Below, in pieces: positions 1 to 64,000 of a stretch of DNA of 64,000 nt. The first letter of the stretch is position 1, and the number at the start of each line of letters is the position of its first letter. Both the position numbers and the translations under genes were made by a program. Source of the DNA: Chaetoderma sp. LZ-2023a (lineage: Eukaryota > Mollusca > Caudofoveata > Chaetodermatida > Chaetodermatidae); contig CM067369.1 in the NCBI GenBank assembly GCA_034401795.1, forward strand, positions 184,461,881 through 184,525,880, given 5' to 3'. The notes below the pieces were generated by a model. It searched no databases. It was not told the origin of the DNA and worked only from the letters and a program-made list of their open reading frames with translations.

Positions 1-126
1 TGTCCAAGTTTATGTCCATGAAGATTAATCAAACATGACATATGAAATGCTACGTTGAGCCAAACACAAAATGTTAATGCTGAAAAAAAAACCCCGTTTT
101 TACCAATTTCACAATAATTGACTGTT

Positions 127-515
127 TAACATTGCTCATCTACGTTGTGAGATCTAGAGGCTCATCTACACGACTAGAGGCTAGATGCGTTTGTACCAGC
201 TGAGAGCTGGAGGCTCTTATACGCGGTGATAGCTAGAGGCTCGTATACGTTGGGAGAGCTAGAGGCTCTTGTAAATGCTGGGAGCTAGACGTATTGTACA
301 TGCTGAGAGCTAGACGCACTTGCACATGCTGAGAGCTAGAGAGGGTCTTGTACATGCCGAGAGATAGAGGCTATTGTATATGTTGAGAGCTAGATGCTCG
401 TGTACATGCTGAGAGCCATAGGCTCTTGTACGTAGCCAGAGTTAGAGGCTCGTTTTCATGGTACGAGCTGGATGCTCTAATGTATGCCGAAAGGTAGAGG
501 CTGTTCGCAGATGCT
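127..515. repeat. Degenerate 26-bp minisatellite
   Basis: About 14 imperfect units of roughly 26 bp run through this stretch. Each contains a form of GAGAGCTAGAGGCTCTTG followed by TACATGCT. Units differ by substitutions and 1-2 base indels, so the array is old. It lies beyond the last visible exon of the minus-strand RIM/Fife-like gene, probably in its next intron. Confidence 0.75.
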
Positions 516-1746
516 TTTTGTTAAAGTCGGCATCTTGCTTGCATGGAAGTGCATTTCATGAACTGTTATACTGATACACAAATGCGACACATAATCTGAA
601 AAATGGCATATCGATTGCAAAAATGGTAATGTTAAAATAATATATAAGCAGATTCGTTTGAGCGATCTCGATGATAGTGAGGATGGTAGACCTTTGAAAC
701 GTATTACGTTTTAAATAACGCTGTTTGCCAGCTATGAAAATTATAAAGGCTAAAGGTTTAATTATCACTGAGGGTGCGAAGTCACGGAAACGGCGGATTC
801 TGGAGAGGGGAGATAATATGGTGAATTCCTTTTAGCAAATTAATCATAAGAACATTCAGAAAATTGAGAACAGATTATGCAGACATAACATTATTAATGC
901 TGGCATGGTATTTATCCAAGTACTAAATATCTCTCTAGAAATTGCCAAGTTTGCCGGGTTTACAAAGCTGTCACAATCAGTGTTAAAGAAATGGATGTAT
1001 TCGATCATGGAAAAACAACCAATAAAATAGTTCATGGATCAAAGCTCTGTTTCAGCATGATTAGCTTATATTGCTAAAATTGTCAAAATTATAATTTCCC
1101 ATTATGTATGCAAGTTGTACCGTTCTTATCGTTTTGCTAATTCATGCTTATATATTTTTTCTCCGGTTACCGGCGATGTACACGAACAGTGAATGGGCCG
1201 ATGTATATTAGCTTATCGATTCCGTTGGTGCATCAACTCGCTGGTGAATTGCCATACTTTCTCAGCATTGCAAGATCAGAGTCACCTTCAGAAAGGTACA
1301 ACTGCGTCTATCAACGATAGATCGTTTATAACTGTTCAAAACAGTCCATCGAGGGCTACTTACAGTTTCCGGTGGTATTTGTGACTATGACCTTGTTAAG
1401 TCCGAACTTTCATATTCCAATGTAAATAGATGTGTTTAAGCTATACAATGGGCTCACATTTTAGCTGGTAATCCATATTCGTATTATATATAGCATTGTT
1501 TTAAAATACGTTAAAGATTTGTAAGCGAAGCTCTTCAAAAACATAAAGGATTCTTTATGGAAGGAATCTTTTAGATAAGAAAACCTTCCAGACGGTCTAC
1601 CTTAGCCAAAATAAAGAAGCGTTCTTGAATTCGGGCCAAAGAAATGGAAGATGCTAAAAGCAACTTCCTGTACAGAGGAATGGGCCCAAAAAGCAGGTGG
1701 TCGTTTAAGCAAGCTTAGCTCTATATGGTTGTAATTCAAATAATAG
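516..1746. other. No gene recognised (probable intron)
   Basis: AT-rich sequence with only short chance reading frames. I looked on the minus strand for the PDZ exon that should follow the exon at 2430-3357 and did not find one. The next exon is probably outside the window. Confidence 0.5.
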
Positions 1747-1985
1747 TGTTTCTAGCTATGCCGCGCCCATTTCTAGCCAAGCTCCGCCCACTTTTTAAGC
1801 GTATTGGAATCAATTTGTAAACCATGAAACCTGAATTCCCAGAAACACGGTAATGGTACATGGTAAGTTGTTGAATATTTTGAAGCTAATTTTGCCTACT
1901 GTCTGCTCTTAATGGACTTTTCTAGCTTCATGGTGGAGTTATAATACGTCCTTGCGATTGCGACGTCAGCCTACATGTGACGTAA
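1747..1985 (+). repeat. MITE family B, left part
   Basis: Starts with TCTAGCTATGCCGCGCCCAT and contains the TTGAATATTTTGAAGCTAAT stem. It ends at a GACGTAATGGA segment where a family A copy begins. Family B resembles family A but has its own left half. Sequence resembling the B right end (a 'atacttgagtgacagatcg' segment) resumes after the A copy, near 2366, so A appears nested in B. Confidence 0.6.
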
Positions 1986-1989
1986 TGGA

Positions 1990-2350
1990 GGATTCCAGTT
2001 TTAGCTATGCCGCGCCCATCTCTAGCTAAGCTCCACCAACGCTTCGCCCGTGTTGAGATTGAGCCATACACTCCCTGAATCTAAATTTCCAGAAAACTAT
2101 ACAGGTAAACTGTTGAGTATTTTGAAACTAATTTGGCTGGGTGCTGTTGCTGCCTATGGTCAAATAAGTTTCAAAATATTCAACAGCCGGTTATTAAATA
2201 GTAAAGACATACAATTCAACAACCCTTAGGCAGTCATCAATTATATGCCTTCGAGACAAACTTATCTACTCTATTCATGACATAATTGATTATGAAGTCA
2301 TCCTACACGTCGCGTAGTTGATTATGATTGATGGATAAACTGGAAAGGGT
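1990..2350 (-). repeat. MITE family A copy
   Basis: Runs from GGATTCCAGTTTTAGC to ATAAACTGGAAAGGG. Those ends form the short terminal inverted repeat of the family. The centre is the family palindrome (a TTTTGAAACTAATTTGG arm), but its right arm is partly deleted. The side rich in TGACGTCA-like boxes lies to the right. It lies next to the last visible exon of the minus-strand gene. Confidence 0.8.
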
Positions 2351-2429
2351 AATTGATTATGACATCATATACTTGAGTGACAGATCGTATCCTTTCATTG
2401 GCTACCCCATAGAAGAGCTAATTACTTAC

Positions 2430-3357
2430 TTCTGTAGCTTTTATCCTCCTTGTCTCTATGGATGATAACCTGATGAGGATTCGCGGGAATATATCGTTCT
2501 TGATCTGGTTTGGCGTTGAAATCTATTTTCTCACACGTGGACAGGGTCACGCGACGATGAGTTGGGGTGGGTGGTGAGAGGAGGGTTGTCGTCGGAGCAC
2601 CATAGCCTGATGAAGGTATTTGCAGCAATGTCATTGGCCTGGTACCTGGTTGTGATATGGAATGGATTAAGCACTTGGCCGGATCTCTTCGAGACGATAC
2701 GGGACTAGCTGCCGTACTTTGAACGTCAGAACTTCTAGCATCAGATATAATACTAGTCGATGAACTGCTATATGATATTGCGTCCTGTCGCTTAATACGC
2801 GCAGAAACACCTTCATCTGGTACATAATCCCCTACTGGAATGTCTAAGCTACGTAAATTATCCCTAGGCGAGTCTCCTAATTTACGCTTAGGAGGCGTGC
2901 ATATTGTCACTGATCTCTCATGCATATTTCTCCGTCTTCTGGGTGGCGTTGACGGAGAGGGTGTGTCACTATTAGCCATTTTTCTATTATTGCTAGATAT
3001 ATGATCACTAATATCCGATTCGTAGGAAAGTTGTTTGTTCATACGTTGATTTGAGGGTGATTCTTCTGAATTATGATAGGGGATTGTTTGTTTAACTGAG
3101 TTTCTACGTTTTGTCTTCATTTGATGACGTTTTTGTCGGTACATTTGCCTCTCTTGGTGGAATTGCTCCTGATCTACATCGGCGTCGTCTTCATCGCGCG
3201 ATTCGTCGTGTTTCCGACTACCGCGTCGCCTGTGCGTCCTATGAACGTGCTTGTTTGAGATTGGCTCGCGAATGTTCAAGACCAGCTCAGAGTCGGTGCG
3301 ATTTCCCGATCCAATGTAACAATCCGCCCGATTATCATCTGAAATTTGCGGCCCTTC
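2430..3357 (-). CDS. RIM/Fife-like active-zone protein, linker exon up to the PDZ
   Basis: Internal exon of 928 nt, about 309 codons. On the minus strand the acceptor is ...TTATTGCAG directly before GAAGGG, and the donor is ACAGAA before GTAAGTAA. It enters in phase 0, as the exon at 5408-5584 requires, and leaves with one base over. The product is a charged, disordered linker rich in Ser, Pro, Arg and Asp, with patches such as SPSTPPRRRRN and ICTPPKRKLGD. It closes with PHQVIIHRDKEDKSYRS, which resembles the segment just before the PDZ domain of Piccolo-type proteins. With the RIM-type zinc finger upstream this suggests Fife (Piccolo-RIM related), a presynaptic active-zone scaffold. The assignment to RIM or Fife is inference. 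The exon structure and phase are seen directly. Confidence 0.75.
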
Positions 3358-3360
3358 CTG

Positions 3361-3361
3361 C

Positions 3362-3418
<57 letters not shown>
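3361..3418. repeat. (AAT)n microsatellite abutting a splice acceptor
   Basis: About 19 uninterrupted AAT units. On the gene strand this is (ATT)n directly before GCAG, so the microsatellite itself forms the tract upstream of the acceptor of the 2430-3357 exon. Confidence 0.95.
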
Positions 3419-3420
<2 letters not shown>

Positions 3421-3461
3421 TGATTGTGATAAAGATGATGGTGGTGGTGGTAGTGGTAATG

Positions 3462-3519
3462 GTGTGGTGTGTGCGCGCGTGCGTGCGTGCGTGTGTGCGT
3501 GCGTGCGTGCGTGCGTGTG

Positions 3520-3591
<72 letters not shown>

Positions 3592-3592
3592 G
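3462..3592. repeat. (GCGT)n/(GT)n compound microsatellite
   Basis: Alternating GTGC and GTGT units, ending in a pure GT run. It lies in the intron between the linker exon and the second zinc-finger exon. Long apparent reading frames here are repeat artefacts. Confidence 0.95.
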
Positions 3593-3745
3593 GTGGTGAT
3601 AGTGGTGGGGTGGCGGCGTCGACGACGACGTCGACGACGATGATGATGATGTACCACATTTCCTATCTCTAATCACCATAAAACATGATTTCTAGTTATG
3701 AGAAAAAGCCTCTCTTGGGTGTGAGTATCTCGAACAAAATGAAAG

Positions 3746-4040
3746 TTTCCACTTTATCCATCAATAATATGACGTCATAATCAACTACATGACGTGTGGG
3801 ATGACGTCGTAATCAATAACGTCATCCATGACGTAGCTAGGTTCGTCACGAACGCTTAACTAACGACGGACTATTTAATAAGCAGCAACAGCACCCATCA
3901 AATTAATTTCAAAATATTCAACTAATATCTGTAGTTTTCGGGAAATTGATAGTCAATGAGATCAGGAATCGATCAATCCCAACACGGGCGAAGTGTGGGT
4001 GGAGCTTAGCTAGAGGTGGGCGGGCATTGCTAACCCTGTA
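3746..4040 (+). repeat. MITE family A copy, centre deleted
   Basis: Begins TTTCCACTTTATCCATC and contains three GACGTCAT-type boxes. It keeps only the right arm of the central palindrome and ends GGTGGGCGGGCATTGCTAACCC. It is intronic in the RIM/Fife-like gene. Confidence 0.75.
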
Positions 4041-4045
4041 TTCCT

Positions 4046-4870
4046 CCTTTGAAGAGAGACCTTAAAGCATCAAGAGCACTAGCCATCTTCCAAGTTTCAA
4101 GCCAGTCGGTTTAACACGTAGTTTATGTATTGCTCACATATAATTCATTTGAGGTCACTTTGGAGACGAAAAGACTGATTTCTCGAAAACTATTGGATTG
4201 ATTCACCGTAAATTGATGCCAGATCATGTCCATATAAGATCAATGATCTGACAATATTTCAAGTTGATCGGGGCAATCAGTTTTGGTATCCATTTTAGGG
4301 GGAAAATTTGATTTTAACTTTAAATGGCAATGGGAGTTCATTTCTGCAAAAAGTAAAACTGGTAATTTTGAACAAAAATGGGGTGCATAGACCCAAAGAT
4401 AGGCGGCAAGGTATGATCTAATATGTCAATTGGGAACGTGTAATCAAGGGAGTTCAGTTCTGAAAAACTCGTAAATTTGACAACATTTTGGGGGCAGTAC
4501 ATCCCTTATAAAGGGGTGATTTTGAGGTTATGGTGTGATAATGGGTATGATGTAATATGCCCATTGAGCTTCTCTGACCAAGGGGATTTATTGTCTGCAA
4601 AAATCGAAAAGTTATAAGTTTGACCAATACGGTGTAACTTTAACCTTTGACCCAAAATGAAGAATCGTATTTGCGACCACACTGGTAACATTCTAGCCAA
4701 GTATTCTGGCGAAGCGATCAAAACTGTATGTGTCATCGCGGTTCAAAGAAAAAGAAGTTGACCAAGGTTAGAGTTGATCGGATAAGAACTAGGAGGAGAT
4801 ATGGTCCAAACATGTTAAACGAGATTAAGAATGAGGAAGAAAAGACAAAGAAAGAAGAGCACACCTGGTC
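4046..4870. other. Intron sequence, nothing recognised
   Basis: Intron between the exons at 5408-5584 and 2430-3357. Only short frames without recognisable motifs. Confidence 0.6.
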
Positions 4871-4879
4871 TCCTCCATC

Positions 4880-4936
4880 CGCTCTCTCTCTCTCCTCTCA
4901 TTTTGTTCCTTGTACCCTCACACACCCCTCTCTCCA

Positions 4937-4993
<57 letters not shown>

Positions 4994-5236
4994 ATATCTC
5001 TCTCTCTCTCTCTCTCTCTCGCTCTCTCTCTCCCCACACACACACACATCCCTATCTCTCTCACTCTCCCCCCCCCTCCTTCTCTCTCTCTCTCTCACTC
5101 CCTCCCCCTCTCTCCCTCTATCTCTCTCTCTCTCTTTATTCTCACTCAATCTCCCTCTCTCTTCCTCCCTCCCTCCCCCCTCTCTCCCTCCATTTCTCTG
5201 GCCCTCTATCTAACTCTCCCCACCCACCCCTCTCAC

Positions 5237-5294
<58 letters not shown>

Positions 5295-5345
5295 TGTCTC
5301 TCTCTCTCCACACACCTCTCTCTCGCTCTCCCTTCCCCACCCCCC
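4880..5345. repeat. Long CT/CA-rich simple sequence
   Basis: Nearly 470 bp of CTCTCT with CCCC and CACACA interruptions. On the gene strand it is a GA-rich tract just downstream of the donor of the 5408-5584 exon. It yields several spurious Leu/Ser/Pro frames. Confidence 0.95.
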
Positions 5346-5407
5346 TCAAACAGACACACTGTCAATGTCTCTCTCACTGCTCGCAAACATATTTGACAAC
5401 ATCTTAC

Positions 5408-5584
5408 CACAATATCGGATTCAGTATCTTGGTTGATTGAGCTGATCGAGTTAATCCTCTCACTAATGGACTTCCGGTGGACGACAACGTTTTGCGCACC
5501 ATTACCGTGGAACCACTTTCCGGTTTTACACAACATCTCCCTTCGCATTGTGCACACGGTGCAACGCCATTTTCCTCGTATACT
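5408..5584 (-). CDS. RIM/Fife-like protein, zinc finger second half
   Basis: Internal exon of 177 nt (59 codons, phase 0 to 0). The acceptor is TTGATTCTTCCACAG before AGTATA, and the donor is GATATTGTG before GTAAGA. It encodes GKWRCTVCTMRREMLCKTGK, followed by WFHGNG. The WxCxxC pair and the following KTGxWF match the second half of the zinc finger in RIM proteins, where the consensus is WVCNLCRKQQE and then SGxWF. It joins in phase to the exon at 11944-12160, which holds the first cysteine pairs, so the finger is split by a 6.4-kb intron. In RIM proteins this region anchors Rab3- and Munc13-linked vesicle priming at presynaptic active zones. That role is family knowledge and is not shown here. 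Confidence 0.85.
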
Positions 5585-5757
5585 CTGTGGAAGAATCAAT
5601 CTCCCAGATATCAACGGTATTGTTAAAGATCAATAAACTAACCATATTTGAACGGAAACGGCGGCCGTTCATTTACACAGCGGGTATAATAAATATGATA
5701 ATGCATATTTACTCCTTTTGAACCTGAAAGCGCTAATTTGAAACTTCATTTAAATAT

Positions 5758-5855
5758 GTTGGTGAATATCTTGTAACTAATCTCAAGTGCTGCCTACGGC
5801 AGCAACATCTCCCAGTCAAATTAGTTTTAAAATATTCAACAACATACCTGTACAA
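5758..5855. repeat. Palindromic MITE core, solitary
   Basis: Inverted repeat with arms TGAATATCTTGTAACTAAT and ATTAGTTTTAAAATATTCA around a GGCAGCAACA centre. It is the central palindrome of MITE family A without the outer parts. Confidence 0.7.
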
Positions 5856-5860
5856 TTACC

Positions 5861-6528
5861 TTAAAAGTGAGATTCTGCTAATTCACGGTTCACGCCGTTT
5901 ATCGAAAGTAAATTTGACATCTGTTTCAAGAATCAATCGATCATAATTTGTCAGATATAACGGCAAGAATTTTATAGCGACGCTTATCTACAGTAAAACG
6001 TACACAGGACGCCATTTGCGGGTTCCTCTTCTTTGACAACTATCAACAGCAAAATTTGTTGCGAAATAATCGATAATTGTTCTACAATTTTTAGTGCCAT
6101 TGCATCTGGTGTCTCTCTCCTCATTCCTCTCGTGCAACATTTTGTGATTTTTTAGTAGATGATTTTCTTGTCGACCTGGTATTCTTCGTCTGAGAAAGGA
6201 CGAATGGTTGTTGATCAATTTCTCTAGGGGTCGATTATTGTCTTGTCGACCTGGGGCCGTGTTCGCGGAGGGGTCGTGACTTGCGCCTGGTATAGCTCTG
6301 CCTTGGAGTCATTATGATGTCATAATAGAATATGACGTCATACTATACAACGTGGTTGTGCCGGGTGTGGGTTGCGACCCGTTCGTGAACACGCCCCTGG
6401 TCTCACTCATCGTTCCTCTCTTGCTGTCTTGGAGATTATTGATAAATGGGTAACGAATAGAAACGTGGGACGAAATTTCTCTATGAAATATTGTTGTAAA
6501 TATATTCTAATTTAATCTTGTGTACTAT
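5861..6528. other. Intron sequence, nothing recognised
   Basis: Part of the 6.4-kb intron of the RIM/Fife-like gene. A few CRE-like GACGTCA boxes near 6330 may be a MITE relic. No coding signal. Confidence 0.5.
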
Positions 6529-6632
6529 TAGTGGGGCGGATAACCAAAAGTATCTTGCAAATGGTGATACAAGCATGAAATTTGGTATGGTTAATATACA
6601 CGTCACTCTTCAGATCTACCCGATTGCCTATT
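6529..6632 (+). repeat. Left terminal inverted repeat of the 4-kb element
   Basis: Pairs with 10437-10549 in inverted orientation. The best block is AATGGTGATACAAGCATGAA and the six bases after it. The outermost bases are TAGTGGGGC. Confidence 0.8.
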
Positions 6633-7683
6633 TGAAAATTCAAAATGGCGGCCATTTTCCAAGATGATCGCCAAATTCACATATAAAACACATTATATAC
6701 ATATAAATGGTTCGGTTTGATAGATTTAAGTGATCCTAATGTTGATTTATGTTTTCAAACATGATTAAACTGATTTTACCAGTTTTAGCACACGCAGGTA
6801 CACCATTTTCCATATTAACCTTCTCTTGAGAACATCCGGCATTGTTACACGACTTGTCCATGTTGTTTGTCGTGCTTAACACCAATTCCTAATGCATGGG
6901 GTGTAGTGGTGTTGTAGTAGAAGCAGTACCTTTGTAGCAGCAGTCAGCTGCATTCTTTGGATGGACTCTGGCACTGATCCTCCTTGCTCATCCAGATCTC
7001 ACCTATGGCTCCCAGTAGTTGTCAGTGCATGACAATGGCCATACCCTGGTAAACTGTGTTGGCTCGTGGGCTAAACTAGGTGATGGTAGCGCATATAGTT
7101 TCTCTGTATGTGAGTATGGTGACACCAGATTTTCAATTGTATAAAGTGGACAATATTCAATGCCTGAACAGACTCAAGATGAAAAGACAATATCATTAAA
7201 GGTGGGAATGTCGGTGCATTACCAGGGCATACTGGTGACATCATTGCTGTAGAACTCAGCATAGGGCTCCGTGTCAACTAAACAGTGTTCAACAAATAGC
7301 GCGAGATAACTGCAAGTACTTAGTGTCCCAAATGCTACCTAACCAGCCCCACATAGGTTTGGAAACCGTACCTGAATTGACAGGATGTGCCAGCGTGGGA
7401 GAGCTGAGCCAAGGGTAATAGCGCTTTAGCTATCTAATTGGTGCACATATCGCGCAGGACTTAAATGACACTGGATGAAAGATCGGGATAGGTGTAGAGT
7501 AAATTTATGCACGAACCTAGTTGTACCCCATACACAAAATTGCACATGCTACATAGTGGTAAAATGATAACCTATTGATAAAATGATAAATGATAAAAAG
7601 GATAAACCCTCGATAAAAAGAAAAACAAGGATAAACATACAAAGGGAACCATTTAAAGGATACACCATCAGCTCGAAATTACA

Positions 7684-10450
7684 ATGGCCATGGAGGCCAA
7701 ATTAAAAAGACAAACAAATTGGACTAAGTGCTGTCTTTGTCAAGAGGACAAGAAAGACGATCTTGAGTCAACATATAAAACACCATGCCGAAAAAGGACA
7801 AGACGAGTATCCCAAATTAGCAAAGAATATCCCTCGGTTCCGTGCATTGAATGCACTCCTGCTCAAGCTTGACACCGCAAGACTAGATAAAGATGCTGGG
7901 ATAGAGGAAACCTTGAGAAAAAATAATGCACACTATCATGACAGTTGCAGCTGAGATAATAAACGAATATACAAAGAACCTCGGTGATAGACGAATTCTT
8001 GCTAAACTAAGTGTTGGGGATGTTGTGCCACAAGAAATGAAGTATCACCCTATCTGCCTAGCAGCACTATACAACCGAGAACGAGCGCATCTAAATGTAC
8101 AAAAGTGTGAAACTAGTACGGAAAAGTTTGACAGAATGGAAGCATATCCAATTGCCTTTTCTGAGCGAGTAACTTACATTATGGAAACTAATATTGCCAG
8201 TGAAGGTACAGAACCAGCTATGCTTAGGCTCGCAGATTTAGTCTCATTATACAATCAGCGACTTGAGCAGCTTAGAGTTGAATCACCAGATGCACATTCC
8301 ACTAGGCTAAAGGAACAATAGGTTTCACACATGCCTCAGCTAGAACCAAGGACGAGATATTCTCCTAGCCTTCAAGAACGATGTAGGCTCCATCTTGGCA
8401 CAAGCATGTAAGTAGACGGAAGCCATTCACTTAGCCACAGCTGCTGAAATGATACGGCAGGAGATGCTGAGCCACAAATTAACATTCAACAACACAAAGC
8501 TGTTCCACTATCACTTCTCCAATTCGTATGCATGATTGAACATGGTCACAGATTCAACATTATGCATCCAAATTTGATTTTGTTATGGCACGGTTATTGC
8601 AGTATAACTGCTTCGGTGGGTATAAGAATTGATAAAAAAGACAGATCAAGTATCGTGAGACTACATTCACCGTTTAACGGGCATGTCAATATTTGCCAAA
8701 ACCAGGAATAGGAAGCTTATTGACATGCTCCATGGACGTGGGCTCAGCATTTCGTATGACAGAGTTCTTGATATTTCCGATTTTACTAGGGGAAGCTGTT
8801 GTAGCCCAATATGTGGAAGATGATGTCATCTGCCCACCAGCCTCGAGAAAGCAGTTGCTTACTTCTGCCCTAGATAACATCAACCACAACCTTACTGCAA
8901 CCACAGAACACATATATTTCCATGGCCCAGGTTTCCAGCACCTAAACCTAGGGCATACTAGCGAGAAAAGTAAACCACTCAAACTATGCACTGGAGTTAT
9001 GTTGTTGAAGAAGGTTACTGAGCTGCCTGAATCATTCACCAATGTTCACCCAGCATACATCACCAAGAATCACAATCCCCTACCGATGCCAAGTCAGTCA
9101 TTACCAGCACCGGAATCAATCAAATCACACCTGACGGAAGAGTATGCCTGGTTAGAGGAAGTTCACCTCACTGAAGATATGGCTGATACTATCAGTGTAA
9201 CATGGACACCCTACCATGCAATACAGAAGAGGCGTCATCAATTTGAAGTGAGCATTTCGCCATTAATTCCACTGATTCGAGATCCAGCTTACTATGTTGC
9301 AACAATCAAACATGTCATGACGAAGAGACACACTCGCTTTCCTGAACCCGGGACAAATACCAGTGGTAGTTGTTGACTAGCCACTCTATGCACTTGGCTA
9401 GAAAATCCAATGGTAATGGCCTGAGTATGGGAAAGACAAGTTCGTGATCATTTTTGGCCGACTTCATATTGAGATGGTTGCATTGAAGTCAGTAGGAACA
9501 CTACTATGCGATAGTGGCTGGCTAAGCTCTCTTGTTGAGTCAGGAGTGGCCTCATCCGGTACGGCTGAGTCTTTCCTCTCAGCATGCATTGCCATTAGGA
9601 CACGACAAGCATACCAGGGTGTGCAGCATGCAGTCTGTACAAACTGATGAAGGCAGCATACTAAGACTACTGCTCTGATGTATCTGAGAAATCAGCTCTG
9701 AGACATGGAGACTGGTGTGAGCAACAGCGATACGAGAGCCAACAATTCAAGTTCTGGAACCTTCTCCTGGACATGGAGTTAACCGTATTCACTCTGATCC
9801 GGTCATTCAGAGAAGGGAACTTTGAATTGTATCGTGAGGCGCTCTCTGAACTGATTCCATACTTCTTCGAGTTTCACAGAGGGCACTTTGCTGTGCACAA
9901 ATCCGTGAAAGGGTTCTCGGCAATGGCCATTGACCAAGTGCATGAACAAAATAATGCAGTTACCAAAGGTGATGGTGGAGCAATTGGTTTTAGAGAGGAC
10001 CCAATAACACCTAGGCAATGGATGGTGGTATGTCCTGAAGTGAGTCGTCTATTTGATGGCTATGACATAGTGTTAGAAACAAAAGGTGTGAGAATCACGA
10101 GTAGGCATCATGAGCAGTCGCCATATTGTCAAAGAATTTTCTCTCAGTAAGTGCAAAAGCTTTTGACTGTTTTACAGGAGATGGGGGATCCTGTCCAGGA
10201 AGAGACAGCCGAACTGCTGCTGTTGAATACAAAAGATATTGCCGATCACGCTCTTGCAGCAATGATGGGCACCCACCAGCAGAGAGGCAAAGAGCAGCTC
10301 AAGTCATTCATCAAAGATCTAGAGAGTGGCGATAAATGCTCATTCTACCAGCCAATCAAGAAAAACAAGGTGACTTTCTTCAAACATGGACAAGTCGTCA
10401 GTAGTTCCAATGAGACGGTGTTGAAAGATGACCAATGGCCAATCGGGTAG
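7684..10450 (+). pseudogene. Broken gene of a widespread uncharacterised metazoan family
   Basis: Coding similarity runs through at least six frame-shifted blocks: 7684-7872 (start ATGGCCATGGAGG; product includes TNWTKCCLCQED), 7926-8321 (KYHPICLAALYNRERAH), about 8350-8650 (GRDILLAFKNDVGSILAQAC and VPLSLLQFVCMIEHG), 8693-9376 (GEAVVAQYVEDDVICPP and ISVTWTPYHAIQKRR), 9444-9647 (IIFGRLHIEMVALKSVGTLL and ASSGTAESFLSA) and 9773-10450 (MELTVFTLIRSFREGNFELY and FSAMAIDQVHEQNNAV). From memory, this order of motifs matches a family of roughly 1,000-residue hypothetical proteins, frequent in cnidarians and molluscs and sometimes labelled tesmin/TSO1-like CXC. The normal C-terminal half is missing after VLKDD. 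A further in-frame loss lies between ELIPYFFEF and HRGHFAVHKS. No function is known to me. Confidence 0.75.
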
Positions 10451-10549
10451 ATTTGAAAATTGACCTGTATAGATTAATCATGCCAAATTTCATGCTTGTA
10501 TCACCATTAGCATGATTCCGCTGAAAAACGCCTCTTATCTGCCCCACTA
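10437..10549 (-). repeat. Right terminal inverted repeat of the 4-kb element
   Basis: Inverted match to 6529-6632. It begins directly after the residual coding sequence, and the last codons (DQWPIG and stop) already lie in or at the edge of the repeat. That places the internal deletion junction near 10430. Confidence 0.8.
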
Positions 10550-10990
10550 TATAAGGTATCCGTAATGGCCGATTGTGAATAAATTATCTTATTAGGTCAA
10601 ATGCTAAAAGACAACCTTCAGTAGAGCTATCATTTTCCTAAGATGAGCGTCGCTGAATCACAGTATGGACTCATAAGCGGACAAACACTGAAAGTAATTC
10701 CAAAGGTAGAAGGTTGCTCAATTTTTTTCATTCCTGCAAACGACGGCCGAGCGTCTTGTATCTGGCAGTCTTGGAGCTAGCTCAAACTTGTGCAAGGAAT
10801 CTTTAAAATGTCTAACTCGAAAAACGTGAAATATCAAAATTAATCATCAAAACTTCTCAAGATAAAAAGCTCAAAACAGAAGGATACTGACAAGTTATTG
10901 TGTCTTTTAAACTGACAGACCAGACACGATAGAGTATTTAAGATATAAAGGATATATAATACTGTTGAAGATTTAGAAACTAATTTAATT
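10550..10990. other. Intron sequence, nothing recognised
   Basis: Short AT-rich stretch between the 4-kb element and a MITE. No coding signal. Confidence 0.5.
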
Positions 10991-11363
10991 AACCTTTCCA
11001 GTTTATCCATCCGTCACATGAGGTCATAATCAACTACGTGACGTGTAGGATGACGTCATAATCAATTACCGCATGAATAACTCGATTTAACCCCTCTTAA
11101 ACACTTAATAGTTCGACAAGTTGTATGAAGTGTATGTTTTTACTATTTAATAAACATTCTGTTGAATATTTTGAAAGTAATTTGCCATAGGCAGGAACAG
11201 CACCAGGACAAATTGTTTTTTTAAATGTTCAACAGCTTACCTGTACAGTTTTCTATAAAATTATAGTAAGTGCGTTCGGGGATCGATCGATCCCATCACA
11301 AGCGAGGGGTGGGTGGAGCTTAGCTAGAGATGGGCGGGGAATGGCTAAATCTGGAAAGGCCCA
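10991..11363 (+). repeat. MITE family A copy
   Basis: Starts AACCTTTCCAGTTTATCC and ends AAATCTGGAAAGGCCCATTA. It carries TGACGTCA boxes on the left, a decayed central palindrome, a GGATCGATCGATCCC motif and a GGTGGGTGGAGCTTAGCTAG segment. It is intronic. Confidence 0.8.
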
Positions 11364-11488
11364 TTAGTAGCTCTTGATATCATAGACAGCAGCAGTTCGC
11401 AATCTAATTAGTTTCTAAATATTCACAAGCGTTCTTGCACACTTGCCCTGGAATTTAGATACATGCATTTCAAGGTTTAACGTCTTAA

Positions 11489-11821
11489 AGGTGCATATTC
11501 ACACCAGAAAAATTGAAAATAAAATTGTATTCTTTTATAGGCTTAAATTGTGTCTATATGTAATGAAACGAAATAAATCTTAACATATGATGATTTCATT
11601 CCATATAAACTAATATAATTTATTAAGTTGCGAAATTGAAATAGAGGCTCGTGCCTCTATTTCAATTTCGCAACAAAAAATTGTATCAATTTATATGAAA
11701 TGAAATCATTATATGATAAGATTTATTTCTTTTCATTACATATAGGCTCACAGTTTAAGCCTCTAAAAGTATACAATTTTAACAATATTATTTTCAAGCA
11801 TTCTGGTGTGAATATGCACAT
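11489..11821. repeat. TTAA-flanked foldback MITE
   Basis: A 333-bp near-perfect palindrome flanked by TTAA on both sides (11485-11488 and 11822-11825). The ends are GTGCATATTCACACCAGAA and its inverted copy, and the fold centres on GAGGCTCGTGCCTC. The TTAA flank fits piggyBac- or Kolobok-type target choice, which is inference. A second copy is at 62264-62609. This copy lies in the intron only about 120 bp from the zinc-finger exon. Confidence 0.85.
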
Positions 11822-11943
11822 TTAAGGGCTTAAACATAGTTTTCATATTGGGTTTAGAGTAGCATAGCAGTTAGAAATCTACGAATCTTTATGCTGAGAA
11901 GAAATATCTTGATATAATTCGATTTCTATTATTATGCATGTAC

Positions 11944-12160
11944 CTTGTTACGCTTAGAATCCCAGTGTGGCCTGGCAAATGAGCCACACTTTGAGCACAC
12001 CCTCTTATGACAGTCAGCGCAGACACGACCAACTCCATCAGCAAACTTTGTCTTGTAACATAGTCGGCATAAGCGTAAGTCCACGTGCTTTAGTTTGTTC
12101 TTCATGCTTGATTGTATTCGTGCACCGTCTTCAAGCCCTCGCATTTGCTCTTGCACCGAT
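11944..12160 (-). CDS. RIM/Fife-like protein, zinc finger first half
   Basis: Internal exon of 217 nt. The acceptor is TTCTTTAATAG before ATCGGTGC, and the donor is CGTAACAAG before GTACAT. The first base completes an AGA codon with the exon at 22234-22439, and it ends in phase 0. It encodes SVQEQMRGLEDGARIQSS, then LCRLCYKTKFADGVGRVCAD, CHKRVCSKCG and HWDSKRNK. CxxC, KTKFADG and CxxC match the start of the RIM zinc finger (family form CRICHKTKFADGCGHNC). Six of the eight expected zinc ligands fall here and two in the next exon. RIM-type proteins organise vesicle priming and calcium channels at active zones. KTKFADG is the strongest single piece of evidence for the family. Confidence 0.88.
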
Positions 12161-12900
12161 CTATTAAAGAACAAGGTTATATTAATCAGTGACTGATAAG
12201 AGGGGGCGATGTAGACGATCAGGGCGTTTGCACCCCTACCATCCCCAACCACCACCCACCCCAAGCTATAGTCTGTATCTATTTTTTTCATATCATATTT
12301 TTAAGTGGTTTTTTTTTATTAATCGGAGGGATATCCAAATACATAACAGAATGCGTCACTGTTTTTAGTGTTGTACCTTTCGTTTACTGGCGATGGCTGA
12401 ATCCACATTTAGCTATGCCCGCCCACTTCTAGTTAAGTTACGCCCACGCTTTGCCCGTGTTGACGTTATCAGTGCTGTGTCAGGCATAGCATTCCACAAT
12501 TGCTAAATTTTAAGATGCGGTCAAAGTTGGCGACCTTTTGACTTCTAGTGATATAATTACCAAACATATTTACAAATAACATATAGGAAATGGTATATGA
12601 CGCTACAAGCACCGATTTGAGTGCTAATTTCTAAACGCTTAGTAAAACTGAGTTTCTCTCAATAACTGCTAATCGCAGAATTTGATGACATTGGCCCTCT
12701 TAGAAAACAAGGATTTTGTCACATTTTTCCTTTGGGAACATGTCCAGATTTCTTCTAAGTAAATAATTCAAAGGATAATGGGAAGTCTTATATCTGTTTA
12801 GTACTCTGCGTGAGCAGCATATCCACCATTTTACCCACGTCGCTAGACGCAAGGGTATATACGAGCATGAAGTGATTGTTGTTGTTGTTGTTGTTGTTGT
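12161..12900. other. Intron sequence with a short MITE relic
   Basis: Start of the 10-kb intron of the RIM/Fife-like gene. A fragment at 12405-12475 (TTTAGCTATGCCCGCCC and GCCCGTGTTGACG) is a piece of MITE family A. A (TTG)n run lies at 12877-12903. No gene. Confidence 0.55.
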
Positions 12901-12902
12901 TG

Positions 12903-13500
12903 TTTTTAGTAACTCTGGTTCTCCATAGGGCATCTTCCAAATTCGGAAAGGAGTATGCCAGTGGGGTCCCGAGTAGATATTCCAATTTGGGGTTTTAAAA
13001 TCCAACAGTAACAGCTTTTAGCAAGTTTTAAAAAAAGGCATTTTAATACATTTTTCAATAATGATGGTTCTCCGGATGCAATCTTATGGAAGTTTTCCCA
13101 TGTGGTCCCGAGCACATATGCCAATTTTGGTGTATAAATAGCAATAGCAACAGCCTTTAGCGACATTTTACAAAATAGACATTTTTCGCATTTTTCAATA
13201 ACTGTGGTTCTACTGGCGCAAGCGTATCCAAACTTCGGTGGACGCTTACCCATGCGGTCCAGAACACGTATGCCAATTGTGTGCCCAAAGACTTAAAGGC
13301 AATAGCAACAGCTTTCAGCAACATTGTTTTCAAAATAGACATATTCGAAGCATTTTTCCATGACTTTAATTGAGCGATCGTTGCCGAACTTCGGTTGATG
13401 TGTATCTGTGTGGTCCGGAAGACGCGTGGCAATTTTACGGTCAGAATCTAAAACGCAACAGCAACAGCTTTCAGCAACATTCTTTCCAAAATATACACGT
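12903..13500. repeat. Tandem repeat of about 156 bp, about four units
   Basis: Recurrent landmarks: a form of ACAGCTTTTAGCAA at about 13011, 13150, 13308 and 13464, GCATTTTTCAATAA, and GTGGTCC followed by TATGCCAATTT. Spacings are 139, 158 and 156 bp. Units are diverged. On the minus strand each gives an open stretch containing LLKAVAIA, but stop codons and the lack of any recognisable domain argue against a gene. Confidence 0.7.
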
Positions 13501-13885
13501 TTGACTTTACGGCGGCCCGACTGAAAAATATATTAACGACGCGGATATTGGACAAATTTGTCCTTGTTTTCATCGTCCCGCATCAATCACTCATATGGTA
13601 TAATAATATTATTGAATTTTATATAATTAATATAATATCTTGTGACAACTGACAACTCCGCGCTAATTAATATCCCTGGGCATTGCGACGCGCTGTGTTA
13701 CGGGTATTGTTATATATTGATTTCTGCTAATCTTCGACATGCTAGATACAGCTAACCTTTATATAACGGATACCTGGTTTGGTGCCGTATTATGACGGTT
13801 CTCTAAGACATGTTGTCGTAAGACCACCCATATTAAGCTTTTAACCCTCGAATTTATTCAGGAAAATTTAAATCTTCTCATAGAA

Positions 13886-14018
13886 AATGTCCATTTGCAG
13901 ACCAAAAGAAGACGATTTTTGACGATTTACCACTGGAATGACTGGCTCGATAACCGAGCCAGTTATTCCAGTGGTAAATCGTCAAAAATAGTCTTCGTTT
14001 GGTCTGCAAATGGGCATT
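13886..14018. repeat. Foldback element, family C (long hairpin)
   Basis: Near-perfect palindrome. The left arm reads TGTCCATTTGCAGACCAAAA, then TTTACCACTGGAATGACTGG, around the centre CTCGATAACCGAG. The right arm is its complement. Related copies lie at 33786-33920, 39687-39786 and 40401-40525. Confidence 0.9.
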
Positions 14019-15535
14019 TCTCAAGACCACGGTAGAAGCCGTTTTTTGGCTGATATGAGGGTAAAAAGGTTGAAGAACCTCCACCATGTGGTCCGACCTT
14101 GCAGGGGTAAATGAGACATGTGGTATATTATGGATATTATGTAAATGCTGCTAAACTTGTATACGTTGTTCTATCTTATACTCTGGCCATCTTCTGTTAG
14201 CATATGATAAGCTAATGTGTTAGAGTTTCATTGTTAACATATTCCAAGATGGCCGACATCTAGGAGCTATTATGGTCAACATAGCAATAATCATATACGC
14301 TATATGCATGGGATTTGTATGTATATGCCCGTGTGTAGGAGATCCATAAGATGGTATAGTGTGAGTTTGTTACTTCAGCCGGCCATTTTGGATTTTAAGA
14401 TGGCCGCCGTTTAGGACTCACTCTGATCAATATCTAAAATACTACAGCGAGTGTAAATTGAGTGTTGTTTTCTGTGCATTTTGTGTGGCTTAGACATGGG
14501 ATGATTATACGAGAAAAACTGAATATAAGCACAGCAGATGTTCAAACTCATATCAAGTGCATGACTGTCCCTTCCCCTCTGGATCACTGCTAGATCAGAG
14601 CGCCATCTAGATATCAAACCTGAGATCTCTGATTACGAAAATAACAACAACAGCACTCTTGCACTCATTAATCCAGATGACACCGGGCTGCTTTAGAAGA
14701 ACAAGAGTGATCATATTCATTCACCTGACGCTCCGCCAGAAAGCGCGTCTCACTTCTCAGGCGTCTGTGGACTTGAGTGGATGGCAGTCATGTAATCATT
14801 GCTACGTGCTGTCGAATTCAAGATGTTAAAAACATGTGTGTATCGTTCACAGCGCTTGTTGATCTTGAGTTGGACAAGTAGATATATCGCCCACTTATGG
14901 TATAAACGTCCTGCTTTAGATGTTAATAATTCGACGCCATTAAAGAATAGAAATAAATTCATGGACAACAAGAAAACGAAAGATGGACTCACACCCATTC
15001 TTATCCATCACACACAAGTTCGAAAAGGCTCCAGTGAGTATAAACCTATCACAGGTGTAAGTGTAGCGCGGACCGACCGGACGGGTACTGACAGTCCCAG
15101 CGAAGCTGGGTACGGAACGGCCACTCCGGATCCGCTCCAACCTGGGTAGGAGAGTACGCGTACATAAGTTCTATGAGACAGGTTTTCGTTAAAGTCCGAT
15201 AAAACGCGTGGTGCGCATGCGCGCGCGTCAGAGCTTCCCTGACAACACATCACGGAATTGGAAGCGAGTGCATGCCTATAGTGTACCGATTGGGTACTCG
15301 TAAAAACCTTTAATTATTCCGTCCTTGTTGTTGTTGGTACGGATCCGGACCAGAATAAAAGGAGCTTTCTAGAACTGTTAACTATTTTAAAATCGGTTCA
15401 GAAATGGCTGAGTTATCCGCGAAGATCCCCTTAAGTTATCTTCGAAATATATTGCTTTTGACGTCGTAATCGTAATCGCGTGTATGCATAAATAGATCTA
15501 GAATGTTCTGTGTACGTGATAAATACGTCACTGAT
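14019..15535. other. Intron sequence, no gene
   Basis: Contains AAGATGGCCGAC-type segments at 14250-14405 that recur in inverted form near 20410-20770 (a dispersed repeat). From about 15000 the sequence becomes GC-richer and leads into the promoter-like segment at 15540. Reading frames around 14750-15250 show no recognisable motifs. Confidence 0.45.
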
Positions 15536-15539
15536 CTGG

Positions 15540-15625
15540 CTGCATGCTGATTGGCTACTGCTCGGCCGCTGATTGGCTGAGGCATCTGCCTCTGACGTCA
15601 CAAGTAGTATAAAAGTTGTGGAGAA
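15540..15625 (+). promoter_or_regulatory. Pol II promoter-like cluster (CCAAT, CRE, TATA)
   Basis: Three inverted CCAAT boxes (GATTGG at about 15549 and 15571, with CTGATTGGC contexts) are followed by TGACGTCA (15593-15600) and TATAAAA (15609-15615). Order and spacing fit a strong TATA promoter. It faces plus, opposite to the host gene. Downstream is a 94-codon frame (15695-15979) of unknown identity. It may be the promoter of an old LTR-type element or of an intronic gene. No partner repeat was found. Confidence 0.45.
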
Positions 15626-15694
15626 TCGAGAATCAGGAGCATCACCGGTGTGGAAGCCGGCCCACGCAGGACCTCTTGACCAGCAGGAGGACGA

Positions 15695-15979
15695 ATGGAT
15701 ATAACTGCTGACCTACAGCGATTCCCACTTCAACCGGTGTCCTACGGATCCCAGCACATCCGCGGTGGTAGGACGTCCTCGGCTTCTACCAGTTTCTGGA
15801 CACCCGGATGGCCATCCGGTGGTAACAAACTAAAATTAAAATTATACCTTCCACATCCGGACTTTCCTAAGGGAGCCTTTCCAAGAGCGGGCCGTGCGGG
15901 CCCGGGATGTAATTCTACGGAATGTAGAGCTTACTGTGATTCTTGGTGGATGACTCGCCGGATCTGCCAACCACGCTGA
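15695..15979 (+). CDS. Unrecognised 94-residue frame downstream of the promoter-like cluster
   Basis: Starts ATGGATATAACTGC, 80 bp after the TATA box, and ends at TGA. The product (MDITADLQRFPLQPVSYGSQ, then a Gly/Ser/Pro-rich middle and a Cys-containing end CNSTECRAYCDSWW) matches nothing I know. Base composition is higher in GC than the surroundings. It could be the leader of a retroelement or chance. It is listed only because of its position after the promoter-like signals. Confidence 0.2.
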   Translation: MDITADLQRFPLQPVSYGSQHIRGGRTSSASTSFWTPGWPSGGNKLKLKLYLPHPDFPKGAFPRAGRAGPGCNSTECRAYCDSWWMTRRICQPR

Positions 15980-16054
15980 AAAGTGAACTTCAATTTCCGC
16001 ACTGCATGTCGTGTGTGTTTAATTAACTTTTCGACCACAGTCTGGTAGAACTTT

Positions 16055-16091
16055 GCTGGGTGCGCCGCAAGAGCTATGCGGCGCACCCAGC
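16055..16091. repeat. Perfect GC-rich hairpin
   Basis: A 15-bp perfect stem (GCTGGGTGCGCCGCA with its complement) and a 7-base loop AGAGCTA. It stands out in AT-rich DNA 75 bp after the 94-codon frame. It is not the histone 3' stem-loop. It may be an RNA structure of a mobile element. Function unknown. Confidence 0.75.
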
Positions 16092-16099
16092 ACGGTGTG

Positions 16100-18020
16100 C
16101 CAATTTATGTAACTGCCGAATAATATATACAGCCCTCTCTGTTAATGGGCAAACTTCAACTTTAATACTTCCGTCGCCGGACGGATAACTGTCTCACTTC
16201 TGTATAAATTGTATAATAGTTACCAAGACTATCTAATAGACATTTCTTCACCGCTCTGTTTCGCTGTCCTGAGTGTGTGCCGTGTCTACCCTGTCTGAAG
16301 GAGTCAGCTTGCGGAGATCAGCCTGCGGAATTCAGCTGCGGAAATCTGCCTGCGGAACTCTCTCCAGCTTCAGAGAACGTGTCGACTCGCGCTATGAATA
16401 GGTTAGCGCGTCAATTTCAGTAACATAGTAGCCTGTTCCGTACCGATGACTATTAGGTACACAAGTAGCTATAATATTGTATATTTAATTATCATTTCCG
16501 TATATGGTACTAATGACTAATAGGTACCTTACCGGTCTTAAGACCACAATTTATAATTTCTGTTTTGCTGTGAATATTATCCTTGTTTACTGTAGGTGCT
16601 TTCAACTAGCCGCACCGTTTAAGTTTATTAATCTGCGATATTTAACTACCTCGTTTAATTATATTCTATGTATTGCATTGGTTAGTTGTATATGGCAGTT
16701 AGCCATCCAGTTAATATGTTTTGTTTAATTGTAGAAAACTTTGGACCGCAGTACGCTAGGAAATACTATACATCAACAGATATATCCGCATCACTTTATT
16801 CCCGCCATCATCAATTTTACGCTGAAGTCGCTGACCATGCTCTAATTGTTTGATCCCGGCACGTTTCCAAAACCGTACTATTCAGCTCGATAGGATAGGT
16901 TAAAGTGGTTAGGGACAATTTCTTCGTCTAGAGACATATAGTAGCCCCGCACTCTGGCAAGGTTGTGTACAATTGGCCAATTACCTATAGGGCCTCATAT
17001 ATATCAAGTTATTGTCTCTTTCCATGATCCACCAGTCGCATGGCTTATTAATTGTTTGGACTTCCCATCAGCATGTTGATCGGCTCCAACCCTGGGAAAC
17101 TATCGGAGGTTTCCGAGCGGTGATGGTTAAAGTGCTGATTTACATACATCTCACACACACACACACTCCCCCCCCCACTCCCCCCACTCCACCCCACCCC
17201 CGTATCCTCGGATACTTGTTAGCTAGATAACCCTGCCAATGAAGGAAGCACTGTGAAAACATATAGTTAATGTGAATTAGTTAATTTATTTACCGGCTCG
17301 CAGTGCATATTTGGGCATATTGGAACTTAATCCTAACGACAGGTCAACTGTTAGATCCGTAGCACGCGGCGACGGACGAGATGCGGATCTCAATCCAATT
17401 CGTTGCAGTGTCTGGATGAAGCGTTGGATATCCGTCTCTCCACCCCACCATAAAGACATGTCAGGAATCAAACTTGCTTGTGTGAAACGTAGCCATTGTC
17501 CAGGTGATGTTTTTTGTGGTTGCGGGACAAGGTAGCCGGATTTTCATCGAATTCGGATGCCTTTTGTCATAACATGTCCGCATGCTGTCCTTGGAGATAG
17601 ATGCTAATTCCGGCGACCTGCGGGAAGCGAAGCTTCTGCGCCCATTGGACAACTGTATCTAAAGTTAGGCAGGAATCCATGCCACTTGTGGCCAATACTA
17701 GTTTCTGTTTCTAACAACTAAATGATAGGTTAGGCGGTAGCAGAAGGCCCGCATAAATAAAGCGGCATCTAGCAATACAGTATCTTTGGAACTACATAAG
17801 ACAGTGACTTGGGAATTCTTCGGAAATCGTTCGTCCCATCTTCACGTAAAGCAGTATGCATCACATTAATTATGGTTTCACTAGGATCTTCACTTAGCAT
17901 TTTTCTGTTGAACAAAAGAGTGGCCCTTTTTTGCCAGCTCTTTTCCTTCACTTCGGCGTTGAAGGCATTTTCCTGTGACGGAGCCCCGGCGAGGCACTTA
18001 CCTCTCGCAACAACAATATT
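16100..18020. other. Intron sequence, no gene recognised
   Basis: Contains short repeats of the word TGCGGA around 16311-16358 and a CA/C-rich tract at 17150-17205. The two short frames near 17286-17535 overlap on opposite strands and are not credible genes. Confidence 0.4.
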
Positions 18021-18023
18021 TTC

Positions 18024-19043
<1,020 letters not shown>

Positions 19044-19415
19044 AGACCTTTCCAGATTCAGCTTTACCACGCCTATCTCTAGGTAAGATCCATCCACACC
19101 TCATTCGTGGTGGGATCGATCGATCTCTGAACTCTCTGTCTATCAATTTCCAGAAAACTATACAGGTAAGCTGTGTAATATTTTGAAACTAATTTGTCTG
19201 CGTATGGCAGCAACAACGGCCAATCAAATTAGCTTCAGAATATTCAACATTATATTTATTAATTTGATAGCAAAGACATGCAATTCGTACAAAGTGTCGT
19301 CCTATTGCGCGTTTAAGCCGGACTAAATCGAGTCATAATTGTTTATGACGTCATCATACCCGTCACGTAGTTGATTAGGACGTCATATGATGGATGAATA
19401 AACTGGAACGATCCA
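19044..19415 (-). repeat. MITE family A copy
   Basis: GACCTTTCCAGATTCAGC to AATAAACTGGAACGATCC. GC-rich side first, central palindrome shortened, CRE-like boxes at the right. It is intronic. Confidence 0.8.
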
Positions 19416-19667
19416 TCGCTCTGTATTGTTGTCAGCACAATGGCAATTTCTGCACAGGATCATGATAAGCTTCAGTGAAAGAGATTCTGGAATTTTGCTT
19501 CCAATCAAAGTGCCAAGATGTGTCCACGTGTGCATGCCTTCAGGACATCTACAGGCCAAAGTATGGGATCATGATAACTCGAGCAAAGGATAACCGACTT
19601 GTAATCCGGGCTGAACCGAAGGACGGTGAAAAAATGCATACCCTGTTCTGTCAGTGGTAATGCCAGA

Positions 19668-20064
19668 GGAGTCCAGTTTTAGCTACGCCCCATCAATCTA
19701 TTGCTAAGTTCCACCTACACTTCGCACGTGTTGCGATCGATCGATTCCTGAACATCCTGACTATCAATTTCCAGAAAACTAAACACCTAAGCTGTTGAAT
19801 ATTTTGAGACTAATTTGACTGGGTGCTGTTGCTTCCTACGGCAACAACAGCGCCCAGTCTAATTAGTTTCAAAATTTACAAGAGCATGTTTATTAGATAG
19901 TAAAGACAAACAATTGGTACAATAATTCTTTAAAAAATCCGTCATTAATTACGCGTTCGTGATGTACTTATATACGTCATTCATGACGTCATTGATTATG
20001 ATCTCATCCTAAACGTCACGTAGTTTATTATAACGTCATAAGATTAATGGATAAACTGGAAATG
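19668..20064 (-). repeat. MITE family A copy, well preserved
   Basis: GAGTCCAGTTTTAGCTACG to GGATAAACTGGAAATG. The palindrome arms are complete around TGCTTCCTACGGCAACA, and the right half has several GACGTCAT boxes. Confidence 0.85.
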
Positions 20065-20214
20065 TACGTTGCAGCACCCTGTGAAGCAATTCAAATGCTT
20101 CAAATTCAACTGCGGAGTAAGCTATTGCTGAAGATGAAGCGCCGGTTGGCAGACCAATCTACTATGCACAGAATTCCTACTAAACATATATCAGCCAGAC
20201 AAGAACTTCTACAA

Positions 20215-20271
20215 CACTCCCAACGCGGAAGTACACTCCCAACGCGGAAGTACACTCCCAACGCGGAAGTA
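20215..20271. repeat. 19-bp tandem repeat, three units
   Basis: Three identical copies of CACTCCCAACGCGGAAGTA, just outside the MITE at 19668-20064. This is a small recent expansion. Confidence 0.95.
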
Positions 20272-22233
20272 GTGGAAGACGACACTGCAGGTATCCAAAT
20301 CTGAACATCATGACGGTCATGTTTGAAATTGTAATATTACATTGCTTTAAATTCGCTGGAAACAACGCAACAATTTATTTATCTATTGATATATTGACAA
20401 AAATTTGAATGTTGGCCATCTTAAAATATAAGTTGGCCGGCTGAAAGATCAAACTCACAAACACACCATCTGCTTCCTTGACTGATAAATCTGGCTATAG
20501 CGACTGGGATAGGTTTATAGCTCATTTAGCTTTAGGTGTATTGATCATATACAGTCAAAATGCTATAAAGACTGCCTGTATTAAAAGATCACTGACCATA
20601 AGCGACAACATCCTTAAAATCGCCAATTAGAAATAACACAACAAAAATTTGAAACGCTATTAATGGAACCCGTACTTAAGAGAGCATATTATGATAGTCT
20701 CTCCGGTGATCATTTTGGACAGATTTGACTACATGCTCTAAAATGGTCAGCATCTTGAACTCTAAGATGGTCACGATGAATCTGGATGCTGGGAGGACTA
20801 CCAATGATATGCTAACACTATGGCGTATATGTTATCTGAACATATAAAAAAATTCCAACGGTAACAAGAACAAATGCTAGGTTACATAAGGGTCGCGTTC
20901 AACGTCAGAATAGTGTGTATTACCACCATCTGCGCTTTCGTGCCAAACAGTGCTGGTTGTTATAACTTGTGGCATTTATTACGTCCAAAGTATAGGTATA
21001 TGAGTTTCCGTCTGGATTAAAACTTCAGTATTCCCCTTAATTAATTTCCGTTCCTAATTAATTAACCAGTTGTACAAGACAGGAAATTAGCCAAAATAGA
21101 TTAGTAGAGATATCGCCTTACAGAAACTAGAAAAGATAATACCTTCCATGAAATGAAACTAAAATAAATCAGATTCCTAAGTTGGAACAAAGTCTCTTTT
21201 TTAGAAATAATGATGCTATTATACGCCAAGCCGGGGAGAGGCCGGTGAAGACTTCAAAATATCAGCTCCTTTTAACGTGAATTATTGAAAACAGCGTGTA
21301 GTGCACCGTAAATCGGCATTAGGTCAAGTACAAAGTCAACGTGGAGTGGAAGAGTGTTAACCCTTACCACTCTGATGTCAACATTCCATCTTTTACTGTG
21401 TTAATATCACAGAAACGGGTGTACATTTTCCAACAATTTTGGTGGAAGATGTTGCTGTCAACACCATCTTCCACCAAATGAACACCAATTCATCTCTTAG
21501 TTTAATTTGAAAATGTTAAATTTTAACATCAGAGTGCTAAAGGTTAAGAAAAGAATTTTGACTCAAGTTTCGTCGCATAATTCGAGTCGTAAGCTTTGCT
21601 GACGAGCCTAAATCTCTGGACCAGCCTTTAAATGATTGTCATTCTGTTTATCTTTATTAGAAGAAATGTATCGGACAGACCAAGAAGAAGAACTATTTGG
21701 TGGCTCACGGCTTTTGCTTGGATGGCGTGGCACCGCTAGCAATATTGCATAAACCCCAGCAATAGACTTGTAACAAAATCAAGATTATAAAAGCTGCCAT
21801 GAAGAGAACAAAGATAATTAAATATTCAGAGCAAATGAATTGGAGGATTCCTCAACCGGACTATTCATAGGATTGTGGTCAGAACGCAAGTCTAGGAGAG
21901 CTCAAGAACTGGAGAATATGTCAAGGGTAGAAGAGAAATTCAGGCTGTCGGCGCTGTCTCATTCTGTGAAGTCTCTCAGGGTAGGCGAAGCTTTTAGGCG
22001 GACTTTAACAGCGAGTGTTCGTGCGGACAACCACGCTATATTTATAGAATCCACTAGCAAATTTATAAAAGAGATAGTCTTAATTTTCTTGAGAAATCCT
22101 GACCATTAAGGAGTTAATTGATATAAGTAGCATTTAGATCTTTCTGGCACAAACGAGGTTAAGACTCTGGGTTCCCGTAAGACTCCGTATTAGACAGGCT
22201 TTTATAGTAATACATATTTGGATGCAAACGTAC
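20272..22233. other. Intron sequence, no gene recognised
   Basis: Includes AAGATGGTC-type words (20400-20780) in inverted relation to 14250-14405, and an imperfect inverted pair near 21440-21480 (TTGGTGGAAGATG against its complement). A plus-strand 89-codon frame at 21840-22109 has no recognisable motif and starts inside an intron of the opposite-strand gene. Confidence 0.4.
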
Positions 22234-22439
22234 CTAATTCTGGTTGTCTCCTCCTTTTCAAATACTTCTTGTCTCTGGAAAACCTCTTTAAGAATTTCTA
22301 TTTCCTCTGGTGTCAGGTGAGAGAGCTCTGGGGTAGGTGGGTACTGTGGCGTCAGCGTGATACTTCCGCTGCTTGATGTAGATGTAGGAGATTTCAGATT
22401 ACTGTTAGGTTCTTTTGAAGTTCTGTGTACTTTAAGGAT
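22234..22439 (-). CDS. RIM/Fife-like protein, Rab-binding helix exon
   Basis: Internal exon of 206 nt. The acceptor is CTTGTTTCCTACCAG before ATCCTT, and the donor is AGAATTAG before GTACGT. It starts in phase 0 and ends two bases into a codon, which the exon at 11944-12160 completes as AGA. It encodes a Ser/Thr-rich lead (SPTSTSSSGSITLTPQYPP), then PELSHLTPEEIEILKEVFQR and QEVFEKEETTRI. The core matches the RIM N-terminal Rab3-binding helix, whose family form is DLSHLTEEERKIIQAVMDRQ. In vertebrate RIM this helix leads directly into the zinc finger, and the exon order here agrees. It likely binds Rab3/Rab27 on synaptic vesicles, by family inference. Confidence 0.85.
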
Positions 22440-22610
22440 CTGGTAGGAAACAAGTAATATTTGTCAAAAATACGAGGCATTAGTTACAGCGAATGCTTAA
22501 GCGGGTCAATCTCAGGAAAACGTATCGCATGGTGCCAGAGGTCTTTGTCAGTAAATATTTGTGTATGAATTTGCTTATCATAACCTATTTTCAGTAGTAC
22601 CAATAAAAAT

Positions 22611-23003
22611 TCACCTTTCCAGTTTTTGCTTAGCCTCGCCTATCTCTAGCTATGCTTCGCCCAGACTTCTCCATGAGGTGATTGATCGATCCCCGAATGC
22701 CCTGACTATCAATTTCCTGAAAACTATACAGTTAAGTTGTTGAATATTTTGTAACTAATTTGACTGGGTGCTGTTGCTGATCGCCCAGTCAAATTAGTTA
22801 CAAAATATTCAACAAGATATTAAATAAATACTAAAGACATACAATTCGTACAACAACGCATATCCGTCTTCAACTATGCGTTTGTAACGTACTTATCTAC
22901 GTCATTCATGACGTCATAATGACGTCAATGATTGTGATGTCATTCTATACGCCACGTAGTTGATTATGACGTCATATGATGGATGGATACAGCGGAAAGG
23001 TCC
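22611..23003 (-). repeat. MITE family A copy, well preserved
   Basis: CACCTTTCCAGTTTTTGC to ACAGCGGAAAGGTCC. Complete palindrome (GACTGGGTGCTGTTGCTG arm), with four GACGTCA boxes on the right. It lies about 170 bp upstream (gene sense) of the Rab-binding exon. Confidence 0.85.
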
Positions 23004-23900
23004 GCTGTGATTAGACACATATATAAAACAATGTGCTTATTTAATTCGAATGTGAGAATCACTTGTAAATCATGTCCCCCCCCCCCCCGACCACCCCACC
23101 CCCACCCACCCATAATAAATGCCAAGTCAGAAACTGGAACATAAGCGTTTGTTGATGATGAAGCTCATATAATCAGCATCTCTAGAGAACAATAATGTCA
23201 CACTAATCAGTGCTATTTATGTGGGAATGGCCAAACAGAAATTGTAACATTTCCTTAAGTAGGTAGAAACCTTTTCAAAAACTCATGTCGGATCCTTTTC
23301 GTCCAAACCATCACAACCCATGAATATAGCCTTTCTTTAATACGTGTGACAATAATTCCAACGGGGTTATATCCCCCTATCAAAGCTCTCCGGCAAAACT
23401 ACCTTGCAATGACAAACACACCACAACACCATTTGACATCTGAAGCATACGTAAAAACATATCAATTAGATGGCAAGGCCGAACCGAACGCTTGTCCAAA
23501 TTTTCCCAAGTGCATTTATTCACTCCTATAATAAGTTATAATATTTAATATTTAGAATGACACACTAGCTCGATAAGCATAGCATCATTGCATCCACTGA
23601 GAAAAAACAATATGACAGCGCCAATAAACACATAGTGAATCAAGATCATCACATTCAAGAACACTACGTTCATTTTTCAAGTCATTTAAAGTTACACGTT
23701 TCGTTAAGTAAGAGCTGTTTTATGATTATCTTTTAGTACGTTTTTCTGAAATTGACCCAGATATATTTATTTTATTTTTGGGAAAGGGGTGCTATTCAGT
23801 TGCAAAAGCAATTTATCCAAAGCCAACGAAGAGAGACTATGATAGGATTAATAGATATACACAGACTTGTCGTCGTCGACCCAGGTCACCATTCCCATAC
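23004..23900. other. Intron sequence with C-rich tract
   Basis: A C-run at 23075-23111 is followed by plain AT-rich DNA. No gene. Confidence 0.5.
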
Positions 23901-23996
23901 CATCCCATAGTGTTCGTCATCGTCTTCTTCAACGGTGGCTGGTGTGGCACGAGGCAAGAGTGGTGGCGGTGGTAAATGTTTGCTGTAAATAGGCAT
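23901..23996 (-). CDS. Candidate N-terminal exon of the RIM/Fife-like gene
   Basis: An ATG at 23996 opens 32 codons up to a GGGATG/GTATGG donor. The product is MPIYSKHLPPPPLLPRATPA, then TVEEDDDEHYGM. It ends in phase 0, as the next exon (22439) needs. A Pro-rich then acidic N-terminus is plausible for a RIM-type protein. Alternatives: it is an internal exon using TATTTACAG just upstream, or chance. It cannot be spliced to the exon at 24005-24211, because only about 20 bp separate them, so the two would be alternative versions. Confidence 0.4.
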
Positions 23997-24004
23997 TATT
24001 ATAC

Positions 24005-24211
24005 CTTTTTAACAATGGAAGTCATTTTAGCGATCATCCAGTCTCCAGAATCCCGCTCGATGTTTGCCGTCGGCCGTCTCTGCCATTCCCAGCATTCCTT
24101 TCGGGAATGGTGTTGTCTAGTGTAACAACAGAAGGCGGGTTCACTAATGTCTGTTTGATCGTCCTCCCCCACATTTATTCCTAACAGTGAGTCTGGCGAT
24201 GTCGCGGTAAT
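24005..24211 (-). CDS. Candidate upstream exon of the RIM/Fife-like gene
   Basis: 207 nt (69 codons, phase 0 to 0). The acceptor is a strong TTCTTTGTCATTTCAG before ATTACC, and the donor is TTAAAAAG before GTATAA. The product contains ITATSPDSLLGINVGEDDQT, ECWEWQRRP and DWMIAKMTSIVKK, which I do not recognise. Phase agrees with joining to 22439. An open stretch of this length can arise by chance, so the splice signals carry most of the weight. Confidence 0.4.
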
Positions 24212-24486
24212 CTGAAATGACAAAGAAATAAAAATATATTAGTTTACTACCAAGACAAAATGATTGTTCAAGCAGACAGACGCAATAATGGAGATACGAT
24301 GAAGGAAACCCGCGTAGGCATTCCGCATGCCCGCACTCCACCTATACAATATGTTATTAAAATCTGGAAGATAAAAGAAATCCGGAAAATACAATCCATT
24401 ATAAAAATGTGATAACAACTGGAGCGCTAGCATTTACAATCTCTGAATGCTCTGGTTTGATCTGTAAAATATTTTACCTGCTTCAC

Positions 24487-24690
24487 TGCTGCAAGCCACC
24501 GGACAATAATTTCAATGGCCAATAAATCTGGACCTACTGAATATTTTGAAGACAATTTGACTGAAAGTTGTTGTTGGCTTATCCAACAACAACTTTCAGT
24601 CAAATTGTTTTCAAAATATTCAGTATGTCCAGAGTTAAATCCTATGGAAAATGTAGTCTGCAGAAATTCAGCAGCCAGACGGTTAAAATG
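24487..24690. repeat. Foldback element, family D
   Basis: Palindrome with arms GAATATTTTGAAGACAATTT and GACTGAAAGTTGTTGTTGG around CTTAT, inside flanks GCAAGCCACCGGACAATAAT and GAAAATGTAGTCTGCAG. Copies at 54305-54508 and 55214-55429. Confidence 0.88.
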
Positions 24691-25605
24691 TCTAAAATTT
24701 ATGTGAAGATTGGAAATAATACCGGTGGGTTTTCGATAAATTGAATCTCAGTCTTCGCAATTTGTATCTAATTTATGACACGCTTTTAGTAACCTCTCGA
24801 CTGAGATGCGATTTCGTGAATTTCGAATGAGATCTTACAGTGCAGCTCAGGAATAACTTATCATATTTTCAAATCTAAATAAAACGAACTGGGGAATATT
24901 TTGAACTTGATTTGATTGGAAGCCATTGCTGCCTAAAGCAGGAACCTCAAATTAAGTTTAACATATCCAATAGACCATTTCTTGCATCGCGTTAAAATTG
25001 TACAACTAACACGTTTCTGATTTTGTTTTGGATACATGCTAAGTTATTAATGCGCCATTTATGAATTCGCAGCGATTTTGAGACCCTCTATCCGATCATA
25101 TGTTGTAAGAAATCATTACTGTTTTTGTCACCGCAATGATCTTGACCTGTAGAGCTAGCTGCGTTGAAAAACAGGATATGCTCGCCAGAGAAGATTGACC
25201 GCTTGACAACACCGAAGACGTATTACGGAGGCTCTGATTAACATCGGCTAGATTTAATCAGATATTCCGTTTGAGATTTTGCATGTTCTCGGGAAACGGG
25301 ATATCAAGTCAGAGTTTGTCTCTAGAGAAGCAAGGAGTTCACCACCACCCCAACCACACCCCACCCCACCCCACCCCACCTCCCCCATCACCCCGCCCCC
25401 CCCCCCCCGAGATGATTACATAGTCTCAAGAGGTACAATGTAATCATTCACGTACACATTGTAAATATACTATGTCGCTACAGAAAGCAGATTGCTTCTA
25501 GAACGTAATTAGTTCAGATGTACTATTAAGATTGTCTTTCTTAAGCAATTCAATTTAGGGGGCGTTCACTCCTTCGATGATATGTAGTACATTGCGCAAT
25601 AAAGA
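24691..25605. other. No gene; C/A-rich tract
   Basis: Includes a weak palindrome relic near 24893-24970 and a CCCCACCCC-type tract at 25337-25408. No coding signal. It lies upstream of the candidate first exons. Whether it is intron or 5' flank is unknown. Confidence 0.45.
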
Positions 25606-25958
25606 GATCCTTTTCTATCTTTGCCTCACCCATTTCTAGATAGGCTCCGCCGACTTTGTACGCATATTGGAATACATTTTTAAACTTTGCACCCTGAATT
25701 ACCAAAATCCTAGTTTCACGGTAATTATACAGGTAAGCTGTTGAATATTTTGAAGCTAATTTGACTAGGGACTTCTGTTGACTATGTCAGCAAGAGCTCC
25801 ATGCGAAATTAGTTTCAAAATATTAAACAGACTGTTTATTAAATCTTAAATTCATCAAAGACATACAATTCTTACACTTGACGGACCTTTCAATATTTAT
25901 GACGGAGTTATAATATCTTATTATGATTGTGGCCTCAGCTAAATAGTGACGTAATGGA
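25606..25958 (+). repeat. MITE family B copy interrupted by a family A copy
   Basis: GATCCTTTTCTATCTTTGCC through a TTGAATATTTTGAAGCTAAT palindrome to GACGTAATGGATC. A family A copy follows without a gap. B-like sequence (GCGTCAGATACATGATTGAC) resumes near 26353. Confidence 0.7.
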
Positions 25959-26338
25959 TCTCTCCAGTTTATCCATCAATCATATGACGACATAATCAAC
26001 TACGCGACGTGTAGGGTGACGTCATAGTCAATGACATCATGAATGACGTAGATAAGTTCATCACGAACGCTTAATTGCTGACGGACTAAGTGTTGCTGTA
26101 CGAGTTGAATGTTTTTACTATTTAATAAACATGCTGTTGAATATCTTGAAACCAATTTGAATGGGCGCCGTTGCTGCCATAGGCAGCAACAACGCCCATT
26201 CAAATTAGTTTCCAAATATTCAACAGTTTACCTGCATAGTTTTCTGGGAATTGATAGTCAGGCAGTTCACGGATCGATCGATCGAAGTGTGGGTGGAGCT
26301 TATCTAAAGATGGGCGGGGCATAGTTAAAAGTGGATTC
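25959..26338 (+). repeat. MITE family A copy, well preserved, nested in family B
   Basis: TCTCCAGTTTATCCATCAAT to GTTAAAAGTGGATTCC. It has a long complete palindrome (TGGGCGCCGTTGCTGCCATA arm) and three GACGTCA-type boxes. Confidence 0.85.
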
Positions 26339-27085
26339 CGCCGTTGATTGTGGCGTCAGATACATGATTGACAGCTCGAATCCCTCCCATTAAATCAAAT
26401 GTAATATAATGATTGCCATTCTGAAGCTGAGCGTAGGATTATTCAATATTGGGACGACCAATCCTTTGATGATATGCAATACATTGCGTAAATGAACAAG
26501 ACGCCCAAGGACATCTGACTGAAACTTAAGTCGTTGAGCATACATCTTCTTTAGAACTATTGATGTTAATGGAAAGTTTGCAGCGGTAACGCACTCTTCT
26601 TTAACAAGATCACACAGACTGAGTTTACATTACCACTGATGGCTTATGGCCAAATGTATTTATCTTCGAGAATCAAAAGGCAATAGCGGTAAGAATGATG
26701 ACGGTCCAGTGGGTTAGGGTGGAATACAGTGAAATAAATGAAAATTTAGCTGAAGATGATGATGATGATGGAGGTGGTGGTGGTGGTGATGGTAGCAGTA
26801 GTAGCGGTGGTGGTGGGGGTGGGGTGTAGGTGGGTGGTGGCTGTGGTGTTGGTGGTGATGATGATGATGATGTATAAAATATCGCTGAAAAGAAAATTGT
26901 ATAATAGCCCAACAGCTACTGTGTATATAAACTATTGTACATTGTATATCCCCATATGCCACGATGTGACCTGGGCTGTAAATAAATTTGAACTTGAACT
27001 TGACATAGATTTGCATAGCCTTTGTCGGAAGATGTTCATTAGTGGTGAACTCAATATGCAAAACAATAATACGGATGTGTTGGTC
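26339..27085. other. No gene; GAT/GGT microsatellite
   Basis: (GATGAT)/(GGTGGT) simple sequence at 26755-26872. The His/Pro/Val-rich frames over it are artefacts. Otherwise nothing recognised. Confidence 0.6.
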
Positions 27086-27497
27086 AATGGAACTTTCCAC
27101 TGTATCCATACATCATATGACGTCATAATCAACTACGTGACGCGTAGAATGACATTGCAATCAAAGACGTCATTATGACGCCATGAATGGCGTAGATAAG
27201 TAAGTCACGAACGCATAGGCGATGACGGACTATGCGTTGTTGTACGAATTGTATGACTTGACTATTTAATAAAAATCATGTTGACTATTTTGAAACTAAT
27301 TTGACTGGGCGCTGTTGCAGCCATAGGCAGCAACAGCACCTAGTCAAATTACCTACGCAATATTCACCGCCTTAACTGTATAGTTTTCAGGAAATTGATA
27401 GTCAGGGTATTTGAGGATCACTCAATCCCAACACAGCGAACTGTGGGTGGAGCTGATAGAGATGGGCGGGGCATACCTAATGCTGGAAAGGTCCATA
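27086..27497 (+). repeat. MITE family A copy, well preserved
   Basis: AATGGAACTTTCCACTGTAT to GCTGGAAAGGTCCAT, with the full palindrome (GACTGGGCGCTGTTGCAG arm), CRE-like boxes and the GGTGGAGCTGATAGAGATGG segment. Confidence 0.85.
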
Positions 27498-28059
27498 GGC
27501 TCCCTAATGCTCGGTTCGAGTATTGGTGCTTTTTTACATCGCACCTTCCGTACGAAAATGGGAGCAATACGAACAACAAGGATCGGGGATCCACCATTTC
27601 AGTAGGCATATAGCTACCAAGAGAAAAGTTAGCAATGATCAATACTTCCGAGAGATTAGACCAGATTCAACTTATACTGTGTTCTTCTTTAAAAACTCGG
27701 ACGGACCGTCAGTTGTAGATCCCCAACCGTACCATGCGGTTTTTGTTTAAATGAAACCATGCAACCAAGCTGCTGTGTCAAAGGGTAAATAGTCATTCAA
27801 ATTCCGTCCATCCTGCTATCTCATACAAAACCATTTTGTGCGCGATTGAAACGAAATTTCCCCTGCTACAAGTGCTAGGTCTCAAAGTAGATCTAAGATC
27901 TCTGATCTTGGGTCGGGCGCAGAGATGTAACACTTTATCTGGGTACCAAGCCAGGTATTTGGGGCGAGTTGCCAACCATAGCACTAAACAACTCATCTTT
28001 CATGACAGTTAATATTATGACATCTAGTTAATATTTTGAATATCCGTCATGGTACTCGC
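27498..28059. other. No gene recognised; 5' flank of the LINE
   Basis: Unique-looking sequence up to the LINE. The exact 5' end of the LINE cannot be set from one copy. Confidence 0.4.
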
Positions 28060-28079
28060 CGTGTGAGTTCACGCCAGGC

Positions 28080-28905
28080 ATGTGCAGCACCGGGCCCCCA
28101 GCCTCGAAGGGCTCCACCCAAGCTACTGGTGGTGAAGTTCGTAGACCTTGGAGAAAAAGGAAGAAGGTTGTCCAACCTAAAGTACAAGTAAGCAAACCGC
28201 TGACTATAATGCAATGGAATGTTGAAGGAGTTTCTAACAAGAAAATGGAGCTTAGCCAAATTCTCAAGGAGAAAGGCGTAGATGTCGCGTGTATCCAAGA
28301 AACTCATCTAAATGCCAACAGAAGATTCTGTATAAGAGGATTTCAGTGCTTCAGATCTGACAGGAATGGAAGACATAAAGGAGGAGTCATAACCCTGGTC
28401 CGGAATAACCTAAACGCCATTGAAGTTCAGAGAGACATGGACGGACCTGAAATTCTCACAATCAAGATAATTCCAGAGAAACGTCCTATCACTTTTGTCA
28501 ACTATTACTGCCCTAATAATCAACCACTGAATCTCAGGAAAATCCCAGTTCACCCAGATTCAATTATCGTTGCTGGTGACCTCAAAAGTCATTCTCAGCT
28601 ATGGGGCTATCATTCTACTGATAGGAGGGATGAGGACATTGAAATCAGCAGAAACTGATTCTCTTGAATAAGGCAGATGACCTCCACCCCCTACATTCTA
28701 CTCTAGACGATGGCATACCTCAAGTTCTCCTGATCTAGCATTTTCGACAGAAAATCTACATCAAGAATCGTTGCGTATTGTTGGGGAACAGCTTGGAGGC
28801 AGTGATCACAGCCCTGTTTTCATTACCATTAACATGGATGTTGAAATTGACCGGAATCAGACTCCTCGATGGAACTATAAAAAGCAGACGAGGACAGATA
28901 TCAGA
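28080..28905 (+). pseudogene. LINE endonuclease domain, frameshifted
   Basis: The first open block (28080-28658) gives LTIMQWNVEGVSNKKMELSQ, VDVACIQETHL, GGVITLVRNN and SIIVAGDLKSHSQLWG. These are the N (QWNVEG), E (QETHL) and catalytic D (GDLKSHS) motifs of AP-type LINE endonucleases; GDLKSH replaces the usual GDFNAH. A shifted block (28720-28905) gives SSPDLAFSTENLHQES and GEQLGGSDHSPVFI, the last with the terminal SDH motif. A frameshift lies near 28640-28720 and a stop near 28924. Confidence 0.85.
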
Positions 28906-28919
28906 AAGAGGGTGACAGA

Positions 28920-30620
28920 TTGGTAAAAGACATTGATGTCAAAAACCAAAATATCAATAAAGTTGTTAAAGAGCCTAACTATACTTTACCCTCTGTTGCT
29001 GGCAAATACATTCCTATGGGCTCCAGGAAAAATCACAGCCCTTACTGGAATACGTCTCTGCAAAAGTTACACGAAGAAATCTCCAACGCAAGGGAAATTG
29101 CAGAGAATATCCCAACAGAAGCCAATCATGTGAAACTCCAACAATCCAAGGCAAAGTATCTGAAAGCCAAAATCAGAGCCACCAGAGAATCGTGGCGAGA
29201 AAAACGTCTAGCTTAAATCTTGAAAAAGATACGAACAAACTCTGAAGTCTTGTGAAGCAGCTTAACGATGAAAACGCCACCGTACCGAACAAAACTCTTG
29301 AAGAGGATTGTGAAATTAAAACAGGAGAGGCTGCTGCTGAACACTTTGCTTGTATGTTTCAGAAAATAAGCAATCTAGATGTGCCAGTGAGTTGTAAAAA
29401 AGCTGCAATGAAGTCTGCAAAGTGGAATGGAGACACACAAATACATGCCGCGGGAATGGACGAGATTCTGATAATCAGCGAGTTGGAGAAAAGCTTGAAA
29501 GTTCTGAAACACAGGAAGTATCCTGGACCAGATGGAATAACCAATGAGATGTTGAGGAATCTGGGTACTATTGGAAAGCACAAGCTTTTGGAGATTTTCA
29601 ATCACAGTTGGTACACAGGAGAAGTTCCCCAGTCTTGGAGAGAGGCCAACATGATCCCTGTACGGAAAAAAGACAAGAATAAATCCAAAGCGGCAAGTTA
29701 TCGACATATCAGTCTGACTAGTTGCACTGTCAAAGCCATGGAAAGAATCATCAACCAGAGACTTCTTCGACATCTTGTAAGCAACAATCTCTTAGCGGAT
29801 GAACAAAATGGCTTCAGAAAGTGGAGATCTACTGAGGATCAAACAATGTATCTGACACAGTCTATTGAGGAGGCGTTCCAACAGAAAAAGCATACCATCA
29901 CTGTGTGGGTTGATCTGCAGAAGGCAGTTGATAAAGTATGGAAGCATGGACTCCTCCAAAAGCTCAGGACCAGTGATATGCCAGTATCGCCACAACCGAA
30001 AGGCATCAGTACAGCTGAATGGGACGAGCAGCAAGAAAGTCCTGCTACGACATAGTGTACCTCAGGGTGGTGTAGTCGCTCCCACCCTCTTCACAATATT
30101 CATCAATGACCTGGTGAAGAACCTTCCAATGGGAGGCAGAGCTGCATTGTAAGCTGACGATCTTGTGATGTGGAGCAGCGAGGAGTATGTGTCAACAGCC
30201 AATTACCGCATGCAACTCGCAATTAATCCCATCAATTCTTGGGTTACAAGATGGTTTGTCCAGATCAACAAAGAGAAGACAGTCACAACTCTATTCACAC
30301 TATCCACTAAAAAGGAACACAAGACAAGTCTGAAATTTGGTGACTCAGTTCTGCACTTTGAGGATGAAGTAACTTATTTTGGTCTGATATTTGACAAAAG
30401 ACTAACCTGGAAGGCGCAAATCAGAAAAGCTGAATGTATAGCCAAGCGAAGACTGGCAGTTATGCGGAAGCTCTCTGGAACAAAATGGGGAGCTAACATG
30501 AAAATTCTGAAACAAGTTTACTCTGGATCTGTCAGGCCAATCATCGAATACGGCTCATCATCATGGATGACAGCTGATACAAGCACGCTTCAGACATTGG
30601 ATAAGGTACAATATCAGGCT
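28920..30620 (+). pseudogene. LINE reverse transcriptase, frameshifted, stop in YADD
   Basis: Blocks 28920-29216, 29252-30055, 29990-30152 and from 30165 cover the RT. Visible motifs: KYPGPDGITNEMLRNLG, VPQSWREANMIPVRKKD, YRHISLTSCTVKAMERII, EQNGFRKWRSTEDQ, SVPQGGVVAPTLFTIFINDL and the catalytic ADDLVMW. The Tyr codon of YADD is TAA (30150-30152). Shifts lie near 29216-29252 and 30000-30050. After YADD the frame runs on as ITYFGLIFDKRLTWK-type thumb sequence (VTYFGLIFDKRLTWKAQI). Confidence 0.88.
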
Positions 30621-31511
30621 CTTCGTATCATAACAGGGTCTATGAAGACCATTCCAATAGCAGCAATGGAAGAACTTACCAATATCCAGCCACTCCAGCA
30701 GAGACGAGAAATCAAGCCCGAGATTCAATACGAGAAATTCAAATTGATGCCTCACCATTCCATGCATATGCTGACTCACCAAATGTCTAGAGGAAGGCTC
30801 AAAAGGAATAATTTCTTATTAACATCAAAGAAAATTGAAAGAAACAGAGATTCGGACATCTTCCCCAGATGTAGAAACATAACTGCTATCTCTGAGAGGG
30901 AACCGTGGAAAGCTTCTGAAATAGAAAACACAATTTCAATCTGGCCCTCGATTCCAGGGATTCAAAGCAAGGGAGATCAAGCAGAGGTGACAAACAAAGT
31001 TCTTGCATTGAGTCATATTGCAGACAGCTACCCTGAGGAAGAATGGATACGTGTTTATACAGATGGATCAGCTATCCAGGCTGTCAAGAATGGAGGGGCA
31101 GCTGCTCACATTCGGTTTCCATGTGGAGATATATCAGACTCGTGCTTGCCAACAGGGAAGCACTGTAGCAATTACACTGCAGAAATCCAGGCACTGATCT
31201 TAGCTAGCCAAATGCTGATACAACGAAAAACCAGAAATGAAAATATTGTCTTCCTGACAGACTCCCTCTCAGCGCTCCAGGCGCTGGAGAGTGGAAAGGA
31301 AAGTACAGATTTAATTCATGAAAATCTTACGCAACTGGCTAAGGAGAACAATGTCAACTTACAGTGGATCCCCTCACATTGTTGCATATTAGGAAATGAC
31401 AAAGCTGATCAACTGGCTAAGGAAGGGTCAAATAAAGAACAATTCAACCATGAAGCTGACTTTGAAGAACTGAAGCATATCATTAAAGCCACAAGAACCA
31501 CCAGCAGGTAG
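30165..31511 (+). pseudogene. LINE RT thumb and RNase H
   Basis: The longest open block of the element (448 codons). RT tail: VTYFGLIFDKRLTWKAQIRK and QVYSGSVRPIIEYGSSSW. RNase H: IRVYTDGSAIQAVKNGGAAA (first Asp), NYTAEIQALILA (Glu), VFLTDSLSALQALESG (second Asp) and LQWIPSHCCILGNDKADQLA (His and last Asp). All catalytic residues are present. It ends at TAG, beyond which C-terminal LINE sequence continues in another frame (31566-31800: LRTGHNRLNAHLHRLKI). Confidence 0.88.
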
Positions 31512-31830
31512 CATAATGATGCAATACACAACCTCAGTAGGGAGGATCAGACATGTATCTTCAGATTGAGGACTGGTCACAATCGTCTCAATGCACATCT
31601 TCACCGTCTCAAGATTACAGATTCTGCACTTAGTGAGTGTCAGCAGTCAGAAGAAACAGCAGAACATCTCTTGCAGCACTGCCAGCGGTATGAACAGGCT
31701 AGGAGAAGCTTCTGGCCTATTGAAGTATCTTTTGAAGAGAAGATCAGAGGAGACAGAGACAGTTTGATGACCACTTCAGCTTTCATGCACCAAATAAAGA
31801 AAACTAAGATTACTGTCATGAGAAAGATGA

Positions 31831-31880
31831 ACGCAAGAAGAAGAAGAAGAAGAGGAAGAAGAAGAAGAAGAAACGAAATT
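31831..31880 (+). repeat. (GAA)n-type LINE tail
   Basis: AGAAGAAGAAGA units with one GAGGAA interruption directly after the LINE C-terminal coding remnant. Simple-repeat 3' tails are common in I-type LINEs. Confidence 0.8.
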
Positions 31881-32283
31881 TGTTATGTGAGTTACACATA
31901 TATTTGCAATTGGGAATTGGGATAATGTCATTTGTATTGGGTTCCATTAGGTATGTGCACAGGCATGTTAAAAGATTAAAGTTGGCGAGAGCATGGGGGA
32001 TTTGTTGGCGCACCATCAACTGCGCGGTCTACTTCTCGATTGTGAATGATTTTTCGTGTTTAGCAATTCGGGGTCAAAGGCCAACAGAGTTTAGCATCTA
32101 GCGTGCTACTAAATCGCAACTCTGAAAGATGCTAACAGTCAATATGATAAACAGATAGAGATTTGACCCTGATAATCCGGCCTACTGGGTCGGTACCATG
32201 GGCGGATCACGATCACACCCCACCACCCACACCCACACCCTCACCCTACTGACCCAATACCGGGTCAACATGGCCTGGTAATT
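31881..32283. other. No gene recognised
   Basis: Short unique-looking sequence with a CCACCCACACCC tract at 32215-32250. No coding signal. Confidence 0.5.
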
Positions 32284-32504
32284 CACCTTTCCAGAGTACC
32301 CACCCATCATATGACGTCATAATGAACTGCGAGATGTGTAAAATGACATTATAAAGTTACAAAATATTCAACAGCTTCCCTGTATAGTTTTCAGGAAATT
32401 GATAGCCAGGGCATTTGGTGGATCGATCAATCCCAACACGGCGAGGTGTGGGTGGAGCTTAGCTAGCGATGGGCGGGGCATGGCTAAAAATGGTAAGGTC
32501 CATT
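32284..32504 (+). repeat. MITE family A copy, left part deleted
   Basis: CACCTTTCCAGAGTACCCA start, one GACGTCA box, then directly the palindrome right arm (TTACAAAATATTCAACAGC) and the usual right half to GGTAAGGTCCATTG. Confidence 0.8.
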
Positions 32505-33785
32505 GACTCAGTATCGGCCCTGTAACCTGTGTTATTAGGAGACCGACATTTAATTTGTCATTCTGTCTCGATTTGGTATCTATTTATTTATTTCACAGCA
32601 ACTCTGCTAACATACTATTTGTCGGCTGCTTAATTTTCTGGATTATGGCGTGATATTTTCACTCTTGACAAAAAACTGATGTCCGCTGTTGTGTTCAGTG
32701 GAATAATTGATGTTGTGCCAGCCCACGAACTTTAACATTTAGTTGGCATTTTATTCTAAAGGGCCTCTTTGCCTAACGATGTTTCTAATTTATCTGTTTT
32801 CTCTTCGGCTTCTAGGAAAGGGGAAACGGAATACAGCGAACTCAGTCTATCATGAGCACCGCATGCAAGTCAAACAGAATTACTACTGATAAAAGGTAAT
32901 TGCTTGTTTAATTCAACTCTTTGACTATGGCAAACCTGACTTTTGCGAAATATTTTTAAGCGATATATTCGTCAGTTGCACTATTTAGCCAATGTTTTAA
33001 GTAGATCTAAGGAGCATGCTTGTCTAGAAACGGTTGCCGCGAGGTCGCCTTTTAAGTACAAGGATACAAGATTCTTTTCAACATCTTGAAACTAATTTGT
33101 CTTGAAGCTGGTGCTGCCTAAGGTAGAACCAACTTCCAGGCAAATTGCTTTCAAAATATTTACTAATTTACCAATATATAGACACTAAAATTGACACATT
33201 GAGAATACAGCGTTAAAAGTGTCGGAATAGAAAATTATATTACCATTTATGATGATTAATGATGAAGATGATATAATGACAAAACGACAATGTACAAATA
33301 AAGAATTTAGGTGAAAATGAAATGATTTGATGATGGGATGTTATAATTATGTTATTATGATAAGTAAATGGGAGGGATATACAATGCTGACGCGACTGAA
33401 GCTGATCAAATGACATAGTAGACAATGTTGTAAAATGATGATGACACCATAAGGATACGATACAACTAGCATACCGATATAAAATGAAACAATATAATGA
33501 TGTACTGATGTTAGTGATGTGAATATGATAATGGTATTATTATGATGGCAAAATGATAAAAAAAAATGATGCAAATATAATGACGATGACAGACTTATGA
33601 TCTGATATATGCATAATAATTCTATATTGCAAATGATGATGTATATATGATGATGTAATATACGGCCTAGGAATGATAATATATACACAGTAAACGGTCA
33701 CCCATTTAGTTGCATCGGTATTAATCTTAAAACATTCTCCACGACAACATATTAACCATAAACCGGCCTGCGTGGTGGTCTTGAG
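32505..33785. other. No gene; foldback relic and ATGAT-rich tract
   Basis: A palindrome relic at 33076-33165 (CATCTTGAAACTAATTTG and its complement). From 33240 to 33665 the DNA is rich in ATGATGAT/ATAATG words, an imperfect simple sequence that gives spurious minus-strand frames. Confidence 0.5.
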
Positions 33786-33920
33786 GAATGTCTATTTGCA
33801 GGCCAAGAGAAGACAATGTTTTGAAAATTTACCACAGCAATGACTGGCTCGGTAACCGAGCCAGCCATTCCAGTGTTAGATTTTCAAAAATACTCTTCTC
33901 TTGGCCTGCAAATGAACATT
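33786..33920. repeat. Foldback element, family C
   Basis: Arms AATGTCTATTTGCAGGCCAA and TTGGCCTGCAAATGAACATT around GGCTCGGTAACCGAGCC. Same family as 13886-14018. Confidence 0.9.
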
Positions 33921-34017
33921 CAATAAGTAAATGTTTTAATTTTCGAAGAAATTTAGTCATTAAAGGGTTAAAATTATTATTTACAATAATATAATTATAA
34001 GCACACGTAAAGATTTA

Positions 34018-34330
34018 GCCAATACTAAGCCCGTGTTGAGATCGATCGATCCCTGAACTCATTGACAATCAATTTCGAGAAAATAATACATGTGAGCTGT
34101 TTAATATTTTGAAACTAATTTGACTGCCTATGTTAGTTTCAAAATATTCGGCAGAATGCTTATTAAATCGTATAGCCATACAATAAATTCGTACAACGTG
34201 TCAGACTATTAAGGGTTTAAGACGGACTAAATTGAGTCATTCATGCTGTAATCGATTATGACGTCGCCCTCCACGTCACGTAGTTATTTGTGACGTCATA
34301 TGACGAATGGATAAACTGGAATGGTTCATT
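34018..34330 (-). repeat. MITE family A copy, left end missing
   Basis: From AGCCCGTGTTGAGATCGATC through a short palindrome to GGATAAACTGGAATGGTTC, with GACGTC boxes. Confidence 0.8.
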
Positions 34331-34763
34331 GTTCGGTCGATGTAATGCTAAATTACCTATTGCGCTGGCTCCATTCTGAATAACACGCTTTCCACCCCAC
34401 CCCCAAGAGCAATTATCCGTTACAAACATGTTTAACTATGTCTACTGGGGAGTTTAAGCGTAATGTTAAATCGATAAGTGCCCGCTTCTATTCAAATCCC
34501 AGAAAGATGCCTAGTTATATATACCCTAATTTGACATTTGCCGTGACTTATGCACGCTGTTTTCAATCGCGCACAGTCTACAAAATATCCATATGTGGTT
34601 GGGTTTTTCAGATTAAAAAATGTCAGATGCACAACAAAGTCATGATTTATTTATCATTCCATCACTAGCTCGTGGGTTGGGGCGGAATTATGTTTTGTCA
34701 TGTCTGTTTGTCTGTCTATATTTGTCTGGATGTACGTCTCTCGGCAGTTGTACCTCTGAGTCT
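34331..34763. other. No gene recognised
   Basis: A 76-codon plus-strand frame (34438-34668) has no recognisable motif. Nothing else. Confidence 0.4.
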
Positions 34764-35170
34764 AATAATGAACCTTTCCCGTTTTAGCTATGACCCATCC
34801 ATCTCTAGCTACGGTCCACCTACACCTTGCTAGTGTTGGGATCGATCGATCCCTGAGCTCCATGACCATCAATTTCCAGAACACTAAACAGGTAAGCTGT
34901 TGATTATATTGGAATTAATTTGACTGGGTGCTGTTGCTGCCTATGGCAGCAACAGCGCCCAGCCAAATTAGTTTCAAAATATCCAACAACATGTTTATTA
35001 AATAGTAAAGCCATGTAATTCGTACAACAATGCTTAGTCCGTCGCCAATTATGCGTTCGTAACGTACTTATCTACGTCTTCAATACGGCATTGATTAGGA
35101 CGTCATCCTACACGTCAGATAGTTGATTATGACATCTAATGGTGCATGGATAAACTGGAAAGTTCCATTA
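34764..35170 (-). repeat. MITE family A copy, well preserved
   Basis: AATGAACCTTTCCCGTTTTA to AACTGGAAAGTTCCATTA, with the complete palindrome CTGGGTGCTGTTGCTGCC / GGCAGCAACAGCGCCCAG. Confidence 0.88.
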
Positions 35171-35525
35171 GTCATCCCTCTGGAGTATATGGTCTTCATT
35201 TTGATCATGGTTGCATTGCCCTTTTTTGCCTGTTTGCTTTGCATCGTCAAGCACACTGATTAATTTGGACTTGGTATCTCGCGTCCACCGACATAGCATG
35301 GCTGCCCATCACCTTTTACGGGTTTCCTGCGAATTCCTGTACAAGACATGTCTGTCCATTTTGGGCTTTGTTCTACATATCATGTATCCTAGCCATCTTT
35401 ATTTGCGCGCTTTGGCAGTACCATCGACGGACGCTTGTTTTGTGTGTTATCTTCCTAATGTTGAGGTCCTGTCGTAGGCATGGTCTATGACCTATGAAGA
35501 CATAATTATAGCTTATATTCCAGGC
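35171..35525. other. No gene recognised
   Basis: An 88-codon frame at 35211-35477 shows a Cys/Leu-rich product without known motifs. It is not supported as a gene. Confidence 0.4.
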
Positions 35526-35540
35526 TGTGTGTGCGCGCGC

Positions 35541-35898
<358 letters not shown>

Positions 35899-36366
35899 TT
35901 TAGCATGGGAGACGAACATTGTCAGCTTGGATATTTGAGCTTGATGTGTTCGTACCTCCAAATGGGATAGAGCACATTAAAGGCTTGATACGCTTTAGCA
36001 TGGCAGTCTATGACATCCTCATTCGTTTCTCTAGCCTGGTTCACACGTGCTACCCTTGCTGGCGAACCAGTACGCATTATCTGTCTACTCCCATTCCAGA
36101 TTGATGAGTGTATTCTGGTTTGTATTGACGAGCGTTGTCAATGTTCACAATCCAGTCACATGATACTGGCAAATCTCCCGTATGGTCTTCAGCTTTTCCT
36201 CTAGCGTTCACGGCATGACTGTGTGTGGATTCATCGCTGTCCTGATAGCCAAGTCTATCACCGGCGAGATGATCGTTGACAGCAGGCTTTCTTACATGGC
36301 ACAAGTGGCCGCAGTAAGCGAAGAAGATTTGTGACTATAGTAGACAGGCAAACATGAACAGTTCTT
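35899..36366. other. No gene recognised
   Basis: Only short overlapping frames on both strands. No motif. Confidence 0.45.
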
Positions 36367-36705
36367 CAATGGACCTTTCCACTGTATCCATCTACCATAT
36401 GACGTCATAATCAACTACGTGGCGTGTAGAATGACATCACGATCAATGACGTCATGAATGGCGTAGATAAGTACGTCACGAACGCATAGTTGAAGACGAA
36501 CTATGCGTTGTTGTACGAATTGTATGTCTTTACTATTTAATAAATATCCAGTCAAATTAGTTGCAAAATAGTCAACAACTTAACTGTAGTATTCAGGAAA
36601 TTGATAGTCAGGGCATTCGGGGATCAATTAATCCCAACACGGCGAAGTGTGGGTGGAGCTTATCTAATGATGGGTGGCGCATGGCTAAAACTGGGAAGGT
36701 CTATT
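36367..36705 (+). repeat. MITE family A copy, left palindrome arm deleted
   Basis: CAATGGACCTTTCCACTGTA to AAACTGGGAAGGTCTATT. The outer ends show the extended terminal inverted repeat (AATGGACCTTTCCA). CRE-like boxes on the left. Confidence 0.85.
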
Positions 36706-37457
36706 ATAGGAACAACATTGTCCTAAAGTTAAAGACAAATCAGATGCATGACATCATCCACAACAACGACATATCTTCTTGTCCACTTTAAGTTTTTAAC
36801 GATTTTTTATAATTTCATTTTCGTATCGTAGAAAATCGCGATATTATATATTACCACGATATATAGGATTATCTTTGGGCTTGATAGATATCCAAACAAG
36901 GATTAAAATCTAGATCAACACCAGGGAGACTAGTGGCGTATTGTCCAGAGTGTCGACGTATACAATATACCTACATTGCTTGGTAACTATACACGTACCC
37001 GTGTATTGGTAGAAATTTACGCTTTGTCTTTCCACATTGCTAGCATACCAACCACTCAAGCGCGTGACACATATGGTCAATAAATTGCCTTCCCATTCTT
37101 CGGCGTAATTATTGGCAAAGCTTCGGCTAAGACGGGTTTCCATCACACATCAGCAGATTTGCTGATATCACACCATCAATAGACCGAAAATTATTTGCTA
37201 TTAAAGTAAGCAATGTCTACTACTCAGTTCTAAGCTTGTCAGATTATATTGGAATGTTCTATGGACGTGGTACACACATGCATCAATGTCAATATTTGCG
37301 TGCATGGCATCAATATTTAATGCGAAATCGATAAATAATTTGTGACGCACTTTCGAATGACACTGCAATAATCGCGTGCTTGAACATTTAACACCGATCT
37401 GGTAAATAAAAAGATATGCTTACGCACATATCGGTAGCCTATAATTTGTTATTTGTT
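36706..37457. other. No gene recognised
   Basis: AT-rich sequence without coding signal. Confidence 0.5.
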
Positions 37458-37905
37458 CTACCCCCCCCCCACCCCCACCCCCCACCCCACCCCCACCCCC
37501 ACACACCCCCACCCCACCCCCCCCCCCCACCCAGATGCGATAAATTCTTTACAACAGGCGAAATATTGTGTTTATTATTTGAAAATTAATTTGACTGGAA
37601 GCTGTTACTGCCTACGACAACAACAACATCCAATCAATTCAATTTCAAAATATTACACAGTTTTCCTGTATGGCTGTCGTGAAATTACGATACTGAAGTA
37701 TAAGTTATTAAAATGTAGACCCGTGTAGCGTGATATTTTTCAAAGTAGATAATATACGGTATACAGCTCAGAAATAACGTAAAATGTTTCTAAAACACAA
37801 TTAAACGCACTGTTGAATATTTTAAAACATAATTGCTTTGGAAGACATTGCTGCCTAAGGCAACAATGTCTTCCAATTCAATTATGTTTTTAAAAAATAA
37901 ACAGA
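37458..37905. repeat. C/A-rich tract and two solitary palindromes
   Basis: CCCCCACCCC-type tract at 37458-37532. Palindrome at 37558-37655 (TTTGAAAATTAATTTGACTGG arm, partly decayed). Palindrome at 37808-37903 with arms CATAATTGCTTTGGAAGACA and ATGTCTTCCAATTCAATTATG. Confidence 0.75.
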
Positions 37906-38660
37906 ACAGTTCGTACTACCTAGCATAGCTAGAAATAGATCCAGCCACAAGGTGTTTCTGTTGCTTTTTTGTTCTTGGAAACATGTAAATATATTTACGA
38001 GCTCTACTGTATTAGATTAATAATACCACAGTTAAATGTTTGTACAATCCATACCTCGCTCTAAAAGTGTACTTCTTATTACACCGCGTGCGTAAGAAAG
38101 ACAAATCAAAATCATTGCATATACGCTAAAGACATTTTATCTCAATATTTATTATATTTGCACTTGGGATTATCTATATTCCAGACCAGCGCATGCTGTT
38201 TGATTTAATGACAACACGATATTATAGGCTTATTAAGATTAGGAATACGCGAATATTAAGCATAACACATTTTATCCTGAATTGTTCGTGTTTATTAAGC
38301 GTTCTCCTCCTCAGATGGGTGTCCCTGTGCACGATAGCAACAACATTCCGGAACGTGTTTGGCAAAAATGAGCACCAGCTCCTAAATTTCAATATTTATA
38401 CATCCGTTATTGTAAAGCGTATATTTTGATGTTAATGTTTAATGAGTATTCGAATACATAACCGTAGATGCAAGTATTTAAACTTAATAGCCGTTTCCAA
38501 GAATTTGCTAGATTTTCTAATTTGGATAATTTGAGCATGATTTATAGAACGTGCTTATGTTGTGTTATTATTTCCTGGTTCCTCTTGCAGTCAATCAGTA
38601 TGCACTTGATTTGTAGTGCCAATCATTTGCACATTTCATTGGCTTCCATTCGTTGTCTGT
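37906..38660. other. No gene recognised
   Basis: AT-rich sequence with two short frames lacking motifs. Confidence 0.45.
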
Positions 38661-38664
38661 TACC

Positions 38665-38777
<113 letters not shown>

Positions 38778-39120
38778 CCAACCATGTTTAACAGCCAGTG
38801 GTAGACTACCACACGATCGTGATATGATATTAGACTGTATTATTTACACATGCACACAGGGATGCGCACACGCGCGCTCACAAACGTACGCACGCACCAC
38901 GCACTTATAGTATAACGTCATGAACAATTGCCGCCTACGACAACAAGATTAAAATAAAACTCTACGCCATAACATAAGAACTATACAGTCAAATAGAACA
39001 ATGTTGGTGTCAAAATGACCAGAAAGTATTCATGCAATTATTTCAATATGATAGACTATTTCTAATAACCTATAAACATGTGCCGAATTAGCCCACGCCT
39101 TTATAGTCACGGAGTATCGC

Positions 39121-39497
39121 TAATGGAGAATTTCCCGTTTCCCCATCGACCATATGACGTCATAATCAACTCCATAACATGTAGGATGACACCATAATTA
39201 ATTTTGTCACGAATGAAGTAACTAAGTTCGTTACGAACGCTTAATTGATGACAGACTATGCGTTGTAAGAATTGCAGGGCTGTACTGTTTAATAAACATG
39301 CTGTTGAATATTTTAAAACTAATTTAACTTGGTGCTGTTGCTACCATCCAGTCAAATTAGATTCAAGATTTTCAACAGCTTACCTGTATATTTTTGTGGA
39401 AATTGATAGTCAGTGGGTTCAAGGTCGATCGATCACAACACGAGCGGGTTGTGGGTGGAGCTTAGCTAGGGGTGGGCGGGACATAGATAAAACTAGT
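39121..39497 (+). repeat. MITE family A copy
   Basis: TGGAGAATTTCCCGTTTCCC to TAGATAAAACTAGTG, with one GACGTCA box, a shortened palindrome and the GGTGGAGCTTAGCTAGGGG segment. Confidence 0.78.
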
Positions 39498-39686
39498 GCG
39501 GGTAAAATCACCTATGCACATGCTTACTATTTAAATACAGCCTCCAAAATTAGACCTGGGTTTGTTTGTGCTGTTGATTAGTCAGTTTGTCTTACAAGTT
39601 AATTTGCTAATTTAACCTCGCTTGTGCCAGCTTAACCCTTTAATGGTCAATTTGTTAAAGAAATGACCTCTGCAGTGATCTTCACA

Positions 39687-39786
39687 AATGTCCATTTGCA
39701 GACTAAGAGAAGAATACCTTTGAAAATTTAACACTGGATCTAGTGGTAAATTTTCCAAAATGTTCTTCCTGGTCTGCAATTGGACA
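39687..39786. repeat. Foldback element, family C, shortened
   Basis: AAATGTCCATTTGCAGACTA against TGGTCTGCAATTGGACA. The central part is deleted. Confidence 0.75.
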
Positions 39787-40400
39787 CTGGCTAAGCAGAA
39801 ATTTGAATTTTCTTGACCATTTCACTTTTGATGAATGTCCATTTGAAGGATAACAGAAATCTATTCTTTTTGGCTGCAAATGTCAAATTTTCCTTGAAAA
39901 GTATTGGCAATCAAATGGTTAAATGAAATACATTTTGAGCGCCTTAATGCGCTATTAACGCAAGCCAGATTAAATAAGATCATTGTTCTAGCACTCCGGT
40001 TCACGGTTCTTCCAAACAATCACATAGAAACCATTATAAAGTAGTTCTGCTAGTGTGGCCATCATGTATGTGACAAAAGTTACACTCTGTGCTATGATTC
40101 CTATCATCATATTCTTCAAAGAAACACTCAGGAGTGTCGGCCACTGTCACTGACACAGAAATATTTAGATAACTAATTTGTCAGCATTTAAGCATCTCAT
40201 TTAACCACTCGTGTGTCAACATCACCTCAAAGCGCTCAAAATACTACTTGATATATCAATTAAACATTTTGATGGTCAATATTTTTCAAGATATTTTAAT
40301 TTTAGAAAACTATTTTTGTAAATTTACCACTGAATCATTTTTCACCGGATTGACCATTAAAGGGGTAATAGCAAAGAAAATTAAAGTTTTTACTCAGCCA
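39787..40400. other. No gene; family C fragment
   Basis: A fragment at 39834-39880 repeats the TGTCCATTTG motif. Otherwise AT-rich with nothing recognised. Confidence 0.45.
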
Positions 40401-40525
40401 GTGTCTATCTGCAGGCCGCGAGAAGAGTATTTTTGAAAATTTACCACTAGATTGACTGGCTCGGTTACCGAGCCAGTCATTCGAGTGGTAAATATTTAAA
40501 AATTCTCTTCCCTAGACCTTTAAAG
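40401..40525. repeat. Foldback element, family C
   Basis: GTGTCTATCTGCAGGCCGCG arm, centre GACTGGCTCGGTTACCGAGC, right arm decayed near CTAGACCTTTAAAG. Confidence 0.82.
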
Positions 40526-40950
40526 TAGCCACGTCTGAAGACCACTGCAAAGTTGTTTTTGGTAAGTTTGACCATTCAAGTGTTAAAGTGACACAAGAAT
40601 GGTTAAATATCTTATGCAATTGCAGTAAAGTTTATGGATAATTGTGCAAATTCTTTAATGTTATTAGAGCTTAATTCGTCATATGTGAGAGGAGTGTTTC
40701 TGATTAATTTGAATGTCTAACGAATTGATTTAGACATGCATGTTATTTACTTTATCTACAAAATGTCCACTGGATTGTATGCGCTCCCTTACAATTAATA
40801 CTGGAATACACAGAAAGCAATACTTACCAGTGCAACGGTACACGAGAGTCCTTGTCTTTTTATGGATACGATTAGGAACAACTATAACGAATAAACCTTT
40901 TTCTTTTACATTAAGAGAAGAATACGTTTAGACTAAGTAGAATTGCTATG
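40526..40950. other. No gene recognised
   Basis: AT-rich. No motif. Confidence 0.5.
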
Positions 40951-41066
40951 TACACTCCCCTCCCCCCTCCAACCACACCCCCACCCACCCCACATCTCTC
41001 CCTCCCTCCCCATCCCGTCCACCTCCCCTCCCCCCCCCATCTCTCTCTCTCTCTCCCTCCCTCCCT

Positions 41067-41118
<52 letters not shown>
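40951..41118. repeat. C-rich and (CT)n simple sequence
   Basis: CCCTCCCC/CCACCC tract followed by about 30 CT units. It gives spurious Arg-Glu and Ser-Leu frames. Confidence 0.97.
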
Positions 41119-41122
<4 letters not shown>

Positions 41123-41784
41123 GAACGTTAATTATTAGCAATGCTAACACGATTTCCCGCGCATTTGTAGAAACTAATCTAATACAGCACGTAAAAATAA
41201 TTTATTCGCCAAACGCCAGTCAATTATTACCAAATATGCTACTTTTTCACGTAGCCATGAGTCTACAACATTTTGCCAATTATTCCTGTTATATAACGAG
41301 AAGCAATATTGCTGGTATACTTTCCCGTTTACAAGTCCCGTTGCGTGTTTTTCAATTACTCGTCGCCTGATGTATCAATAAATGTCAGGACAGTCGGCTA
41401 GCTGCGGTGTAATAAAGGTTTAATAGACCATCAGAATGGTTTTTGCTCCCGCAATTATATCGTTAACCATAACACTTACGAAGGCCGGATACAGCAACAT
41501 TAGTTCAACATCGCAGATATTCTACTCAATGTTGTGATACTAATTTGACCGGAAACTGTTGCTAGTGAGATCAGCAACAGTTTCTAGTCAAAGCGGTTTC
41601 AAAATATTCAGAAGCCTGAATAGTTTGATAATTTGAAGCGGGCTGAAATCATTTAATCCAACTGCGATCACGACGGATTAGTTTTATCTCACAATCGAAA
41701 TGCCATAAAAAATGTGAATTATAGACCAGACGTATTGGCTATCGTAACTGCAAGTTCGTTATACGCCCGAATCTAATCTGCAAC
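41119..41784. other. No gene; solitary palindrome
   Basis: Palindrome at 41521-41612 (TTTGACCGGAAACTGTTGCT and its complement). No coding signal. Confidence 0.6.
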
Positions 41785-41918
41785 TCAAATACACGACGTC
41801 ACAACCAATTACGTCACATGCAGGCAGACGTCGCATTCAAAATACGTACTGAATGACCTGCTTAAGGCTGTCATGACCACTTAATCATCCGTCAAGTGTT
41901 CTAATTGTACGCCTTTAC

Positions 41919-42012
<94 letters not shown>

Positions 42013-42197
42013 GAGTTATGGTGAATATTTTGAAACTAATTTAACAGGGCGCTGCATATGCAGTAACACCGCCCAGTCAAATTGGTTTCAACATACTCAA
42101 CAGCTTGATAATGAGATTCTGGGAAATCAGGATTCAATAGATCGCAACACGGACAAGGCGTGACACGCGGAAATGGGCAGGGCATAGCTAAACGTGG
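41785..42197 (+). repeat. MITE family A copy with internal (AAT)n expansion
   Basis: CRE-type boxes (ACGACGTCACAACC) on the left, then about 30 AAT units (41921-42011) exactly where other copies have the TATTTAATAAACATG segment. The palindrome and right half to CATAGCTAAACGTGG follow. The microsatellite probably grew from the native TTTAATAAA stretch. Confidence 0.75.
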
Positions 42198-42247
42198 TTT
42201 AATCCAACGCTAACTCTTGTTGTTGATGGTAGCTGTGGATTTCAAAG

Positions 42248-42482
42248 GCCGCGTTCTCACTAGAGACTTAATTGGGAATAATGCCGTACCTCACTAAGGC
42301 CGTGTTCTCACTAGAGAGTTAACCAGGATTAACGCCATACCTCAGTATGGCGTTATTCCTGATTAAGGCCGTGTTCCCACTAGAGAGTTAACCGGCGTAA
42401 AGCAATACTGAGGTATGGCGTTATTCCTGATTAACTCTCCAGTGAGAACACAGTTTAAGTCTCTAGTGAGAACACGGCCTAA
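42248..42482. mobile_element. MITE containing the 69-bp unit (putative satellite seed)
   Basis: The ends are GGCCGCGTTCTCACTAGAGA and CTCTAGTGAGAACACGGCC, so it folds back on itself. Inside is one exact 69-bp unit (GGCCGTGTTCTCACTAGAGA ... CCTGATTAA) followed by a second, diverged unit. The inner hairpin is TAACGCCATACCTCAGTATGGCGTTA. Flanking TAA on both sides may be a 3-bp target duplication as in Harbinger-type elements (inference). Confidence 0.75.
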
Positions 42483-42499
42483 GAGAAAAACAGCTAACA

Positions 42500-42780
42500 A
42501 ACGCGTAAAATACTCCTTACCCTACCACACACCCCTATCCCCACCACACCACCCCCCCCCTCCCACCTTCTACACACAACTGATACTTGCGTGTATGAGT
42601 CTTAAACATTCAACCCTTGAAATTACAGTTCCTCAATTTCAAGACAACTATACAAGAGAGCCTTTTCATGTTTTGAAACTAATTTAGTTGGAAACATCTA
42701 CTGCCATCGGGGATGGGGGGGGGGGGGGGTTGCCAGGAAAGGCTCACAGTCAACTTATTTTCAAAATAGTCAATATAATA
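42500..42780. repeat. C-rich tract and palindrome with G-run
   Basis: CCCACCACACCACC tract at 42530-42570. A decayed palindrome at 42665-42772 has a run of about 14 Gs inserted at its centre (42714-42729). Confidence 0.6.
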
Positions 42781-43192
42781 TCTCTTAGATAATAAGGAAA
42801 GTATCTCCTTTTCTGTCCTGTGGGGATTAAAGAGCTAATCGATCCGAGCAACGACTATCGGACGCTATAGTCTATGAATCACCACAGCTGTCGCGGGTGG
42901 AGTGCGGGTGTCAGGTGGGGGTTGACTGCACTCTATGCATCAGATATTTGATAGAAATCGTGTAATAAAGTAATAAATAATGATTACAGAAGACAGATAC
43001 GTTCCATTATACAAGAAAACGGTGAAACTGTCAGATTTTAAATCCAATGAAAAATAGACGAAAAACCCAGTTCTTCGGTTGAATAAACGAAAATACACTT
43101 CAGGGGGATATGCGTAGTCGGCAAAATCAACAGATTATTACGGTAATCTTGAAATTCCAATGTGTTAATTTAATTTTAAGACAACTATACAG
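42781..43192. other. No gene recognised
   Basis: Unique-looking sequence without coding signal. Confidence 0.5.
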
Positions 43193-43300
43193 GCAAATTG
43201 TTGAATATTTTGAAACTAAGTTGACTGAGGGGGGGGGGTGCTGTTGCTGCATATAGCAGCAACAGTTCCCGGTTAAATTAGCTTCAAAATATCCAGCAGA
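43193..43300. repeat. Solitary palindrome, G-run in one arm
   Basis: GTTGAATATTTTGAAACTAA left arm and TTAGCTTCAAAATATCCAGC right arm around TGTTGCTGCATATAGCAGCA. A run of 9 Gs at 43231-43239 sits in the left arm. Confidence 0.8.
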
Positions 43301-43539
43301 ATATTCCTCACGCCAGAGGAAATTTATTGGTTCTAGTTTGTTAAGATTAAAGAGTCAATAAGCGCTTGGCGTTATGGAAATAGATGATGCTCTGAAATAA
43401 ATCTAGTCTTTTTTCAATATGTTTGCGTATCCCATAAATATTACACGCGAAACTATATCACCGGCTGACCAGGTGGCTGTTACTTTCTTATTAAATCGTC
43501 ATAAATACGACACCCATATCATCGTCACGATGCAAATCT

Positions 43540-43950
43540 AAGGCCTCTTTCTCATTGCCTAATTCTGTTTAACTATTTCGTGTACTATGTAGGTTAATAA
43601 ATAGCCGATATATCGGTTTGCATTCACACTGTTGGGAGATAGTCCAGGACTGGACGGCGGTGCCACCCGGCGAACAGCCAGATAACATGATGATCGTAGC
43701 GAGCTACCTGGCAGACAGTGCGAGAAAATGCTGACGTTCAAGCTACCTGGCAGATTTTGACGAAATAGGCTGCGTTCACGTAGGGAAGAATTAGCGATAT
43801 ATCGGAAGATAAACCGCGATTTTGCGGGATTAAATTTCGAAATAAATAACATATTTATTCCGGTACAAGAGCCAGTCCAATGAGAACGCTAGCCGATATA
43901 CCTGCTATTTACCGAAATAGTGGTTGCATGAGAACACGGCCAACACGGCC
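43540..43950. repeat. Foldback element flanking the satellite
   Basis: Starts TAAGGCCTCTTTCTCATTGC ... TTAACTATTTCGTGTACTATG. The start recurs directly after the satellite (47606-47665). Near its right end CGAAATAGTGGTTGCATGAG, then AACACGGCC, is an imperfect inverted match, and CCGATATATCGG-like words lie on both sides. The 69-bp array begins at its right edge. Confidence 0.6.
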
Positions 43951-46900
43951 TAAGGCGTGTTCTCGCTCGAGAGTTAAACAGGAATAACGCCATACTGAAG
44001 TATGGCGGTATTCCTTATTAAGGCCGTGTTCTCGCGGGAGAGTTAAACAGGAATAACGCCATACTGAAGTATGGCGTTATTCCTTATTAAGGCCGTGTTC
44101 TCGCGGGAGAGTTAAACAGGAATAACGCCATACTGAAGTATGGCGGTATTCCTTATTAAGGCCGTGTTCTCGCTCGAGAGTTAAACAGGAATAACGCCAT
44201 ACTGAAGTATGGCGGTATTCCTTATTAAGGCCGTGTTCTCGCGGGAGAGTTAAACAGGAATAACGCCATACTGAAGTATGGCGTTATTCCTTATTAAGGC
44301 CGTGTTCTCGCTCGAGAGTTAAACAGGAATAACGCCATACTGAAGTATGGCGGTATTCCTTATTAAGGCCGTGTTCTCGCGGGAGAGTTAAACAGGAATA
44401 ACGCCATACTGAAGTATGGCGGTATTCCTTATTAAGGCCGTGTTCTCGCGGGAGAGTTAAACAGGAATAACGCCATACTGAAGTATGGCGGTATTCCTTA
44501 TTAAGGCCGTGTTCTCGCGGGAGAGTTAAACAGGAATAACGCCATACTGAAGTATGGCGGTATTCCTTATTAAGGCCGTGTTCTCGCTCGAGAGTTAAAC
44601 AGGAATAACGCCATACTGAAGTATGGCGGTATTCCTTATTAAGGCCGTGTTCTCGCGGGAGAGTTAAACAGGAATAACGCCATACTGAAGTATGGCGTTA
44701 TTCCTTATTAAGGCCGTGTTCTCGCTCGAGAGTTAAACAGGAATAACGCCATACTGAAGTATGGCGGTATTCCTTATTAAGGCCGTGTTCTCGCGGGAGA
44801 GTTAAACAGGAATAACGCCATACTGAAGTATGGCGTTATTCCTTATTAAGGCCGTGTTCTCGCGGGAGAGTTAAACAGGAATAACGCCATACTGAAGTAT
44901 GGCGTTATTCCTTATTAAGGCCGTGTTCTCGCTCGAGAGTTAAACAGGAATAACGCCATACTGAAGTATGGCGGTATTCCTTATTAAGGCCGTGTTCTCG
45001 CTCGAGAGTTAAACAGGAATAACGCCATACTGAAGTATGGCGGTATTCCTTATTAAGGCCGTGTTCTCGCTCGAGAGTTAAACAGGAATAACGCCATACT
45101 GAAGTATGGCGTTATTCCTTATTAAGGCCGTGTTCTCGCTCGAGAGTTAAACAGGAATAACGCCATACTGAAGTATGGCGGTATTCCTTATTAAGGCCGT
45201 GTTCTCGCTCGAGAGTTAAACAGGAATAACGCCATACTGAAGTATGGCGGTATTCCTTATTAAGGCCGTGTTCTCGCTCGAGAGTTAAACAGGAATAACG
45301 CCATACTGAAGTATGGCGGTATTCCTTATTAAGGCCGTGTTCTCGCGGGAGAGTTAAACAGGAATAACGCCATACTGAAGTATGGCGTTATTCCTTATTA
45401 AGGCCGTGTTCTCGCTCGAGAGTTAAACAGGAATAACGCCATACTGAAGTATGGCGGTATTCCTTATTAAGGCCGTGTTCTCGCTCGAGAGTTAAACAGG
45501 AATAACGCCATACTGAAGTATGGCGGTATTCCTTATTAAGGCCGTGTTCTCGCGGGAGAGTTAAACAGGAATAACGCCATACTGAAGTATGGCGGTATTC
45601 CTTATTAAGGCCGTGTTCTCGCGGGAGAGTTAAACAGGAATAACGCCATACTGAAGTATGGCGGTATTCCTTATTAAGGCCGTGTTCTCGCGGGAGAGTT
45701 AAACAGGAATAACGCCATACTGAAGTATGGCGTTATTCCTTATTAAGGCCGTGTTCTCGCTCGAGAGTTAAACAGGAATAACGCCATACTGAAGTATGGC
45801 GGTATTCCTTATTAAGGCCGTGTTCTCGCGGGAGAGTTAAACAGGAATAACGCCATACTGAAGTATGGCGTTATTCCTTATTAAGGCCGTGTTCTCGCGG
45901 GAGAGTTAAAAGGGAATAACGCCATACTGAAGTATGGCGGTATTCCTTATTAAGGCCGTGTTCTCGCTCGAGAGTTAAACAGGAATAACGCCATACTGAA
46001 GTATGGCGTTATTCCTTATTAAGGCCGTGTTCTCGCGGGAGAGTTAAACAGGAATAACGCCATACTGAAGTATGGCGGTATTCCTTATTAAGGCCGTGTT
46101 CTCGCGGGAGAGTTAAACAGGAATAACGCCATACTGAAGTATGGCGGTATTCCTTATTAAGGCCGTGTTCTCGCGGGAGAGTTAAACAGGAATAACGCCA
46201 TACTGAAGTATGGCGGTATTCCTTATTAAGGCCGTGTTCTCGCGGGAGAGTTAAACAGGAATAACGCCATACTGAAGTATGGCGGTATTCCTTATTAAGG
46301 CCGTGTTCTCGCGGGAGAGTTAAACAGGAATAACGCCATACTGAAGTATGGCGGTATTCCTTATTAAGGCCGTGTTCTCGCTCGAGAGTTAAACAGGAAT
46401 AACGCCATACTGAAGTATGGCGTTATTCCTTATTAAGGCCGTGTTCTCGCGGGAGAGTTAAACAGGAATAACGCCATACTGAAGTATGGCGGTATTCCTT
46501 ATTAAGGCCGTGTTCTCGCTCGAGAGTTAAACAGGAATAACGCCATACTGAAGTATGGCGGTATTCCTTATTAAGGCCGTGTTCTCGCTCGAGAGTTAAA
46601 CAGGAATAACGCCATACTGAAGTATGGCGTTATTCCTTATTAAGGCCGTGTTCTCGCGGGAGAGTTAAACAGGAATAACGCCATACTGAAGTATGGCGGT
46701 ATTCCTTATTAAGGCCGTGTTCTCGCTCGAGAGTTAAACAGGAATAACGCCATACTGAAGTATGGCGGTATTCCTTATTAAGGCCGTGTTCTCGCGGGAG
46801 AGTTAAACAGGAATAACGCCATACTGAAGTATGGCGTTATTCCTTATTAAGGCCGTGTTCTCGCGGGAGAGTTAAACAGGAATAACGCCATACTGAAGTA

Positions 46901-47548
46901 TGGCGGTATTCCTTATTAAGGCCGTGTTCTCGCGGGAGAGTTAAACAGGAATAACGCCATACTGAAGTATGGCGTTATTCCTTATTAAGGCCGTGTTCTC
47001 GCTCGAGAGTTAAACAGGAATAACGCCATACTGAAGTATGGCGGTATTCCTTATTAAGGCCGTGTTCTCGCTCGAGAGTTAAACAGGAATAACGCCATAC
47101 TGAAGTATGGCGGTATTCCTTATTAAGGCCGTGTTCTCGCTCGAGAGTTAAACAGGAATAACGCCATACTGAAGTATGGCGGTATTCCTTATTAAGGCCG
47201 TGTTCTCGCTCGAGAGTTAAACAGGAATAACGCCATACTGAAGTATGGCGGTATTCCTTATTAAGGCCGTGTTCTCGCTCGAGAGTTAAACAGGAATAAC
47301 GCCATACTGAAGTATGGCGGTATTCCTTATTAAGGCCGTGTTCTCGCTCGAGAGTTAAACAGGAATAACGCCATACTGAAGTATGGCGGTATTCCTTATT
47401 AAGGCCGTGTTCTCGCTCGAGAGTTAAACAGGAATAACGCCATACTGAAGTGTGGCGTTATTCATTATTAAGGCCGTGTTCTCCCGGGAGAGTTAAAAGG
47501 GAATAACGTCATACCTCAGCAGTGCGTTACGCCGGTTAAGTCTCTAGT
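43951..47548. repeat. 69-bp satellite, 51 units in perfect register plus a diverged last unit
   Basis: The landmark TCTCG recurs every 69 bp from 43961 to 47411 without a single indel, and once more at 47480 in a diverged unit. Each unit holds the hairpin AATAACGCCATAC-TGAA-GTATGGCGTTATT. Two sites vary: GCGGGAG or GCTCGAG (a CTCGAG palindrome), and GGCGTTATT (perfect hairpin) or GGCGGTATT (one mismatch). By my reading the combinations are 21 TC/G, 15 GG/G, 10 GG/T and 5 TC/T. There is no coding potential. The related MITE at 42248-42482 has the same 69-bp spacing. Confidence 0.95.
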
Positions 47549-47606
47549 GAGAAAACGGCCTCAGTCTCTAATGAGAACACGGCCTTAGTCTCTAGTGAGA
47601 ACACGG
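47549..47606. repeat. Right edge of the satellite: MITE-type ends in tandem
   Basis: Three successive copies of TCTCTARTGAGAACACGGCC-like sequence, the terminal sequence of the MITE at 42248-42482. The array is therefore closed by the inverted MITE end. Confidence 0.8.
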
Positions 47607-47682
47607 CCTAAGGCCTCTTTCTTATCGCATAATCTTGTTTAACTATTTCGTGTGCTATGTAGGTGAGAACCTCTGACTACAG

Positions 47683-47707
47683 GGGCGGGGGTGGGGGGGG
47701 GGGGGGT
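47683..47707. repeat. G-run
   Basis: GGGGGTGGGGG followed by more than ten Gs. Exact length is doubtful in any assembly. Confidence 0.9.
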
Positions 47708-50700
47708 GCGGGGTGCATCTGTGCATTTATATGTGAAGTAAGTTTGACTTTATCTTCTGTTAGAGCATTGTATTAAAAGTAAAAATAGCCATTGTAGACA
47801 TTCTGAATCAGGTAGACACTTTTTCTACCCTGGTTTTATATTCCGCCATACCCGGGATTATGCGATTTTGTCTCTGGGGGTCATAAATCAAAATCTTTAT
47901 AAGATATGTAACTCAAAATTCATACACTTTATTGTCATTGAAAGGAAGCATAATTTTATGAGATATTGTAAAGGTGTATTCTACTGAAAAGTGACAAAAG
48001 TGAATTTTTGATGGAACACAGTTTTCACTTTTGTATGAGAAATTCAGTAAATAAGTATATCCATAGTTTTGTAATCAGTTGTTTGTTTGTATACATGGGA
48101 CCAAACATTCCCAAACAGTAGCCAAACGGAGATCCAACACACTATGTCCAAAATCTTTAAAGTACATTCCTGGATTTGATTTTAATGCTGAAACCGTTGT
48201 ACTAAATTTACTTGTGGTTGTGCAATCATTTCGTGTAAGTGTGTGCAATGCTGGTAGAACACCTGGTGATTACCCTAATTTTAATGCCAGAATGTGAATT
48301 GGTCTCACAATCCCTCCAACATAACCTTGTCCAGATTTCTTTCACATCAGTGCCGATCAGAGTACCACGGAAGCACAATGCAAACACGTTAGTATCAGCG
48401 GACAAAATAACTCTCCCGAAACCCATTTTGATCTGCATGCTTGGACTGTTGTATAATGCGAACAGCTGCCTTTTCCCAATTAGAGGCAAGTTCTGGAAGT
48501 TCTAAGTTGCTATGACCCCAACGTTGTCATGTCAGTGATCCATCTGCCATTCCACTAAGAAGGCTCTTTGTATCAGGGTAATGAAGAGGACGTTGATCTT
48601 TAATCCATTTGCTGAGCAGGATTTGAAGTAAGGTTTTATTCTTTTTCGATGGCCAGAAAGTATTCATCTCTTTATCCAGTTGTATGGCAAAGCAAATGTT
48701 CCGCTGCTCGATGGCTGCTATCATAGTTCACTGTCTTTGACAAATTTCTGAATATATGTATCTAATACAAAATGAATCTGTGTGACATTTTGGCAACGTG
48801 AAAGTATCATTGCGAAAACAGAACTTCAGAAATCTTCAAAATGTGTTAAGTGTTTTGTGTTGACCTTCCTGACAAACGCCATAATATCAATAATATAACG
48901 TGTCTCTATATCATAATCCCATTAAGTTGGGAAGTATGGGATCTGGTAATCCTTCTCAGATAGTTTCTTCTCTAATTCTTTTCCGAACAGATAATCTTCA
49001 GGACTGATCTTTGGACAATCTCCGCCATAACTTGACACACCAGGTCAGACTTGAAAGGATCTGTGTTATTGTAGCCTCTAACTCTGGCCAAGTCCATGTG
49101 CTTCTGCCCTATGTCGACCTCTCTGTTTTTCTCTCTATGATTTACATTTCTTCAAATGTTTTGGGATTGCTTCTGCGAATTGTCGTTGAGATTGTCACTG
49201 TTTTCTTTACAAACCGATTCCTTCAGAACGTAATATTCTAAGCCCTTTCCATCACCATGACTATGCTCTTACAGATTTGACCTGACATTATTACCTGTAG
49301 GAGCATATTGTGAAGTATCTGCTCGGTTTCTGAAGCCACATTGAATGGATTTTCGATTGAAACAATGTAAGCTAATATATTTGAATCGGTTTTTCATTAG
49401 ATGCCGTTTCTGCAGTACTGAATTTATGGCTTACAATTAATCCAAAGCATGTCATTTCGACTCAACTTTGTTCTATGAAACTATTTGACACAGCTAGCAT
49501 CTCGGGATATTTTTTCAGATGCCTGTACCAGTATTTGAAGACTGGTTGATTGCCTGCCCTAAACACATGTCAGGAGCAATTGCTATAACTGAGCTGGCTG
49601 AATGTTTCCCGACAAACCTTCCGGCTACAAACATACAAGGAGCGACACCACAAATAGTTTGTTGAGTTGAACAATGCAAATATAGTAAGCAATTCTTGAG
49701 CACATCCCACATCCTCTCTCTCTCTCTCTCTATCAGCTCTGATAATGTTTTATCAGCCCAACAATCTTCATAAAATAGTCCAAATATGCAAATATGTCTT
49801 TCTCTTGACACATATTCTGTAAATATTCTTAACATTTTTTTTAGAAAATCTCGTCCGAGTATATCAAGCACGTCTTTGCCACCACTATCCAATTGGAAGA
49901 ACTCGGCCAACTGTAGTCTTTGCATTGTCTCAGTAAGCAAAGTCAGGCAGGATACACATCGCTCAAAATCTTGACTACTTATAGCTTGTTCTTCATTTGC
50001 CACAAAGACATGGTTCTACATCCAAATTCTTTGCATCCCCCTTTCAAGGATTTGTCAATTATGCCAAGCAGGCTTTTGATCAAATGAAAATCTCACATGA
50101 GAACGACCAAGTCTGTGAATTCATGGGGGTTCCACAGACGTATTTTACGAGCAGCCATATAAACACCTTCATCACATAATACTGGTAGTTGTAGTTGTTG
50201 AAGTTGCCTACAAATGTTCTCAAATTTCCTCATCTCGCTAAACACTGTTTGGTATTCTGTGGCAGGAAATGATAACACTGGAAGAAAGCTTACTATCTTC
50301 AGGTTTAAGGTCTTATTGCTGATTTGAGAATTGAAGGAACTCAAAGAGGGCGTTGTTTGGTGTTCATATTCTGCATTGACGTATCCTTCTTCAATTTCTC
50401 TTAGACCTAGCCTAAAAATTGTTCATGTCAGATCCTTGAGTTTTACTTCTTTTTTGATGGACTCCTCTGCATGGTACATGTTGTCTGGAATGCAAAAAAC
50501 TCATGTAATATTCCATTTGTCACTTGACATGGAACCTTGTGTGTAAATACATTTACATCATGAATGACATTTGTTTCAAATAGAGTTGGCGTTATAGATA
50601 TCTCAGCTGGTATATCCTGGAAGAGAGCAAACACGGTATCATGGCTTAATCCTCTAATCACCGATACGGTACTTTTTATTGTCAAAATGATCAAATGCCC

Positions 50701-50977
50701 CTTTTGTAAAGGTGGATCAAACTGACTGTGGATGGGTGTGTACCATGACATGACTCAACATTTAGGTTTTCCATATCATTATGATATAGAAGTATATAAT
50801 CATAACTACACATAGCCCAGTGGTTGAAAGGAGTGCATCAATGTGGAACTTCTACATGTTGCATGTATAGACTCCGCAATCCACATATGTAATGCCATTC
50901 ACTGCCTACCATGTTTACCATATCGTAGAGAAACTTATAAAAACTGCTTTCACCTTTCTCTCCTATCTGGTTTCTGA

Positions 50978-52879
<1,902 letters not shown>

Positions 52880-53985
52880 TATATATATATATATATATTT
52901 ATATATATTGTAAGGAAGTACACACTCTTCTTCTTGTACACAATCTGGAATGGAAATATTTCTCAATGGTAAGGCAAGGTCACTGGCATCGCCGACTTTA
53001 TCACAACGATATGAACTAAGTCTTTATCAAGATCACTGATCCTGGTATAATGTTTGTGCTGCAGACTTAGTACAGTTTTATGGCACTAAAGATTTGTGCC
53101 AAAAACATAAATGCACATCTTGAAGTTCACTAGTACATAAACATACTTCATCCTTAAATTACAGTACTGCCTTAAAACAGTTTTTGCATATATTTTAGAT
53201 AATCGCCTTTTGAGTAAGTTTGTCACATATTACATATTTCCAGCTCATTCTTACCTATTGAATTTTGATCTTAAAGTGATTGGAGACCTTGTTGCTAGCC
53301 TGGTATCTGCTGTATCGGTCTCGGTTATCTGCTTCTCAGCAGCTGTATTTATTTTGAAACGCCAGCGCTTATACCATGTCAAGTAGATGTCAATAATGGC
53401 AATCTTAAAATATTATCATAAAATTGTACAAATAAAAACTTCTATTATAGATTGGATTAATCATTATACTCACGAAGGATGGTTAATTTTAATCAAGATA
53501 ATGAAATATTGTGTTCTGTTATTTTGGCAAACCGAAAATAATGGGCATGGGATTAACATAATATGTAGTGAATATCCTGAATCTACCAGAAGCAACATTG
53601 CTTCTTCTGAATATTTCAGAATCCATGATAGCCAAGATTTATTTTAAGGTATGTTTACCTTGGTTGTTATTATTATGACTGTTCATATACCTATATTGTC
53701 CAAATTTCTGACACAAAAGTGAAAAGGATTTTTCGTCAAAAATTCAAGATTTTTGTATATTTGCAGCAAAATACACTTTTATATAAACTTTCAGAAAATT
53801 TTGCTCCGCTATAATGAAAATAATTTGAGTTAATTTTGAGTCATATATCTTATAAAGAATTTGATGTCTGACTGGCAGAGTGAAAATATCATTATTGCAA
53901 TTATTGCTGTATTGGTAGAAAATGTTGTCTACCTGATTCGGAATGGCCACCCTGGATTTTCTTACTTCTAATACCATACACTAAG

Positions 53986-54304
53986 AGAAAATAATGTCAA
54001 GCAGAGGTGACATATCATTACACACGGACCCCCTCCAGCCGTCCGAGTAGAGTTTGATGCTACCTGGCAAATTTTAAAGCCGATGTCATTGGTTTGATTG
54101 ACCTCTATATCGAGTCCCTAATTTCTAGCTCCCATTCAGGCCAGATAGAGGCTGATTTAATATCAGTCTTTTATCGTTAACTTCCACAATGTATTTTCAT
54201 TCGTATGCATTATACCCCTGGCTGGAGAGAGGCAACGAGGATGATGGAGAATGACCATGTTCCTACACCGGTGAGATAGTCCACCACTGAGGCATGAACT
54301 GTTA
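53986..54304. other. No gene recognised
   Basis: Short unique-looking stretch. Confidence 0.5.
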
Positions 54305-54508
54305 ACTGTTGCAAGCCACCAGGCAATAATTTCATTGGGCAATAACTATTGACATGGTAAACATTTTGAAAATAATTTGACTGAAAGTTGTTGTTGGTTT
54401 AGCCACCAACAACTTTCAGTCAAGTTGTTTTCGAAATATTCAGTATAACCAGAGTTAGACTCCATGGAAAATGTAGTCTGCACGAATTAATCAGACAGAC
54501 AGCTAAGT
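54305..54508. repeat. Foldback element, family D
   Basis: GTTGCAAGCCACCAGGCAAT flank. Palindrome GACTGAAAGTTGTTGTTGG against CCACCAACAACTTTCAGTC. Right flank GGAAAATGTAGTCTGCA. Confidence 0.9.
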
Positions 54509-54601
54509 AGTCTTGAGCCATGACCACTACAACGATTATCGATATTTATTGATATTTTATAGAAATCCTAAAGAGAGTGCGTGCACGGAATAAAGTGATC
54601 A

Positions 54602-54950
54602 ATTCCTAGCTATGTTCGCCCATTTGTAACTAACCCACACCCACTTTTACGCGTGTTAAAATCGATTTGAAACATTGAAACTTGAATTCCCAGAATCTAA
54701 ATTTCAAAGTACCTATATTGGTAAGCTGTTGAATATTTTGAAACTAATTTCAATATGTGGTGTTGCTGCCTATGGCTCCAACGGCTCCCAGTCAGATTAG
54801 TTTCAGAATTTTCAACAGAATGGTCAGTAAATTGCAAATCCATGAAAGATATACAATACGCACACACGTGATGGACCTTTTCAATTTTCGTGACGGACCG
54901 GTGATGCGTCATTTTGATTGTTACACCAGCTAACATGGGACGTATTCGAT
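54602..54950 (+). repeat. MITE family B copy, uninterrupted
   Basis: ATTCCTAGCTATGTTCGCCC through a palindrome to CATGGGACGTATTCG, then GTCAGATACTGGAGCGACAA. It shows B without a nested A copy and helps to define where A sits in the others. Confidence 0.7.
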
Positions 54951-54960
54951 TATACCGTCA

Positions 54961-55213
54961 GATACTGGAGCGACAAGTCGGCCTGATGATCCACTCATTA
55001 TCATACTAATCATTACTCGGGCATTTTCACCACAATCAGATGATTTATACTCATGTATGCTTTCAAGAATATATCAAATGCACGTCCCTTGTTTTCGACA
55101 CACCCTCAAACAACACATAAAACATTATCCTGCTTACCGAGCTGTTTGATGATCCGAAACTTTGATTTTTTTTTGGTTGGCAAATGTTCGTATGTGTTGC
55201 AATGGCTGAAGTA
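54961..55213. other. No gene recognised
   Basis: AT-rich, no motif. Confidence 0.5.
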
Positions 55214-55429
55214 GTTTAACTGCCTGCCTGCTGCAAGCCAGCAAGCAAAAAATCAATGGACAATAACTCTGGACCGCTGGTTATTTTGAAAACAATTTGA
55301 CTGAAAGTTGTTGGTGGCCTGGCCACCAACAACTTTCAGCCAAATTGTGTTCAAAATAGTCAGCGTATCCAGAGTTAAAACACAATGGAAATTATAGTCT
55401 GCAGAAATTCAGAAGGCAGGCAGTTAAAT
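55214..55429. repeat. Foldback element, family D, with clear terminal repeats
   Basis: Outer ends AGTTTAACTGCCTGCCT and AGGCAGGCAGTTAAA. Inner palindrome GACTGAAAGTTGTTGGTGGC / GCCACCAACAACTTTCAGC. It has the best defined ends of the three family D copies. Confidence 0.92.
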
Positions 55430-56452
55430 AGTTAGCTTAATGATTTTATGTCACTCAGACAGTCATCTATTGCAATGCCTTAGACTACACAAAACAACAG
55501 AATTATAAGATAAAATGGATGGAATATATAGAAAATATGATAATGACAACAGGAAATATACATATCGTAGATGCGGAAAATATCAATAAAAAACAGGTAA
55601 TGAAGCGGATTAAAAAAACCTTACAGACTCAATTCGAAAACAACTGAATAAATGAAATACAGACAAAAACTAGGTTAACTTTTTATGCAAAAATAAAGAA
55701 CACTATTAAGTTTGAGCCATATCTAACAGTACTGCCACATAAGGAAGTCATTACACTTTGCCATTTCCGACCTTTAAATCATCAACTAGGCATTGGAACT
55801 CAAAGATGGATTGGAATAGAGAGAGAGAGAGAGAGATGAGCGACTATGAGATGTAATGCTGTCAAAGATGAGAATCACCTCTTATTTTCTTCCCAGAAAT
55901 TTAACACAGAACGTCAAAAATACATTCCAAACTAGTATACGGTAAACAACAAAGATGAACAGACAGACGGGCTAGTATCCAAATGCAATAAACGTGTGTT
56001 AAATATATTAGATTATCAACGAAGACTAGCGTGTAACAGAACCCGTATAGCTTGCACCTTTATGCATTATGTTGAATGATAAAGCCCATAGATGCATCAA
56101 GGTGTACAAATATGGTGTTGAGTATAATACTGGCTAGCTTGATCATGCGCATACCCTTACTATGGGGGTAGTTGTCGCGACCGCGGATGACGTGAGTTCG
56201 GTAAATCGCAATTGTGCATGACCGGGTATTCAATGACTGGCCGACGCAGATGATCAGCTGCATATATATCCTTCAAAAATTACTAAATTATCTTTGGTAA
56301 TTTGAAGAGAAATTGAACAGACACAGATTTACATATTTTTATCGGAAATAAAATTGTATTGGCTCTATTAATCTGGCATTTTATTCGATTACGTAATAGG
56401 TTTAGTGACAAAAACATATTATTTTGTAGACTATAAATGGGGGGGGGGGGGG
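55430..56452. other. No gene; short GA run and G-run
   Basis: (GA)n at 55818-55837 and a G-run at 56439-56452. Short frames without motifs. Confidence 0.5.
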
Positions 56453-56500
56453 CAGAAGGATAAATTCCTCGCCACTTGGTTCCTTGCGAGAACCCATTCA
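56453..56500 (+). repeat. Left member of a distant inverted repeat
   Basis: GCAGAAGGATAAATTCCTCG and the following CCACTTGGTTCCTT match 60768-60816 in inverted orientation with one mismatch over about 34 bp, then weaker similarity (GAGAACCC). The pair brackets the tandem arrays at 56.6-59.8 kb. Confidence 0.85.
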
Positions 56501-56609
56501 TTTCGGCCGAATATGCGTATTAATCGCACGCACGTCGAACTATTTCGGTACTGTACACGCATGCGCATAGGTTAGCGCAGATTTTGATGGCATAGTCAGA
56601 TTCTGTAAA

Positions 56610-57330
56610 ACACTAAGGGGTGCCTTGAGGGAACCTTTATTTTATACATAAAAATTATAAATATGCCTACATAGATATAGCCAGACGTCTGAGGGGTACC
56701 TCGATGGACCCTTTATATATGTAGATGTAAGGGTGCCTTGGGGGAACATGTATTTATGTAGATTGCTGAGGGTGCCTTGAAGGAACCTGTATTTATGGCG
56801 ATGTTTGAGGTGTGCCTTCAGGGAACATGTATTTATGTAGATTGCTGAGGGTGTCTTTATTTATGTAGATGCCGGAGGGGTTCCTTGAGGGAGCCTTTAT
56901 TTATGTAGATGTCTGAGTGGTCCCTTGAAGGAACCTTTATTTATGTAGATGTCTGAGGGGTGCCTTGAGGGAACCACTATTTATGTGGATTGCTGAGTGT
57001 GCCTTGAGGGAACCTTTATTTATGCAGATGTCTGAGTCGTGCCTTGAGGGAACCCTTATTTATGTAGGTGTTTGAGTGGTGCCTTGAAGGAACCTGTATT
57101 TATGCAGATTGTTGAGCAATACCTTGAGGGAATTAACATGTATTTATGAAGATTGCTGAGAGGTGCCTTGATGGAACATTTATTTATGTAGATGTCTGAG
57201 GGGTGCGTTGAAGGAACCTGTATTTATGTAGATTGTTGAGAGGTATCTTGAGGGAATTAACATGTATTTATGCGGATTGCTGAGCGTGCCATCAGGGCAC
57301 CTTTATTTATGTAGATGTCTAAGTGGTGCC
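56610..57330 (+). repeat. Tandem array of about 40-bp units, direct arm
   Basis: About 17 units of the form GTGCCTTGAGGGAACCTTTA, then TTTATGTAGATGTCTGAGGG, with substitutions and small indels. It ends at a head-to-head junction with the opposite array. Confidence 0.9.
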
Positions 57331-57655
57331 TTCAGACATCTACATAAATACATGTTCCCTGAAGGCATCCCTCAGCCATCTACATAAATACAGGTTCCAT
57401 GAATGCACCCCTCGGACATCTACATAAATACAGGTTCCTTCAAGGCACCCTCAGCAATCTACATAAATACAGGTTCCTTCAAGGCACCCCTCAGACATCT
57501 ACATAAATAAAGGTTCCCCCAAGACACATTCAGCAATCTACATAAATACAGGTTCCCTCAAGGCATTCCTCAGCCATCTACATAGATAAAGGTTCCCTCA
57601 AGGCACCTCTGAACAATCTACATAAACACAAGTTCCTTCAAGGCACCCAGAAGTA
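57331..57655 (-). repeat. Tandem array of about 40-bp units, inverted arm
   Basis: About eight units of the same repeat in reverse orientation (AGACATCTACATAAATACAG, then GTTCCCTCAAGGCACC). The junction TATGTAGATGTCT-AAGTGGTGCCTTC-AGACATCTACATA forms a hairpin, and the two arms can pair over hundreds of bases. Confidence 0.92.
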
Positions 57656-57914
57656 CTCAGACACTATACATCTCTTATCCCTGGTAATCAGGCCTCTTCT
57701 CCCTTATGAGCTTTCAACTTGGTTGGACCGTAAAGTATGCATTCACATTACCCACACTGCCCTCGCAGGTACCTATTTACAGTTATGTGGACTGGATCAA
57801 TGCAGAGTGAAGGTCCTTCTCACGAATACAACGCGGCGGCCAGCCAGGAGAAGAACTGTCAACCTTTGAGGTACCAACGCTCGCTCCTAACCACTCAGCC
57901 AATACGCATCTACT
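57656..57914. other. No gene recognised
   Basis: Single-copy looking spacer between two tandem regions. The 61-codon frame here has no motif. Confidence 0.5.
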
Positions 57915-59125
57915 CTAGCTAATCTAATTTAAGCTATGCATTGTAGCTTAGCTTAGTCCAGTATAGATTGGCTTAGACCAGTATACCTTAGCTTATTGCG
58001 GCATAGCTTAACTTAGCTCAGTATAGCTTAGCACAGCATAGCATAGCTTAATCCAGTATAGCTTTGTACACTGTACAGCTTAGCTTAGACTAGTATAACA
58101 TAACTTAACATAGGCTAGTATAGCATAGCATAGCTTAACAGACTAGTATAGCATGGTTTAGCCTAGACTAGTATGGCATAGCTTAGCACAGAATAGTATC
58201 GCTTAGTCTAGTCAAGCATAGCTTAGTTTAGACTAGTATAGCTTGGATTAGAGTACGATATCTTAGACTAGACTAGCATAACTTAGTCTAGTCTAGTATA
58301 GCATAGCTTGGCATAGCCTTGTATAGCACAGCTTAGCCTATACTAGTATAGCTTAGACTATTATAGCTTAGACTAGTACAGCTTAAACTGATAGAACATA
58401 CACTAGTATAGCTTACACTAGCAAAGCTTAGACTAATATTACTTGAACCAGTATGGCTTAAACCAGTTTAGCTTAGACCAGTATAGCCTGGCTTAGCTTG
58501 ACTAGCTAGCATAGCTTAGTCTAGACTACTATAGCTTAGACTAGACTAGTATAGCTTAGAGTATGCTAGTATACTTTAGACTAGACTAGTATAGCTTAGA
58601 ATAATATTGCTTAAACTAGTATAGCCTAGACTAGTATAACATGGACTTGTATTGCTTAGACTAGACTAGTATAGCTCTGACTAGACTAACATAGCTTAGA
58701 CAGACTAATATAGCTTAGACTAGTATAGCTTAGACTATACAAGTATTGCTTAGACTAGTATAGATTAGACTAGTATGGCTCAGACTTATCTTAAACCAGG
58801 ATAACTTATACTAATATGGCTTAGACTAGTATAGCTTAAACTAGTATAGCTTAGACTAGTATACCTTAGACTAATATAGTTTTGACTAGTATAGCTTGCA
58901 TTATTATAACTTAGACCAGTATGACTTAGACCGGTATGGTTTAGATGAGTGTGGCTTAGACTAGTATGGCTTAGATAGTATTGCTTAGACTAGTTTTGCT
59001 TAGACTAGTTTAGCTTAGACTAGTATAGCTTACATTAGTATAGCTTAGACCACTATAGCTTGCACTAATACAGCTTAGACTAGTATAGCTTGGATTATCT
59101 TGCCTTATCTTGGCTTAGCTTGGCT
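57915..59125. repeat. Decayed 15-bp satellite
   Basis: Dozens of variants of TAGCTTAGACTAGTA, most regular at 58500-59080 and diverged at both ends. Stretches of CTTGGCTTAGCTTGGC at 59095-59150 continue it. Confidence 0.9.
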
Positions 59126-59655
59126 TGGCTTGGCTTAGCTTGGCTTAGCATTGCCCTGGTCGACATAGCTGTAAATAGGTACCTGCCGTATGTTGCTGCC
59201 GGGCTTGGTCTGTCTGCCTGTCTGCCATCCTGCCTGCATACATGCCTGCCTGCCTGCCCCCTAGACTTAGCCTACCTTACGATAATTTAGGGATGCATTG
59301 TGCAGCCTAGCCTAAGTATAACTAGCCTCGCCAACTCACCTTAACCTACCCTAGACATAGCATATCGGCGAGCCTAGCTTGCATAGCCTAACATAGGCCT
59401 AGCCTTCCCAGCTTAGACTAAACTAGCCTAACAAAATCTAGGCTAGACTATCCCAATGAGTAGATTAGCCTAAGCATAGCTAACTCAGCTTGGATTACCC
59501 TAGACTTAGCCTATAGTCTAGCCCAGCCTAACCTAACAAAGACTAGCTTGGCATACCCTAGCCTATCCAAGCCTAACATACCATAGCTTTAGACTTAGTC
59601 TAGCATAGGCTAGCCTAGGTGTAGTTTGCGTAGTCTAAACTAAGGCCAACTTAGG
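59126..59655. repeat. Transition zone of CTAG/CCTA-rich words
   Basis: TGCCTGCC units at 59212-59262, then irregular AGCCTAGCCTAAC words grading into the 5-bp array. There is no coding signal; a 66-codon frame is formed by the repeats. Confidence 0.7.
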
Positions 59656-59762
59656 TTAGACCTAGACCTAGCCTAGCCTAGCCTAGCCTAGCCTAGCCTA
59701 GCCTAGCCTAGCCTAGCCTAGCCTAGCCTAGCCTAGCCTAGCCTAGCCTAGCCTAGCCTAGC
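59656..59762. repeat. (CCTAG)n array
   Basis: About 20 near-perfect units of GCCTA. It is related to the words of the degenerate region before it. The unit is not a known telomere repeat (TTAGGG, TTAGG, TTAGGC). Confidence 0.95.
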
Positions 59763-60767
59763 CCCCAACCTCCAAGCTCGATAAAATAATTTGGGGTGGG
59801 GGCTAATGTCTTTAACCCCCCTCCGCCTTTCAATCTTCCTAGTGTACATTTTTTAACCCCGAATTATCAATCAAAATGCAGGAGATGACTTTCAAGAGCA
59901 TCTATTTTAACAACATTTTCGGTGTAGTCCCCGCCACCCCACCCACGCAGTGTTGTGTGTACTGTGAATATGTATTTTCTATGGTACTGTCATTGTCCAC
60001 TGACCACATATTGCGATTGTTCATAAATCTTATATCAACAATATCTAGGAACACATAAGCAGATCACTGATGGCGACAGTCTGTGATATCATTAACCAGG
60101 CATTAACACTTTAACTAGACAGACCTTCTGAAATGATCTTGAAAAAGTCGATTTACACGCCCTGATTTGAAATTTTGGCATAGCAAACCAGTCATTCAAG
60201 TGGAAGATTTCTAAAATATTCCTTTCATGCTCTGTAAATTAACATTTTTAAAGAGAAAAATTATCATTTTCTCATTTTCCTGAGCAATTTTAAGCACGAA
60301 TTATCACTCAGAATGCAGGAGATGGCTTCTCAGAGCATTTAATTTTCAGAATTTTCCGGAGGAAGACCACCCGGAACCCCCATATTAGGGAGCCCACCAA
60401 ATTCACGCCCCTTCAACACGAGATCTTGCATCCAGCCCTAGCCCCCACCCCCACCCCCACCCCCCACCCCACTCCACCCCCCCACCCCCACCTGTTGCAG
60501 AGACACTCCGCCGCCACTGCCCCTCCCGCCCCACCTCCCCTGCCTCAAGAAATCCATTAGTACTGTTTGACGTCACAGAAAATATGTAGGTTATAATTAA
60601 AGTTTTGAGGTAATAGCTATCCCATCTTTCAGGGGCCAGATATCCATTTGTTTAACTTTAAAAACATCAATTTCCATCTATTTTACTCAGGCAATGCAGA
60701 ATAAGGTGGTATGTTAAAGAACTATGTTCCGTGCGCATCTATTGAATGTAGTAAAGCGGCGCAGCAA
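59763..60767. other. No gene; short direct repeat and C-rich tract
   Basis: GAATTATCAATCAAAATGCA near 59861 recurs as GAATTATCACTCAGAATGCA near 60298, with GGAGATG after both (a diverged dispersed repeat). C/A-rich tract at 60438-60545. A family C relic lies at 60183-60250. Confidence 0.55.
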
Positions 60768-60816
60768 GAATCGGGTTCCCTGAAGAAACCAAGTGGCGAG
60801 GAATTTATCCTTCTGC
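60768..60816 (-). repeat. Right member of a distant inverted repeat
   Basis: Inverted copy of 56453-56500, 4.3 kb away. Here AAGAAACCAAGTGGCGAGGA and then ATTTATCCTTCTGC. Confidence 0.85.
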
Positions 60817-61530
60817 AGAAAACACTGAACTTTGAAATGGCGCTTTTGAGAGGGTCATGAGTAATCTAGCTAGTGTACGATAACTATGGACTAGACTGAT
60901 TTGAGGTAATGGCAGTAGCAATATCCGGTCGGACTACTTAAAATACATCAATCTGCTTATCTGCTCACGGTTTGGAACACAAATCCATAGATACCAACGT
61001 TCTAAGGAGCAATGCATACATACCACGTTAACTTTGAAAAATATTACTCCACCGCCACTATAATACAAAGTCTATATGATGTAAATAGATGTTCATAAGC
61101 TCCATATGCTATTGTTTATCCTGGAAGAATAAAGATAACTTGAACCTGATAGACTCTATTGAAAACAATGTGTGTTAAACATAAACCATATTTCTCCAAC
61201 GACGCTTGCAGTTATTAAAGATACATTACCTAATTAGGAAAATTTCAGTATTTTTGCTGGATACAATAATGGTCCCGGTGTATTATTAGTACATAGTAAT
61301 TTGTATACATAAATTCCGACCCCGTCACACATATTTGTTAATATTTGGGTTTATTCTAGAAACTCGTGTACGCGTGTGAGTTTTCAATTTAGGGAAGCAT
61401 TATATTTACGAAACAATCCGATTTGAAAGAACTAAAATAGCTTAAATATGTCTAGACAGTTCGCTGGCGATAGACAAACCACTAGCAACACGACGATCGG
61501 CGATCTGAAACATCAAAGCGCTACGCTCTG
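60817..61530. other. No gene recognised
   Basis: AT-rich, no motif. Confidence 0.5.
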
Positions 61531-61782
61531 GGAGGACAGAAACCGCAAAAATTTTATCTGGACATCAAACAAATAAGTTGCATAATAATATTTTTTTGTT
61601 TATGCAAGACCAGCACCGAATCCCAAACCACCGCTATGTAATGAATACCCTGGTTTCTCCGCGAAAGGGAGGTGAAGGACACTGTCAGATTTGTGTTTAT
61701 AATTTTTATATTTGTTAAAGAATATTATTATGCAACTTATTTGTTTGATGTCCAGCTATAATTTTTGCGGTTTCTGTCCTCC
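61531..61782. repeat. Inverted-repeat element with 62-bp arms
   Basis: The left arm 61531-61592 (GGAGGACAGAAACCGCAAAA ... GCATAATAATATT) and right arm 61721-61782 are inverted, nearly identical copies with about 130 bp between. The ends GGAGGACAGAAACCG could be terminal repeats of a small non-autonomous transposon. No other copy is seen in the window. Confidence 0.85.
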
Positions 61783-62016
61783 TGCATCTTCTTGGATATT
61801 GAGTGGTCGTCATATATATAACAAATGATGATAAAATGAGGGTATTGGACATGGCTCCATATATGAAAATTATAGCTCTATCAGCTATAGCCCATTTAAA
61901 CAAGTTATCCGCGGTAAAATGAATCAGATGCCTAAATACACACGCTGTTGTATATGAATAGGCGTACGCAGTAGATAGATCAATCCGTGTAATTTTAGAT
62001 TATTCCTTTCGCACTA

Positions 62017-62738
62017 TTAACGGACCTTTTCACTGTAGCTATGCCCCGCCCATCTCTAGCTAAACTCCACCCACACCTCGCTCGTGTTGGAATGGATCGA
62101 TCTCTGAACACCCTGACTATCAATTTTCAAAAAACTATAAAGCTATTGAATATTTGCTGCCTATGGTAGCAATAGCGTGCAGTCAAATTAGTTTCAAAAT
62201 ATTCAACATCCTGTTTATTAAATAGTAGAGACATAAAATTTGTGCAACGTGTCGGACTATTAAAGGGGCATATTCACACCAAAATGCTTGAAAATTAAAT
62301 TCTTGCAACTCTATACGTTTAGAGGCTTAAATTGTGTACCTCAATGTAATGAAACGAAATAAATCTTAACACATGATGATTTTATTCCATATAAATAAAT
62401 TGCGTAGGTTTACTTGTGAATTTGAATTAAGGGCTCGTGCCTCTAATTCAATTTGACATTTTAAAAAATTATATTAATTTATACGTAATGAAATCATCAT
62501 ATGCTAAAATTTATTTCCTTTCATTACATCATGGCACGCAATTTAAGCCTCTAAAAGTATAAAATTTTAACAACTTTATTTTGAACCAGTCTGATGTGAA
62601 TATGCGCCTTTAAGAGTTAAAGACGGGCCATATAGAATCATTTATGACGTATTGATTATGACGTCATCATACACGCCGCTTAGCTGATTATGACGTCATT
62701 TGACATCAGGTTGATTAGTGGATAGTCTGGAAAGGTGA
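62017..62738 (-). repeat. MITE family A copy split by a TTAA foldback MITE
   Basis: GGACCTTTTCACTGTAGC to GATAGTCTGGAAAGGTG. The palindrome is shortened, and CRE-type boxes are at the right. Family A sequence stops at CGGACTATTAA and resumes at TTAAGAGTTAAAGACGG around the 62264-62609 insertion. Confidence 0.88.
62264..62609. repeat. TTAA-flanked foldback MITE, nested
   Basis: Second copy of the family at 11489-11821. Ends AGGGGCATATTCACACC and GTGAATATGCGCCT, with TTAA at both borders (62260-62263 and 62610-62613), centre GGGCTCGTGCCTC. It is younger than the family A copy it interrupts. Confidence 0.9.
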
Positions 62739-62801
62739 ATTAGCCTGTTATCGCCAGGCATTGTATCACGTGGTAATTGGCATAGCACGAGTGGGAGAGG
62801 G

Positions 62802-63030
62802 ATCCATTTCTATATTTGCCCGCCCATTTATAGCTAAGCCCCGCCCACTCTGTACGGAATCAATTTAAAACAATTTAAGCCAAGAAGTCCACGAATCTCA
62901 ATTTCAACATAACTATTCAGATTTGCGGTTGAATATTTAGGGCAGTAACATCTCCCAGACAAATTGGTTTCAAAAATATTCAGCAAAATGCTGATTAAAT
63001 TGTAGCTTTACTAAAGCCATACAATTGATG
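62802..63030 (+). repeat. MITE family B copy, interrupted by family A
   Basis: ATCCATTTCTATATTTGCCC to CCATACAATTGATG. A family A copy follows at once, and B-like GTCGTCAGATACTTGAGTGA resumes near 63468. Confidence 0.68.
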
Positions 63031-63392
63031 AGTCCAGTCTCTTAGTCAATCATATCGCATCATAATCAACTACATCACGTAAAGGCTGATGTCATAATCA
63101 ATCACGTCATGATTGACGCGATTTAGTCCGTCTTAAGCGCTTAATGGTCCGTCAAGTTGCACGAATTGTATGGCTTTACTATTTAATAAACATTATATTG
63201 AATATTTGGAAACTAATTTGACTAGGCCCAGCACCCAGTTAAATTAGTTTCAAAATTTTCAACAGCCTATGTGCACAGTTTTCTGGAAATTGAGATTTTC
63301 GGGTGCAGTGATCGATCAATCGCAACACGGATAAAGCGTGGGTGGAGCATAGGTAGACATGGGCGGGGCATAGCCAAAACTGGATTCCTCCA
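63031..63392 (+). repeat. MITE family A copy nested in family B
   Basis: AGTCCAGTCTCTTAGTCAAT to CCAAAACTGGATTCC, with a shortened palindrome and the GTGGGTGGAGCATAGGTAG segment. Confidence 0.8.
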
Positions 63393-63688
63393 TTTTTATA
63401 GGCGTTTCCTCTTTTGTGATGGAGCTACGCCATTTAATTGCGATAGCAAGTAGCGTGCTATAATTGTGTCGTCAGATACTTGAGTGACAGATCGGATGAC
63501 TCCATTAACAGTCACGTATAAATAGTTTCGTAAACATGGAAGAATACGACTGGTAATCAGCCGACGGGGTTAAAATCCCGCTGGACTGTTGGACGATTAG
63601 ATGGAGGACGGACAATCGGTGGAAACATAGGTAATCTCCTTCATTCCTAGTTGACTCTCTCCATCCAGGTTGGTTGAAAATAATTTTT
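63393..63688. other. No gene; family B remnant
   Basis: Holds the apparent right end of the interrupted family B copy (to about 63505) and unique sequence after it. Confidence 0.5.
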
Positions 63689-63898
63689 TAATGAACCTTT
63701 CCATTTTTAGCTCTGCCCCGCCGTCTCTAGCTAAGCTCCGCCTGTACCTCGATCGTGTTAGGATCGATCGCATACAATTTGTACAACGTGTCGGACTATT
63801 AAGAATCATTTATGACGTAATCATTATGACGTCATCCTACACGCCGCTTGGCTGATTATGACATCATATGACGTCATTACTCTGGAAAGGTCCATTAT
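63689..63898 (-). repeat. MITE family A copy lacking its palindrome
   Basis: TAATGAACCTTTCCATTTTT to ACTCTGGAAAGGTCCATTA. Sequence jumps from GATCGATCG directly to CATACAATTTGTACAACG, so the whole central foldback is deleted cleanly. It shows the outer ends and the extended terminal repeat well. Confidence 0.88.
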
Positions 63899-64000
63899 GG
63901 CGTTTACTTTTAGTGTACCTCGAAAAATAAATCTTAAGTTGCGTTTACCTGGCACGCGGATTGCGGAAACCGGGTTGCGGAAACGGAACGTGGAATATAC

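Follow-up and report, generated by a model that had tools for sequence, protein, structure and literature searches.

The window, by which we mean the whole 64-kb stretch of DNA that was analysed, contains an element enclosed by inverted terminal repeats and flanked on both sides by the trinucleotide TAT (Table 1). Between the repeats lie the remains of a protein-coding gene, with frames disrupted by stops and frame changes.

Table 1. Coordinates in the window of the element, its terminal repeats, its coding remains and the target-site duplication (TSD).
Feature	Position	Strand	Remarks
Whole element, internally deleted and inactivated	6529..10549	+	4021 bp
TSD, left copy, TAT	6526..6528	.	Empty-site paralogues with a single TAT
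TSD, right copy, TAT	10550..10552	.	Sequence and empty sites
Left terminal inverted repeat, starting TAGTGGGGCGGATAA	6529..6640	+	~110 bp matched in the window copy
Right terminal inverted repeat	10434..10549	-	Inverted-repeat matching
Broken-frame remains of the N-terminal part, with Cys motif CCLCQED and what follows it	7657..8321	+	
Coding remains in broken frames; ALDNINHN holds the candidate first catalytic D	8448..9376	+	
Coding remains with FGRLHIEMVALK	9417..9647	+	
Coding remains in which MAIDQVHEQNN holds the candidate catalytic E; TAA stop at 10148-10150	9665..10450	+	
Deletion junction, ~1.6 kb gone between coding remains and right repeat	10431..10434	.	Comparison with L017

Terminal repeats and insertion site of the window copy

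The inverted-repeat search of the window returned three pairs of arms: an outer pair of 15 nt (6529-6543 with 10535-10549, 93%), an inner pair of 50 nt (6552-6601 with 10467-10516, 88%) and a further inner pair of 38 nt (6595-6632 with 10434-10471, 84%). Both repeats have in common the perfect 26-bp block AATGGTGATACAAGCATGAAATTTGG. The left repeat is longer in other copies, 167-271 positions being alignable in five of them as against the ~110 bp matched in the window. Within a single copy, identity between the left and right repeats is 80.7-87.7% (six copies of the window family measured, the window copy among them), which indicates that this family is old. In the inner part of the repeats (for example at about 6640-6660 of the window and in the inner repeats of L029, a relative described below) we also noticed AARATGGCGGCC words, possibly promoter related, which resemble a YY1 site.

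When the window copy was compared with L017, a relative of 5751 bp, the two were found, smaller gaps aside, to be collinear as far as 4033, beyond which the window copy has just the terminal repeat; thus about 1.6 kb is missing. The parts present in relatives and absent from the window copy are the putative nuclease domain, the CxC tail and the inner part of the right repeat.

The junctions of the element read CTAT-element-TATAAGG. Its flanks, at 6420-6528 and from 10553 onwards, belong to an abundant host repeat. A search with the joined flanks minus one TAT scored 40 matches of 348 candidates, two of which were the window's own flanks, while the remaining 38 (among the matches listed) all cross the junction, by 5-37 nt. 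Four of these empty paralogous sites were fetched and all four carry a single TAT across the junction, reading CTATAAGG or CTATAACG; as the window has TAT on both sides, this marks a real insertion that duplicated 3 bp. An earlier note, made from the sequence of the window, had described inverted repeats of about 100 bp with a perfect 26-bp block and a possible TAT duplication, a description that the arms and the four empty sites confirm.

Relatives of the element in the genome

Besides the window, the left repeat matches at least 39 places in the 2.44-Gb genome, at 84-91% identity (40 scored of 121 candidates, a few of the matches spanning just part of the query). The 20 best of the 39 were fetched, so that our sample leans to close relatives. 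The inverted right repeat was found at the opposite end in 14 of these loci and partially in a fifteenth (L012); in the other five it was not found within the fetched stretch. The protein family is carried by 19 of the 20 loci, all 14 two-ended ones among them, the matches being to the frames within 7657-10450; it was not found in L013. The window copy (4021 bp) aside, the two-ended elements measure 2271-5912 bp, eight having 5.1-5.9 kb and six 2.3-5.0 kb.

The broken gene between repeats that the earlier note had seen is therefore real. The note would have given up its reading had the repeats occurred genome-wide without any link to the gene, whereas the gene accompanies 19 of the 20 best repeat matches (of 39). 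The genome-wide matches, the inverted right ends and the empty sites show that the repeats of the window are not a chance pairing.

Flanks were also compared for a constant duplication. Counting the window copy, nine of 15 two-ended elements show an exact 3-bp duplication (AGT, TCT, TAA, CAA, AAA, TTA, TTT, TGA and TAT), against six matches in 210 mismatched flank pairs used as control. No duplication of 4 bp or more was seen in any of the 15, and a 2-bp match occurs in four, two of which match at 3 bp too. The exact duplication is lacking in six elements (L009, L010, L011, L018, L019 and L023). Of these, L010 has a damaged right end, and in L011 the alignment stopped before the actual right end was reached, where the flanks differ by eye all the same.

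A protein search with one piece from the window gave at least 270 matched stretches genome-wide (150 scored of 4412 candidates), a figure in which one copy may yield two stretches. Remote matches, mostly of 38-50% identity, often have long frames, and four such relatives were fetched. L029 is an element of 5906 bp with a 1492-aa frame (P0001), flanked by TAC/TAC, whose repeats are identical at 354 of 374 positions and whose Cys-rich tail sits in another frame. L030 and L032 belong to the 18 listed places that have a frame of 813 aa. Both are elements of ~8.5 kb; they lie at different sites, share 99.3% identity across an alignment of 8,496 columns and have the TSDs TAT/TAT and ATA/ATA, respectively. 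From their frames a GT-AG intron of ~1.4 kb is predicted, and within it, at about 3088-3567 of L030 on the minus strand, there is a 160-aa frame that by eye resembles the final part of a reverse transcriptase from a retrotransposon. The 8 kb fetched for L031 revealed no terminal repeat.

Three of the four fetched long-frame relatives (L029, L030 and L032, representing two distant families) thus have inverted repeats starting with TAGT and 3-bp duplications, while the earlier note would have been contradicted by intact members that never have such flanks. The TAGT at the ends is shared by all three families, that of the window included, and the word ATGAAAYTTGGYA is found ~50 nt inside at five of the six ends of these divergent families, the left end of L030 departing from it. 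Both L030 and L032 have a run of CxC at the C-terminus, and so does L029 in a different frame. Elsewhere in the genome, then, the element has longer and better preserved relatives, some of which have moved recently; they have 5.5-8.5 kb and encode one protein of ~1,500 aa, apparently with an intron in one family. The protein family lies inside terminal inverted repeats, with a 3-bp duplication, in long-frame and in decayed copies, a placement which, as the earlier note had supposed, explains its copy number.

Protein layout and the nuclease-like region

The protein of ~1,500 aa begins with Cys motifs in its N-terminal part; next comes a central region in which D, D and E are conserved, and after it a FEN/XPG-like nuclease region and a CxC tail. 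In P0001 the Cys motifs are placed at 32, 101 and 150, followed by DNIDHN at 490, D671 in MDQPLYA, GGLHTE at 699 and DQAHEQ at 888, with the nuclease motifs running from 1129 to about 1360. Retention of the central residues was counted in 25 sequences (24 loci and the window, P0001 numbering): D490 is kept in 18 of the 18 copies that cover it, D493 in 14 of 17, D671 in 17 of 20 and E892 in 15 of 19. From this pattern we infer that D490/D493, D671 and E892 would form the catalytic set.

Pfam scans of eight window pieces, eight pieces of relatives and four long proteins gave nothing above the curated cut-off where one was shown, and detected no transposase domain in the pieces of the element; a single Pox_A11 match at 2.5e-4, obtained in the scan of 16 fragments, was taken as chance. 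Sequence searches of the PDB returned no matches or chance ones (such as gp41 at 0.005), and no relatives were found among the collections of viral contigs and genome contigs. The earlier note describes proteins with this motif order as numerous in cnidarian and molluscan genomes and usually labelled "hypothetical" or "CXC-domain".

For the C-terminal region we built a profile from 20 long-frame loci plus L029-L031, dropping L053, L057 and L060 (matches shorter than 150 aa) and L048 and L050 (broken reading); 18 rows were left, of which hhalign used eight. Its local alignment to FEN/XPG scored 27.21, more than any of 200 shuffles of the columns, whose scores reached 27.08 at most and had a median of 14.84, with a P of 0.0082 but an hhalign probability of 4.8%. 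Smaller profiles gave P values of 0.054 and 0.016, and a control profile 0.42. The global mode of hhalign was discarded in favor of the local one, as its alignment to FEN/XPG was meaningless though none of 100 shuffles reached its score. A scan for extra FEN1 sequences gave one archaeal locus and none in viral contigs.

The default alignment covers 39 columns and sets GCDTVSxFxGIGKKTA against GCDYCESIKGIGPKRA; a lengthened one pairs further motifs in order, VWDVY..SLK with VFDGKPPQMK, PCSHEEA with PCEAEA and TVDTDV with TEDMDA. The region thus resembles FEN1, XPG and EXO1 in its GCD...GIGKK segment and in the order of the further acidic motifs, although its first conserved D was not paired with the first D of FEN1, it is fused to the putative transposase, and it is too divergent for Pfam XPG_I, which had six matches in the genome, none of them near the listed places of the family and the best ones resembling host nucleases. 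Given the narrow margin over the shuffles, the low hhalign probability, the unpaired first D and the silence of XPG_I, we consider it likely, though not proven, that this is a FEN/XPG-like (PIN-like) nuclease.

Assignment of the element, and other features of the window

Academ transposons possess a zinc finger and a nuclease that goes by the name of XPG, and AcademH is presumed to share their transposase core. According to one description, the TSDs of AcademX are of 3 or 4 bp and those of AcademH of 9 or 10, a difference linked there to the nuclease of one lineage and the helicase of the other (PMC10045372). A survey of bivalves reports 100 curated Academ elements, of 5565 bp on average, and a bivalve-specific amplification (PMC10294476), and Academ-1 is listed in a clam (PMC8905726) and in corals (PMC12005156).

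Judged by these sources, our family resembles AcademX in its terminal inverted repeats, its 3-bp TSD, the combination of a candidate transposase region with a nuclease-like region, a length of ~5.6 kb and its Cys-rich motifs. The duplication length expected of AcademX was seen in nine of the 15 two-ended elements, in the three distant copies whose ends were found (3/3) and at the four empty sites (4/4), and the length of ~5.6 kb agrees with the 5.9 kb of L029, one family, with its predicted intron, reaching 8.5 kb. AcademH, by the same description (PMC10045372), differs by its TSDs of 9-10 bp and its helicase. Size, duplication length, nuclease-like region and the reports from bivalves and corals therefore speak for Academ, and the window probably carries an old, internally deleted and inactive copy of an Academ-type transposon, most likely of the AcademX lineage. 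Membership in Academ, judged by published descriptions, is likely, not proven. The earlier note had suggested a new or poorly known transposon group; that the group is new is probably wrong, since the anatomy of the element fits Academ, which is known though little studied.

Three other identities were weighed against this assignment. In one, which we regard as unlikely, a superfamily of TIR elements apart from Academ would have arrived independently at the fusion of a D/D/E-type transposase with an XPG-like nuclease, giving a protein of ~1,500 aa with a CxC tail and a subterminal ATGAAAYTTGGYA kept across divergent families. No part of the protein had a convincing match in Pfam or among solved structures, and Academ itself was compared through descriptions, both of which leave room for such a group; against it, the 3-bp TSD, the length of 5.5-5.9 kb, the nuclease-like region and the bivalve and coral reports all fit Academ as published. 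If true, a separate superfamily would explain a large set of unannotated invertebrate proteins. The long open frames that persist in some copies might instead suggest a host gene family, flanked by repeats by happenstance or captured by non-autonomous elements, but the family accompanies 19 of 20 repeat matches, distant families carry the gene in repeats of their own, nearly identical copies occupy separate sites and differ in their TSDs, and one piece has at least 270 matched stretches; the host-gene reading is already contradicted by these observations and we give it next to no credence.

EnSpm/CACTA and PIF/Harbinger elements both make 3-bp TSDs, in the former without a fixed sequence and with termini CACTA...TAGTG, in the latter at a fixed TWA-like target. 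Our family has 3-bp TSDs of no fixed sequence as well, and the termini of the window and of L030 are TAGTG...CACTA; this order is, however, reversed with respect to CACTA, with TAGTG at the 5' end, and L029 ends in GGACTA. The TSDs observed (AGT, TCT, TAA, CAA, AAA, TTA, TTT, TGA, TAT, TAC and ATA) are too varied for Harbinger. As the Pfam scans, moreover, detected no transposase domain in the pieces of the element, that of CACTA included, either identity appears very improbable. Kolobok, whose target is TTAA, disagrees with the varied 3-bp TSDs; the KDZ group (Kyakuja-Dileera-Zisupton), which has CxC motifs, disagrees in the 8-bp TSD of Zisupton, none of our 15 elements having 4 bp or more; and Crypton and other tyrosine recombinase elements, which are not known to form TIR-bounded insertions with a TSD, disagree with the presence of both here.

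For an Academ-type element, transposition may be pictured as follows. The protein would bind the terminal repeats, perhaps through the ATGAAAYTTGGYA word ~50 nt in; the D/D/E center would cut the ends and join them to target DNA with a 3-bp stagger; the nuclease, if its XPG-like fold is correct, might trim or open a DNA intermediate; and gap repair by the host would leave the 3-bp duplication. These results link a family of proteins without a Pfam name to a mobile element whose ends are defined, which allows its genes to be annotated as transposons or masked. The near-identical 8.5-kb copies at different sites make this genome suitable for testing why a transposase would carry an XPG-like nuclease.

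Other mobile sequences and repeats were observed in the window. On the plus strand, 51526-52554 is a 343-aa frame with the Tc1/mariner-type domains HTH_Tnp_Tc3_2 and DDE_3 and no internal stops, and 28032-31508 has three open frames that are pieces of a non-LTR retrotransposon, with endonuclease, reverse transcriptase and RNase H. A tandem array of a 69-bp unit (51.7 copies, 97% matches) occupies 43951-47514, and its unit resembles, by eye, the right flank of L014.
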